64,000 nt of DNA, taken from assembly GCA_033807695.1 (NCBI GenBank), contig CM066311.1, forward strand, positions 2,046,001 to 2,110,000, given 5' to 3'. A program made the translations under genes and the position numbers. The notes under the pieces were generated by a model that ran no database searches, had not been told where the DNA came from, and worked only from the letters and a program-made list of their open reading frames with translations. This DNA is from Daedaleopsis sinensis (taxonomy: Eukaryota; Basidiomycota; Agaricomycetes; Polyporales; Polyporaceae). This document shows, piece by piece, positions 1 through 64,000 of this stretch (position 1 is its first letter; every line of letters begins with the position of its first letter).

Positions 1-545
1 AGTGTGTCGGCCTGAAGCGCGAGTCCGTCGTCGCGGAAAGCGGATGCCGTCTCATATTGAAGTGCAGCCCAGAGTACGCTCCGTGTTCTACAGCAGCCCA
101 CCGCTGAGAGGTCCGTGCATGATGAGTGGGTCGAGACTTGACATTGTCATCCATCTGGTTTATCGACGGTCTACTTCGCCCGCTCCTCTTGGACTCGGGC
201 ATGCTACACTCATCGGCACCTTGCTGGCCATGCGAACAGAGGAATGGAGAGCCTGGCGCCTGTGTGGACTCTGTGGAGGAGATACACAAACTGTACATAG
301 AGGAAGCACTGCAGTTTCTCTCCACTGTGGGTTCGAGCTGATTCTCCTCCTACAACGACGAATGATATACGAGAGATGGCCTCGATTACAACTTTCTCCA
401 ACACAAACAAACTACTACCGTGTCGATGGTCTTGGGCCCTCAACGGCGTGTGTAGACATGCCAAGCACCCTTGAAGGGGGGGGGGCGAGCTGATAACTTT
501 TTTGCCCTGCGTGAAGGTGACTGTGATATGCGGTGCCTCATCGGG
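1..545. other. Left-edge stretch without a supported gene
   Basis: No recognisable gene. Several open frames cross this stretch on both strands, but none has protein-like composition, splice structure or a known motif. A short G-run lies near 477-486. Confidence 0.5.
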
Positions 546-547
546 GT

Positions 548-1040
548 CAGACCCGCCGGTATGCTCAGGCTTCCTATGACACGGTCTAATCTACGTTCGA
601 CAGATAGTCTACAGAAGCAACGACGGACCTGATCGTAGCCTTAGTCGCCGTTGCAAGCGTTGGCTTTCGCGCTTGGAACTCCCTGACCTTCGCCTCGTGC
701 CACTCGCGAGGGTCTTGGCCGCCGAAATCCTCTGGTTTCATGCCTTTGACCTCTCCATCCGCTGGACCAGTCCACTTGATGACGAGAGTGGACCCGTCGG
801 TACGCTCAGGCTTGGGCCTATGACACGGTCTAGTCCACGTTCGACAGATAGTCTACAGAAGCAACGACGGACCTGATCGTAGCCTTAGTCGCCGTTGCAA
901 GCTTTGGCTTTCGCGCTTGGAGCTTCCTGACCTTCGCCCGGTCGTGCCACTCCCGAGGGTCTTGGCCGCCGAAATCCTCTGGCTTCATTTGTTTGACCTG
1001 TGCATCTGCTGGTCCAGTCCCGGAGATGGCGAGCTTGTTA
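548..1040. repeat. Tandem direct duplication, two ~244-bp units
   Basis: Two direct copies lie at about 548-793 and 792-1040. The blocks starting at 594 and 838 are almost identical for about 80 nt, differing at one base within the core; similarity falls off towards the ends. Read on the minus strand, both units encode the same peptide, with the shared elements KPEDFGGQDPREWH, TATKATIRSVVAS and DYLSNVD followed by a stop. Most differences preserve the frame. Confidence 0.85.
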
Positions 1041-1051
1041 GGAGTGGACAT
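830..1051 (-). CDS. Small unknown protein, upstream copy of the duplicated reading frame
   Basis: A 73-residue frame on the minus strand begins with an ATG at 1051 and ends at a stop that is also present in the second repeat unit. The product is basic in its second half and has no signal peptide or membrane segment. I do not recognise the family. Frame conservation between the two repeat copies suggests it was coding when duplicated. It could instead be the last exon of a longer spliced gene, because the downstream copy (about 575-785) has no initiating ATG in the same place. Function unknown. Confidence 0.35.
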   Translation of the reverse strand: MSTPNKLAISGTGPADAQVKQMKPEDFGGQDPREWHDRAKVRKLQARKPKLATATKATIRSVVASVDYLSNVD

Positions 1052-1099
1052 GCTAGTAGGACAGCAGATGGTTAGTTAGGACTGGATGTCCGAGTCATA

Positions 1100-2341
1100 T
1101 AATTCACGGGATTGAACAGAGCGTACATGGTCCGACGGTCAAGAGCGAGTAAGGGGTCAGACGTGAGGCGTAGTGGTTCTCGACTACTCCTTTGCGGAGT
1201 CCTCCTCTGAGGTGACTCGGGAGGAATCCTATATGTAGGCTACCAGTGAGAAATCACTACGTCAGCTCAACTCACTGGCTTCAGACGCTGTCGACGGTGA
1301 GTTCAAGTTGGGCTCCCACATCCACTGCCAGGTCCTGTTACTCTACTTCCTTTCCGAGTTGTACGGGGGATTCGTCGGTGAGAAGGGCCATATGAGCCTG
1401 AGCTTGAGCTTCTCGAGAGCGACATGCAATACATTGTCGCACTGGTTGTGGCTGAAGGCACTGAACGAAGGTGTCATTCGGAGGACGGTGATGTGTGTGT
1501 TGGATAGATGAACTGCGGAATCTTAATACCAACTTGCGCATGGTCGCCAGCGAACGACCAGCATGAGCCGCTGCGGAGGTCCTCGTCGGTACTGGGCTTT
1601 CCGAGTAGTAGAAGAACCACTGACTCGGAGTTGAGGCACGTTCGGCATGCTCAAAATCATATTCAAGAAGTGTGATCCTGGAAACCGAATGTCAGCGCAA
1701 ACGCCTCTGTGGACTTTGAAGGGGGGTGGACTGTGACGGTAGCCAGGGGTATCAGACATCGCGTGCGACGACTTGTGAATGTGACTTGACATATCTCTGT
1801 TAATGCGGAACGAGAACCCCACGAGGCATCAAAAATGTGGTTGGGACGCAAAGGATGTGCTTCGTAGTATAGCCTGAGTACACGCTCATGGAGGAAGTTG
1901 CCACGGTATTGGCCCGGGTATGCTACGGTAGGTACGGTAGGTCGATACCGATGTCGCTGGCTAACACGAGGTTAGCACATAAGCTCATCGTATGAATTCT
2001 AACTGACGAAATTACGAGCCGAGTCTTGCGGCAGAGGAACATCGATTCATCCGAGATGTTCGAGCAACAGTTCTAGATGCACTGGTCACCACGCGCACGC
2101 ACGGTGCTGTAATTTGTTCCGACTCGTCACCGGCGCTCGTACCAACTTTAACTATGTTGACACCGCCACATCGGTAAGCGCCGATTCATCCGTTCCTCTT
2201 TCCACCCTCCTCCTCCTCCTCCTCCTCCCAAAGACCTAAGTCACCGTGCTGGCCCATATTCTGTACACACGCTCGCTGACGAGACTCGCAGCTCGGTCTT
2301 TGCCTCTCGCTACTCGTCTGCCGTATCTCACTTCTGCTCGC
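1100..2341. other. Intergenic stretch upstream of the kinase
   Basis: No supported gene. Short imperfect palindromes occur around 1165-1225. The kinase 5' leader lies at the right end and contains a pyrimidine microsatellite. Confidence 0.5.
2206..2229 (+). repeat. (TCC)n pyrimidine microsatellite in the kinase leader
   Basis: About eight TCC units sit roughly 115 nt upstream of the chosen kinase ATG. Pyrimidine-rich tracts before the start codon are common in basidiomycete promoters and leaders. Confidence 0.85.
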
Positions 2342-3925
2342 ATGTCTTCAACTCGTAGTGATTCCGAGTCGGGTGCTCAGGCTCAAGCCTTCGACCAGAT
2401 GCCTCTACGACCTGGGCAGACCCTCAAAGACGGCCGGTACGGTGTGCACAGGAAACTAGGGTCTGGTGTCTACTCCACCACATGGCTTGTCTCGGACAAA
2501 GAGGCTGAGTATGTATGTCCACAACCTCTCGGAAGACTCTGAATGATACGAACATCGGGACCGTCTCTCAGATACAGCGAAGTCGTCACTAGCAAGTATC
2601 TTGCAGCCAAGGTTCTTACACTAGACGGGACGCGCGCTCATGCTGAAGGGATCTCAAGAGAGCTCGAGTTCCTGCAGGAGATCGCTGCATGCGATGACAT
2701 CAACTCTCTACCAGTCCTCGAGGATCACTTCGAGGAGGAAGGGCCCGGAGGCACACACCTGTGCCTCGTCATGCACCTCTTGAGCTCCGACGTGTCCAGC
2801 TTCCGTCGGAGCTCGCCTACCAAGGCGCTCTCTGTGCATATCGTGAAGAACATTCTTGCGCAGACTCTGGAAGGACTCAAACAGCTGCATGAGTTGAACA
2901 TCATTCACACAGGTTCGGTCTGGATCCGCACGCTATTGATTTCTGGTTGACGACGCTCTTACCCAGATCTCAAGCTTGACAACATACTTTTTACGGGCGT
3001 CGGAAGCGACAAAGACGTGGAGGAGCAACTCGCAGCCGATACAGCCAAAGACGTGGAGGAGCAACTCCCAGCCGATCCGGCAACAGGCGAGTCGGTTGAG
3101 GTCGTTGGGGAAAAGTATCCAGTCTTGGATTCGCAACCCCTCCGGCACGGGTATTCTTGGGATGCCACCCCATACATCGCAGAGACCATGTTGTTCACCA
3201 TCGTAGACCTCGGTCAAGGTAGGGGTTCCCGCTTAGCTTACCACCCCCGACTGAAATATCTGGCACCACACAGCCCAGCGCGCGGGCGAACAGCCGACGG
3301 TCGACGAGTTTTCAGCTTACTCCCTCCGTGCGCCTGAGCTGCTTCTACGCTCTGACTTCAGTCCGGGAGTCGACATCTGGGCTCTGGGCTGCCTCGTACG
3401 TGCACCAACTCCAGTGCAGACTGGGCGCGTTTCTGACCGCCTGTGCCGTCCAGACGTACGAACTTCTGACAGGCCGCTGGCTCTTTTCGCCCGAAGAGGG
3501 CGAGACGTGGTCGCTCGTTGAAGACCACCTCGCCAAAATACTGGAGCTCACAGGGGAGCGGTTCAGCCCCGCGATGCTCGAACGCGCACAGCTTCGCTCA
3601 GAATACCTGGATGAGCAGGGTACGTGGGTCTCGCGCTCGTAGGCGCACATGCTATGCTGACTGTCCGTCTCCTCTGCCAGGCAACTTGCTGCGCATCGAG
3701 CTCATACCCGGGCAGAGCATCGAGGCCGCGCTGGCGGTCTACAGGACTGTGCCCGAGTCTGAGATTGCGGGGGCTGCGAGCTTCATTCGGGCTTGTCTCA
3801 GGCTCGACTCCTATGATCGCGCATCCGCAGAGGAGCTGGAGCTGCATCCGTGGTTGAAGCTTGGTAAGCTCACCAGTCCTATCGTATCGTAATATCGGAC
3901 GTTGCTTATGAAACTTGTAGCGTGA
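2342..3925 (+). CDS. SRPK-like serine/threonine protein kinase
   Basis: The product is a eukaryotic-type protein kinase of the SR-protein-kinase group, expected to phosphorylate Ser/Thr on protein substrates. Seven exons are proposed: 2342-2508, 2572-2912, 2967-3218, 3274-3395, 3454-3619, 3681-3863 and 3921-3925. They sum to 1236 nt (411 residues) with the frame intact. Visible motifs are a glycine loop (LGSGVYSTTW), the ATP lysine (YLAAKVL), the catalytic loop in the form HTDLKLDN, DLG instead of DFG (usual for SRPKs), an APE-like RAPELL, and DIWALGC. The catalytic HRD is HTD here. A longer frame begins upstream at GTG, so the ATG at 2342 was chosen. The last exon is five bases. A 24-residue acidic insert between the catalytic loop and DLG is itself a tandem duplication. 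Confidence 0.88.
3010..3081 (+). repeat. 36-bp in-frame tandem duplication in the kinase
   Basis: Two 36-bp units (3010-3045 and 3046-3081) differ at only a few bases. Each encodes a 12-residue acidic unit containing KDVEEQL. They lie in the segment between the catalytic loop and the DLG magnesium-binding motif. Confidence 0.85.
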
Positions 3926-4280
3926 TCAGTGTTTCGCTACGACTACTACCTATCAGTTATGCAGGACGAATACGGCCAGTGGTGTTACCAATTTCGGAAG
4001 AGCATTCATTCGACAACTCGGACGTCCCTTTGTACGGCTTCCGTCATCCGACAGCGCCCCCTGCGCAAGGGGGCAACGGTCCACCGGAATGTAATTCTTC
4101 TGCACTCACATAGGTTATGGAGTAGCCAATTCCGCCAGCTTGAGTCTACCCCGTGCCCATAGAACACGTCAGAAGGTAGGTTCCGTGCCTCAGACGCACG
4201 TACAATTATCTCATCCCTCAAGTATCTAACGCATCTCGCGCGGGAACTGGGCGAACTCCCACTTTACTCTGCCCGTGCTC
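3926..4280. other. Short intergenic stretch between kinase and P450-1
   Basis: Nothing beyond the 3' end of the kinase and the promoter side of P450-1 can be supported here. Confidence 0.5.
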
Positions 4281-6432
4281 ATGCAAGCTCCAGTGGAAAC
4301 GCTCGCCTCGCTTCTTTTCTGGGTCTGCACGCTGACTCTGCCAGTGCTGCTGTGCTGGGCTCGCAAACGCTCCAGTCGGCGGTCGACCTTGCCTCTTCCT
4401 CCCGGCCCACGGCCTCTCCCGCTCCTCGGGAATTTGCTGGACATGCCGCGGGACGACTTCGCGCCTGCACTGCACGAGATAAGCCAGAAGCACGGTGCGT
4501 CGACCCAGTTCTGACGACGGTAGTAGTCCATCACTGATCTCTGACGTTCTCGACGGTCGCGGCGTCCATATAGGGGATGTTGTGTACTTCGACATGCTGG
4601 GACAGCCCGTCGTTGTAATCGACACCTACGACGCCGCGGTCGTGCTGTTAGACAGTCGTACGGCGCAGAGCTCGGGCAGGCCACGTCTCGTTATGGCAGA
4701 GATGTGCGTTCAATGTGTAGCCTATATCGTTCACGTTGGGGGAGGATTGCTGAAGGGTGACCGACCAAGTGAAGTCCGTCCTGCAGTGGACCAGTATCAG
4801 GGGCCGCAACTGGCGGCGGTATCGACGGATACTGCATGAACACTTCAGCCAGGGCGCTATCGCTCGCTACCGGGAGACGCACCTGCACCACATGAGGAAG
4901 CTGCTGAAACACCTGCTCGAACGACCGGAAGAGTTTTTTGTCCACATCAAAGGGTGCGCAACTCTCCACACACTCTGTCACATCCCATTGCTCCAGTTGA
5001 CTCTCCTCGCTACCATGCAGGATGGTTGCTGGGTCCATCCTGGACATAGTGTACGGAGTGGACGCTGTCGACGGAAACGACCCACTCGTCGACGCCGTTG
5101 AGAAAGGGTCGTTCGTCTTCGGGCACATCGTGGTACCCGGCCGGTACCTCGTCGAGATATTTCCTGTGCTGAAGAAGGTTCCCGCGTGGCTTCCCTGGGC
5201 CAGATTCAAGAGAGACGCGGCCGCGTGGCGAGAAGACATCCAGGCTACCCGAAATCTCCCCTATGCGATAGCGACCCAGACTATGGTGAGTGCTGCGCAT
5301 CTATTCAGGTTGAGTATTGAACTCGGCTGCAGGCGAAAGGCGTAGCAAAGCCATCCGTCGTCTCAACATTCATAGACCGGTCTGTCCAAGAGCACGGAGA
5401 AGTGCTTCCCGAGGAGGAAGAGACGTACAAGGATATAGCGGCTGTTGCTTACCTTGGTAAGTGGCTTAGGCTTCTGATCATCCCTCACGGCGCTCAGTAC
5501 GCACGACGACCAAGCTGGCAGCGATACCGTACGTATCGTCTGCACTGGCTCTATTTTCGAGTTACAAGCGACTGCAACACATGACCCCACAGACTGTCGC
5601 AACCTTGAAGAGTTTCTTCTTAGCAATGGTCACACACCCGATCGCCCAGCAGAAGGCACAAGCTGAGCTCGACAGAGTGACAGGTTCAAACCGTCTCCCG
5701 AGCTACGAGGATCTCGCCTCCCTGCCGTATACCCATGCTGTCATCAAAGAGTGTCTACGCTGGCACAGCGCCGTTCCCCTCGGGGTGCCCCATGCAGCCA
5801 CGGAAGACATCGAGCACGACGGGTACGCGATCCCGAAGGGCTCCGTCCTGTTTGCAAACGTGTGGTGAGACTCCGTCACGGTGTCCAGCAGCGTCTCAGC
5901 TGTGCGAACTCACCGGGTTTGTGTGCACCACCAGGGCGATGGCCCGCGACGCGCGCGTGTATCCCGAGCCCGAGACGTTCAAGCCTGAACGGTTCCTGAA
6001 CGACGGCGGGGTGCTGAACCGGGACGCTCGGGACCCGGCTGAGTTCCAGTTCGGGTTCGGGCGGAGGTGTGTGTGTTCCACCGCCAACCAGCCGGCGATG
6101 TATGCATGAATGGGCTTGTATACCCAACTGACCGCGTTTGGATCGTAGGGTGTGTCCGGGACGGGCGCTCAGCGAAGACATCCTCTTCATCGTGGTCGCG
6201 TCCGTGCTCTATTCGTTCAGCATACATCCTCCGCTGGACGAGCATGGCGAACCGATGGTCGTCACGCCCAAGTTCCCGAGGGGCTCGACCGTCTCGTATG
6301 TCTTCGCGTTGGGTTTTGGCTGTCATGTTTCGAGGCTGACTGTGGTGACAATGACTTATCAGGCATCCCGACCTTTTCTGTTGTAGGATCGTGCCTCGCG
6401 CTGCGGCCGCAGCTTTGGTACCCTCTGCGTGA
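4281..6432 (+). CDS. Cytochrome P450 (P450-1), microsomal monooxygenase
   Basis: Haem-thiolate monooxygenase, expected on the ER membrane and fed by NADPH-P450 reductase. Ten exons: 4281-4494, 4574-4703, 4756-4953, 5021-5285, 5333-5456, 5515-5528, 5593-5864, 5935-6066, 6149-6295 and 6363-6432. They total 1566 nt (521 residues), in frame. Landmarks are an N-terminal hydrophobic anchor (about residues 5-25), the proline hinge PPGP (40-43), the I-helix AGSDTT (311-316), ExxR as ECLR (368-371), the PERF-like region PERFL, and [10 protein letters not shown] with haem ligand Cys452. The tail PDLFCCRIVPR is typical of the group often auto-labelled O-methylsterigmatocystin oxidoreductase. The open frame starts with GTG six bases earlier, so the ATG at 4281 was used. 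The gene is convergent with P450-2. Substrate unknown. Confidence 0.92.
5515..5528 (+). other. 14-nt microexon of P450-1
   Basis: Fourteen bases flanked by AG and GT complete an alanine codon and encode Gly-Ser-Asp-Thr, the oxygen-activation core of the I-helix. Skipping it would both remove this core and break the frame. Confidence 0.85.
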
Positions 6433-6546
6433 ACACCGTATTGGCAATTTGAGAGACGCGATCTGGAGCATGGAGGGTGGTATTCGCGTATATTGCACGC
6501 AATGGAGCATAGAGATCACACCAATATTAATGACACCGAATCGCAC

Positions 6547-8974
6547 TCACGCAGCCTGCAGTCGGCTGAGTCTCAACCAGAGCTCAGCCTTCGTGCTCTC
6601 GACACCGACGCTCGGATAAGTGATCCCGGACAGGTTCCACACGACCGGTCTATCGGACCGTTCGAATGCGAAGTTGGCGATCAACTCTGACAAGACGACC
6701 TCTGAGAAGTGATAAACAAGTCAGCGTTGCTAGAAGTGTCGACCCTGGATAGAGCGTTGAGCGTCGAGCACGTACTCATTTCGAGCTGGGCGAACGAGAA
6801 TCCTCTACAGAGAGACAAGTCAGCTCCACCGGTCCCATTACTAGAGTCGACTATATGCGGGACTGACATGCAAGACCGTCCGCCGCCCAAGAACGTCATC
6901 CTGGACAACCGATTGACGACCTATCGTGAGCGAGTTACAGCACGAACACGATTTCGGCTACTGACATATGCGAGTACACACCCGGGATCGCGGCGTCCTC
7001 CAGCGCCACGGGGAGGGGCTCGAGCCACCTCTCGGGCCTCCACTCGTGCGCGTCGTCGCCCCACAGCGCTTTGTCGGTGTTGCAGGCCATGATCGCGACG
7101 ACGATGTTCGTGCCGCGCGGGACGACGAGCTCGCGCAGCTCCGTGCCATCCGTGCCCCGAATGGGCTGTGCGAGCGGGAGCACTGCGTCGGTCATGGTCC
7201 TGCACAATGAACAGCGGCGGGAGGGTGAGCCCCGGCCCGAGCGAGCGATGCACATATATGGTGTTTTGGAGATGCACGTACCCGCGGAATGTCTGGGGCG
7301 CGGGCGGGAATCTGGCATTGCACACATGAGCAACTAGGAGTTTACGCATGTGTGCGAGAGGGGGGACGTACAACCGTAGCGTCTCGCGGCACACGGCGTC
7401 GAGATACGGCAGCGCGTGCAGCTGGTCGTAGCTCAGGGCGCCGCGAGCCGTCGCGGTCAGAACCTCCTCGCGAAGCCGCTCCTGCACGTAGGGGTGCCGT
7501 GCGAGCAGATGGAGCGTACGCGCCATGGCATTCGAAGTCGTGTCCATTGCTGCAAACAGGATGGAGCTGCGAAGGGCATACGAGTCAGCAAGTAAGGGTC
7601 TCCGTGGCAGGCACCTGGGAGTGGGATGGACACTGACGACATCTGACCGATAAGTTGCTCGTCGCTCAGACTGTCCTCGCTCGACGCTTCCTTGTTGGCC
7701 CGCACTGGGTGAGCAAGCAGCAGCGGGAGACATGTCAGCTTCGGCGGTGATTTGAGTGAGCCGCAGGATACAGACTCACATAAGACGCTGATGATGTCGG
7801 TATCCTTGTCCTCGTCCGCGACATCCTTCTTGGCGTTGAAGATGGCCGCGGACCGCGTGTGCAGAGTGTCCGATATATGGATCATGTTCTGTACGCTGCG
7901 AAACGGCAGCCTCTCCACGATCCATCGCCGGAGCCACGCGGGGCCGAGTGTGCCCACAAAAGGCGTGACCTGGCGCAGGAGCATCATCTCGGACGACGTC
8001 GCCTCTGGACTGCAGCCTGGTGAGTCAGTGGGGTGTTGGAGAGGGTGAGGCGCACAAGTAGTGCTCACGCAAAGCTCTTGACAGCGTCCGCGTATGCATC
8101 TGCGACGTCTTCGGTGAGAGGGTCAAAGGAGTACCCGATCCCGGCCTCGCCGATGAGCTCGAGTGCGGCGCGGCCCATCCATCCTAGAACGTCCACGTCC
8201 TGCGGCTTGTCTTCGATACGGGACGAGATTGCCGATACAAGCTATTGCACGGGTGAGTCAAGAGACGGCAGATACGCGAACCGAGCAGACAAAAGTACCC
8301 TATGCGTGACGTGGTAGAATGTGGGAACCAGTCGTCGGAGATGCTTCGCAGAGAACACTGGGGTGAGCATCTTCCGCTGCCTGCGGTGCGTATCGCCTAG
8401 CAAGGGGAAGCAGCCCGTGAGTACCCTGTGAGGAGTAGCGTCGCCGCGGCCTACCGGTAACGGAGAGTAGCCCCGGTCCTAACATGATGCAATTGCTCCT
8501 GCAGAACAGGTTCTACTTAACCTTACTTTGAGAGGACTCAAGCAACTCACTGAATATACCATGGAAGCTCGTCGTATGTTAGGTTGTCCCTGAGGATCTG
8601 TTGCAAGGCTAGCGGGTCAAACACGTATAACCACGGTTTCTGGACTGCTCATCAGCGGCTGCACGGTGCTCGGGAGTAGTGGAGGTTTTGCTCACCCCAA
8701 ATAGACCGCTGATTTTGACGACTGGTCCGTACTTTTCGGCTAGTTGAGCGTGGAAATCCCATCCCTGCGTGCTGAGTAGCTGGGCGAGGTGGCCGAAGAG
8801 GCATTGGACGGATCCATCAGGGTGGCCATCTCGAGTACGCATGAACAGCTTACCCGTGAAGAACGAGGGTGCTGCAGGTCCCGGGACGTTGTCGAGCGGC
8901 GAGGCGGTCCTAGCCGCTCTGACAATCCTCCAAAGCAACCACGATCCGCTCAACAGGACGATGTAGAAGAGCAT
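6547..8974 (-). CDS. Cytochrome P450 (P450-2), CYP5150-like
   Basis: Haem-thiolate monooxygenase on the minus strand, starting at the ATG at 8974 with a hydrophobic anchor (IVLLSGSWLLWRI). The run WDFHAQLAEKYGPVVKI and the later LGPGLLSVTG and HRRQRKML resemble the basidiomycete CYP5150 family; the family name comes from memory of the motif pattern. Further landmarks are the I-helix FAAMDTTSNAMAR, ExxR as ETLR, WRPERW, and the haem signature FLGGGRSC followed after an intron by IGFSFAQLEMK. The last exon (from about 6709 downward) restores a normal C-terminus and stops at 6547. Two introns closely flank the haem-Cys exon. The open frame near 8800 carries a ~25-residue insertion compared with relatives, possibly an unrecognised intron. 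The 3' end is 115 bp from P450-1. Confidence 0.85.
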
Positions 8975-9697
8975 ATCAGCGGAAGAGGACTGTTCGCGTC
9001 GAGGTAATCTATCTGCTCCCGTCCCCCATATAAGTGACTCTCACGTCTGTGGTACCAAAGTGATGTGAAAAAAAGAAGAGCGGGTCCGTTGCCGGAGTCT
9101 CGTAGACTAGTGGCTACGAGACGATCCTGCACCACGTCGCCCCGTCACCCCGTCGGGAACATTTGGCTTCTCAGATCTCATGACCTGAACTGAATGGACG
9201 GGTTATCGCGAGCCACGATAACCGGAGTGCGCCCGCACGAGAAGCGTTACGAGGAGCAGCGTCGGCGGTGGCCTGTAACCGTGCTCCGCAAACGCTCCGA
9301 GCGTAAGGGTCTGCGCCGAGATATACGGTCCACGACCTACTTGATGGTGAGAGTCGGCGGCAGTGTGACGACATACCGAGGGAAATTGGCCGGCGTTGAG
9401 TGCGCTCTCGCATGCGCTTCTTTGAAGACCGACTCGGGTGACCTACAGACTGCGCCGCTATGATATTATGTAGCGCGCACGTGGTTGAACATCTAACCGC
9501 AGTCTGCAGATCATACAAAGCACCCAGAATGATAGTAACCCCAGTGCGAGAATAGATGAAGACCGTGACGATTACGATGGTCGAGGTCGAGGTCGAGGTC
9601 AGAGGCAAAGCCGCTCGTCCGAGCGCTTATACCCTGCGAGTGATGCGTCTCGCCGCGAGCGTCTCCCTCCGCCTGCAGCCTCCTCCGTCCGCCATTC
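8975..9697. other. Divergent promoter region of P450-2 and a small unknown gene
   Basis: The stretch lies between a minus-strand start at 8974 and a plus-strand start at 9698. A short (GAGGTC)n-like run occurs near 9582-9600. No gene is supported. Confidence 0.5.
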
Positions 9698-10328
9698 ATG
9701 TCGACCACCCACCCCGCGCCCACCACCGACGCATCGCAGCGCGAGCTCCTCCACCGCCTGCAGACCCTCGACGACATGATCCGCGCGTCCGAAGATGCCG
9801 AGGACAAGTACCGCGCGGTCGCCGAGCGCCGCCGCATCGTCCCGCCGCTGCCCGACCTGCGGTTCGAGTACAGCTACCTACGCGGCGTGGCCCAGTACGT
9901 CCGGCTCGAGCGGCCACAGTCGCAGGCCGCCACATCAGCATCAGAGAAGGGGAAGGGGAAGGGGAAGGCGGCGGATGGGGAGGACGTGCAGCTGAGCGGC
10001 GGAGAGGTGGTGCATGTGCAGTGGGGGCGGGTGCTGTGGATCACGACGCGGGACCAACTACTCAGTCCGCTGCTGCAGGGCGCTGTATGGTGTGTGCCCC
10101 GGATGCCGTGCGGTTGCGTCTGCTCACTGAATCCCTCGCAGGGGTGTTGCGAGCCATTTCTTGCGGCCGTTTGGGGCGTTGCTGGGCGCACACATCCGCG
10201 CGTGGTGGGCGCGGGGCGCGAGCAGGGGAGACGATGTGCCCGAGGGCAACGGCGTGCAGTGGCTACGCAGCCGCATGGGCAGCATCTTGACACCGACGCC
10301 CGCGGCGAACAACACATTCCACCGGTGA
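9698..10328 (+). CDS. Conserved hypothetical protein with N-terminal helical region
   Basis: Two exons, 9698-10089 and 10142-10328, give 579 nt (192 residues) in frame. The N-terminal third (SQRELLHRLQTLDDMIRASE) looks like an amphipathic or coiled-coil helix. It is followed by a KGKGKGK basic stretch coded by a GGGGAA repeat, then a C-terminal part (QWGRVLWITTRDQLLSPLLQ) that looks like a folded domain. No signal peptide or clear membrane span is seen. I do not recognise a family. It is a real gene on the strength of the spliced frame, codon use and coherent end. It is convergent with the PIG-L gene, about 100 bp apart. Confidence 0.65.
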
Positions 10329-10430
10329 CGCGACTCCAGATATCGAGCTGTGGTCTAATGTACAATCATCCCTACTGGAACTCTCTGAGCGGCAAGCATG
10401 TCCCCTCCTCCACACACCAATCTGGCTGCT

Positions 10431-11745
10431 TCACGGCTCGGGCGCCGCCGCTGCCTGAGCGTCGCTCGATGGCATCACCTCGACCCACTCGTTCACCCAC
10501 ATATAACGCGAGAACGACACATACAGCCACCGAAACCACACCAGCTGCGACCAATGCTCCCTCATCGCCTGGTGTGCCCGCAGGTAGCCCGCCCAGCTGG
10601 ACACCGCAGTCACTTTCACTTGAGGTGTGGATGTCGGGCGTAGGCGAGCTGAGAACGCGATCGACGCCTTGCTGAGGAGCGGAGAGAGCAGTCCCAGATA
10701 CTTCTCATGCAGAGGCACGGTGACGAGTGTGAATAGGCGCGGACGCGCTTTCTGCGAGCCCGTAGGAAGCGAGCTCAGGAGACGGGAGACTCCTCTAGGC
10801 AGCGATATGTGGTTTGGATGCGACGAGATGCCGTGCTGGTCGAATGTCAATATCTACGGCGGTGTCGGAATTGAGCAGGCTGACGTTTGGGATGAGATGG
10901 AAGGGCGCACCGTAGAGATATCGTGCTCGAGGACATACGGTCTCAGGACGGTCGCGATTACGTCCGTGTCCCAGTAGGCCGTGAAGTTGTCCTGCAGTTC
11001 GCTAAGACGCGGAGACAGATGTTAGTGAACTGACGTACAGCTAGCGATGGTGAGGATGGCAGGGATGGTCAAAGATGAAGATTCAGAGGAGGATTCGAAG
11101 GTTGCTTCGAGGGAGGGAAGCCATTTGAATGTATCACACCTTATGCATGCGATGTCACATCAGATACAGCAAAGCGTGCCGACTGACAGACCAGTCATAG
11201 GAAGGACCTAACCGGATACACAAGGTTGACAGCGTCGTAAGACCCCATTCGATACGGTTCCGGCAGTAGGGAAAGCGGGCTCTCTAGGCGAAGCTTTTGA
11301 GCGCGATGGATGATACTCCCTCAACTCTCCAAACGATATATTGGCAGGGATCACTCGGGGCCGAGAGGAGACGAGAGACTCACGGATGGTCCACAACCCA
11401 TCGCCTGCCCTCTCCAATCCCTAGCACGTCCAAGCTTCGCGCTAACTCGCCGCGCCGAACGTCACCGAGGCCGTCGGCATTACCTACAGAAAGGCACAGA
11501 GAGTGCAGCCGGGGCGCGGGCTGCGACGTCGCCGCCTGCAGTACGAGTATAGTGGGCGCGAAGAACATGCATTCGTCGTCGGGGTGTGCCGTCAGGAGCA
11601 GGATGTTCGAGCCAGAACCTGAGCCAGAGCCTGGCAGACTGTCTGCTATAAGTGTGATGTCGCGCTGAGCAGGATTTGATAGGAAGCTCCAGACAGTCGA
11701 GAGAAGCAGGATGAGGAGCCATGATGCCTTGAAAGAGGCGGCCAT
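10431..11745 (-). CDS. PIGL: PIG-L / N-acetylglucosaminylphosphatidylinositol de-N-acetylase
   Basis: Catalyses the second step of GPI-anchor synthesis, removing the acetyl group from GlcNAc-PI at the ER. Three exons (11745-11384, 11001-10911, 10853-10431) total 876 nt (291 residues), in frame. An N-terminal signal anchor (SWLLILLLSTVW) precedes the family motif AHPDDECMFF, whose H, D and D residues bind the metal. GNADGLGDVRRGEL and DQHGISSHPNH complete the deacetylase signature, the second His motif being HPNH. The product of intron removal, VVDHP joined to ELQDNFTAYWDTDV, matches the family order, which supports an intron of 382 nt, far above the local norm. Confidence 0.9.
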
Positions 11746-13049
11746 TTTGAATATTCTATCCTGGATCTGCAGAGCCAGTCTCAGATCGTCATGGTAGGAG
11801 GTGAAGCTTTGAAGAAGGGTTGACCGAGGTTTATGTGTTCGGGTGGAGTGTCCTTGGTCTTGTCAATGGGCGGTGTCCCGGGTCTCGACGCATCGGAGAG
11901 CAACCACCCGAGCCTGCAATCCCCATTTGGCACCTAAACACTACCTAGTGACTACACTACCTGGAGGATAGCGGTATGGTTTGTAGGATGTGCAACGTCG
12001 TGAGGAGGCTCAACTCATCTCTGGTGGCCCGACAATGCTCATGTCGTGCGTAGTAAGTACTTCCACGTGTTTTGTTTGTGAGGTTTTTCCATCATCTGGA
12101 TACCGCTGATCATGATCATGCACAGAACAGCGCTCTGCGTCAGTAGTAGAAGATTCTCTCCCCCTCATGGCCGTCTCTGCCCGGAGTTCAGAGGCCCCGA
12201 GTATTATGCTCGCTACTGGTCTAGGCGACACCACACGCAAAGTCCGTCAACGACAACCGCGCGATGTTAATCCATCCAACAGCTCACGAAAGTTGGACGA
12301 AGTGACTGGTACCTCGGTCATCAAAGCGGTCAACTTGGCCATGGTCGATCAATGGTGGATTTCGAAGTTCTCTGTGCAGATCCCAGCTGGTCCAAGCAGG
12401 TCCAAGCCTGCTCGGCCTTCCCGGAGCAGACCGTGTTGGAGCGCCCGCCTTGCTGTGCGCGCATGTTTCAGCCGAGTAAGTCTCACCTGCAAGCTTGTAT
12501 AGCCGACTGCAGCCCACTGCCCTCGGCCATCGCCTCAGCGGGCCCTTGTTGTCGAAACTGTAGAGGCCCACAGGGGCCCACAGCATCCAGGAATGGTGAC
12601 ATCTTGCCGCATTGCGCCGTTAAGCAAAGTTACAAGTAAGTAGGTCCACCTATCAAACTTCCTTGTCATGCTTTGCCAAGTTCTACTTCTTAGGTATCAC
12701 TTTCAAGGCCGCATCCTTTTGCGTGGTTCTTCGTAATGCTGAGCGTACCGCGCACGATAAGAATTTACGTATCGTCGACATGTGTCGTAAGTGCTCGGAG
12801 GAAGTGTGAAACATGCGTTCCGGCCTAAGGGCGGGGAGGGAATTTGATGTTGCAGGCGTCCGCGAGGGGCAAAGCCCATTGGTCAAAGCCCGGTCTTACC
12901 AATGCTTACCAGCTTGTGGGTATGCAGACCACCCCATGAGGCGTCCCGCCAGGAGCGCTGTTCAGGTTCCGAACATAGCATCAAAATACTTACGGTTGGT
13001 TCCCTGTTAAGCCGCCCGACTCCGCCTTGGAGGACGGAGTGCGCGCAAC
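11746..13049. other. Intergenic stretch between PIG-L and the first DUF3455 gene
   Basis: No gene is supported. Short open frames on both strands lack motifs. The right end carries the TATA element of the DUF3455-A promoter. Confidence 0.5.
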
Positions 13050-13056
13050 TATATAA
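13050..13056 (+). promoter_or_regulatory. TATA box of DUF3455-A
   Basis: TATATAA lies 120 bp upstream of the ATG at 13176, followed by a long pyrimidine-rich leader (about 13090-13170). This is the usual arrangement of a strongly expressed basidiomycete gene. Confidence 0.7.
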
Positions 13057-13175
13057 GCCCCCGGTTCTCATCCTGGCCGGTCAGCGCCCTACGCTTCTTC
13101 TTTCACGTTCTTCATACCCCTTTCTTCTTTCCCCCCCTTCGGACTACATCCAGCTCTTCCATTTTCTCTCTTACG

Positions 13176-14151
13176 ATGGTCGCTATTCCGAACGCCCTCT
13201 TCGCGGCAGCTTTCGCTCGCTACGCCAGCACCGCTTCCAGCGGAGCCAACTACTCTGTTAACGGCTACGACTGGAGCATGAAAGGCCAGTGGATCACGGC
13301 AGAGGGCATTGCCGCCTGCAAGATCGACAAGTTCGTGCCCAAGTTCCCCGAGAACCAGACACAGCTCGTTGCGCCATCGGCACCACCGTCATTCATCGGC
13401 CTCGCGTTCGGCGTGCAGAACTACACGTGCTCGCCCGCCAACAACTTCACGTACGTATTTCAATTTGTCCTCCCTTTGCGTTACGCGTACGATGCACCGA
13501 CGCTGATCGCACTCGCGCGCCCGCACATACAGAAGCACCGGGGCCGTTGCGGAGCTCATCGACGTCTCCTGCCAGGTCTTCGAGCCCGGCTTCGACACGA
13601 TTCAGCACGACCTGTACAACGTCTGGACACGCCTCATCCCGCACCCCATCCAGGCGATCATCGACCTCCTGCACCTCTTGAACCCCCCGGAGATCCTCAA
13701 CCAGCACTACTTCGTCCCGAACCCCGTCACGGGCCAGGGCCTCAGCCCGAAGTGGGACTTCACGTCGTCCGGGCTCCTCCAGGGCAAGAAGGAGGCGTTC
13801 GTCGTCGCGAAGGGCAAGGGCACGATCCCCGCGCCGACGGACCCGACCAAGGACGTCGCGTGGCTGGACGTGGTGAACGTCGAGGGCAAGGTCGCGAGCG
13901 AAGTCTTCCGGTTTGACACTGTCGGCGGCCAGCCGCCTGCTAAGGTACGCGGGATTATTTGCACCGACTGCGTTGCGCTTTGTGCTGACGTTGAAACCCC
14001 GCAGTGCACGCACGGCACTGACAAGGACATCAGCGTCAAGTATGTGGCGAAGTACAGTGAGTCGCGGCCCTCCCGTTGCGTGTTATTTCTTATACGTGAT
14101 GCTCACCAATCCCGCGCAGTCTTCTACGGCGGCTCAAGCGATCTCAATTGA
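13176..14151 (+). CDS. DUF3455-family protein A (often mislabelled malate dehydrogenase)
   Basis: Four exons, 13176-13450, 13533-13944, 14005-14056 and 14120-14151, total 771 nt (256 residues). The family signature is visible in order: FVPKFPENQTQLVAP, FIGLAFGVQNYTC, a Cys in DVSCQVF, NQHYFVPNPVTG, PKWDFTS, VAWLDVVNVEGK, FDTVGGQPP and KYVAKYIFYGG. Four cysteines are shared with the two paralogues downstream, which suggests two disulfides and a secreted or cell-surface protein. N-glycosylation sequons NQT and NYT are present. The biochemical role of DUF3455 is unknown. The N-terminus is longer than in B and C (an extra NGYDW segment), and the hydrophobic start is weak for a signal peptide. Confidence 0.9.
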
Positions 14152-15656
14152 GCACGGTCGGCCTGCGTGTTGAGCGGGGGAAGTTGAGGATTGTCTGGAG
14201 GTTTGTTCGTGAACATTGAACGAGCGATGTTTTCAGTTTTGCATTTGCTTTTTGCAGACTTTAGGACTTAATGGCCTCGTCGCTCGTAGTCTTTATTTGT
14301 AGCCTTATCATGGACTTTAGTAGATACTGTATCTCACATTATAACGTCATTTTCTCAGCGAAGTACTTGAAGTTGAAGTCGACGTTTGTCGTTCGTGAGC
14401 GGAGCGCCCGCTTCGGGTTATGCCGGAGAAGCTGCAAGCGTCACCGCGATCTGCATGAGCCAGGCCTGAGCTGCCACTGTCACTGCACCCAACTGCCACC
14501 TCAGGCTGTAGCTTGAACTATCACTCGCTCGCCATCCTCGGACATCGTCGACGGTTTGATCATACCCTTTCCACCCATACGCGTCTCCATCTAGTAAGGA
14601 CGATGAGTGGGATAAGTTCTATTTTTTGCACCTCACGCTTGAGCGGATCCGGAGTGGTGGTCGACGGCAAGGCGAGTCAGCACCATCATGACAGGTAAGT
14701 ATTTGCGATGATGAACCTTTTGACACCTCCGCTAAGTACAGCCTAGTGCAGCTGCAGGGGCATCTTGTTGGCCGTTGGCCGTTGAACGTTCTCTGCCAGA
14801 GGCATACCTACCATCAACCTGCAACGTCAACCCGCTAGTACCATGCGCACGTTCGTCTCGGACAACGGTTCGACTTAGGCTTGGGACAATAAGTACCGGT
14901 GTGCGCTGATATCAAGGCGAATGCCGTTGTATATCACTGAGCATTAATATTACGTTTCAAGTTGAATCAACGCGTCCGTATCGGAGGAGAAATACTTAGG
15001 TAAAGTACGTACTTACATACTTGCTAATTTCCGATGCCGTCGGTTGCGGATAGAAGCTAATACATATGTAGGAAGACTTGTGAGATTCACCACATCAATC
15101 GCTGTTATCAGGCACCGAGGTCGATCCTTGTTCCCAAGGTGATTCAAAATTTGTGCCCAGACCGAATGTATGCGTCAAATATTGAACTCTGCCACGTGTA
15201 GGTACGTAGGCTAGCACTGCAACCAGATCTGCGGGCTTCTCACCCCGCCGTCTTACAAAATCCTACACGAGCACAACACGAGCATACGCAAGACGCTCGA
15301 AAGCAACGGAAACTAGCAACGGTGTATGTCTAGGACATGAAACATATGCTTATGGTTCACCCCGGACTATGGTACAGGCACCGACCAATTTAACAGCATA
15401 CCGAGAACACATCAGGGACGTCTGAAATCTGCCACGCCGCCTATCATCCACGCTTCCACTAGTGCTCACTAGTACTCTACTTAATATTAACTCTGCAGAG
15501 CTGCCATGATCTCAACATTCTATCACATCAGGCTCCTCAAGCAGACCACCCACCCCACACCGTTCACATAAATCATGAGAGGCCCTTCGCCCAATATCCA
15601 CCACGACACTCGCCACCTCGCCCCTTACACTCGTTCATCTTCACACCTGATCGACC
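14152..15656. other. Intergenic stretch between DUF3455-A and -B
   Basis: About 1.5 kb, lower in GC than the genes. No reading frame with splice support is seen. It probably holds the 3' UTR of A and the promoter of B. Confidence 0.5.
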
Positions 15657-16575
15657 ATGGTGGCCATTTCTAACGTTTTCACTGCCGGTGTTGCCGCGAT
15701 CGCTGCTCTGAACCCACGGGCGGGTGGAAACTGTTCGCTCGCGAACTACAAGCCTGTGTTCCCAACGAACCAGACGACGCTCGTCGCGCCTGCTGCCCAG
15801 GCCCCGAAGTTCGTTGGTCTCGCGTTCGGTGTCCAAAACTACACGTGCTCAGCTGCGTCGACCTACACGTACGTCTGCTCGCCTTCACACCACTGCCCGT
15901 CGGGGTCGCATGTTCAGGTTGTCGCTCTGATTCAAGCACACATACTGACGAGTCCCTGTCGTCTGTAGTTCTGCCGGAGCCGTTGCGGAGGTCTTTGACG
16001 CGTCCTGCTTCGCGTCGATGCCGCAGTTTGCGACGATCCAGGCCAAGGCCTTCGACTTCTGGAACACGACCGAGACTCCCCCGATCCAGAAGATCATCAG
16101 CCAGCTGCAGGGCTTGCACAACGCACCCGTCCTCGGCCAGCACTACTTCGTCACGAACCCCGTCACCGGCACGGGCATCAACCCCAAGTGGGACTTCACT
16201 TCGGCGAAGTTCAAGGGCAACGCAAACGCGTTCTTCATTGGCGCCCCGAAGGCGAACATGCCCGCGCCGACGAACCCCGCGCAGAACGTCGCGTGGCTGG
16301 ACGTTGGCAAGGTCCAGGGCGCGCTCGCGGACGAGGTCTTCCGCTATGACACCGTCGGCGGCCAGCCTCCCTCCTCGGTATGTTTGCATATTGTCGACGA
16401 CTGCTACGGTTGTTCTCCGAGTATGCTCATGTATGCGCACTTCTAGTGCACGCCTGGAACCGCTCTGTCAGTGAAATATGTCTCAAAATACGGTGCGTTC
16501 CTCCTCTAGTCACGTTGAAGTGTGCTGACCCATGCTCCGTTCTCGCGTGCAGCTTTGTACGGTGGCTCTATCTAG
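15657..16575 (+). CDS. DUF3455-family protein B
   Basis: Four exons, 15657-15868, 15969-16377, 16447-16492 and 16553-16575, total 690 nt (229 residues). Intron positions and phases match those of A and C exactly, so the genes are tandem duplicates. The sequence follows the family order: CSLANYKPVFPTNQTTLVAP, FVGLAFGVQNYTC, GQHYFVTNPVTGTG, PKWDFTSAKF, VAWLDVGKVQGALADEV, YDTVGGQPPSS and KYALYGGSI. The four conserved cysteines are present. The ATG sits in a CCATGG context directly after a C-rich leader. It is much closer to C than to A. Role unknown. Confidence 0.9.
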
Positions 16576-17454
16576 TCGGCCGGCTCGCTGCTAGTGCGGC
16601 GGTGTTAACGCGGTCATTCGATTAAAATCCACTAGCTAGCATCCCCCATCTGCCTTGGAAATTGTGACATCGTTGGTCTACCTGCTTCGTCTCACAGGTA
16701 GCTGGAGTTGACACAGTATCGTTAGGTCAGCCGCCGAGCTCAGCGACCTGAGCTACATCGTACCAACTTACCACTTGCTCCTTATACCCACTCACCAGAG
16801 CTTATAGCTACTACCTGAAATGTATTGTGGATAGTCTGCGCATTATGAGGCTATGGTCCCCACGTTGGTCCCACCGGAGACGGACATCAGTAGGCAGCAA
16901 GGTTGGCCCATTGCGTTCTAGTACAGGATAACCCAGCCAAGCTCAGCTTTACGTACAAGCAAAAGCGAAAGCATAGGAAACACGAACTAGACAATGCAGT
17001 GAGCATGCCGATGCCTTGTACTCAGGCCATTCACTGAACTTCTTCGCGTGTTCTTATGACCTAGGCACTCAAGCACGGTGCCGCGTTCTGGACACAAACG
17101 TGGGTGTGCGTGAACCGTATTCTGTCACCGAGACAGTCATCTTGAAACACCTAGCCCTCTCCTAGTTAAGGACAGGGTACGTAGACCATCACCATTCGAT
17201 CGTGTAGCGGAAGCGCGTACATGTCGTTGTCAGAGGCTGCCACGGAGGACGGTCTAAGGGCTGATCCAAGATGTGCTTTGCCCTGGCGCACAGGCTAAGG
17301 CGGGAGCTCTCTGAACCGGCACTTGTGTCAAACTCTGTCCCACCTTGATCTCAGCCGAGGCACCGCGCCAGTTCACATCGACCCGTGCTCTCAGCGCTCA
17401 GCAGTCGCTGAACCCGCGTCTCAGGATCGGCTCCTTGTACAACGCTCGGATGCC
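16576..17454. other. Intergenic stretch between DUF3455-B and -C
   Basis: Nothing beyond the 3' region of B and upstream region of C is supported. Confidence 0.5.
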
Positions 17455-17461
17455 TATAAAA
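17455..17461 (+). promoter_or_regulatory. TATA box of DUF3455-C
   Basis: TATAAAA lies 122 bp before the ATG and is followed by a pyrimidine-rich leader (17500-17580), the same layout and spacing as the DUF3455-A promoter. Confidence 0.75.
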
Positions 17462-17582
17462 TGTGCGGGGAGGGGCCCTTGCATCCTCAACTCGCCTTTC
17501 GTGGGTTTCTCTACTCTCCGCTCCCCTTGTCCCTCAACCGTCCTCCGTTTCTTCGCTCGCTCATCTTCGCCCTTGCTTTGCC

Positions 17583-18491
17583 ATGGTTGCCATCGGGAAT
17601 GCTCTCGCCGCCGCCGCCGCCGCGGTCTCCTCCTTGAACCCCCGCGGGGGTGGGGGTTGCTCGCTCGCCCACTACAAGCCCACGTTCCCTGCAAACCAGA
17701 CCACGCTCGTCGCGCCCGCCGAGCCGCCCAAGTTCGTCGGGCTCGCGCTCGGCACGCAGAACTACACCTGCTCCAGCGCCGGAACCTACACGTGCGTCCC
17801 AGCCGGGTCTGCTAACCGTGTGGTGCACGCTGATCTGACAATGTCCGCCCGCCATGCACAGCTCCGCCGGGGCCCTCGCCCAGGTCTACGACGCGTCCTG
17901 CGCGACGTCGACGCCCCAGTTCGCGCAGGTCCAGGACTGGGCGTACGCGCTCTTCACCGAGCCGTACGCGCCCAGCGTGCTGACGATCGTCCACCTGCTC
18001 CCGGGCTTCGAGGGCGCGCCGCTCCTCGGCGAGCACTACTTCGTCACGAACCCCGTGACGGGGACCGGGATCAACCCCAAGTGGGACTTCACGTCGGCCA
18101 GGTTCAAGGGCAACCCGGACGCGTACATCATCGGGGCGCCCAAGGGCAACATCCCTGCGCCGACGGACCCGACGAAGAACATCCCCTGGCTGGATGTCGC
18201 GCATCTGCAGGGCGCGCTCGCGGACGAGGTGTTCCGGTACGACACGGTCGGCGGGCAGCCGCCCTCTTCGGTATGTCGTTCGTCCGATGGCATGGAGCTG
18301 CTGCTGGCCCTTGAACGTCGAACGTCGAACGTTGAACTGCGCTGATGTGGATTGTGTGTAGTGCACCACGCCCGGCTCTGGCCTCACCGTGAAGTATGTC
18401 GCGAAATACGGTACGTCTGCCTCGTGTGCGACTCGCCGCAGAGGACGCTGCTGACACATGTTCAGCACTGTACGGCGGATCTATCAACTGA
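17583..18491 (+). CDS. DUF3455-family protein C
   Basis: Four exons, 17583-17791, 17862-18270, 18362-18410 and 18466-18491, total 693 nt (230 residues). Same architecture as B: a short Ala-rich N-terminus, CSLAHYKPTFPANQTTLVAP, FVGLALGTQNYTC, GEHYFVTNPVTGTG, PKWDFTSARF, IPWLDVAHLQGALADEV and a KYALYGGSIN end. The Ala run near residues 8-14 is coded by (GCC)n repeats. The second intron contains a short tandem GAACGTC repeat (about 18310-18340). Codon use is the most GC-biased of the three. Function unknown; probably extracellular, by inference from the paired cysteines and sequons. Confidence 0.9.
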
Positions 18492-20101
18492 GTGGTCTTC
18501 GGTTGAGCATCGTGACGGTACGGCAGCGGTAGAAGGGAAGGCTCCGTCAAATTATATACACGCTCGGTATCGCTATCCTTAACTCTGCCTCCCGGGCCCT
18601 TTTGTAGGCTTCTTCCGTGTTTGAGATCAATGTATCGATGATTGAACCCTCTTTCGCCTCTCACAGTGCGCATACTCGTATTCCTAGGTGTTCCTGCGCC
18701 AGGTGTTCGGCAGTGCCAAGGCATTGACCTACTTATAGGCTATAGCCGCGCTCCCTCAGGCCTTGGTAGCCTCCGAGGTATGCGGACTAGTCGGCGCACC
18801 GCAAGAAATATCCGACGCTCGAGCGTCATCTTCCCAGCGCCGCGACGGCAGGACCAGCACATGTAAATGTGCCCAGCTTCTCAGGACAGCTCAGGACTCG
18901 AGTGCGATAAACGGAGATCGTGCCCCGCGCTAGTCCGAGTCATACTACACGCCCGCCCGGCGAAGCTCTCGCGTTGGACACCAAACTCGCGCGCGCGCGG
19001 ATCTACCGAATCGCCCGGATGAATACTCGAGCCCAAGCCTTCAAGTATGCAAACGCACTGACAGCAGGTCGCGTCAACCGTTCGGCGTTCGTGTTGCCCA
19101 TGCATTCTTGTGGCACCGGCCCGGCCGCACTTAAGTCAAGCTAGCTTCAAGCTTCAAGCTGGTCCCCGGCGACTCCAGACGTGTCACGTCGACGTCTATG
19201 TAGGTCTAGACGTCCGGTGTCACTGTCAGTGTGAATGATTTATCTTTCGGAGCCGACGTGTCAACGCGCGTCCTGCACGCGTACCGCCCAGTGTCAGAAG
19301 CAGGTTAAACAATTTCGACGCGACGAGCGCAGCAGTGACGCGGACGCGTGGCCGTCTACCGTCTACTACACGGTCTAGTAGTAAATACTAGTACGCTCAT
19401 CCGGATATAAGTACCTACTAGGCTTGACATGTACTGACACCGACAGTCTAAGGGCCTGACGCGGACGTGCCGGACATGCAACCGTGACTGCGTCTCTCAA
19501 TTCTCAATATTGTCGTGTCATGTCAATGTCATGTCATGTCAAGCCATCTCGCCCAGCGGCGCGACCTGAGTACTAGTCGTTCAAGTTAACCCCGCCCAGC
19601 CTCGCCTCAGGCTCTGGTCACCGCTCGCGCACATAGTAATACTCATCATACTCATTGTGCATGTGAATGCCCGATGCCGATGCCGCGGGCGCATACACCG
19701 ACATGTGCTGCGACGTCGTGTGCATGTGCATGTGCAAACTTCGGCGGCAGGGCAAAACGCGCGTGCGCAAGCTCTGGACTAGTCCGTCTGCGCACACGGT
19801 ACCGGTCATCGATGCCAGACTCCTGTGCGCGCCCTCCACCCCACCCCTCTCCGCTGCGCATTCGGTGGATGGCCACGATTAATGAGCTCGCGAGCGTCGG
19901 CGCGTTCGACCTCGCACGCTTCTCGGTACTCCACGATCACCTGCTTCGGACAACGTTGGGCGCGGAACGATTCAATTTGTACATTAAGTGGTAGGCTACT
20001 TCTTGATACAGGTCCCCGGTAGTGTTGCGACTGAGTAATAGTACATGGGTATGGTTGTAGCGAGCGATGTCCGGAAAGTGCTGGCGTGCGCCATTTTCAG
20101 T
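18492..20101. other. Intergenic stretch upstream of the ADH 3' end
   Basis: About 1.6 kb without a supported gene. Simple direct repeats are visible, for example TTCAAGC units near 19145-19160 and TGTCA units near 19513-19541. Confidence 0.5.
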
Positions 20102-21620
20102 TCACTCCTTCATGTTCAGGACGACACGGCCGACGATGGTGCCCTTCTCGAGGCCCTCATAAGTGCTGCAGAACGCTGTTAGCCGCAGTCATCGCACAGG
20201 ATATAACGGACGACGTACTCGGCGAGGGCGGACAGCGGCTTCGTGACGTAGTAGCACTTGACCTTGCCGCGCGCGGCGATGTCGAGCGCCTCGCGCGCGT
20301 CCTGGCGGTTGCCGACGTACGAGCCGAGGATGCTGATGCTCTTCACGACCGTGAAGAAGATGTCCGCGCTGAGGCTCGCGCGCGCGGGGAGCCCGACGAC
20401 CATGAGGGTGCCGCCCATGCGCAGGTAGTCGATCGCCTGCCCGTACGCGGCGGGGTTCGCGGCGGTGACGACGGCCGCGTGCGCGCCGAAACCGTCTGTG
20501 GCCTCGACGATGTCCTTCACGAGGTCCTTGGTCTCGCGGAAGTCGATCCACTTCTCCGCGCCGAGCCGCAGGCACAGCTCCTTCTTCTCCGCGCCGGTAT
20601 CTGTGGGGCATCGATGAGTATCTATATCTGGGGTGTGGCTCGCGAGGCTGCGTGGCGTTTGAGGTACTCACCGACGGCTACGACGCGGAGACCCATCGCT
20701 GCGGCATACTGGACCGCGAGGTGACCAAGACCGCCTCCAGCACCGGGAAGGACAATCCAGTCACCAATCTTGGTCTTGGAATACTTGATAGCGCGGTAGA
20801 CCGTGATACCCTATGCCGTTCAAAACGCTTCAGCTGACTGCTAGGACCACGCGGTAGTGTTTACTTACAGCACATAGAATGGAGGCGGCCTCGGCAGAGG
20901 AGAGTTGTTCCGGGATTGGGGTGACGTGCGTGACCCATGACACGACGTATTGGGAAAAGGTACCGTCGACGGTGAAGCCGCTGTACTTGCCATTCAAACA
21001 GCCTGTCACATATGACGTCAGCGCAAATCCGGGGAACGAGCGCTCTATATACTCACTCTGTTCGAGTCCCTTGCGGCAGGGCTCGCAGTCCAAGCACGAG
21101 TACGCGAGCCACTTGATGCCGACACGGTCGCCGAGCTTCACTGGCGAGCCTTGGGTGTGCTCGCCGATGGCGACGATGCGTCCCACCCCCTGATAATCGA
21201 GGTGAGGTGAGTGATGCTGCTAGCTCGGAGAGCAGAGCGGGGGCGTACCTCGTGCCCGCCAATAAGGGGGAGCTTCGCCGGGACGGGCCAGTCGTTGTTG
21301 CGGGCGTGGAGGTCGGTGTGGCAGACGCCAGAGCATTCGAGCTCGACGAGGCACTCGCCGGGCGCGAGCTCGGAGGGCTGCTTGACGGGGTGGTCGTCGA
21401 CGACCTTGAGCGGTGCGTCGGTCTTCTCGACGATCGCGGCCTTCTGGACCTTGGGGATGGTGAACTGGGGAGACATTGTAGAGTGGTGTCGGGGTGGGGG
21501 GATGCGGGCTGCTGGGCCGAGAGCGAGGGGTTTATATAGCGAGGTGGCGAGTCGTGGAGAGGAGTGGCGGAAAGCGGTGATGCGCACGAGCGAAGTCACG
21601 CGGGAATACTTGGCTGCCAT
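20102..21620 (-). CDS. Zinc-dependent alcohol dehydrogenase (ADH1/ADH3 type)
   Basis: NAD-dependent medium-chain alcohol dehydrogenase interconverting ethanol and acetaldehyde. Catalytic zinc ligands appear in [15 protein letters not shown] and ILCAGITVYRA. Structural zinc cysteines are in [16 protein letters not shown], the last restored by splicing. The Rossmann motif is [14 protein letters not shown], and the C-terminus is [13 protein letters not shown]. At least five introns split the frame. Two starts are possible. The ATG at 21620 adds 48 residues with eight Lys/Arg, no Asp/Glu and an RHHST junction, which looks like a mitochondrial presequence. The ATG at 21476 gives [11 protein letters not shown], the usual cytosolic start. 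A TATA box lies between the two starts and favours the short form in at least one transcript. The long form is annotated here so that nothing is lost. Confidence 0.88.
21531..21538 (-). promoter_or_regulatory. TATA element between the two ADH starts
   Basis: Read on the minus strand, TATATAAA lies about 55-62 nt upstream of the ATG at 21476. A transcript driven from it would exclude the ATG at 21620 and encode the short ADH. Confidence 0.55.
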
Positions 21621-22983
21621 AACGCGTGTGTGAATACTTTCCTTGCAAGTCAGCTTTTAACTTCGCGAAGCACGCTCAATCAGGGAGGAGGATAGGGGGA
21701 GGACGGTAACAAATGCGCGGCGAGCGCAAGAGCGCTGGTTCAACATCCGGCCCCCTTCCGCTGGAGTCCCGCCTCGATCAGTCTCGGCCGCTCGCATCCC
21801 GCCTGGAGCAGCACTGCGCTTGATCGATTATCTTTCACCGCCCACTATCGGCTCATGGGACATCCAACCGCCTAGTAAATGGTGGGCGGGAGAGCTGTAA
21901 GGATGTTGGTCTGGAACAGACCGAGGTCTAGGTTCACTGTCCGAGGACCCAGGCTATTATTGCCCAGATTTGACGACAGGCTAGGTTCATTTCCAGATGT
22001 CATGATTTTGCTGAAGAGAACGGAGGCACAGGTTCCTGAGTAATCATAACGCGATACTAGACGAGAGCCCAGGGACGAAAGGACGCAACGGAGAGTCGGG
22101 CACTCGGAGGTCAAAGTCATGTTCAAGTCATCGTCCAATCGTCACCATCGGATCGTATCCGCGGCATCTCCCGGAGCTTCCTCATACTACAGGAAGCGCT
22201 TAGCCACCCACCTTCTTGCATAGCCGCGGGACGGAGCGTTCGTGGGCTGCGGTTCCTAACTTCCATACGCCCCGCACTTCTAACGGTGGGGAGTACACAC
22301 ACTAGAATATGCTATTCGATGATCCCCCGCACTATCTTACGGCACAAGCAGGAACATCACGTCCCCCCGCATAACTTTACGGCCCTCGTGAGTCTCCAGG
22401 CATTCCTCGCGATTTCCGAGCCCTGCGGCACAGGAGCATAATGAAATGCTGACTTCGCCTCTTCCCAGACTTCCCTGGCCCTTCCGATGCGGGTATAGTC
22501 GACGGCTATGTCGCCCACATGCGAAGTGATTGGTCGCTCGGGTAATCGCTTGGCGGTAGCACGGTATTCGTGCGGTATTCCGTCGAAATTAACCAGGCTA
22601 TCGACAACCTCGTCGTCTCAGAGCCCGCAGCTAGCGTCGACGACAGACACACAGCGTACGTCGCACTAGTGTTTGGTCCAGATCAGCAGGAGGTGTCCTT
22701 GTGATACATCACATGCGGAAAAAGTGGGATGTCAGCGGAGGGGAGGGGTTGACGGCAAGCCGAACTGCAACAAACGAGGGCGTATAGACGGAACGCTGGA
22801 GGATGGTGTCCGACCTTAATAAGGTGAGTCTGTCCTCCAGCCGCTCCCATCTGTCCTCATGCGCGTTGGAACGACTACAAGTGGTGTTAACATGGTATAC
22901 AAAACTCACAAGTCATCAATTCATTGTTGAGACTGACTGCATTGTGTCTCTGCAGGCAGCAGGATGTCAAGCTATGTCAAGCT
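21621..22983. other. Intergenic stretch upstream of ADH
   Basis: About 1.4 kb containing the ADH 5' region. I see no supported gene. Confidence 0.5.
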
Positions 22984-23105
22984 TTGGTATTGGGCGGGGC
23001 TGACCGGCCGGTACCGTTTGCACGCGACAGGTACCCGGCGCCGTCCGAGTGGCGGATTACTTACCTTCTGTTACGCCCCGCTCGGAGCTCGTCGCCCAGG
23101 AGTAC
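22984..23105 (+). pseudogene. Inverted fragment of a P450 last exon
   Basis: Read on the plus strand, this stretch resembles the coding strand of the end of P450-3 (minus-strand 23945-23830): part of the last intron (TTGGGCGGGGCTGA, GGTACCGTTTGCAC), then codons for YPAPSEWRIT and TPRSEL. A 12-nt insertion splits the two codon blocks. It lies in the opposite orientation to the rest of the remnant next to it. Confidence 0.75.
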
Positions 23106-23199
23106 GCGGACGTCCCCGGGCTTGGAACGGGGACCTCTGAAGTGCCGAAGTCGCAGAGGGAGGAGTACGTGATGACGCCTAATAAGTACCACCTCCGAG

Positions 23200-23620
23200 T
23201 GGGCCCGACCCGGCTGCGAGCTCCGTGGTACATTTCGCCGCGAGCGGGCCCGGGGGAGGCCACGTGCGCGTCCGCCGGGGGCGCGATGTCCGAATGCATA
23301 ACGCGTGGTCACCTGCACCGACGCGATTAGGATGAAGAGCGAGTTGTCCGCGAAGTGCCCGCCTTGCAGCGGGTGAGTACTAAGTAGGTGAGTACCTCTG
23401 AATACCAGTATGAGTGCCGGCTCTTCGAGATAGTCGTATAGCTCTTCTGCACGCGAGCCGCGCGAGGATTGGAGGAGAGACGGCGGACGCACCTCCCGCC
23501 GAACCCGTGCACCAATGACCATGGGCAATGGGGTCGGGCGCGTCGGCGCAGGAACCGCTCCGGGCGTATTCCTCGGGCTCGATGTGTGCGACCGCGCGAC
23601 GATGCCCTACATCGTGACCG
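23200..23620 (-). pseudogene. Degenerate C-terminal part of a P450
   Basis: The minus strand matches P450-3 from about 23960 to 24310. Blocks corresponding to HFADNSLFI, IASV, APPADAHG and LAAKM remain recognisable, as does the intron between the haem exon and its neighbour. The haem-loop exon is corrupted: the FGFGRR segment has changed, and the CPG segment has become a run around CKAG. Small indels throw the frame. The upstream two thirds of a P450 are absent. It is a partial duplication of P450-3, not a separate old gene, because introns are preserved. Confidence 0.8.
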
Positions 23621-23809
23621 GATCAAGGCTTGAAGTTCTTCGAGTTCTATCGGTTGTTAGCTTCTTTCGGTGTCGACGCAGGCACACGTCACGCCGAGCC
23701 ACTGTGGCGATGTGTGACACTGCTCAGAGTAAGTACAGCACCTCAAGCTGCTCCTTCTGCTGTATGATTACTGCTAGCGCTCAACAACTGCTGTGGCTAT
23801 TTGCTATTG

Positions 23810-26189
23810 TCACTCCTCGGTGCCGTTCAGGACGAGCTCCCTCGCAAGCTCCGAGCGCGGCGTGATCCGGCACTCGAACGGCGCCGGATACCTGCAAGAC
23901 GTGTGCAAACGGTACCGGTCAGGACTCAGCCCCGCCCAAGTACAAGTAGACCCGGACTCACACGACGGAGAGCTCCGTGGTCCATTTTGCCGCGAGGGGA
24001 ACGGGCCGCCCGTGCGCGTCCACCGGGGGCGCGATGTCGAACGCGTGCAGCACCGACGCGATCACGATGAAGAGCGAGTTGTCCGCGAAGTGCTCGCCCG
24101 GGCACGCCCTGCGCAGTGCGGTGAGCGAGTATCAGTACCGGCAAACCGCGATAGCCGTATAGCTCTAGCTCTACACGCGGGGGTCAGATCTGGAGGGAAG
24201 GCGGACGCACCTCCTGCCGAAGCCGAACGCGAACTTGCGCGAGTCGCGCACGGCGGGGTCGGGCGCGCCGTCGCGTAGGAACCGTTCCGGGCGGAACTCC
24301 TCGGGCTCAGGATACACCTCCGGGTCGCGCGACATCGCCCTGTCCAACCGCGCATCGCACATCCAAGTCCAAGGCCGCAGGTCGCGGTATCCACGATCAT
24401 GTCGATAGCCAGTATCAGCCGGGGGAGATGCGGGAGGAGGGGACGGGGGCGCACCAGACGTTGGCCAGGATCACGGAGCCCTTGGGGATCAGGAAGCCGT
24501 CCAGCTCCTCGTCCTGTGTCGTGCGGTGCGGGACGGAGACGGGCGCGATGCTCAGCCAGCGGAGCACCTCCGTGACGATCGCGTTCGTGTACGGCAGCTG
24601 CGCGCGGTCCGCGAACGCGGGCAGGCGCGCGGGCCCGACGACGGCGTCCAGCTCCGCCTGCGCCTTCTTCTGCACGGCGGGGTAAAGCGCCATCGCGAGG
24701 AAGAACGCTTGCAGGGACGAGAATGTCTGTGGGGTCGCGTGGAGGTGAGCGCGCGCAGATGCGAGACGAGCACCGGAGAAGGGAAGGGGGTGCACTCACC
24801 GTGTCTGCTCCACCTGGGAGTGTGGGGTCGGGGTCGAGGTCGCGGTGTCAGCCACGCAGAAGACCATGGAAGCTGCACGCACCGAGATATGCGACCGCGG
24901 AGACGTCCCGCGCGAGCTGTGTGACCTCCGGGCTCGCGACGCCGCCGTTCTTTTGCGCAGACTTCTCCAGCATCCTCGCGACCATGTACGGCTTTCCCGG
25001 CCCGTCCTCCTGCGCGTGCCGTGCAAGTAGGAGATGGTACAAGCGCGTGGGCGGGCGGATAAAAACATGAGGACGAGAACAAGGATAAGATGAGCACGGC
25101 CGTCCAGACGCACCATCTGCGCGACCGCGGCGTGGAACGGCTCGTCGCGCACTACCTCCCCGAACTGCCTCCACTCCGCCGCGAGCCGCTTGAAGCCCGC
25201 GCCCGGGAGCCACGCGGGCACGTGGCGCAGGGCGGGGATGGCGTCGACGAGGTACCGGCGCGGAGTCATGACGCGCACGAGGATGTGCACGCCCCGCTCG
25301 ACGAGCGCGATGAACCGGTCGTTCTCCTCCGCGACCGCGATTCCGTAGACGGCCTGCAGGATCGTCGCGCCGAACAGGCTGTGCGCGCGGGGGTCAGTGA
25401 GTCAGTATATTGGTTCCCCAACGTATAGCTCGGGGAAATAGGAAGGCGACTCTAAACTCACTACCGGATGTGCGAGACGAAGTCGTGCGGCGTGGCGAGC
25501 AGTCGCTTGAGGAAGGCACGGGTCTGCTGCTGCTGGAGGGCCTGGTAGTTCACGGCCTCGCCGCGGTGGAAGTGCTCGTGGAAGGCCCGCCGGTGGCGCC
25601 GCCACTCCTGGCCATACCCGAAGGTCGCGAACTCCCAAGTCGCGAAGCCCGTTCTGTCAGTAGCTCTCGTCAGCAAGGTCGTGCGGCGGACCGCCTCATT
25701 CGCACGGCGACGCACAGGTGGGCCATCATTGGGGCTTGCCTGTCTGATGTCGTCCCAGACCGACGCTCCAGCAGGCTGTGGGCGGCCTCGTACGAGTTGA
25801 TGACTATGAGCGAGGTCCCGAACACGGACAGGCGCGCGATGTCGCCTGGATGATGTGGCCATCGGGCGGTGAGCAGTGCAGCCTAGTGCGCGGCGGGAGC
25901 CTGGAGGAGCGACAGGGGACACACCGTATTTCTGGCTGATCTTGGAGTAGTTGGCACCGAGATCTCTGTTCGGGACGTCGAGAAGGTTGCCGATGATGGG
26001 CCACGGAGCGGGACCGGGGGGTAGAGAGAGACCCTTTCGACGCGCTGAGGCGGAGGATAGGTAGTACGAGCACGCCGCGTATAGCACGCTAGCGAATAGC
26101 CCGTATACCACCCATTGTGGGGGATCAGGGAACGCCAACCTGGTGTGGGGAAGAAGCGGTTCAGTAGACATTGCACTTGCAACGATCAT
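23810..26189 (-). CDS. Cytochrome P450 (P450-3)
   Basis: Microsomal haem-thiolate monooxygenase, same architecture as P450-1, -4 and -7. It starts at the ATG at 26189 (a second in-frame Met lies six codons on), with an anchor at about residues 28-47 and SLPPGPAPWPIIGNLLDVP. Downstream are WRRHRRAFHEHF, LFGATILQAVYG, the I-helix GGADTT (built from a 14-nt microexon at 24800-24813), EVLRW (ExxR), FRPERFL, and FGFGRR-ACPG (haem Cys, split by an intron). It ends with PFECRITPRSEL and stops at 23810. About ten exons; the first two are 26189-25925 and 25845-25716. Its GC content is higher than that of its neighbour P450-4. A partial, rearranged copy of its 3' end lies immediately downstream. Confidence 0.9.
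24800..24813 (-). other. 14-nt microexon of P450-3
   Basis: Completes a glycine codon and encodes Gly-Ala-Asp-Thr of the I-helix. The flanking introns are typical in length with clear AG and GT borders. Confidence 0.85.
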
Positions 26190-27198
26190 GAGCAGCGCTG
26201 ACGCCCTGCCTTATATCCTCATTAGACCTACCACAGAAGACAAGACAGTGCGAGTAGAGCCTTCGATAAGGTATCACCTGCTATGAGATATCTCCGACGG
26301 GAAGTACGTCCGGTGAGACTGAGAGATACTGGACGATCACTGAGTCCCGCAGCAAAGAACATTGCGTGATTGTTGTGTTTCCAGACTAAACGAAGGTGTG
26401 GTCCGTGTGCAGTGCATTCACGACACTTGGCCGACCCACTGCTAGTACTAGTCAGCGGTCACATTTCAGATCAGCGTGCGCGGCATATACTAGCAGACGT
26501 GCTGACCAGGATCTACTCGACAGACTGTGTGAGCCTCCCACCTCGGGAATCGAAGGCCGCTACAGGAAGGTCTCATGTCACTCTGCGAATTCTCATCAGC
26601 AACTGCCGTGTAAACTCGTCGCGAGCTATAACACCACACCGGATCGGACAATAACCGACATCTCCGGAGAGCCATGAAAACCCGTTCAGGGCTGCGACTA
26701 TGCCTGGACTATGCACATAACCTTTTAGACACGGGGAGAAAGCGGCATGCGTGGGTAGTGTAGACTCACCCTTATTGTAAGTTGCCCTTTGCACCGCTGT
26801 GTGGAAGGATTTCAAGAGAAGGGTAATATGTGGGTGAGGCCGACCTCGCTCGAACCTCGTATACCTGTGTCGTTCATATTGCTCCCGAGGTAGTTGACCG
26901 TGACGATGACATTCCAGCTAGGCACTCAAGTACTCATACTTCCCAGTCGGGGCCTGATCAGCAGACACGCGGAGTTGTGTCTCGCGGAGGGTGTGCACCA
27001 CCGACTTTGTCGCTCTTTCTGCTGTCATTGTCACACCCACCCTAACTGCTACTTCGCCGCGGTTAATAGAGCCGCCGCATAAGGGAGGTCGTATTGTTTA
27101 ACCGCCATCGAGGAGTGTTCTGTGTAGCATAGACCATAGTCAGGCACACTGAAACGCGTGTAGATTCTGCAGCGTCGGAGATGGTGGGCGCACATCTG
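26190..27198. other. Intergenic stretch between P450-3 and P450-4
   Basis: About 1 kb. The left end holds the P450-3 promoter, with a TATA-like element near 26212. No gene is supported. Confidence 0.5.
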
Positions 27199-29320
27199 CT
27201 AATTGCATAGTACCATCTCTCTCGCAAGGTCAGAGCGAGGAGTAATCTTGCACTCGAACGTTTCCGGATATCTACGTCGCATTGGGTGGCATAGTCAGTC
27301 ACGATTTGTAGCCGAAATCTCCGACCCTCGGAGACACTCACACGAGGAAGGTATCGGTCGTGAATTTGGCCTCCAGAGGAACGGGCTTTCCGTCGCTGTC
27401 AAGCGGAGGCGCGATGTTGAATGTGTGCAACACCGAGGCTATGACAATGAAGAGCGACGCGTCCGCGTAGTGTTGTCCGGGGCAGATCCTACAGGGCGCT
27501 TGCATGTGAGTTATGCGCACGGAGACGAGACCCATGACATGTGACGATGGCAATGACGCCACGTACCTCCTCCCGAATCCGAACGCGAACTTGCGAGGAT
27601 CTCTCACATCAGTGTTGATCGAGCCGTCGCGCAGGTAACGCTCAGGTCGGAACTCCTCGGGGTTGGGATACACGATCGGGTCGCGCGACATTGCCCTATC
27701 CATGAGCAATCAGTATCCGATGCCAATGAAGTTCGTGCAGAGCGGCGGGACGTACCAAACATTGGCTAAAAGCAGAGAACCCTTTGGGATGAGGTACCCG
27801 TTGTACTCCTCGTCCGCGGTCGTACGATGTGGGACAGAGAGCGGAGCGACGCTATGCCATCTGAGCAGCTCTGTGACGACCGCGTTAATGTATGGCAAGG
27901 AGGGGCGGTCAGAAAACTCTGGAAGCCGGCTCGATCCGACGACGGCGTCGAGCTCCGCTTGCGCTTTCTTCTGCACTTGAGGATACAAAGCCATGGCGAG
28001 GAAGAACGCTTGCATGGCCGAGAATGTCTGGGAGAAGATGATTGAGCGAACATCAAGTATGCGAGGACCATGAGGCTGACCGTATCCGCTCCACCTAATG
28101 ACGAGATGTCGTGCAAGTTTATCGTGTTGTACAACTTTGATATGGGGGGTTCTCAGCGTACCTATGTATGCTATAGCGGCGACATTCCTCGCCAGGTTCA
28201 TCTGCTCTTGAGTGGCGACACCAGTCTTTTGCGTAAGTTTCTCAAGCATCTTAGCGACCATAGAAGATTTGACAGATTCTTTCTCCTGCAAGGCGAATGA
28301 GTCCAGCTAAACCCGTGTCATGAGTGTGCAACGTACCAACTGCCCGACTGCAGCACGGAATGGTTCATCGCACATCTGCTCTACCTCCTGCTTCCATCGA
28401 GCTGCATCACGTTTAAACTTAGCTCCGGGAAACCAAGATGGGAGGTAGCGAAGCGCTGGGATGGCTTCGACGATGTAGCGTCCTGGAGTCATCACGTTTA
28501 TGAAAATCTCGGCACCACGTTCTGCCAAGGCGATGTACCGATCATTGTCCTCCGCCACGTTGCCGTAGACAATTTTTATGACCGTCGCACCAAACAAGCT
28601 GATAGATGTGTCAGTCATCAGGCACGGCGTGGAGGAGATAGAGAGTATTGACTATCGGATGTGCGAGATGAACTCTTCAGGCTCCGTCAGCAAGTGCTTG
28701 AGGAAAGAACGAGTGTGCTTTTCTTGAAGTCCCTGGTATCGCGCGATCTCTCCTCGATGGAAATGCTCGTGGAAAACCTTCCGGTGAGAACGCCATGACT
28801 GGCCGTAGCCGAAGAACGCGAACTCCCAGGAGGTAAAGCCCGTTCTTCGAATCACATATGTTTGGTTTAGAGACAACGCATAGTGGGCTTCAAAATCTAT
28901 ACTCACAGGTCCGACATGATAGGCGACTTCCTATCCGAGGTAGTCCCAGATCTACGCTCTAGCAAGGCGCAAGCAGCCTCGTAAGAGCCTAGGATTATCA
29001 TGGATCTATCCGACACAGACAAGTACGCAAGGTCCCCTGTCAGACGCCTCGATGAGTGCTAGTGCGCTCCGAATGGTAAAGATGAGCAACATACCATATT
29101 TCTGGCTAATGTTCCTGAAACTGGCCCCAAGATCCTTGGTTGGAACATCGAGGAGATTGCCGATTACTGGAAGAGACGTAGGGCCAGGAGGGAGATGCCG
29201 CCTGCGCGACCGAGAGATGAGGTAGGACAACGCGATGTATAACACGCCAGAAAGTACCACGAGAAATGCCCATTGGGGAAGGGCGGTGGAGTCGGCGGGT
29301 TTGGTATGAAGAGAGAGCAT
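27199..29320 (-). CDS. Cytochrome P450 (P450-4)
   Basis: Tandem paralogue of P450-3. The start is the ATG at 29320 (MLSLHTK); the longer frame upstream begins at a non-ATG codon, and a TATATA lies about 45 bp before this ATG. Landmarks in order are the hydrophobic anchor (WAFLVVLSGVLYIAL), HLPPGPTSLPVIGNLLDVP, WRSHRKVFHEHF, LFGATVIKIVYG, the I-helix GGADTT (microexon 28081-28094), ELLRW (ExxR), FRPERYL, FGFGRR-ICPGQHYAD (haem Cys) and the tail TFECKITPRSDL with a stop at 27199. Exon layout matches P450-3. Silent-site GC is clearly lower than in P450-3, so the pair is not a very recent duplicate. Substrate unknown. Confidence 0.9.
28081..28094 (-). other. 14-nt microexon of P450-4
   Basis: Encodes the end of a Gly codon plus Gly-Ala-Asp-Thr, at the same position and phase as in P450-1, -3 and -7. 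Confidence 0.85.
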
Positions 29321-30391
29321 TTCGGTAACCGTTAGGGATCCGCTGACCAGAATGTGTTTCCAGCTATATATCCGGGTCTTGTAGATCAAGACCTATGCTA
29401 TTGACACGGTCTCGTGTTGCTGCCGGCATAGGGCAGTCTTGACCGAGGTCTATACCACATAAGGCTGTCAGTAAAGCGGTGGTAAAAGTTACAGTCGGAC
29501 TACCTTGACGTCAGCATCCAACTCCTCGCCAGAAGCTCCGGTCGACAAAGGGTTCGTGGATCATCGCCTCGAAGGACTCAGTCATCGGCGTCGCAGCTGA
29601 GAAAATATACGTGCAGTGAAGCTACAAGCCCACACTAGATAAGAGCGCATCGAGCGGCGTAGTTGAGCGTGACGTGGCGTACGTAGCGTAAGGTCGGCCT
29701 GACGCGCCTAGAGAGTATACAGCACACAGCCCCAGTAGGCTCCAAAACAGGCGGCTTTATAGTTTGCTCTTACTATTAGTGAGTTAGTCTCCGTAGCTGA
29801 CCAAAATAGAAAGATGACAGTCGATCTTATTAGTGAGTAGTGTAGCGTCGGACCTGTCTCAGGTGTACTCACTTTCCTGTCATTGCCGACTGCCCGGAGT
29901 ACTTCACAGGACGGTGTCCATCGCCGTGTCTGTCGTCCGTCTAGCGTGTTAAAACGGCCCGTGTAGTACCACCGGAGCCTCACGGGTATGTTCTCGGAGT
30001 AGCGAGTGCAAGGCGGCCTCCGAATGCTTACTTTCAATAATCAAGAACATAATCATTTCGATGCGGAGCAAAAACAGCAAGTTGCGAGCCCAAGCGAGCC
30101 GAGATTTATGAACAGAATGAGGGTGCCAACTCGAGATCGCTCTTGTAGTGAAAGCGTAGAACGAGAACAGAATGCAAAACGAGGATCAGATCACAGAGTA
30201 TAGCAGTGGTTGGTGGTGTACTTAGCGCAAGCAGGTCTACGGCCTTTGCACGGCGGAGATCGAACTGAGTCTCAGCAACCAGTGCCATATTGAATCGGAG
30301 CGCGTATGAGCGCTTGACAAATGACTAGGTGACGGCAGCAAAGTGGCAGTGCACTATCTCCGGCTAAAACAACAAAACAAGGGCTGGAAGC
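29321..30391. other. Intergenic stretch between P450-4 and tRNA
   Basis: No supported gene. The left end holds the P450-4 core promoter. Confidence 0.5.
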
Positions 30392-30395
30392 AAAA
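30392..30395 (-). terminator. Pol III terminator of the tRNA
   Basis: Four T residues (on the minus strand) follow the discriminator base directly, the minimal RNA polymerase III stop. Confidence 0.7.
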
Positions 30396-30475
30396 TAGCA
30401 ACTCCTGGTTTCGATCCAGGGACTTCAGGGTATCAAACATATGAGCCCTGCACGCTTCCACTGCGTCAAGTTGCT
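30396..30475 (-). tRNA. Initiator tRNA-Met (CAT) with an 8-nt intron
   Basis: The minus strand folds into a complete cloverleaf: a perfect 7-bp acceptor stem (AGCAACT with AGTTGCT), D stem ACGC/GCGT with loop AGTGGAA, anticodon stem CAGGG/CCCTG with loop CTCATAA once an 8-nt intron after position 37 is removed, and T stem CCTGG/CCAGG with loop ATCGAAA and discriminator A. The A1-U72 pair, three G-C pairs below the anticodon loop, and A rather than T at the start of the T loop mark an initiator, not an elongator. Mature length is 72 nt before CCA addition. Confidence 0.93.
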
Positions 30476-30889
30476 GTGTTGACTTCAACCGCTTTGGCGT
30501 TCTCATTTAAGTTTGCCGAGGTCCTGGGATCAACCTCTCCTTCACCTCCCTCACACCTCCACACTTGAAATTCGTCCAACACTGACGCAACATTAATGTG
30601 GACGCTGGATGATGGACCGGAGGCGAACTTTTGGAAGATCACCCAACCTCTGATCTCGCCGCTGGCCCACACAAAATACGCTGAGCTTTAGATTGCCAAG
30701 GCTGCAGCATTGACGACGGGACTCCATCGCCGCGGTGGATTTCGTGCTCTTAGGCATGTGAGAAGACATACCCTGAATGTCGAGTTCTGGATGTCAGTAT
30801 CCAAAACATTGGAACCTACAACCCACTTTCTCATGTCAACCAAGCTGTGATCAACATCTAGTACCCCACTCTCGCTCACTGGTTTCCAT
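30476..30889. other. Short spacer between tRNA and FMO 3' end
   Basis: Nothing recognisable; it probably contains the 3' UTR of the flavin monooxygenase. Confidence 0.5.
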
Positions 30890-32583
30890 CTACAGCCGAC
30901 TCCTCTCCGGATGCCTCTCGTCAGCCCTCTTCAGCAGCCTCCGCATGAGCGCGACCCACTCCTGCACCCCACCCTCGCCCTCGCCTGTACCGACGCCCCG
31001 CACCCACTCCTCCGCCTGCCCGAGCCGCTCCAGATCCCGCCACTCCTCGCGCAGGATGCCCTTCGCGTCGTACATCTCGATCTCCCAGGCCGGCACGCGG
31101 TGCGGGTGCCCCGCGAACGCGTGCATCGCGTCCCGGTATGCGAACTGCTCATGCCCGTCGAACCGGTGCCACGCGCTTGCAATCGCGCGTTCCGTCGGGT
31201 CCGCGTCCTTCCTCTCAGACTCAGGCTCAAGGGGCTGATCATTATCGGTGGAGTTATCAGGCTGCAACATCCGTGCACGGAGGGCCTCGTAGCGTGCGAT
31301 GATGTCGACTGCCTCTTGGGTCAGGTCGAGGCTCTCTGGGCGGGCGAAGACGTGCAGCACGGCGCGCATCTGCGCTTCTAGGAGCGGGAGGGGTGCGACG
31401 CGGATCGGGAGCCCGATGAACGCCAGGGTCGAATAGTATGACTCGTCCGCGGCGACGAGTGGGAAGACGTGTTTGGCAAGCGGGAACACGTGGTAGGTCG
31501 AGTTGTACAGGGCATCGGGGAGAGGTGGAGCGGGCGGTGGGAGGATGCGGCGCACGATGGATTCCGGGAGGAACGGAAAGTCCATCTTGTATCCGGTAGC
31601 GAGGACGCAGCGGTCGATGCCAGACTCTGCGCTGCCATCTTCGAAAACCACCCGGCCGATTGCGGGATCGTCATATCGTGCGATGCGTCCACGCACCTTG
31701 AGGCGACCGTTGTGTAAGTCCTCCCGTACAGCACCGGTGACGGAGTGGACCACGGAGCGACCGGAAGCAAGGAGGTCCGTGCAGAGGTCTTGACCGCTGG
31801 GTCCGGCGCCCACGACGACGACGGTACGAGCATCGCCGAGGTCGGATGGGTTCCGGTAGAAGACAGAGTGCATGGCCTTCTTTGTCTCCGTCCACCTTTC
31901 AAGTCCAGGGGTGGGCGGGACGCGAGGAACGCGATAGTGTCCGTTCGCGACGATAATATAGTCGAATGTGTGGGATTCTTCCGATCCAGATTTTCCGTTA
32001 CGCACTGCGACCGTCCAGCTTGGAGTAGCATGATCGCGCGCGACGGAGATCACAGGAGTATTGAGGCGGATATGCGGGTTGAGCTCGAAGTGGGCAGCAA
32101 AATCCTCAAAGTACTGTAGGACCGTGGATGCGGGAGGGAATAGTGATGTCCCCGCCGGGAATGAATAGGAGGTATACGCCATCACTGGATGTGGTAGATT
32201 CGTGGTGAGTGAATCATACAAAGGCGTCGGCGGAGGATCGTGCGTCGCTGGGGCGGGAAGCCTGTAAACGACAACATCAATTCCAGGGTTTACTGTATGA
32301 GACTATGGGGATGTATCCCAAAGTCAGACTCACCATATTCCCCCGATTCGGGGACGAGCTTCAAAAGCAGTGACCGTCCAAGATCCACTTTGAGACTGTG
32401 TTGAGTCCTTGATAATCTTCAGTGCTGCCAACCCAGACGGGCCAGCACCAATAACGCATATCCGATGTTGTTTTCTACTAGTAGGCCAGGAAGTTTCGAG
32501 CGCTGCGTCTTCAAGTACAGTTCATGAGCACCCGGAGTTTTCACTTAAGCCAACTGACGATATGTACTCGGTAATAAATCCAT
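30890..32583 (-). CDS. Flavin-containing monooxygenase (FMO)
   Basis: FAD- and NADPH-dependent monooxygenase of the FMO class, expected to oxygenate soft nucleophiles or carbonyl compounds. The FAD motif ICVIGAGPSGLAAL and IGGIW come from the upstream exon. The large third exon carries the second dinucleotide motif VVVVGAGPSGQDL and the ATGYKMDFPF motif. Proposed exons are 32583 to about 32568 (MDLLP), about 32510-32334, and about 32262-30890. An in-frame stop upstream of exon 2 forces a separate first exon; the ATG at 32583 with a GTACAT donor is the best candidate but not certain. The segment equivalent to the class motif FxGxxxHxxxY is altered (KAMHSVFYRNP). It is divergent from P450-5, sharing a ~430-bp promoter region. 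Confidence 0.85.
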
Positions 32584-33014
32584 GGACTGAGTAGCCGCTC
32601 CCTCCTGTTAGTAGGGAGATGTTAATCCAGATGATGGTAGGAAGTAGGAAGATGGTCGGAATGACAGTCAGAACCAAATATCGGAAGATGCCGATACACT
32701 AGCGCCCAATGCGCGGTTGGCTTTAAACTGCTTTAAATCCGCTTCGTCTGAGTCAAGTACCTTCGTTCACAGCTCTCAACATCTCGTGACAGTCTGTAAT
32801 TGGGTCCGTCGCATGCAAGGCTATATACTGCTCTTGGTTTGCAAAATCATTTCCCGAACGACTTCCCAGATGAATTGGTTTTATTGAAGCCGCCCCACAG
32901 TTTCCCACAGAATGTCGTGAACGTGGTGGTCGTCAGGGAGCCCCCTTCGAAGTGTGGTACTCTACTACCTCTGCTCAACCCTGACCTTGGTCCAGCCGTC
33001 GCGACTCGCTCAAG
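32584..33014. promoter_or_regulatory. Shared divergent promoter region of FMO and P450-5
   Basis: The stretch separates two oppositely oriented oxygenase genes. No specific operator was identified; co-regulation is inferred from geometry only. Confidence 0.4.
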
Positions 33015-35396
33015 ATGCTTGAAAGCAGCCAACTCCTCATTCTCCTTGCGATCTTCTCCTTGTTTTACCTGGTGCGGAAGTTCGTCGCCTTCCAGGAGAA
33101 GATCCGTGCCGTAAAGTGCGCCGCCCGAAATCAATGGGCTGGTTTGTACCGCTGTTGACCCCATCTTCCTCACTCAGCAACTGGCCGGGATTCCGGACTA
33201 TGATCTCAGATAGATTCATATTCTTCCCTTTCCGGCTGCGCGGAATCTCGCCCGGACCGCAGTGGACTCTGTACAACAAGCATAAGGACTACGCGAAGGC
33301 GGGCACGGATGTTTTGACGGCGGTCAGTAAACGGGTTTGCTCTACCTCCTTCGTCTGGCACTCGCCGAGCCCGTCCCATATACTATCCTACCAAGTGACG
33401 TGACACTATAGCCCTTTCCGGCAAGTTCTCTACCGCGCCTGCTCCCGATCTCGATCGCCGTCTACTCCGGATCCCTGGGCCGCAAACGTTTTGAAGTTCT
33501 GACATGCATATGTGCTTCAGGTCTGTCTTTTCCCTCCGAGCATCACTATCTACATTGCCGATCCTGCCGTCGTAAAGGTATGTGTCCTCAGAGTTCGTCA
33601 TGCACCGCACACCGTTCACACGAGCTTCGGGCATCGCACAGGAGGTGGCCGGCGCCAGGGCACGGTTCCCAAAACCGCTCGATGCGTACAAGATCCTCGC
33701 GACATTCGGGTCCAACATTCTTGTTACCGAGGGTGACGAGTGGAAGCGGCAGCGCAAGATCACCGCGCCCGCGTTCTCCGAGGTGCGCGTGCGCACCACT
33801 GTTGTACGGCGCCGAACTGACCACGGTCGTTTGCAGAAGAACAACAGGCTCGTATGGGACGAGACTATCAACGTGCTTGAAGACTTGTGTCACAACGTCT
33901 GGGGCGATAGACAGGCTGTGGAAGTGGACAACATCTTGGACGTGACAGTCCCGGTCAGTTCACAAAATCATTGTGACGGGTCCATGCCTACTGACCTCGC
34001 GGTGTATAGATCACGCTGCTCGTTATCGGGAGCGCAGGCTTTGGCCGGCGTATCACCTGGAACGAGGACCAGATCGCACCTCCAGGGCATACGATGACGT
34101 TCAAGGTCTGTGTACCACACCTCGGATGCTTGCTCTGCAGCTGATGTGCCTTACAGGAAGCCATGCACGAGGTTTCACACAGGCTCTTCCTGCAGATCAT
34201 CCTCCCGGACTGGATACTACGCTACGGCACCCCGAAGCTGCGCTACTTCAAACGCGCGTACGACGAGATGGGTGTATGTGCATTCGCTCGCTCTCTGACC
34301 CTCTGACAGCTGCTAAAACTGTCGCTCCGCTAGCAATATCTCCGGGAGATGGTCCAGACGCGCCGGGCCGCGCAGGTCAAGGAGGAGCGGTACGACCTCT
34401 TCAGCAGCCTGCTCGACGCGAACGAGCTCGAGCTCGACAGTGAGGCGAAGCTGACGGACGACAAGCTGCTCGGTCAGTCTAAGAAGTCACGGCTGGTCGA
34501 ACAATGCGCTGAAGTATGTGCGTTCCTGCAGGAAACATATTCCTCTTTCTGGTCGCCGGATACGAGGTGCGGCAGCTGTGCTAGTGCTCGTAGCGTTTTA
34601 CGCTGGTGCTCATATGTCCTGCATGCATAACCAGACGACAGCACACACCTTGGCATACGCGTTTATTCTGCTCGCTCTGTACCCAGACGAGCAAGAGGCC
34701 TTCTATCAGAACATCAAGGCCGTCCTCCCGTCCGACCGCACTCCCGTCAGTCTAGCACTCCCTCCGAAGTCGGTCTCCGTCCGGGCTAACAGCTGGTTCC
34801 GCACTGCAGACATATGACGAGTTCGGTTCTCTATCGTATGCACTTGCGTACGCAGCGCTGCCTCTCTCTGCGACACCCACACTGATGTCTACCCGTCCGC
34901 AGCGTCATGAACGAGACGCTGCGCTGGTTTCCGCCCGTGGTGAACATCCCCAAGGTCAGCGCGGAGGACACAGCGTTCACGGTCACGAACGCCGCGGGCG
35001 AGAAGACGACGGTGCCCGTTCCGCGCGGCTCGTACATCTCCATCACCGTCCCGTCGCTCCACCACAACCGTATGTCCGCTCTTCTGCCTCTCCTCCCCGG
35101 AAAACTAGCGCTGATCTCATATACCTCTACCATTGATATCCGTAGCGCGGTACTGGGACGACCCGGATGCGTTCCGACCCGCACGGTTCCTGGGCAACTA
35201 CCCGCGCGACGCGTTCCTGCCATTCAGCGGAGGCCCGCGCGGGTGCATCGGGCGTGGGTTCGCGGAGACAGAGGGCGTCGCGGTGCTTGCGATGATCGTC
35301 GCACGGTATCGTGTCGAGGTGCGGGACGAGCCGGGGGAGACGTTCGAGCGACGTCGGGCGCGACTATTACGGAGCCGGCAGAGCTTGACGATCTAG
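33015..35396 (+). CDS. Cytochrome P450 (P450-5)
   Basis: Haem-thiolate monooxygenase of a group different from P450-1/3/4/7. It starts with an N-terminal anchor (LLILLAIFSLFYLV) at the ATG at 33015. Landmarks are FGSNILVTEGDEWKRQRKI, VIGSAGFGRRI (the characteristic glycine-rich element), the I-helix VAGYETTAHTLAYAF, ExxR as ETLR, and the haem signature FLPFSGGPRGCIGRGF. About a dozen short exons were traced; their joins keep the frame throughout (for example DEMG|QYLREM and GYE|TTAHT). It ends at 35396 with RSRQSLTI. P450-6 at 45693-48295 is a close paralogue in opposite orientation. Substrate unknown. Confidence 0.88.
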
Positions 35397-35814
35397 TGAG
35401 TGTGCGTTGCTTTCGCGTGGGTATCGGTAGGCTGACCAGTCGCCGCGGGGACGTGTGTGTGGTCGTGCAGCCCGGTGTGCGCGCCGCTGGTGTTCAAGCG
35501 TCGGGAGTCGTAAATCGGTGGTTCGGTGGGTTAGCTCGCACTCGGATTATTTATAGTGCTACAGAATACCAGCGCATACGTGACCGTTAATGCCTCCTCC
35601 GAGGATGCTTTGAGACACTTGCAACACGCGGCGCACGCACCGCCCGCCCGCTCATCTACATCTGAGCGCGCTGCGATGCGGACGATCAATAATGTTCGTG
35701 CGATTAAACTACTAATACTAGTACATACTACTCATTGGGCGGTTCCCGGGGTCACGGTGCGCCAGCGACCGGACTTTGCAACGATCTTGGTCCTCCTTGT
35801 AGCACAGGCCCAAT
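35397..35814. other. Convergent spacer, P450-5 and epimerase-like gene
   Basis: Two 3' ends face each other; no gene is seen. Confidence 0.5.
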
Positions 35815-37109
35815 CTACTCGTTTAGCAGTGACTCAACCTCCTCCTTGAGCCCGTCCAAGAGATCCTGGGTCTTGTACTTCGGCTTCCACCCCAGATCCC
35901 TGCGCCCACGGTCCGCACGACACCGCACGTTCGTGAAGAAAATGCCAGCGATAAAATCGCTCCCAAAGTACTCGATGCACTCTGCCGGGGTGAGCACAGT
36001 TGGGGCCGCCTCCTTGATCTTGCCGACTTCGACTAGAGTGCTCCCGAGCGCCTTGACGATGTCGTACATCGGGCTCTCGTCCCCCTCCACAAAGTAGTAC
36101 CCCTCGCGCCCGTGCCCAAGCTTCGAAGGGTCGGAGAGGACAGCGTCGAGCAGGAGGTAGTAGAACTCCACCGCTGAGGGGAAGTGTAAGTGTCTTGCGA
36201 AAATCCTCGTCCGCCCAGGGGGGAGAATACAGCGTCACGACTCACTGTCGTCAATGTGCACGTTCGGCCAGATGTTCGCAGCCGTGCCCAGCAAGCCCGC
36301 CCGGCCGCGCTTCGCGAAGACGGTCGTGAGCCAGGGAATAAAGAAGGAGTGCTTGTGCGCGATGCCGGCGTCGAACAGCGGGCCCGTGGGCTTCCCGTAG
36401 ACTGCCGCTGGGAAGATCAGGTAGGTGCGGGCGTACCCCTCTGTGGAGGCTGAGATGGCGAGGAGGTCGACGGCGTGGTGCGGGGCGCTCGGTGGGATCG
36501 CATCGAGCGCGGCGAGGTCGAGGTCCGAGGTGATCGTGTCCGAGGCGTACTCCCCACGGGCGTTGTCTGCGAGGACGGCTCCCCCCGACTAGCTCGCCAA
36601 AAAGGACGTGGTTAGTAGGGTATATGCGGGTAGGGGATTTGGATACACACGGTGTGAATGAGTATAGGTGTGTCGCCAACGGTGTCGTGTCGTTTCTTGA
36701 GCCCGGCGAGGATAGCCTTCATCGCAGGCTCGTCATCGCAGTTCGCCTATATCATGCGTTGTCGTGAGCACATGGCGTATGGAGACTACTTGGCCTATAT
36801 GCACCGTGTGTATGACGACGTGGGACTTCGCCGATAGCTCAGTGAGCTTGTCGAGATCCTGAAGTGCCCCTACGACTGTCTTGACAGCGGGGAGCGTAGC
36901 CTCGATGAGTTTCGCCTTCTCGGCGTTGCGCACGAGCGCCGTGATGGCGAACGTGTTTGCTTTGGGATGTTCGAGGATTCGCTGAAGAAGTGCGCCGTCG
37001 ACATAGCCTATATGCGCTAGTGTATTAGCGGGTAGAACTTGAACGTAACGGTGGTTATAGACGCACCGGTGGCTCCTGTGTAGAATATCGATACGTTTTC
37101 TGTAGACAT
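35815..37109 (-). CDS. NAD(P)-binding epimerase/reductase-like protein (atypical SDR)
   Basis: A Rossmann-fold protein of the extended or atypical short-chain dehydrogenase group (NAD-dependent epimerase or NmrA-like). It starts at the ATG at 37109 with VSIFYTGATG, joined after an intron to YVDGALLQRILEHP, giving the TGxxGxxG-type cofactor loop, followed by ALVRNAEKAKLI. Later parts are HTSGGAVLADNARGEY, IFPAAVYGKPTGP, NIWPNVHIDD and the C-terminal LGWKPKYKTQDLLDGLKEE. A YxxxK pair is not obvious, so catalysis is uncertain. It may be a reductase acting beside the P450s or a redox sensor. Five or so exons; the stop is at 35815. Confidence 0.82.
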
Positions 37110-38084
37110 ACTTTCAAGTCGTTTCCTGGAGTTGATTAACAGTCTGTGTTTGATGGAGGAGGCGGGTAGAGGATGCTCGCTTTATACTTCTGGTAATGTG
37201 TAGACTTACCAAGCACCAAAAACCGCTATATCGGACTTTGTTACCAAGCGAACATCGGGCCCGAGGTACTAAGTAGTACTACTTGGCACTTGCCGGTTAG
37301 TACCAGCCATCAGCGAAGATCCAAATCACGCTAGCATGGGTCTACAGCAAGGCCCAGTGCATGCTGTGGTTGACAATGTAAGGGTTACTCATGATGCATG
37401 AGACGGTAGGCCTGAGTGGTTCAAGTCGGCAGATGGAGCAAGCGCTCGTGGGAGGAGAGGTCCGTCATCGGCGTCTGAGTTTCCTAATCCGTACTAACGC
37501 TACCGTACTGTACGCGAAGTCTAACATCTACCGTGAAATTTGAATCTACTGTAAGAGACCCACGCAGGACTGCATGTACTCATCCCTAGGTGTGAAGTTT
37601 AGCTCCAATGTGTGCGTCGCAGAGTAGACAATAGCACCCAGCCGTACAAACTTGGCCAGCGCCGTGTTTACCCACTATACGGTAGTAGCGGGCGGCCGGA
37701 TGACCGCTGACTGAGGTCTACCTGGCATTACATTTTAAAGGGTATTGGTATATTGTGTACGCAGACGAGATTCGCCTGATATATGTACAGGATGTATGCA
37801 CGTAGAATGTACGGAGCGGGAAATAGGGCGGCGCGGACGCGTGTATACGGTCACGGTAGCTCTGGTAGCAAAACACTAGTACTCGCGAGCGGAGGAAAGA
37901 AAGCGATTAACAATGAAGCGATTCAGTAGAAGTACACATGCATCAACACAACAGTCACGTATTGGGGAACAGCAGCAGCGAGACAATCAGACTGCATGCA
38001 CGTATGTATCGTCAGACGACCACGATCCACGCGCAGCAGCTCGCCGATCACCGCACACCCTCCTCGGAGTTAAAACGTTAGCGT
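37110..38084. other. Intergenic stretch between the epimerase-like gene and CSC1
   Basis: About 1 kb, AT-richer than the genes, with no supported gene. Confidence 0.5.
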
Positions 38085-41000
38085 TCACTCCTTGTAGTCC
38101 GGGGGCGGCCCCGAGATGTCCACATGGCCCTTCTCGTCCATGACCGCATCGCGCGTCGACACCTCCACGCCCGCCGCGCGGCACGCCCGCTCCTCGTCCT
38201 CCCCGAGCCCGAGCGCGTCGCGCGGGATCCACACGACCGGCGCCGGGTCCACGCTCGCCGGGTGGTAGAAGTCCTTCGGGCCCGTGTCCTCGTCCACGCC
38301 GCGCACCATGCTCTCCCGGTGCGACGCCTTCGGGTCCATCGGCGCGTCCAGACTGTCGCTGTCGCTGCGCATGGAGGAGCGGGGGCGGCCCGCGTCCGCC
38401 GCGGCCATCTCGATGTCGACGTCCGTGGGGGAGCGCGGCTTCGCGTCGGGGAACTCGTCGATCGACCCGGGCACGCTCGGCCGCTTGCGCACGGAGCGCT
38501 TCTCGGCGGTCGCCGTCGCGGCGCCGTCCTGGGACTCGCCGACCTTAACGGACTTGGCGGACGCCTGGTCGTCGACCTCGCGCGCGGCCTCGACGACGTT
38601 GTCGTCCCTCTTGCCGTGTACCTGGTCCGCAAGCGTGAGCGGGAGGTAGTCCTTGAGCGGGCCGTAGGAGTTGTTGATGATCGTCTGGAAGAACACCGTG
38701 AACACGATGAGGACGATCATGAGCGCGCCCTCGGGGATCGCGCTCGGCGCCAGGAAGAAGAGCGCGGCGAGGCAGATCTGCTGCAGGTACAGCCCGACGA
38801 AGACGTGTTGGAGCGCGGTGGGGAAGAACATGCCGCCGGTCTCGCCGTTCGCATGGCCGTCGAGCTGCCAGATGAAGAGATACTTCCAAAGCTGGTAGAA
38901 CAGGAAGAACGTGACGACCGACAAGCCGTTGATGATTGGGGAGATGATGCTGTAGGCGAGCGCTATGGAGATTGCTCAGTAAAGCATCGGAGTGAACGAC
39001 TGCGCAACACTTACTGATGACGGTGAGCAGGGTGATGGTCGGGAAGAGCGTGCCCCACGAGACCGAACGCATCGTGAACTTGATGGAGTAGACAGACCGA
39101 GGGGTGGAACCCAGGAGGAAAAGCTTGACGTAGTACAGCACGAGTGGGACGAGTTGGAGGAAGCCAGCAGCCGTACCCGACAGACCTTGGAGGACAATAT
39201 AGCTGTGAAAACAAGTCAGTGGCAGTCACCGCGACATGTGATCGAAGACGTACGTGAGGAAGAACGTCGAAGCCTTGGGTAAGTTGGCGGCGAGGAGCGT
39301 AGGGATGGAGCCGACATTCTTGACGAGGTCGGGAAGGGCGGCGATGATACCGGACGAAAGGGTGACAACCAAGAACGAGTTCTGCAAACGGGCGATGGGC
39401 AGTCAGAGATCCTCCGTTGTGCGAAGCAAACACAATACATACAATGACCTGGAAGAGGAAGAACCGCTTCATCAAGCTGCGCTCAACTAGAGTGCGCTGC
39501 GGCAAGCCCTCGAAACGAGCGAGGAGACGCAAGATAATCGGGAGCATCATCATGAGGATCGCCAGCAGGGTGGGCGGCAGAATACCGGAGATGATACCGA
39601 CGACGACAGGCGGGAGCTTGCAAAGCCACGCAAGCCAGCTGTATGTCGTGCATAGGGAGTGCACATTGGATATCGCACCGACGAATGCAACTGTGATGAG
39701 AAGTAAGACAGTCAGAGTCTGCAACGATGGTCAGGTTCAAAGGGGATCACGTACCCGGAATCGCCCAAACGATGATGAGACCGATGGTGATAGCCCAGCT
39801 AATCGCCGTGCGGACGCGAGCCTCGTACGGGTTCATGTTCAGGTTGCTCCAGATCACATCCTCGGGCGAGACACCGACACCCTGCGCTTCCATACGATAC
39901 GGCATGTGGTGCGTAAGGACCTGCGCAGCCATGTGCGCCGCAAGCTGGTTGTTGAATAATACAAACGCCGAGTTGAGCGGGGGGTACGTCATCGAAGACA
40001 CCAGGTCGGCCTTCATCGCATCCGGGTGATTCGTCTGGGGCGCGGGCAGGTTCGACGACGTCGCTACATCGCGCGCAAGAGTGCGACGCGCGTTGCGGAG
40101 TGCAGTCGAGGTCTCCGCGAGTTCGTCGCGCGCCCATTCGATCGAATCGACCTTCTTGCCCATGAGGGGCAAGCCGAACGGGAGGAAACTAAACGGAGGA
40201 AGGCGGTGGGTGGGGCGCTTGTTGCGGGGCACGAGCTTCTCCGCAAGCGAGACGTCACCTTGCTCGACGTCGGTGATGCTCGGAGCTGTCAGCGGGCGGC
40301 CGTCGTTGTTGGCGGGGTCGGTGGACGCGCGCTTGCTGTTCTTCTTCGACGCCTTGGCCTCCGCCTTGAATTTCTTGTTGTGCAGCTTGACGGCGGTGTT
40401 GAGAAGGTTGGTCTCCGCGGACTCGAGCTTCTTCGCAGCCTTCTCGCGGCGCTCGTGAAGTTCTGGCATCTCCTTGAGGTCACGGTTGAGCCAGACCTTG
40501 GCGACACCGCCGGGAAGATGTGAGAAGAGACTCGTGATAGCGGCTTCCGAGAGGTAGCGGCGAGGTACGCCGGTGATGAGGACCGTGCTGGCCTTCGGAG
40601 CTGCAGCATTCTGAGGGTCGATGAGCCACTTTTGGCGAGCGGTGACGAAGTGCTTCATCTCGTAACGAATGTTCCACCCAGTCCACATGGTGAACAACCA
40701 CGCGAGAATAAGGTGGGCGGCGTAGCGCCCCTGCTTGTCAGGCGCGACATTACCAAAGGTAAAGCGATCAAGTCCCGTGTGATCCAAGGTGGTAGTGCCG
40801 ACGGAGGTGACGGGAAGCAGGATGGCCCAGGAGACGAGCCAGATGGGGACAAGGACGCGGACCATCATGCGGAGGAAACGGACGAAGAAGTAGGCGTCCA
40901 TGCCATTCTGGGTCTTGATATCGCGGTAATCCGCCATGAATATTGCGTACGGCCATACCAGGATGTTCTTGGTGAATTCCGCGGCACGGTGACTGCAATG

Positions 41001-42398
41001 ATGGTGTCAGCATTGTCTGGTCTGAGGGTGCTCATACAACGACAAAAACAACATGTTGACTTTTCAGCAACGGGCATCAGGAACAGAGCGACGCTTCTTT
41101 TAGAAAAGGAGACAACTTCTAACGGGTTCTAGGGCGAGCAGACGATCCGTTCGTCGCACACACACGGTTGTGCGCAGTCGCATCGTCATCGCATCGTCAA
41201 CGGGGCGAAGGAGGGATAGCGTGCGACCCTTGAGTACGGAATTGGCTGACTAGACGGTCTAGGACGGTCTTCTATTTGCGGTTTTCGCTCTCTACCCGAG
41301 CCTCCACCCAAACAGCGTGCCGTCCTAACCCGTCTCGGTTACACCCCGCCTGACATCGCGTATTCACCGACGTCTGGCCAAGCCGTATGCCTGCCGTGCG
41401 ATCTCGCCAAGCGCATCCCCACCAGTCGCCCGTGCTTTGGACACGGATACGAAGCGACCGCGAAGAGCGTATAGCGGAATTTGACTCGCTAAACAGGCCT
41501 GCGTCGAATCGATACAAGCTCCGAACATGCACACAGTTGTGCGACGGTCTAAGACGACTCATCACTTGGGCGAAGGACGAAAAAGCCCAAGCAGCGAGCC
41601 GTCATGGACCATCTGGCGGCGATACCAGGGGGAAGTTGCAGTGGAGGAGAGCTGCACCTAGGGACCAGTCTGGCATGGAAAGCCACATAACTGCACCTCG
41701 GTTGCGTCGTGCGTAGCTACCAACGTCTAGCCAAACGATATGCCCATCGTGTGGCCGTCGCCGATGCCTTGGACGCGCCGCAACAAGGGCGTAGAATCCC
41801 TCAGGGGGTCGACTGTGCGCATACAACGACGTATACGCGCTCTAGCGATGTGTGGGCAAACCGTCAAGAAAGGAGCGGGGCCTTCTTCTCCCAAGAATCG
41901 GATGCAGAGCGATCACGGGAATGGCATGGAGCACGTTGCCGGGAAGGACATCTTCCGGGAACGAAGAGCATGGAGTATGCCACACCTCCGTCGCACCTTG
42001 ACTGACGTCGCGTACCCGTCGGCGTCGACGTCAACGTCTCGCCAGTCGTGTGACCTAGTTTCAACCTCATTCCAACCCCATCGCCAATGCCTTCGAGGCC
42101 CCGCGGACAGGGCACTCGTCCCAAGCTCATTCGAACCCGTCGCGAATCTTGGACGCCAAACAACAACACAACTCACCTCTTCGGGGGTATGTAGGTTCTT
42201 GGCTGGTAGATTGCAGGGAAGAAAGGACGGACGAGGGTGAAGATGCCGAGCTGGATACCAAAGACGGCCAAGTTGAAGACGAGAGCGGTGACGAAGGTCG
42301 AGGTCGACGCCGAGCCGGCGTTCGAGAGACTGGATGATGAGGACGACCTGGACGGGGTGAGCTGGGACGCGTAGAGGATGGGAGAGAAAGACGTACAT
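38085..42398 (-). CDS. CSC1/OSCA1-like (DUF221, RSN1-type) calcium-permeable channel
   Basis: A multi-pass plasma-membrane or ER channel protein of the osmosensitive CSC1/OSCA/TMEM63 family. The N-terminal exon (from about 42398 to 42177) encodes ALVFNLAVFGIQLGIFTLVR and RTYIPPK. A 1185-bp intron follows, then the exon from 40991 with HRAAEFTKNILVWP and KTQNGMDAYFFVRFLRMM. A cytosolic loop with a Lys/Ala-rich coiled segment lies before IIVWAIPG. Downstream are several membrane spans (VVVGIISGILPP, FLQLVPLVLYYVKLFLLG, ALMIVLIVFTVFFQT) and a long Ser/Asp-rich cytosolic tail ending at 38085. The only ATG at the 5' end (42398) is one base out of frame with the conserved N-terminal segment. Confidence 0.87.
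40992..42176 (-). other. 1185-bp intron of the CSC1-like gene
   Basis: GTGAGT donor and TTGCAG acceptor join AAG AG to T CAC CGT. It is roughly twenty times the usual local intron. Loosely similar segments recur inside (near 41370-41420, 41710-41780 and 42000-42060), suggesting an eroded insertion or repeat. No coding frame is convincing in it. Confidence 0.7.
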
Positions 42399-43360
42399 GA
42401 CGGATCGTTAGATAGAGATAGGGTACTTGGAGGGAGGGGAGGAGGGCGGGGGCGTGAAGTTAAGGAGCGGCGGTGGGCGGAAGGGATATGAATGGAAGGA
42501 AGACAAGGGGGACGGGGCTAGCTGGCAGCCGGAAAGTCTCCACGATCGAACGTCACCGACGCAAGTGTGCCTGCACGAGGATTTTTCCCTCGTCTGGCCG
42601 CAGGTTTTTATGCCCCTCGCTTGCACGTTTACGCTACTCTGTCGTGATCAACGAGCAGTGTTCGTCGGCTATCTATCGTTGGCAGTGATTCCAACAGCAG
42701 TTATCGCCGTGCTGCAGTGGGAGTCGGGGACAGCGGTGGACTTGCTGAGCTTGCGGGGGCGGCGACCGTGACGGTGCGTCGTGCGAGCACTCGTTGCACA
42801 CGCGCTAGACTGGACCGAGACCGAACAGAGGCCGACGTGCTAACGGACATTAGCGACCAATCGAATGCTCCACAAATACGTCACTTCTTATCGGCGTCTG
42901 TCGTCCCGATAAGGCTGTGATCGCGCCTGCTCCCGCAGATCACTACTCCGATGATGTATTCAAAGCGCGGTTGCTTCCATCGGCGTAAATAATCAGGCCT
43001 CAGGCTTCAATGAGAATACTTATATATGCAGTACCAGTCATGCGAGTCGCTACTCCAGCAGAGAAAGCTGAAGCCTACCCAAGCAACAAGAAAAGTGTCT
43101 CTTTCAAGTTCGTGACACCAACGAGCCGCGGTTTCCACCCACGCGAGTCACCATACCGGATTCGGAGGCAGCGATACTCAACGCCACGGCCGATGGCTGG
43201 ATTAATCCCAGTCTAGTAATCCACGGAGCAAACTGCAGCCTCTCCCTGAGACGTTGCATGGCGGCCATAGTACTGAACATACCTACCCGGCGCCGGCAAC
43301 GACATCAGAACTTAGCTCCGCCGCCGTTTTCGCCCGCCACGAAGTCTACTAGTACTACCG

Positions 43361-43864
43361 CCATTAGCCCTCCTCAATTTTGGAAATCGGGGAGAAAACT
43401 CATGAGCTGATGCGCGACAGCCGAGTGACAGCCGGACGGTAAACAAATCGACGAAGGACCTGCAAACGTCTCTCCCTCTCGAACAACTCGTTCTGTCGTC
43501 TTCGGAACTAGAGAAAAGGCATGTCGGCGTCCTTGTCGTTCGAACGACATGCGACACGACTACTGTAGCTGCGGATCCCAGGTATACACACAGCATGCAT
43601 CCCCAGATTTCGGTGCGCAAGACATGCTTCCCCCATCTTTCCTGTCACTGAATCAGACAAAGGGTCCTTTGTCGGCGAAGGATCTCGCGAACATTTCATG
43701 TCGACTTGGCATCGTGTCAAAGGGCTTGATATTTGGGGATGCACGCAGTGACATGAGTGTTTTCTACGGCGTCTCGCGCTCGGGCTGTCTCGCGCGCCCA
43801 TCATCATCAGCTCACGAGATTTCCCCCCGATTTCCCTTTCCTTCAAAATTGAGGAGGGCTATTG
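43361..43864. repeat. Inverted repeat, arms of about 70-80 bp
   Basis: The arm at 43361-43432, reverse complemented, matches the arm at 43782-43864: both contain CATCAGCTCA, CCCCGATTTCC, and AAAATTGAGGAGGGCTA in the same order, with a small gap. The ~350 bp between the arms is unique. It could be a foldback element or the remnant of an inverted duplication. Confidence 0.75.
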
Positions 43865-45107
43865 AGGAAGGATTCATCAACTGGGTGACACAATTTGAAA
43901 AGTAAGTCCGTGTACCGCTTCACGCTCCGGCCATCACCGCCTTGAATGTTGAATTCTCACTGCTCCCATTTATCACTAGGATCTACTACCAGTACACACC
44001 TTCCCACCTCTCTCCTGCTGCACTCTCGTTATCCATGCAGTGCTACTCATTGCTCAGGATATCCGCCAAACCGGACCGGTATGGGTCTACTTGGCCATTA
44101 CTGGCAGAGGTTCTGTCGCCTACAGCAAGCCATCGCCAGCCGCATTCATCCGGCGCGAACGCGGCCAATATTGGGCGAGTGTCATCCCTGGACTCAACCT
44201 GCGGGGCAGGCTTGGAGCTCCGACCTCATAGCGCTGTCGCGGTGTTACCAGACCCCTGCAGAGCCGTAAGTACGCTATTCACCGTCCGGTAGTACATGGC
44301 AGGAGCTACAAATAGCCACTGGCATATGTGGAAGCCTGCTGCCAGGCTGATAGACCGTACAGGCTAGTAGCGCACTGTCACTCCCACAGCGGGGCGCGGG
44401 CGGGGAGAGTTGACGTGGTTGAGCTTATGTGCGTGAGCACTGTGCTCGTGTCAGCTTCGCCGGGGCGTTCAGCGCCCGACGTCCAGCGTCCAGCGTCCAG
44501 CATACGGGTCGCGGTGGTACTTACAGCAAATAGCAAGGGTACTCACTCGCCGAGTAACTCCGGCGAGTCCTTCCGCACCCGGTTGGTACTAGCATTACTT
44601 CCGACCTCCCTCAAACGACACGACATGACATGCCAGCGTCGGCCGCGGGTCGTCCTGGCATAACGGATCTGGAGAGATACAGACACTGCGCACATTGCTG
44701 CCCGTACGAGTCTCCGGCCAGACTCGGACTCGGAGCGCTGCTGTACATGCGAGCGCAAGACTGAGTACTGACACTTGCCAGCCCCGGTACTGCGGATGAC
44801 ATGGGTTATGGGGACTCGTGTAGAGCCATGCTTGTATAAGAGAAGAGCAGCCTCTGCAGCCTCTGCAATCTCCTAGCAGCGGCGGGGGCGGATAAGTGGA
44901 GAGCAGTATTAGTGCGTTCTCGAGTCTCAGAAGGTGGGCAGGACAGGAGAAGCGGTCTCCACGGTTCCGAGTCCAAGATAGTAGCAGCGATGGCGAGCGG
45001 AAGGAATGCACTCTGGACTCACAGCCTACAGGTTAGCTCGCATGTGTCCCCCATGGCGCTCTTGGGTCGTGTTGTTGCTACAGTCCGACGGTCGTGGCCC
45101 GCAGGGG

Positions 45108-45161
45108 TATGGATATTAATATGGATATGGATATATGGATAGATATGGATATGGATATAGA
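45108..45161. repeat. GGATAT simple-sequence repeat
   Basis: Interrupted units of GGATAT and ATGGAT over about 54 bp. Confidence 0.85.
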
Positions 45162-45624
45162 GTCCCAAGGTATAGGAGGTTAGGTTAGGTTTACGTCTCA
45201 CGTACGTACCCACATCGTGTCCGTGCCCGTGCGCAAACCGGCTGGGGCGACAACAGCACTTCCGAGTCAGTGCGTGTGTAGCTGTGTCTGCGCGCGCGCG
45301 GTCCAAGAAGGCCAAAAAAGCGCCAATTGCAAGAAGGCGGCGGCGGCGACGTCGCTCCTCGTACGTGGCCCGCCGCAGCGACGAGCCCTGCCGTCGCAGC
45401 TTGGAGCTCCGAGTCGCGACTCGCAGATGCCCACCCGCCCAACATCCGGGATCCGGGCGGGGGCCCGGGGCGCCGAGTCAGGCTATCGCCATCATCGCCG
45501 TTGGAAGACGAGCGGCGCGCGCTGCGGGCTGCGCAGAGGCAAGGGGTGTCAGGCGCGTGCAGAACACAGATCGCAAGTCACAGAACCCAGAACGGCGCCG
45601 GACGGACGGGCGGAAGTCGGAGCA

Positions 45625-45690
45625 AGGAAAGGAGGGAGGGAAGGAGGGAGGGAGCAAGGAAGGGAGGGAGGGAGGAAGGGAGAAGGGACT
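45625..45690. repeat. Purine-only tract (GGGA/GGAA repeats)
   Basis: About 65 bp almost entirely of A and G on the plus strand, ending a few bases from the P450-6 stop codon. In the P450-6 transcript it would be a pyrimidine-rich start of the 3' UTR. Confidence 0.85.
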
Positions 45691-45692
45691 CA

Positions 45693-48295
45693 CTACAGCG
45701 TGATGCTCAGCTTGCTCTTCAACAAGCGCGCGCGCCGCTGCGCAAAGTCCTCTCCGGCGAAGCGCGGCTCGTCGCGCAGCGCGACGCGATAGCGCGACAC
45801 GAGCAGCGTGAGCGCCGCGACGGACTCCGTCTCGCTGAACCCGCGCCCGATGCACCCGCGCGGCCCGCCCGAGAACGGCAGGAACGCGTCGCGCGGGTAC
45901 TCGCGCAGGAACCGGCCCGGGTCGAACTTGTCCGGGTCTTCCCAGTACTTGGCTGTGCGGCGTGCGGGAGGGAATGCGCGAAAGCGGGGAGAAGGAGGGA
46001 GGAACGGGTGAGCTGCACTGGGCATGGCGCGTGGGGAAGGGGCACGCGGGCACGTACGGTTGTTGTGCAGGCCGGGGGTGTGCACGGTGACGAATGTGCC
46101 CTTCGGGACGGGGATCGTGCGCTTCTCGCCCGCCGCGTTCGTCGTCGTGAACGTCGTGTCCTCCGCGCTCTGCTTCGGGATCGTGATCACGGGCGGAAAG
46201 AGGCGCAGCGTCTCGTTGAACACGCTGTTCATGTCACGAAGCAGGATGAGGATCGGCATCATCAGCATCGCGGCGTAGGCATGGGGTCGGGACATGGATC
46301 GCGACGCGCGCGGAATGGGTACTCACGCCATGCTATACGAGAGCGTCGAGAACTGCTCATACGTCTGTGGAAGTGGTGATCGTCAGCACGGCCGCAGCGA
46401 CACAACGGCCAGCGAGAGACGTCAGTGCGGGCAGGGGGGGCGTGATGCGACGACCAAGACAGGCAGGAAAGACGCACCGGGGTCGTGCAGTCGCCGAGCA
46501 CCTTCTTGATGTTCTGGTAGAATTTCTCCTGCTCGTCCGGGTAGAGCGCGAGGAGGATGAACGCGTACGCGAGCGTATGTGCACTCGTCTGTCACACCCG
46601 AGGAAGTCAGAGGTCGCACAACCAGGATCGTCAGTCACCGCTCGCAGTGCGTCTGTACGCGACATACCTCGTATCCTGACGGGCGCAGAGCTCAGTATGG
46701 GCACGAGCGAGGAGAAGAGGACCAGAGAGCTAAACCCACTCACCTGCGATCATGAATACAAAGACGTTCCCGAGCAGCCCGTCGTCCGACAGCTTCTCCC
46801 CGCTCTCAGTCAGCCCCTCGTTCGCGTCCAGCAGGCTGCTGAACAGGTCGTGGCGCTCCTCCTTGACTTCCGTGCTGCGCCGCGCGGCGACCATCTCCTG
46901 CATGTAGCACTATATCGCAGGGGTTATTTGTGTAAGAGCGTGAGGATGCACGCGGGACAGAATTGTGCGCACCTGGAGCTCGTTGGTCGCGATGTAGAAC
47001 TGGCGCATGAGCGGCGTGCCCCACCGGAGGAGCCACGTCGGGAACATGAGCTTGAGAAACAGGTTCCGCGAGACGATGTGCAGCGCTTGCTACACGGGCG
47101 TAGACTCGGACGTGAGCATGTTACTCCCTCGGCACTCCCGCGCACAATCGCACAGGCGCACCTTGAACGTCATCTTGTGGCCCGCAGGCGCGATTGCGTC
47201 CTCCTGCCACGAGATGCGGCGCCCGAAACCCGCCACGCCGATGATGAGAAGGGTGATCTGCGTGCGACCGCGCCCGGGAAAGCACATGGCTCAGATAAGA
47301 TAGAGACATGTTTGGTACGATCGCGACGTACGGGTACAGTCAGGTCTGTGATGTTGTCGATCTCGACCGTGTCCTTGTCGCCCCAGACGTTGTCCCACAG
47401 GTCGTGCACTATCCGGACCGTCTCGTCCCACACCAGCTTGTTGTTTTTCTGAAGACGAACGCGCCCGTCAGCGCGGCCTTCCCCGCATCGAGCAGAGCAG
47501 AGGGAACGAAGGCCGAGGGTTCGGTGTTTCGGGCAAGGTTGACCGCGAGGGTTGCGGGTGGACGGACGTGAGGAACGAGGGACATACCTCCGAGAATGCC
47601 GGGGCCACGAGCTTGCGCTGACGTTTCCACTCGTCGCCTTCAGACGCGACGAGGTTCGGGCCAAACGCGAGGAGGATCTTGTACGGGCCCATCGGTTTCG
47701 GAAACCGCGAGCGCGCCCCGATGACGTCCTGCGCGCACGAGTGCCGTCACAAACGTGTGTGTGGGTGAGCCTGCGCAATGCTCCGAGCTCGAGAAGAGAA
47801 GAAGGCACCTTGATGACTGCGGGGTCGGCGAGGTACAGCGTGACCTCGCTGGAAGGGAAGATGTTGACCTGGGCGGCGATAGGGAGGGATCTATGAATGA
47901 AGAAGCAGGCGAAGCAGAACGCGTGGCGCGCACCCCTGACATGATGTCCCAGCCGCCTTCCTCAAAGTCCTTGTACTTCCGGTAGAGGTTCAACTCGGAT
48001 TGGACCCCCGGGGAGACGCCACGGACGCGGAATGGAAACCATACGAAGCGGTCGCTGAAAAGCGTGCGGAAGCCGGGGAGGTTGCTATATACGCGTGCGC
48101 GTGCGTGTCGGGGAGAGATCATTCAAAGCCATAAAAATGGGCGGTGACGTGAGGGGGTGAGACGCGTCGCGGGGGTCAGTTAAGCAACACTCACTTGACA
48201 GATGCGGCGGCAGCACGAAAGTCGATGAACTTGCGGAGGAGGAAGATGGCGACGATGATCCCGACGACGGTAAGGGTCTGCTTATTCTCGAGCAT
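45693..48295 (-). CDS. Cytochrome P450 (P450-6)
   Basis: Close paralogue of P450-5. The start is the ATG at 48295, with anchor TLTVVGIIVAIFLLRKF. Landmarks are LPGFRTLFSDRFVWFPFR, FGPNLVASEGDEWKRQRKL, KNNKLVWDE, ITLLIIGVAGFGRRISW, the I-helix IAGHETSAHTLAYAFILLAL, the ExxR motif NETLRLFPP, YWEDPDKFDPGRFL, and haem signature FLPFSGGPRGCIGRGF. The last residues are LKSKLSITL, stop at 45693. The exons follow the same boundaries as in P450-5. The I-helix has Glu-Thr-Ser in place of Glu-Thr-Thr, a common variant. A long antisense open frame over this gene is a GC-bias shadow. Confidence 0.88.
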
Positions 48296-49498
48296 GCTGG
48301 GCCAGACGCGTCGGGGAGCGAGACAGGGGATGTCGGAGGACCGCGCGAGAGAGGAGGGACGCGTCGGGGGTTGGTGCGTACGGGCTGTATTTAATAGAGT
48401 GAAAGAGACGGCTGGGAAAATGAGGAAGGGTCCGCGCGCCAGCGGGTGGGAGTCGGGGTGCTCGGGAGCGGATAGGCCCTGCCGGTGGGTCGGTCTCCGC
48501 TTGCCTGTAAGTATAGACTTTGAACTGATACGCGCGAATCCCGCGACGACTTCGAACACACGCACCCAGACGCACCCATGTGGAACTCGCACTAGCCCAA
48601 GATCTCCTCCCTCCCTAGATCGGAGGAGAAAGCCCCGACACACTAACCCTGCAAATCTCGATGGCGGACAACATACCACCGACCGCCCACATGCCATCCT
48701 CACGATCAACCCATCCTCTGGACTGCTGCTATAGTCGGGACGGGCTCAAATGACCCGCAGTCCTCGCAGTGCAAACCATGATCGATGGAGCTGCCAGGGA
48801 TAGGCGAAGCAGTGACAAAGTCGAACCCGAGACTACGACAAATCCGCGCGCGATTTGTGTTCGCTGTCGTGCTTGGAGCTGCGAACTTGAAGTTTGCGTT
48901 CTCGTCGCAAACGCATGCGCTACTTGGTGAGAGTATTTCATCTGCAGCAAGTACACCCTCCCGAGTCCAGTCCAGCATTCCATCGAGATGCAGATGCGCA
49001 CGCACCTTGAATTCCGTGACGGAGGAACAACTGCCAGTGGCGGAAGACAAACTGCTCTGAGCGCTTACGCGTTGAAAATCAACAGCGTGGAGGAAACAAC
49101 TTCATACTTAACTTGACAGATGATGAACACCGAGTCTCGACACGATGGTGAACCGCTTCAAACGTCCCCGAAAGTGATGTTAAGCGGGAAGCTGGATGAT
49201 ATGCTTGAAGCTTGATGAGTGAGACTTCAACTGCTCATACTCCGTGCGAAGGCGAAGGCGAGAGAGACTCACGAGCACGTCTCCGCAGGCCCGGCCCTTC
49301 AACATGGGTGTCAATATATTAGACTTCGCACTGTCAAAGCCGAGGGGTTCAACCTGATAGAGCACGATACATCAGACTGAAACCCCCGAGCTTCAATCGG
49401 GTCTCAGTATCTACGCTATGCACCGAACGTCCGAGGAGCGCATACCGACGGAGCACGTTGAAGATGAGGGACTCGGAAGAATGGATTCAAAGGCAAGA
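48296..49498. other. Intergenic stretch between P450-6 and P450-7
   Basis: P450-6 upstream region and P450-7 downstream region; no gene seen. Confidence 0.5.
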
Positions 49499-51708
49499 TC
49501 AAATGGGATCCTCTCCAGCCAATTCGACGTAGCTCAGCATGCTCTCGTGCTCTTTCGAACGAGGCCCCACGTCGCACTTGAATGGCTTCGGGGAGCTACG
49601 AACGCGCATACATGAGCCTGCTTTTCGACGGACCCAACCACATACATAGCAAGAAGCGCGTACCTGATCACTCCCCCAGTATACTCCCCACAGGGCACGA
49701 TCTCCGTCCCGTGCTCGTCACGGGCCCGCGCTATGTCGAACGTCGCGAGGATGCTGACCATGGAAAGCCACAGCGACTCGAGCGCTAGGAACCGCCCGGG
49801 GCATACCCGACGACCGAACCCGAACGCAGCGACGGACGGGTCCTGCACGTCCAAATTGAGCGTGCCGTCCCGGTTGAGGAACCGCTCGGGGTCGAAAGCG
49901 GAGGGGTTGGGGTACGCGGCTTCGTCCTGCAGGATTGACCTTCGGGGGGACGTCAGACGAGTGGACCGTTGTCGACCATTTGGGCACGCACTCACCACAC
50001 ATTTCCGATGACAGTTGACCCTTTGGGGATCAAGTATTCGCCGTACACGTCGTCGGCCGTCGTCATGTGCGGCACCGCTGTGGGTTTGTTCAACTATAAT
50101 CAGTGTTCTTGTGGATGATGCGGGACGGTGGACAGAGACAAACCAAGAGGCGCGATAGGCCGCCATCGAAGGACCTCTTTCAGTACCGCCGTAGTGTACG
50201 GGAGGGCATCCTTGTCGGAGAAGTCAGGGAGACGGTGCGGTCCGACGACCTTGTCAATGTCCTCTTGAGCTTTCCGCTGCACGTCCGGGTGAAGGTTCAT
50301 GGCAAGGAAGAACGTCTCTAACGTCGCAACAACCTATATATGTAGGCTACCGTCAGTGAGATTATCATGGGCCCTGGTGCATGCTCTACTCACCGTTTCG
50401 GAACCCGCTGTGGTGGACAGTTGTACAGGCATTGCGTCAGCGGCTGGTCATCGCACCGTTATGGAAAGTGCTAAATCGTACATACCCAGATACAACGAGC
50501 CCAGAGCGGAACGAATTGCCCAGTCCCCCGGATTCGCGTCCCCCGCGCTCTCCTGCTTCTCACAGTACGTTTCAATTAGCGATGTCGTCGCGCATGGTCC
50601 AATCTCGCCAGTCGTCTGAGACGTAACACCGCAGAAGTGAGTCATGCGCATCCTTTGAAACAAGAAGCTACCCTACCATGCGCTCGTAGGCCATGTCAAG
50701 CGGGTCGTGCACAACCCGGTCGGAGATGGCGTGCATCCGATTAGCTTCTCGTTTGAAGGCGGCACCGGGGAACCACTCGGGAATGTACCGCACTATCGAG
50801 ATGTGAGCACAATGGCTCATATCTGACAGCGCGGAAGTAGGACGCACAGATGGGAAGCAGGTCGACCCAGCGATACCCAGCAGCGAGCTGGTCGATGACG
50901 AACCGCGATGCATTTTCAGCCATCACGAAGTACGGGTCGTCGTGCGTCTTGACGTTGATGTCATAAGTTATGGACAAGATCATAGATCCCGCCCAGCTGA
51001 GGAATGAGGTCAATAACGGAGATACAGAAGCGAGTTAGTATGCGTACAGATGAATAGCCTGCGCAAAGTCATTTCCGTCCTGGAGCAAGTCGAGTAGTAG
51101 CCATCGAGTAGACTTAAGCTGGTGGGGACGGAACTGTGACACGGAGTCTGAGTTGAAGTCGTGGCGCGCCATCTTTCGGGACTCTCTCCAGGCGCTCCCG
51201 TACGGAAGACCGCCCATCGACCAGTCAAGTCCGCAGAGATTGTTGTACATTGTCATCTGCGGTCTGCGGGACTCCACCTCAGCAAAATAAGTCTAGTAGG
51301 CACTGGCAACGACACAATGCTTGCACGAACCTGTCCGAGTAGACAGTCGACCTCTTTTCAAACAGCTCGTTCGCAATGCTGAGAGAGTTGACTATAACGA
51401 TGTTGGTCCCCAACGCGCTGACGCGGATGATATCGGAATCTGTGTGAATCATACATGAATTCGAAGACTGCCGAGGCTTTTGCTCGGATGAACTACGCAC
51501 TGTATTGACGGCTCCAAGCTCTGTATGTTTCCCAAGGCTTGGAGTCGGGGTTCGGTATTTGGAACAAGTTGCCGAGCAGTGGTAGTCCTCGAGGGCCTGG
51601 AGGGGTTCTGAGACGAGACACTCTCAAACGGCGCGCGCCGATGTAGCTGCAGAGCATTGCAAGAGCAACAGCGATGATCGCGAACGGATCAGACGGTATG
51701 AAAGGCAT
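49499..51708 (-). CDS. Cytochrome P450 (P450-7)
   Basis: Microsomal P450 of the same broad group as P450-1. The ATG at 51708 opens an anchor ([17 protein letters not shown]) and [18 protein letters not shown]. Then follow [42 protein letters not shown], the I-helix AGSETV (Glu for Asp, Val for the second Thr; microexon 50394-50407), EVLRW (ExxR), FDPERFL, and [11 protein letters not shown] (haem Cys within one exon). The final exon restores [15 protein letters not shown] and stops at 49499. Without this last splice the open frame runs into unrelated sequence. It is more diverged from P450-1, -3 and -4 than they are from each other. Confidence 0.88.
50394..50407 (-). other. 14-nt microexon of P450-7
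   Basis: Completes an alanine codon and encodes Gly-Ser-Glu-Thr, at the same site and phase as the other three microexons. Confidence 0.85.
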
Positions 51709-52798
51709 GCTGTTGAAGGTAGAAGGTGAAGTTCGAGATTGAGAGGGTCGTGCAGCACCCTGTGCTCATAAAGAGGGCTTAAGTACCGGTACGGTTAGGT
51801 TTCGACTTTCGAAGCGCTGCTGAGCTCCAATCGAGGATCCCGAAGAAGGATTACACTTGCAGTGTAGGTCTGCTACGTGTGTGTCTGCGGAGCCTCGAGA
51901 CATCGACGCGACGTCACAGTGAAGGAACTATGCGAACCTTCGAATGCGCCTCGGCGGAAGAGGGGGACTGGGGGTGGATCGGGCCTGTGACCCTGCTGCA
52001 CCAAGTCTTGGGGGTCTGGGAAGCGGGAGTACGGAATCTATATAGTCTTCGGTTCGCACGACCTCTTCATAGGAGTACGCGCCTGCTGATGCTAAGTACA
52101 TAAGTATCGAGAATGTGAGCAATGCAAGTAGTAATCGCAGAGTTGAAGGCCAATGGGAGTGCCAATCACCTTACTAGATCGTTGTTGTCTTTGAATATTG
52201 GTGTAAGTTGTGACACATCGCATCATCCACGCATGATGTTCTGAGTACCAGCTTAACGGAGCACCGGTGCTTCAAACCACAACGTGAAACACTTCAACCT
52301 GACACTGGCAATCGATCCAATTCAAGTTCACTTCCCCGCTGCGATAGTACTATCGGTCAAATAGCGTACTGCGTGAGCAGTGGCTGCAACATGTAGCTCT
52401 TGCCTCAGGCTGGAGTTCTGAACTGACTGAATACTCGTTCGCCGCTCCTAAGATGTTTTCCGCAGTCTGCGTGGCTTCAAGCTGTTGAAGTCGCTGAGGG
52501 ACTTGGACTCGGAGAGGTAGTAGTACTGTCGCAATAAGTTACCTAGTAAATAGTACTTTTATATGAAGGGGACTTACTACACGCATTGTTGCTGAGCAGT
52601 TAGCCATAAGATGAGCACGATGTTCGCGTGTCTCTACAGCCTGAGTGAGACGAGCAATTAATCATGATGAGCAGGAGGTGGTGGAGGTTGGGATTAGGGT
52701 TAGGGGAGACCTGGGGAGACCGAGCGCCTGTGTAGAATTCACTTTGGCCGCAACCAGTCTTACTACAAGCTAATATCCTCGTTCGCCTCATCCTCTAT
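51709..52798. other. Divergent region between P450-7 and the BTB gene
   Basis: No supported gene. Two adjacent TTAGGG-like units occur near 52691-52702, too few to call a telomeric array. Confidence 0.5.
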
Positions 52799-53922
52799 AT
52801 GCCAGACATCATTGCATCTCCGACGGTAGAAAATGGCGCAGAGGGTAAACCAGTCCCTGCACCTGCCCAGGCCCATTCGTCGCCGCCGGAGGATAAAGTT
52901 TGGGACTCGGATGGCTCTGTAGTTCCTGACGACCTCCTATGGCTCGACGACGGGAACATTGTACTCGTTGCTGGAAATGCCGCATTCAAAGTCTACAAGG
53001 GGCTCTTAGCCGCACAATCCCCCGTCTTCGCCGACATACTCTCCACGGCCAGTCCTGACACCGATCAGGAGCTTTACAACGGTACACCAGCAGTCCGACT
53101 ATACGACTCCCCCACCGACATCAGGTTCTTCCTCCAAGCTCTTCTACCGACGGCTGATATTGAGTATGTAATCTGCTCGCACGTCCCCAAACCCACACTG
53201 ATACGTTGACTCTGATGTGAACCTACTTTCAGCATCTACCGCCGTTCCGATCACAGGGGTTACGACTTCGAGAGGCTTTTCTCGGTCACGCGTCTAGCCA
53301 ACAAGTATCAAATCGTCGCCCTCGAGCAGCAAGCCATCGAATGTCTGAAGGAGTACTTCACGCACAAGTTCGAGGTATGGGAACAGGTGAATCGGCATCG
53401 ACAGGTCATCGAGCTCGAAGAATACACCACGAGCATTGGGGTAGTCCGCCTCGCACGTCTCACGGGGAACTTCAATATGCTTCCCGCAGCGCTCTACGAC
53501 TGTGTCATGGTTGGCGACGACGTCGACAACGGCTGGGTCCGTGAGGACGGGTCCGTGGAACACCTCGACGCGGACGATTTGGAACGGTGCAAGAGCAGAG
53601 CGGCTCCCGCACGATCCACCAGGAACGTAACGAGATCTTGGGCGGCATCCACTCCTCGACTCCCTCCACCGACTGCCTCACTCCAGACCAGTGTACGAAC
53701 TCGCACATAGAACTGCGGAGGACCGCCGTCGACGGCGGCAAATGGTGGATGCCCCTCGCGTCTGAGTCGTACTTCGTCACGGATCCAGCATGGTCCGGGC
53801 TGTATCCCATGTGCAGCGAGTGTCGAGATGCTTTCATCGAGCGGGATCGCGAGGTGCACCACGCTCTTTGGGGGAGGCTGCCGAGCCTCTTCAACTTGTC
53901 CTTTGAGGGATGGGACGAGTGA
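52799..53922 (+). CDS. BTB/POZ-domain protein with an apparent frameshift
   Basis: Exon 1 (52799-53163) encodes an acidic N-terminus and a BTB core (WLDDGNIVLVAGNAAFKVYKG, QSPVFADIL), a protein-interaction fold often used by Cullin-3 adaptors. Exon 2 starts at 53233 with IYRRSDHRGYDFERLF and continues through NKYQIVALEQQAIECLKEYF. At about 53585-53595, after DADDLERC, the coding-looking sequence moves into another frame, which then runs through TDQCTNSHIELRRT-like text, YFVTDPAWSGLYPMCSEC and a stop at 53922. No GT-AG intron explains the shift. It is either a disabled gene, a sequencing error or an unusual splice. The family is greatly expanded in Agaricomycetes. Confidence 0.7.
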
Positions 53923-54189
53923 GTCATATGTCCCCATCTTACTAGTGCGGCTTCGTGGAACGTATCGCTCACAGTCCGTCTTTCCTAGGAAGTGAAAGGG
54001 CTCAGGATACCAAATTTACTCACTTGTTTTTAGTCGATGTACTCTATCTCCCGCAGATGCTTGATCGTTATATAGCCTCTTCTGATTTTGTATTGTCTGC
54101 CTCCTCCACAGACGGAGCACTGATAAGGTACCCACTGCAGCCAGGAGTGTAACGGCCGTCAGCTCTCTGCGTCAGTTGATGTCGGTCCG

Positions 54190-54555
54190 ATGTCAGAAAA
54201 ACTCTGCATTACACTCAAGGTGAGCACTGAATGCCACACATTCGAGCTCGTAACATAACATGCTAACCTTCTCTGGCAGGATATATGTGGAACCTTCTAT
54301 GATACCGACACTCTGGAGCACGTCTTGCGCTCGTTAACTTTGGTTCTCGATAATTCACCATACTTTCAGGAGTCAGGACTGCCGCCACAAGCCCCTGAAC
54401 GGTCACCTGCGACAACCCAAACCTCCCTTTTTAGAAAGCGTCGTGCGAAACTCCTAACTCTTGACAGCACTCTAACACGAACGCGGCGTGCTTCAATGCT
54501 CAGTTGCACGAAGTTTTTCCAGGTAAGCCGGTCGACTCGCATACATGGTATATAA
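54190..54555 (+). CDS. Putative small protein of about 100 residues
   Basis: Exon 1 (54190-54219) encodes MSEKLCITLK. The intron (54220-54279) has a GTGAGC donor, a TGCTAAC branch-site match and a CTGGCAG acceptor. Exon 2 (54280-54555) continues the frame through DTDTLEHVLRSLTLVLDNSP and a basic RKRRAK stretch to a stop. The convincing intron is the main evidence. No family recognised. Its stop codon overlaps the TATA box of the next gene. It could also be a decayed fragment. Confidence 0.35.
54549..54555 (+). promoter_or_regulatory. TATA box of the CxRC repeat gene
   Basis: TATATAA lies 59-65 bp before the ATG at 54614, a good spacing for a short 5' UTR. Confidence 0.75.
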
Positions 54556-54613
54556 GTAAGCACTCGCCGTCCTCTCTGCTCTCCAATCCCCTCAGCACGG
54601 ATAGTACTCAATA

Positions 54614-56055
54614 ATGGCCTTCAAGTCGCTTTGCTTGTATTCTGCCGTATTGCTCTACGTCTTCGCCCTCCTTGCCTCGGTGAGTCGTGAACGGCTGCAT
54701 TCACCGTTGTATTCCTGTACTAACACTGCTGGTAGTCTTCCGGCGCCGGCCTAGTCAAGCGCACTGACCTGCGCGACGAGCTGGACCGCCCAGTGTACTC
54801 CTGGATGATTGGCGAGGACGAACAGGATCGTTTGACTGACCTTCTTGAGCACGACTTCCACGCGGTCGGCGTCGCCGGGACGTACGTCACCGCCCCGCCG
54901 CACAGGTGCGCCCGCTGCGGCAAGGAGACTGAGTTCATCGACTGGTATGTGCCGAGTATTCCGCATCCCCTCTGTTCAAGCTGTTGCACTACCTCTATCT
55001 CACGCGATATTTGCACTCACGTTCAGGGTCTACACCGCTCTTGCTCGCGGGGTCCATTCCCGCGAGTTCATCGTTGAGTCTCTCAAGGCTGGGCGTACCC
55101 CTGAGAGCGTCCACCACGACGTGTACTGCTCTCGCTGCGGGCACTTGACCCACTTCCGTGACCATTCGGGTCATGAGGGCGGATTCATGCATATTTCCCA
55201 AGCTGCGGTACGTTTCATGTTTATTCCTGCTTTCAAGTTGCGTATGCGCCGGCGGGGCTTAGTCTGTGTAACTATCTCGCTTCAGCCTTACGACCGTGCG
55301 ACGAAGACATTCGAAAGGTCTGCTTTCAAGCGCGATGCCGAGGGTACTACTGAGGTACGTTATATTTAGGAGGTTCGAGGGGAGCTTGTGCTAAGTGTCG
55401 TGTCTATCCGTCGTCTCACCCTCCCTAAGGCCCCGCTCGAGAAGAAGGCCGAGAACGCCGGGTGGTGCCAGCGCTGTGTCTTGGGGAACTGGATCATCAA
55501 GCGTGAGGAGTCTGACGAGGTGCGCACACGCTCAAGTACTCCTATCCTCAACCAAGTTGAAGTTAATGCTCTACTGTACAGGGCTCTGGGATCTCTCAGC
55601 GTCTGGAGAAGAAATCGGAGGACGCGGGCTGGTGCCAGCGGTGTGTCTTGGGAAACTGGATTATCAAGCGCGACCAAGAGACGAGTACGGTGACTCCGGC
55701 GGGAGTCGAGGTACGACCTCCGTTCCTCCCGAGGTCCCCCGATAACTCATATATCACATGTCTCGGGGCGGTGCCGCTGCAGATGGACGAGAAGCTCGAG
55801 AAGAAGGCCGAAAACGCAGGGTGGTGTCAACGCTGTGTCCTGGGTAACTGGATCATCAAACGCGACTCGGAGTCGATCGAGGTGCGCACACATGCGAATT
55901 ATCTGGTATATGAACCATGTCGAGTCTCCGCTATACAGGAACCTCCTGTCTCCCAGTCCCTTGAGAAGAAGGGCGAAGACGCGGGTTGGTGTCAGCGCTG
56001 TGTCTTGGGGAACTGGATTATCAAGCGCGATCCTGTTACCGCTGCTGAGCAGTGA
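54614..56055 (+). CDS. Secreted CxRC-module repeat protein with Kex2-type sites (unknown family)
   Basis: Eight exons, 54614-54679, 54736-54944, 55027-55207, 55286-55354, 55430-55519, 55582-55710, 55783-55881 and 55939-56055, give 319 residues in frame. Residues 1-22 form a signal peptide (LYSAVLLYVFALLAS). Lys-Arg follows at 30-31. CARC (80-83) and CSRC (126-129) are single modules. Four near-identical units then appear, one per exon, each with LEKK, AGWCQRCVLG and NWIIKR (Cys pairs at 188/191, 223/226, 263/266 and 299/302). Lys-Arg followed by Asp or Glu recurs at 167-168, 199-200, 234-235, 274-275 and 310-311. The repeat exons are phase 0 at both ends. I do not recognise the family; a processed peptide precursor or a metal-binding secreted protein are both open. 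Confidence 0.88.
55430..56055 (+). repeat. Four tandem exon duplications encoding the CQRC unit
   Basis: Exons 5-8 (55430-55519, 55582-55710, 55783-55881, 55939-56055) share a ~65-bp block coding the same peptide unit. Exons 5 and 7 also share the donor-side intron start (GTGCGCACAC). Conservation of the block is far higher than that of the linkers between units. Confidence 0.9.
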
Positions 56056-56555
56056 TCAAGCGATCTGATAGACCTCGTGGCAAGAGCATCGACAAGTCAA
56101 GCACCTTCTACCTCTTCGGATTCGCCCTATTTACGTCTTAGTACCACAAGCTCATACGCGCGCCAACTTCGCCGGATGTGAAGATATAAAGCGCTGCCAG
56201 ATAGATCGAACGTGTACTGCAATACCAGGTCAGAATGAGTACAGAGTACCGTACATAATAACAGATACAGAATGGTCTACCCGTGCAGTGGGTCCCAGAA
56301 TACAACCAGCGCGCGATAGATAACTTGAAAGTACACAGCATTTCAACGACAAAGCGACAGGAAGAGAAATTCGAAAGGTACACTACAGAAAATTGTGTGA
56401 CAGAGGGGAACGGTTGCTAAGATGGAGTAAAGACAACAGAAAAGCGACAGATTAGCATAAAAATCGAAAGGCAACGATGACAAAAGCGTCCAAGCAGGCG
56501 ACATTAGTGTGCACAACAATAGCGGCTGAGCGCTAGCAGCATCCGAGAGGGAGCA
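56056..56555. other. 3' region of the repeat gene and of the next gene
   Basis: A convergent, AT-rich spacer with no gene visible. Confidence 0.5.
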
Positions 56556-58006
56556 CTAGAGCTTTCGCCTCTTCTTCGCTCCCTGCTCGCCATCCGAGTT
56601 CCCATCATCCTGACCACTGGCATTGCGCGCCGTCTCGTCCTCCTCGTCCGCGTCGTCCTCCTCGCGTGCACGCTTGCACGAACGTACATGGTCCCTCGAC
56701 GAGCCCTCGACGAACTCCGGCAGTGCCTGACCTGGGCTAGAGACGAAGGCGCCAGGAAGGAGGTCGTACGATCCCGGGACCGAATGCTGGCTGCGCGGGG
56801 TGTTGAAAGTGGTCCGCGGGGCTTCCGACGCTGGGCGTTGCAAAGTGAAGCTGATTGACGGGCGGCCGTGGCCGTACGGCCGCCGGCTGGAGGTGGACCT
56901 ACGGGAACGCGTACGTCTCTTCACCACAATTTCCTCTGCGCCGGGGGAAGGGGAGTGGTGGACGGAGGTCGGGATGGGGGCACGGCGTCTGTGCCTGACG
57001 GCGGGATGCTCGGACTCGTCCGCGGACGAGACAAGAGTCATGTCGGTGTCCATGTCGTGCGTGTGCGAGGGCGAGGGCGAGGTGCTCCACTGCGAAGAAG
57101 ACGCAAACGAGGACCGCCGGGATGTTCGGGACGCTGCGGACCCGCGTCGGAATCCCCCATACGCTGTTGCGAGGTGGCGCTCCAGGAAGGCCCGGGTCCG
57201 GTCTTCAGAGAGGAAGAAGTCATCCGGGATGGCTTTGAACACGCTGCGCGGGTCGGTGTCCGCCTCGTCCTCGGGGTCGGTGGCGTCGCTGCCGGCGTCG
57301 ACGAGGCCGCCCGAATAGTCCGGGTTCTCCCTCCGCCAAGCTGCGGTGTTCATCAAATGCCTGAACACGGGCACGCCAGAGCTGTCCTTCTGCTTTGGAA
57401 GAAGGATATCGAACGCCGCGTTACGCGCCTCGCGGTTGAACTTGAAGTGGCCGTTGATGTAGTCGAGGACCTCCGTGTGCGAGGGTAGGCCGTCGGTGTA
57501 GAGCGCGACATCTGAGAGACTTGGGACGGGTCCCCAGTCGTTCCTCCAATAAGGGGCTGTAGAGAGAGAGAGAGTAAGTAGCGGTTGCTTGTCAAAGATA
57601 GACGATTGTGCGTACTCGGAGTAACGATAGGCGGGGGAGAGGGCCCTCTCTGCGCCACTGCTGGAGTGGCGGATAGGAATTCGTATTCAAAGGGGCCCAT
57701 CTTGATATACCCGCCTTCAGCTTCAAGAATTGGTTCGGATTTGGGCTTCGGAGGAGCATTAACTGTGACTGTGGCGGGGTCCTGGTAGGGAGCAATGATA
57801 CTTTCGAGCCCGATGGTCTCTAGTCAGAGGGATGTGAATGCCAGCTATCGACTTCTGCTCACCTCCTGATCAACGCTAGGAGCGAGAACGATGCGGAGGT
57901 GGCATTCGGGGTGGTATTGTTACCAGCTATTGTGCTAGACGTCAGCATAACCGTCAAAAGGACCGGGCGTAACAATAAGAGACGTGCCTGTAGGCTTTTG
58001 AGACAT
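56556..58006 (-). CDS. Hypothetical nuclear-type protein with C-terminal NLS
   Basis: The last exons (57545-56556) encode a conserved-looking segment (PYWRNDWGPVPSLSDVALY, EVLDYINGHFKFNREARNAAF, ILLPKQKDSS) followed by a low-complexity Ser/Arg/Asp-rich tail. Candidate nuclear localisation signals are VKRRTRSRR and KKRRKL at the C-terminus. The preceding exon (about 57795-57612) gives GGYIKMGPFEYEFL and joins in frame. The first ATG is probably at 58006 (MSQKPTGTS), but the splice joining it to the next exon could not be settled. No known domain recognised. A chromatin or transcription role is only suggested by composition. Confidence 0.6.
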
Positions 58007-59463
58007 TGGTGATTCAGTAAGTTGGCACGAGCGGCGCAGGAGACGGGGGAGTTGTGATATTGTGATAGTACGGAACAGCTCCACGAGCCAGCCGATCGCT
58101 ACTCTTATACAAGGGAGGAGGACGCTTTGGCAGCAGGATGCGTCATCCCAGGCCTGCAAGCGGAGGCGTGGATCTCCGTCAAAGCGTGGAAGTCACGCAG
58201 AGCACCGCCAAAGCAGGGCCTCCAGGCCTGTGCCACCCAATGCGGGCAAGAGCGAGCGGATATCTGCATCCAAGAATCAGTGCACGCACCGCCCACACGA
58301 GCTAGTGTGCATGCTTTCGCTGCTTCGAGAAGTAGCTTGGGATCCGGATACAGCACTGGCGGATGTCCTCGAGGCGTGTGGGCGTCGGAAAGGGTGGGGC
58401 AGTTCCTGTCAGGCAACACGAGTAGCGGACGTGTGGTCGGCTCTAACTTGAGAAGACCCCTTGCGCGCTCCGACGCTAGGCACATTCTCCCGTGAGCTAG
58501 GCTAGAGCCTGGGGCCATTTCCTTCCACGTTTCTCTGCCTGCATACGGTGTTATTAAATGCAGAGTGAGGATCAGCGGGCACACCAGGTTCATATGGGCC
58601 GCTTGGGCCGAAGTCGAGCGTTGACAATAGGCGTGGATACGCACTTCACATAATCACAATAACGAGCACCAAACACTTCTAGACAATATTAATCGTTAAG
58701 TTATGACCGTCTATAACTTGAACGTACCTCAACGATTTTCGTCGGAGCCAATTGGCGTGCCACAGCCGAAAGCTTTTGTGCAGCTGAAGGTCAAGACCTG
58801 ACCTGACCAGCCTCGGCGACTACACAATTCGATGTAGCGGACATGTGCTCGTCATACTCTTTCGCATGGCCCAGCATGTAGTGTACTCTTCAGGGACGCC
58901 TAATGAGAACGTCCTGGCGAGGGGTCGAGGTTCCCCGACTTGTCCGACTCAACCCCCATGACGCCACGTGCCGCCAGGCTTATTGAGCAACCAGCCCAGC
59001 GATAGCGTGGATATGCCCCGGACCTGAACATATTCTTCAAGAAAAGGTATGAGTATTAAATGTTAAACAATCCGGGACCCGTAAATGTCCTCACAAATAG
59101 GTCGTCAAGGCAGTGAGCCAGAGGTTGCGACTCACCGCCCGGGCCTGTAGGTACAAGTCCCTCGGGCTGCGATGGAATCTTCGGGCTTCCTCGATGCTTC
59201 ACACAACCAAAGCAAATCTGAGAAAAAGTTAGGGAACTTACTGTCGGCACACAGCTGGTTTATCACGAGCTAAGCTCATGGAGCTCCTCTGGCACTGGCC
59301 CAGATGTCATTGGATGAGCAAGTTGTGTTTTTGAATTTTCGAAGTTGTTCATTACAAGCGCCCCGGAAGCGACCAAGCAAGACCAAACAAACAACCGCAG
59401 GGCTTCTGGCTCTCCGCTCGAACTACTCCTCAGGCTCCTCCCTCCTCCTCCTCTTCCTCGATT
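58007..59463. other. Divergent intergenic stretch upstream of the CFA20 gene
   Basis: About 1.45 kb between a minus-strand start and a plus-strand start. A CCTCCTCCT pyrimidine run lies near 59437-59457. No supported gene. Confidence 0.5.
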
Positions 59464-60464
59464 ATGTTCTCATCTTCAGTGCAGCCCAGTCTTGTCTCTC
59501 TATTCTCCTCCACCGGCAGCGAACCTCTCAGTCTTTTTTGCTCGAGGACTGATAAAGCACTCCCATCGGACTCATTCATATGCCTGCTCAACGATTCGAC
59601 TTCTCAGCCGCCACCTCCGCCGCCATGTACCCTGATCACAGCAGAGGATGAGAGATCAGACACCTCTCCAAAATACACAATCGATCAGACTGTCTTACAC
59701 ATCCAATCGCCGACGCTGAGGACCACTTACATCCGATGTCCTCCTAGAGTGGTTGGCCGAGACGGAGGTTCGTCTCGCGGGAGTGCGGGCAGTCAGTTTG
59801 GTCTGAAACACCCTTGGATCCATCTCCAAGTGCGCGACATGGAGAGGGAATGGGCTTTTGAGGTGGGGATCGTGGATCAGTCAGGACGTGAGGGAGTCAT
59901 ACGCTGCGCGACCTACCAGGTGCGGTATTTCTCCTTATTGTAAATACAGGAAGCTTTCCAAAGAACTGTGAGGGTACTGTCATGTTCCGAGATATCTTCC
60001 TACTCATGCGTCTTACTTGCGATGTGTTACGGTTTCGCTGATGGTGTGAATGGTGGTTTCACTCCTCTCCAAATCGCATACGGTTTTTGTTGACCTCCTC
60101 CCGTTAGAAACAACCCAAGCTGAAGTTGACGAGTCCCCCAATCCTCCTCCTCCCGCTCTCTTTCCCTCCGCCCTCATCACGACCTCTTACCTCGTGGTCA
60201 ACCGTATCGCTGCACTTCCCGTCCCTCATTCCCCATTTCTCCTCGTCCGCCCTTGCACGTGTCGACGAAGAAACCGAGGATCCCACATACCTGGATCAGC
60301 GAGGACGCGGGATGCAAGTCCCAAGCGGGACATACTCACACGTCTCGTATGTGAAAGTGTACGCGACGTGCCGACTGCGCAGGATGTGGTTCAGCGAGGG
60401 CGGACCTCAGCAACGGCTACCCTCGGAGTTCCAGCTATTTGCAGCAGAGAACACTGTGGAGTAA
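59464..60464 (+). CDS. CFA20-domain (CFAP20/DUF667-like) protein
   Basis: Two exons (59464-59919 and 60108-60464) make 270 residues in frame. Evidence for the CFA20 fold is the run LKHPWIHLQVRDMEREWAFE, FEVGIVDQSGREG, then KQPKLKLTSPPILLLPLSF, TSWSTVSLHFPSL, SHVSYVKVYATCRLRRMWFS and the end EFQLFAAENTVE. In ciliates, algae and animals CFAP20 is an inner-junction protein of axonemal doublets; this fungus would have no cilium, so a different cytosolic or nuclear role is expected. A proline run (PPPPPP) interrupts the N-terminal part. The intron is 188 nt, longer than average. Confidence 0.8.
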
Positions 60465-60706
60465 TCACAATGAGACATTTCAGCAGGGCAGAAGATCACG
60501 TTTTAGGCGACGTCTTTCTATGGGGACAACGGCTCATACGTATGCCAACGATCACCGGCGTGCAAGAAAGTAGATGAATTACGAGGATGGTATGTTAGTA
60601 GCAAGAATATTGGTATCGTAACATGAGCTATACACAGAGCGATCATCAAAGCTGGGTCCGAAAGCAGGGTAGTATGTTCGAGAATCGACAAGAGAACAAG
60701 CCACGT
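60465..60706. other. Convergent spacer, CFA20 gene and MSH6
   Basis: Two 3' ends meet here; nothing else is seen. Confidence 0.5.
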
Positions 60707-63700
60707 TCACACGGCTTCCTGAAGGCACCCTCGCACTGCACCCTTGAGCACTCTGAGGACCTCTCGCCTGCGAACTTTATCCTCGGGGAGCTCGAGCACA
60801 CCCGTCGCGAGCTTGAAGAGGTACGCGAAGTCTGCTTGGGCGACGACCGGGAGCCGTCCCGACGCCTTGTTCTTCTTGCCCTCGATCTTCTCCTGGAAGT
60901 GCTTCGCGAAGTCCTTGGAGACGACGTCTGCGCGCTCGACGACCTCGAGAGGCACCCCAGCTAGGTTGGCGACGTGGGTTCCGAATGAGGAGCTGGCGAC
61001 GCCGTCGACGAGCTTGTACAGGAAGACCAGCTGCAGAACGTGATGAGTGAGTTGCAGGGGAGACACGGTACGAAAAGGCGGCCTGCCTCTCTCTTCTCGT
61101 CGTCCACGAGTGTCTTCATGTGCATGTTCCGCACGTTGGGGTGGTATGCGTAATCGTCCGTCAGCGATCCGTAGTGAGTAGCGAAGAAGGACAGCGATAG
61201 AGTATGCGTCGCGAGCTGATGCAAGACAGCGCTCGCGATAGCCATCCCATCCTGTTGAAATACAATCAGCATCATGGACGCGTGCAAGGATTGACGCTAC
61301 CGACATATGTAGACGTTCCCCGTCCAAGTTCTGGTATGGTATCAGTATTGCGATCACAGCGGGAATATATGAGAACGTACCGTCCAAAATGACAAACGAT
61401 TTCGGTGTTGCATCCCGCAGGATCTTACAGCTGGACGCATGCTGTCAGACAATAATTGCGCTCATTCGTCGATATATTCCTACCATTCATCAAGTTCCAC
61501 CTTGAACGTGCTGGCGTTGGAGAACATGTTGTCGTATGCGCCCATTCTCGTCAAGATCGAATCGACGGGGCACAATCTGAGCACGGACATTGACTCAGTT
61601 CTAGAATTCCGTCAATGCGACCCTTAAACCAAAACCTACCGAGCGCTCTTCGCTGGAACTAGCATGCCGAGTTGCGCCATGATCTACGCAGGTTACATTT
61701 TCAGCAATGCGATCGGTACTGCACTTGCTAGCCACTTACGATTCCGGTAGCAGTCATACGCATGGCCTGTGACAGATGTCAACGCCTACGCCGCAGACAA
61801 GAGGTGCAGACACTCACTGTAGACTTCCCTCTGCAAGTGAAATGTCTTCGATCAGCGAAACATTCGACGGGAAGATGGAGTTGGCTTACCCCATGTTGGG
61901 ACCTACGAGCGTTCGGTCAGCACGCTCAATCATACGAGGCTCAATCATACGAGGCGTGAATCAACGCACCAGTGAGCAACGCGATCCTCCCAACATCCCC
62001 ACCGAGCTTCACATTGTTCGGGATGAAATCGCCCTTCAGCGACGTGCTCGCGCACAGCGCTGGGTGTCTCAAATCCTCGAAGTCGATGAACGCTTGGTCG
62101 CCCTCGACCAACTCAGGCCGGCATGCCGGCTCCCCAAGTGCGCTGGACGCTTTCGCGAGGCTGAAGAGACAGTCGAGCTCCGCGAGGACGCGAATCGCTC
62201 GCAGCCAGACACTACGATCGGCGTCGAACTCGGCGAAGAGTCGGTTTTTGAACTCCTTGATTGCGGTATTGCGATTTTCGCGCGCCTCTTTGAGCTTGCG
62301 GATCGTTCCCTGCAGAGCAGGCACGACGTAGCGTTTGGCATTCTGTGGGCCGATGCAAGGTGTTAGCGAATTCATGTGCGGAAAAACAGGGTGGATTCGG
62401 TCACCTTGATTGTGCCACTGAGCGTCCATCCCTTCGGGGCCTTGTCCTTTTCCTTGCCTTGCAGTTGAACAAGATAGATTTCCTGCACCGCGATGTTGAG
62501 TCACGCGGGGCCACAGGCTTGACGAACGCCTACCTTGGTTCCTTGGGCACTGTGCCAGTACGAGGCATCCAATCTAGAGGCTACATTAGCATTCATGGGT
62601 GTCTACAGGAACGCACGGACGACGTACCCAGTCTCCCTCCGAATCTTCTTCAGCTCCGCCTTGAGCTCCTCCTCTAGGTCGTTGATCTCCGACATGATGT
62701 TGTCATAGATCTCATCCTTGCCGTCCTCCGGAACAAGCTCGTCGCTATCTACAGCGAGTTCGTCAATATTCGAAGTGGAGCCAATATTGGGCGTCGCCTA
62801 CTATCTTCCGGCGTCTGGAACATAGCTTTAACATGCTTGAGATTCTGCGTCAGGTTGGGCGCGGTGCGCAAGAGGCCCGGGATGGTCTTCGATGCGAACG
62901 AGTCGGCTGTATCGGCCAGCTCTGACAGACCTTTACTGAGGTTCTTGAATGCCTGCGGAGATGGTTCAGATGCGTGACGATACGAAGCACGACAGACATT
63001 CACTGACCGTGAGGACCTTCAGGAAGTCTTTGACCTTGCAGTTCTTCGCATGGATGCGCGACACGATGCGCTCTAGGTCGGGCAACCCCTTCGCGACAGA
63101 TGTGAATTGCTGTTCGAACGTTGGGTGGTCGAGCAAATCTTGAATGGCGTCGAGCCGAGCATTGATATCCGACACCTCACGCAGGGGCATGCAGAGCCAG
63201 ATACGGAACAGGCGTTTGCCTAATGGTGCTTGAGCGAGCACGGTCAGGACGGGCAGTGCAGGGAACGTACCAGACGGGGTGATGCACCGGCTCAACAACT
63301 TCAGGAGCGTCCCTTCTTCGGTACCTTCGCTGTTTTGTAGGACCTACAGAAGCTATATGAGAATAGGTCGTGCTCTCGAAGGCGCACAGACTTACTTCGA
63401 TGTGAGCAAGAGTCTGACCGTCAAGGACAAGACCCTGCCCTCGCTTCATCGGATCGTACACGTTGAAGTTCTTCATGCTCAGGATATCCTTGTCGATGTT
63501 GAGCGTATGCAAGTACCTGACGAGAGCGCTTCAGGACGTCGTCGCAAGGCATTAAACGAATGAAACACGAACCAGATCATCGAACCCAATGACTCAATGG
63601 CGCACTTGTGTGGCAGCAGTCGCCGTATTGACTCGGGAACTGCGTTGCTGAGACCATGAGGGTTGTCGGCCATCTCGTCATCGTCATCGTGGGCGGGGAA

Positions 63701-64000
63701 GAGCTTCTTCAACTCCTTGATGGTGTCGTGGAACTTGAGCCCTTCGCTATCCCTCAAACTCGTCCACAGACAGTTTCCAGGAAGTACTGCCTTGAGCAGG
63801 CGCGTAGTCGATACCGAGAGGTTGCCCTACGCGTACGCGTAAGATTTATTCTAGCGTTGCACAAGAGGATACTGTACGACTCGCCTTCGTGAACACAATC
63901 TCTTTTGGTCGGAGCTGGCGTATCATCGTTTCCAGCTTTGTCCGACAAACATCGTCCTCGAACGCGCTCAGGTTAAACTCGCTGGTCGCGCTGTCCAGCA
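60707..64000 (-). CDS. MSH6: DNA mismatch-repair protein MSH6 (5' end beyond the window)
   Basis: MutS-family ATPase that pairs with MSH2 to recognise base mismatches and small loops in the nucleus. Visible on the minus strand, N- to C-terminal: the connector (LGSMIWYLHTLNIDKDILSM), NVYDPMKRGQGLVLDGQTLAHIEV, GTLLKLLSRCITPSGTFPAL, the lever and clamp helices, GRIALLTGPNMGGKSTAMRMTATGI (Walker A, built from three tiny exons), LGMLVPAKSA, a Walker B/D-loop region near 61400-61560, and the MSH6-type tail LVDGVASSSFGTHVANLAGVP with FAKHFQEK. It stops at 60707. The mismatch-binding N-terminal domain lies outside the window. Many short introns are present. Confidence 0.92.
61818..61902 (-). other. 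Two consecutive 13-nt microexons in MSH6
   Basis: The exons at 61890-61902 and 61818-61830 are each 13 nt with clean AG/GT borders. Together they encode the second half of the glycine-proline turn and the P-loop (Pro-Asn-Met-Gly-Gly-Lys-Ser-Thr). A 27-nt exon (61740-61766) follows, so three tiny exons sit in a row. Confidence 0.85.
61926..61955 (-). repeat. 15-bp tandem duplication inside an MSH6 intron
   Basis: Two exact 15-bp copies (61926-61940, 61941-61955) lie in the 67-bp intron directly upstream of the first Walker A microexon. Confidence 0.9.

Follow-up and report, generated by a model that had tools for sequence, protein, structure and literature searches.

A probable Kex2-processed repeat precursor with a conserved cysteine-containing leader and gene-specific tryptophan cores in Daedaleopsis sinensis and other Polyporaceae

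What kind of product is encoded by a gene that joins a signal-like N-terminus to four nearly identical cysteine-containing units, each closed by Lys-Arg? This question is raised by a gene at positions 54614-56055 (+) of a 64,000-nucleotide stretch of Daedaleopsis sinensis DNA, the whole of which is called the window here. We found that the gene runs from ATG to TGA through 8 exons with a 319-residue open frame, and that its 7 introns, of 56-82 bp each, are all of the GT-AG type (Table 1). The original prediction, made from the sequence alone, had placed the gene at exactly these limits, with eight exons; transcription and splicing of this model are predicted. It had also proposed a TATA box, a signal peptide and four near-identical units on separate phase-0 exons, all of which we recovered: TATATAA precedes the ATG; the N-terminus reaches a maximum 12-residue Kyte-Doolittle mean of 2.48, which is signal-like by hydropathy alone; and exons 5-8, each entered in phase 0, each encode one LEKKxExAGWCQRCVLGNWIIKR copy, giving one CQRC unit per exon. 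KK precedes and KR closes all four units, and the residue after KR is E, D, D and D, respectively, in agreement with the predicted Asp or Glu.

Table 1. Features of the precursor gene and of other open reading frames (ORFs) in the window
Feature	Position	Strand	Basis or remark
Putative TATA box TATATAA	54549..54555	+	Pattern match, 65 bases 5' of ATG; putative function
Exon 1: hydrophobic N-terminus, probable signal peptide	54614..54679	+	Hydropathy
Exon 2: end of signal region and first half of domain, C80-x2-C83	54736..54944	+	Gene model; invariant residues in alignments
Exon 3: second half of domain, C126-x2-C129	55027..55207	+	181 bp, phase 2 entry
Exon 4: end of domain (PYDRATKTF) and spacer bearing a KR	55286..55354	+	Gene model
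Exon 5: unit 1	55430..55519	+	Predicted 17-mer AENAGWCQRCVLGNWII 55448-55498; KR 55499-55504; predicted cleavage
Exon 6: unit 2	55582..55710	+	Predicted 17-mer SEDAGWCQRCVLGNWII 55615-55665; KR 55666-55671; predicted cleavage
Exon 7: unit 3	55783..55881	+	Predicted 17-mer AENAGWCQRCVLGNWII 55807-55857; KR 55858-55863; predicted cleavage
Exon 8: unit 4, stop codon at end	55939..56055	+	Predicted 17-mer GEDAGWCQRCVLGNWII 55972-56022; KR 56023-56028; predicted cleavage
P450 match	45693-46322		Window ORF, Pfam
P450 match	49534-50223		Window ORF, Pfam
MutS domain V match	60707-61444		Window ORF, Pfam
MutS III match	61941-62573		Window ORF, under cut-off
BTB match	52736-53209		Window ORF, under cut-off
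FMO-like ORF	30890-32302		Farther from gene

The protein had been described as built from CxRC peptides, with six CxRC pairs. All six are present (CARC at 80-83, CSRC at 126-129 and four CQRC), but the first two fall outside the peptide units, inside a conserved domain of ~130 residues (residues ~23-161) ahead of the repeats, and their cysteines are invariant even in relatives of a non-secreted kind described below. A reading with six peptides was therefore rejected, and the description as a chain of CxRC peptides had to be given up for the N-terminal part. Membership of the units in a zinc-finger family was rejected as well; the whole window protein scored 22.4 bits against PF06827 (zf-FPG_IleRS; cut-off 21.3), no single stretch was above the cut-off, the best one sitting in the repeats, and other zinc-ribbon-type matches were under their cut-offs.

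A search of the same genome with the domain gave 13 strong matches (E 1.4e-8 or better; four weak ones, at E 0.026-1.44, are left out of this count) at seven loci, including that of the window. Relatives of the domain are found in many Agaricomycetes, and many of them bear the precomputed Pfam label PF26731. In the protein database, PF26731.1 was carried by 13 of the 14 relatives from a first search, by 42 of the 58 from a profile search that scored just the 7997 candidates with most words in common, and by six of the seven (five of them new) found with a paralogue leader as the query; in alignment A1, 11 database relatives at 44-83% identity bear the PF26731 label. The assignment to PF26731 is thus a precomputed label on relatives, not a score of the window protein against the model, and no mention of this number was found in the literature searched. 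A 17-sequence alignment of the domain has 23 invariant residues, which include C80, C83, C126, C129, R54, K85, E88, D91, W92, R99, H102, H122, D123 and E142, and 22 are invariant in a 37-sequence alignment including more distant relatives. A mere carrier would not need so many invariant polar residues, suggesting that the domain may itself act. Predicted models of two relatives gave no fold match in the PDB. In the predicted structure of relative P0004, the domain is confident and the repeat region has 10-residue pLDDT means of 33-49, with 60 for the last nine residues, low values being expected of cleavable cores. The length of exon 3 is identical in the modelled paralogues L015 and L016. In models such as P0041, P0042 and P0047, insertions that directly follow the IDW motif resemble an unspliced intron, in the position of intron 2 of the window gene.

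The relatives are of two kinds. Besides the window gene, the secreted type occurs in Daedaleopsis, Lentinus, Polyporus, Trametes, Cubamyces, Fomes, Lenzites and Dichomitus, the Dichomitus model stopping short of any core. A separately annotated relative from Daedaleopsis nitida shares 81% identity across 63% of the protein, and seven units are present in the Lentinus tigrinus relative. Four species that were checked (Daedaleopsis nitida, Fomes fomentarius, Lentinus tigrinus and Dichomitus squalens) are all Polyporaceae, to which we take the remaining secreted-type genera to belong. The non-secreted type, of ~200 residues with one WGKWWLDNNG-type tail at the end, was found in Collybiopsis, Serendipita, Gloeophyllum, Boletus, Peniophora, Rhizoctonia, Mycena, Hohenbuehelia and others, presumably members of other orders. 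W-x-x-WWL[DN] was present in 24 of the 51 other proteins fetched (the remaining 27 comprise fragments of the secreted type as well as models that are truncated, retain introns or are odd in other ways), and none of these 24 non-secreted relatives has a dibasic pair within ten residues from WWL on. At the N-terminus, hydropathy peaked at 2.15-3.14 in 13 secreted-type proteins versus -0.38 to 1.78 in 23 of the non-secreted type, of which 22 stayed at or below 0.85. P0003, P0012, P0015 and P0017, with missing N-termini, were called secreted by domain similarity, and the models of P0005, P0007, P0015 and P0017 end ahead of any core. In a tree of 44 domain sequences, one branch splits both kinds with 100/100 support; the tree is midpoint-rooted and so shows no direction of evolution. 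A non-secreted query against the D. sinensis genome returned the same seven loci alone (13 matches), and no non-secreted copy was found there.

In this genome, locus L014 (G000 C12:2272211-2275938) has two copies of the leader domain in tandem, close to a Tc-type transposase ORF. In the stretch read, the first lacks a W-x-x-K-[KR] core, and the second has a core-like sequence broken by a stop; both copies are apparently decaying. L017 (G000 C12:2170022 region), ~70 kb from the window gene, has the second half of the leader across two frames and a Trp/dibasic core-like sequence downstream of it; the first half was not found, and the locus is a probable pseudogene.

Selection on the unit, which the original prediction had suspected, is borne out by the substitutions among the four copies. 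The core AGWCQRCVLGNWIIKR is identical at 16 of 16 residues, and each of the 10 variable columns among the copies of its 16 codons is synonymous, giving pS 0.64 and pN 0.00 when summed over the six pairs of copies, a pattern with a rough probability of ~1e-7 under equal rates at all sites. For the 23-codon block LEKK...IIKR, pN is 0.03. The 16-codon core is thus under strong purifying selection among the copies, and synonymous sites near saturation argue against recent gene conversion among the units. For comparison, pS and pN are 0.63 and 0.11 for the leaders of L015 and L016, and 0.48 and 0.12 for the six L016 cores. Among introns 4-7, five of the six pairs were inside the range of 100 shuffles, the exception being introns 5 and 7 (66% alike). 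With unit 4 as the query, the 51.6-Mb genome gave four matches, every one inside the window gene.

We found that the cores behind the conserved leader differ from gene to gene. CQRC units are present in the window gene, Lentinus, Polyporus, Trametes gibbosa and Daedaleopsis nitida; orthologues without KR and Cys pairs, which would have counted against the original prediction, were sought among the 13 units of the four CQRC-type relatives, and the Cys pair was kept in all of them, with KR replaced in two (one unit of P0001, which reads NWLIER, and one of P0004, with KK). In the genome of D. sinensis, contig C3 carries 11 LPKWRSAWLVKK-type units, and C11 carries six GWRPIWLIKK-type cores at one locus and TWSDIWNIKR/VWAHYWLVKK at another; other cores are PPVWRPLWTRKR in Cubamyces, PPRWQPYWTRKR in T. 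polyzona, and GWPAGFNWIYKR in Fomes and others. Behind the same domain there are thus also W-x3-W cores that lack Cys, and the Cys pair is not a constant of the family. The feature that most cores share is a Trp followed, after two intervening residues, by a dibasic pair. W-x-x-K-[KR] sites number 55, versus 1.36 expected by shuffling, in 15 family tails (those of the window protein, of L015 and of 13 database proteins that continue past the leader, copies within a protein not being independent and secreted-type proteins whose models stop before any core being left out). Asp or Glu directly follows 45 of the 55, and the 15 tails have 113 dibasic sites overall. At least one W-x-x-K-[KR] site is present in 13 of the 15 proteins; P0011 and P0012 have none and carry other repeats of their own with dibasic ends. 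Among 40 distinct cores, a list that leaves out the P0011 and P0012 repeats and the remaining core-like L017 sequences (W-x-x-K-R fits one of these too), the dibasic pair is preceded by W-x3-W in 24 and by W-x8-W in six, all CQRC, with 10 of other form. In P0012 (Cubamyces sp. BRFM 1775), whose cores are of the ESTYGWDTISCLTKR type, Cys replaces Trp ahead of the dibasic pair.

These patterns bear on whether the protein is cut at all. A secreted protein that stays intact, with its Trp/CxxC repeats as displayed binding modules (for example, at the hyphal wall) and a functional N-terminal domain, would fit the 24 non-secreted relatives, in which a single Trp tail without a dibasic pair indicates that the motif can work while attached to the domain, and the paralogues L015 and L016, in which most cores end in KK, not KR. 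However, most cores, even mutually unlike ones, are followed by a dibasic pair, usually with Asp or Glu next; 15 of the 17 CQRC units have a dibasic pair upstream as well; and the repeat region is modelled at low confidence, as if disordered. We therefore regard an uncut protein as unlikely.

Predicted cleavage at KR alone would yield peptides of 30, 33, 38 and 34 residues without KR (32-40 with it), whereas cleavage at both KR and KK would yield four 17-mers. Of the 17 CQRC units in five proteins, 15 have a dibasic pair no more than seven residues upstream, the exceptions being the two of T. gibbosa, and the upstream pairs of Polyporus (KK, RK and KK) are kept though the residues ahead of them vary. 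The 32-40-residue peptides proposed originally are thus right for cutting at KR only, but the upstream pair makes 14-17-mers as likely. KK is probably a less efficient Kex2 site. The genome has one match to the Kex2-type P domain (PF01483; E 6e-22). In PMC9769878, KR, RR and KK are named as Kex2 sites of KEP-type precursors, cutting at RR is shown in Pichia, KEP-derived peptides are detected in Pichia and mushrooms, and six other kep genes are knocked out in Coprinopsis without a phenotype.

Taken together, the homologues, the pS and pN of the cores, the excess of W-x-x-K-[KR] sites, the upstream pairs, the P0004 model, the P domain and the KEP precedent suggest, with a probability of roughly 0.78, that the gene encodes a KEP-type precursor and belongs to a Polyporaceae family whose members join a conserved, Cys-containing folded leader to repeated gene-specific Trp cores. 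As an interpretation of sequence features, this supports the secreted Kex2-type repeat precursor proposed originally; the KK core ends in several paralogues, P0011 and P0012 without W-x-x-K-[KR], the Coprinopsis knockouts and the invariant polar residues of the domain speak against it. The signal peptide of such a KEP-type precursor would direct it into the ER, a Golgi Kex2-type protease would cut after the KR ending each core and probably after the upstream KK as well, and a Kex1-type carboxypeptidase would remove the basic residues, resulting in secretion of four ~17-residue peptides ending in NWII, or of 30-38-mers if KR alone were cut. Each released peptide would have one CxxC able to close a disulfide, and its activity would most likely be extracellular, either in signalling or in interactions with other organisms.

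If the folded leader were instead the recognition or even the catalytic part of a RiPP precursor, the cores would be cross-linked or otherwise modified before release. A constant leader with switching cores follows RiPP logic, and the residues invariant in the two alignments (23 and 22) include R, K, E, D, H and Y, but the domain has no fold match. The family scan covered 10 of the ORFs in the window and 10 of those flanking five paralogue loci, and no UstYa-, tyrosinase- or methyltransferase-type Pfam match was found among these 20. P450 matches were confined to the window scan, with none beside the paralogues scanned; a channel-type ORF is also among the scanned window ORFs, farther from the gene, and three of these, including 56556-57686 (-), had no family match. 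The 10 paralogue-side ORFs gave a Tc-type transposase and two F-box-like matches under cut-off. Within this partial scan, no shared tailoring gene is visible. The absence of ustiloxin-type genes nearby, as originally noted, was supported: UstYa (PF11807) has at least 12 matches in the genome, none near the gene, the nearest on its contig being ~0.8 Mb off. We consider a RiPP precursor quite unlikely.

Elsewhere in the genome, paired PF11807 matches at G000 C8:1451042-1455938, C8:1543847-1544817, C12:1297417-1299960 and C10:3107483-3109130 are possibly separate dikaritin-type clusters. In the window, P450-like ORFs were seen by eye at 6.9-8.1, 24.5-28.3, 33.4-35.6 and 45.7-50.2 kb; three similar tandem ORFs at 13011-18345, with a YFVTNPVTGTGINPKWDFTS-like stretch in common (by eye), appear to form a local gene family; and tRNA-Met (anticodon cat) at 30396-30475 (-) is the sole tRNA gene found by ARAGORN.

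Fungal KEPs are mostly known as isolated repeat proteins without a visible origin. The present KEP-type family may have one, with a single well-supported split between non-secreted single-tail and secreted multi-core proteins, so that it could be traced, gene by gene, how a system of secreted peptides came into being. The non-secreted tail, W-G-K-W-W, fits W-x3-W, and since this motif is common to the tail and most cores, we propose that an ancestral tail became a released peptide. Judged by this short motif, the cores may descend from the tail, and the CQRC cores may have arisen through insertion between the two Trp. It is conceivable, if doubtful, that a lineage-specific peptide system arose in this way: a non-secreted domain protein with a single Trp tail gained a signal peptide and its tail multiplied with dibasic sites, the domain, evolved to hold that tail, becoming a folded leader that still binds the cores, shielding or modifying them, in the ER or Golgi; such exaptation would account for a constant leader while the cores switch among W-x3-W, CQRC and others. 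The family would let one test whether fungal secretory peptides can have a core-handling folded leader, and the domain provides a constant sequence handle for finding very different peptides of shelf fungi.

Among known systems, dikaritins and epichloecyclins (ustiloxin-type) likewise have multi-core Kex2-processed precursors, whereas here no UstYa/DUF3328 match is nearby and the core AENAGWCQRCVLGNWII has no Tyr. According to PMC9233826, a core Tyr for cross-linking is true of the ustiloxin and epichloecyclin types, and victorin differs. Ascomycete alpha-pheromone precursors share the multi-copy Kex2 layout, and some have two Cys; PMC6339444 describes alpha-type pheromones in which two Cys are conserved and, from a basidiomycete yeast, a Trp/Cys peptide. 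A signalling peptide of this type, used outside mating, would suit a multi-copy Kex2-type precursor whose core holds Trp and two Cys. However, the present protein is from a basidiomycete, has a large conserved domain in front and lacks STE13 dipeptides, EESDE, DQETS, DSESI and DPVTA following the KR sites with no XA/XP run, and this explanation appears improbable. In borosins, a large N-terminal domain and a C-terminal core are parts of one chain, and borosin precursors carry their own methyltransferase; here we found a signal-like N-terminus, many cores, dibasic sites rather than prolyl oligopeptidase sites, and, in Pfam scans of the window protein and 9 relatives, no methyltransferase match. 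On the features compared, the protein does not fit the dikaritins, alpha-pheromone precursors or borosins. With the PF26731 family the protein shares the domain and its four invariant Cys, differing from the non-secreted relatives, in which the N-terminus is not signal-like and a single WGKWWLD-type tail carries no dibasic pair.

The architecture had been thought undescribed, but KEX2-processed repeat proteins (KEPs) are already a named class (PMC6339444, PMC7329392 and PMC9769878), and the window protein has their sequence-level features. No description of the conserved leader was found in the literature searched, including passages of the main texts of PMC9769878, PMC6339444, PMC7329392, PMC12048977 and PMC9233826, nor was the word 'leader' found in PMC9769878 or PMC7329392; some of these proteins may figure as predicted KEPs in the supplementary tables of KEP surveys. 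The protein resembles KEPs of Agaricomycetes in its N-terminal signal, near-identical repeats, dibasic sites between them and Trp at or near the core end, published agaricomycete cores ending in ...APSW and ...AADW (PMC9769878). It differs from them in that two residues separate Trp from the dibasic pair, that a CxxC lies within the core, and that a ~130-residue domain with two CxxC pairs precedes the repeats and is common to genes with different cores.
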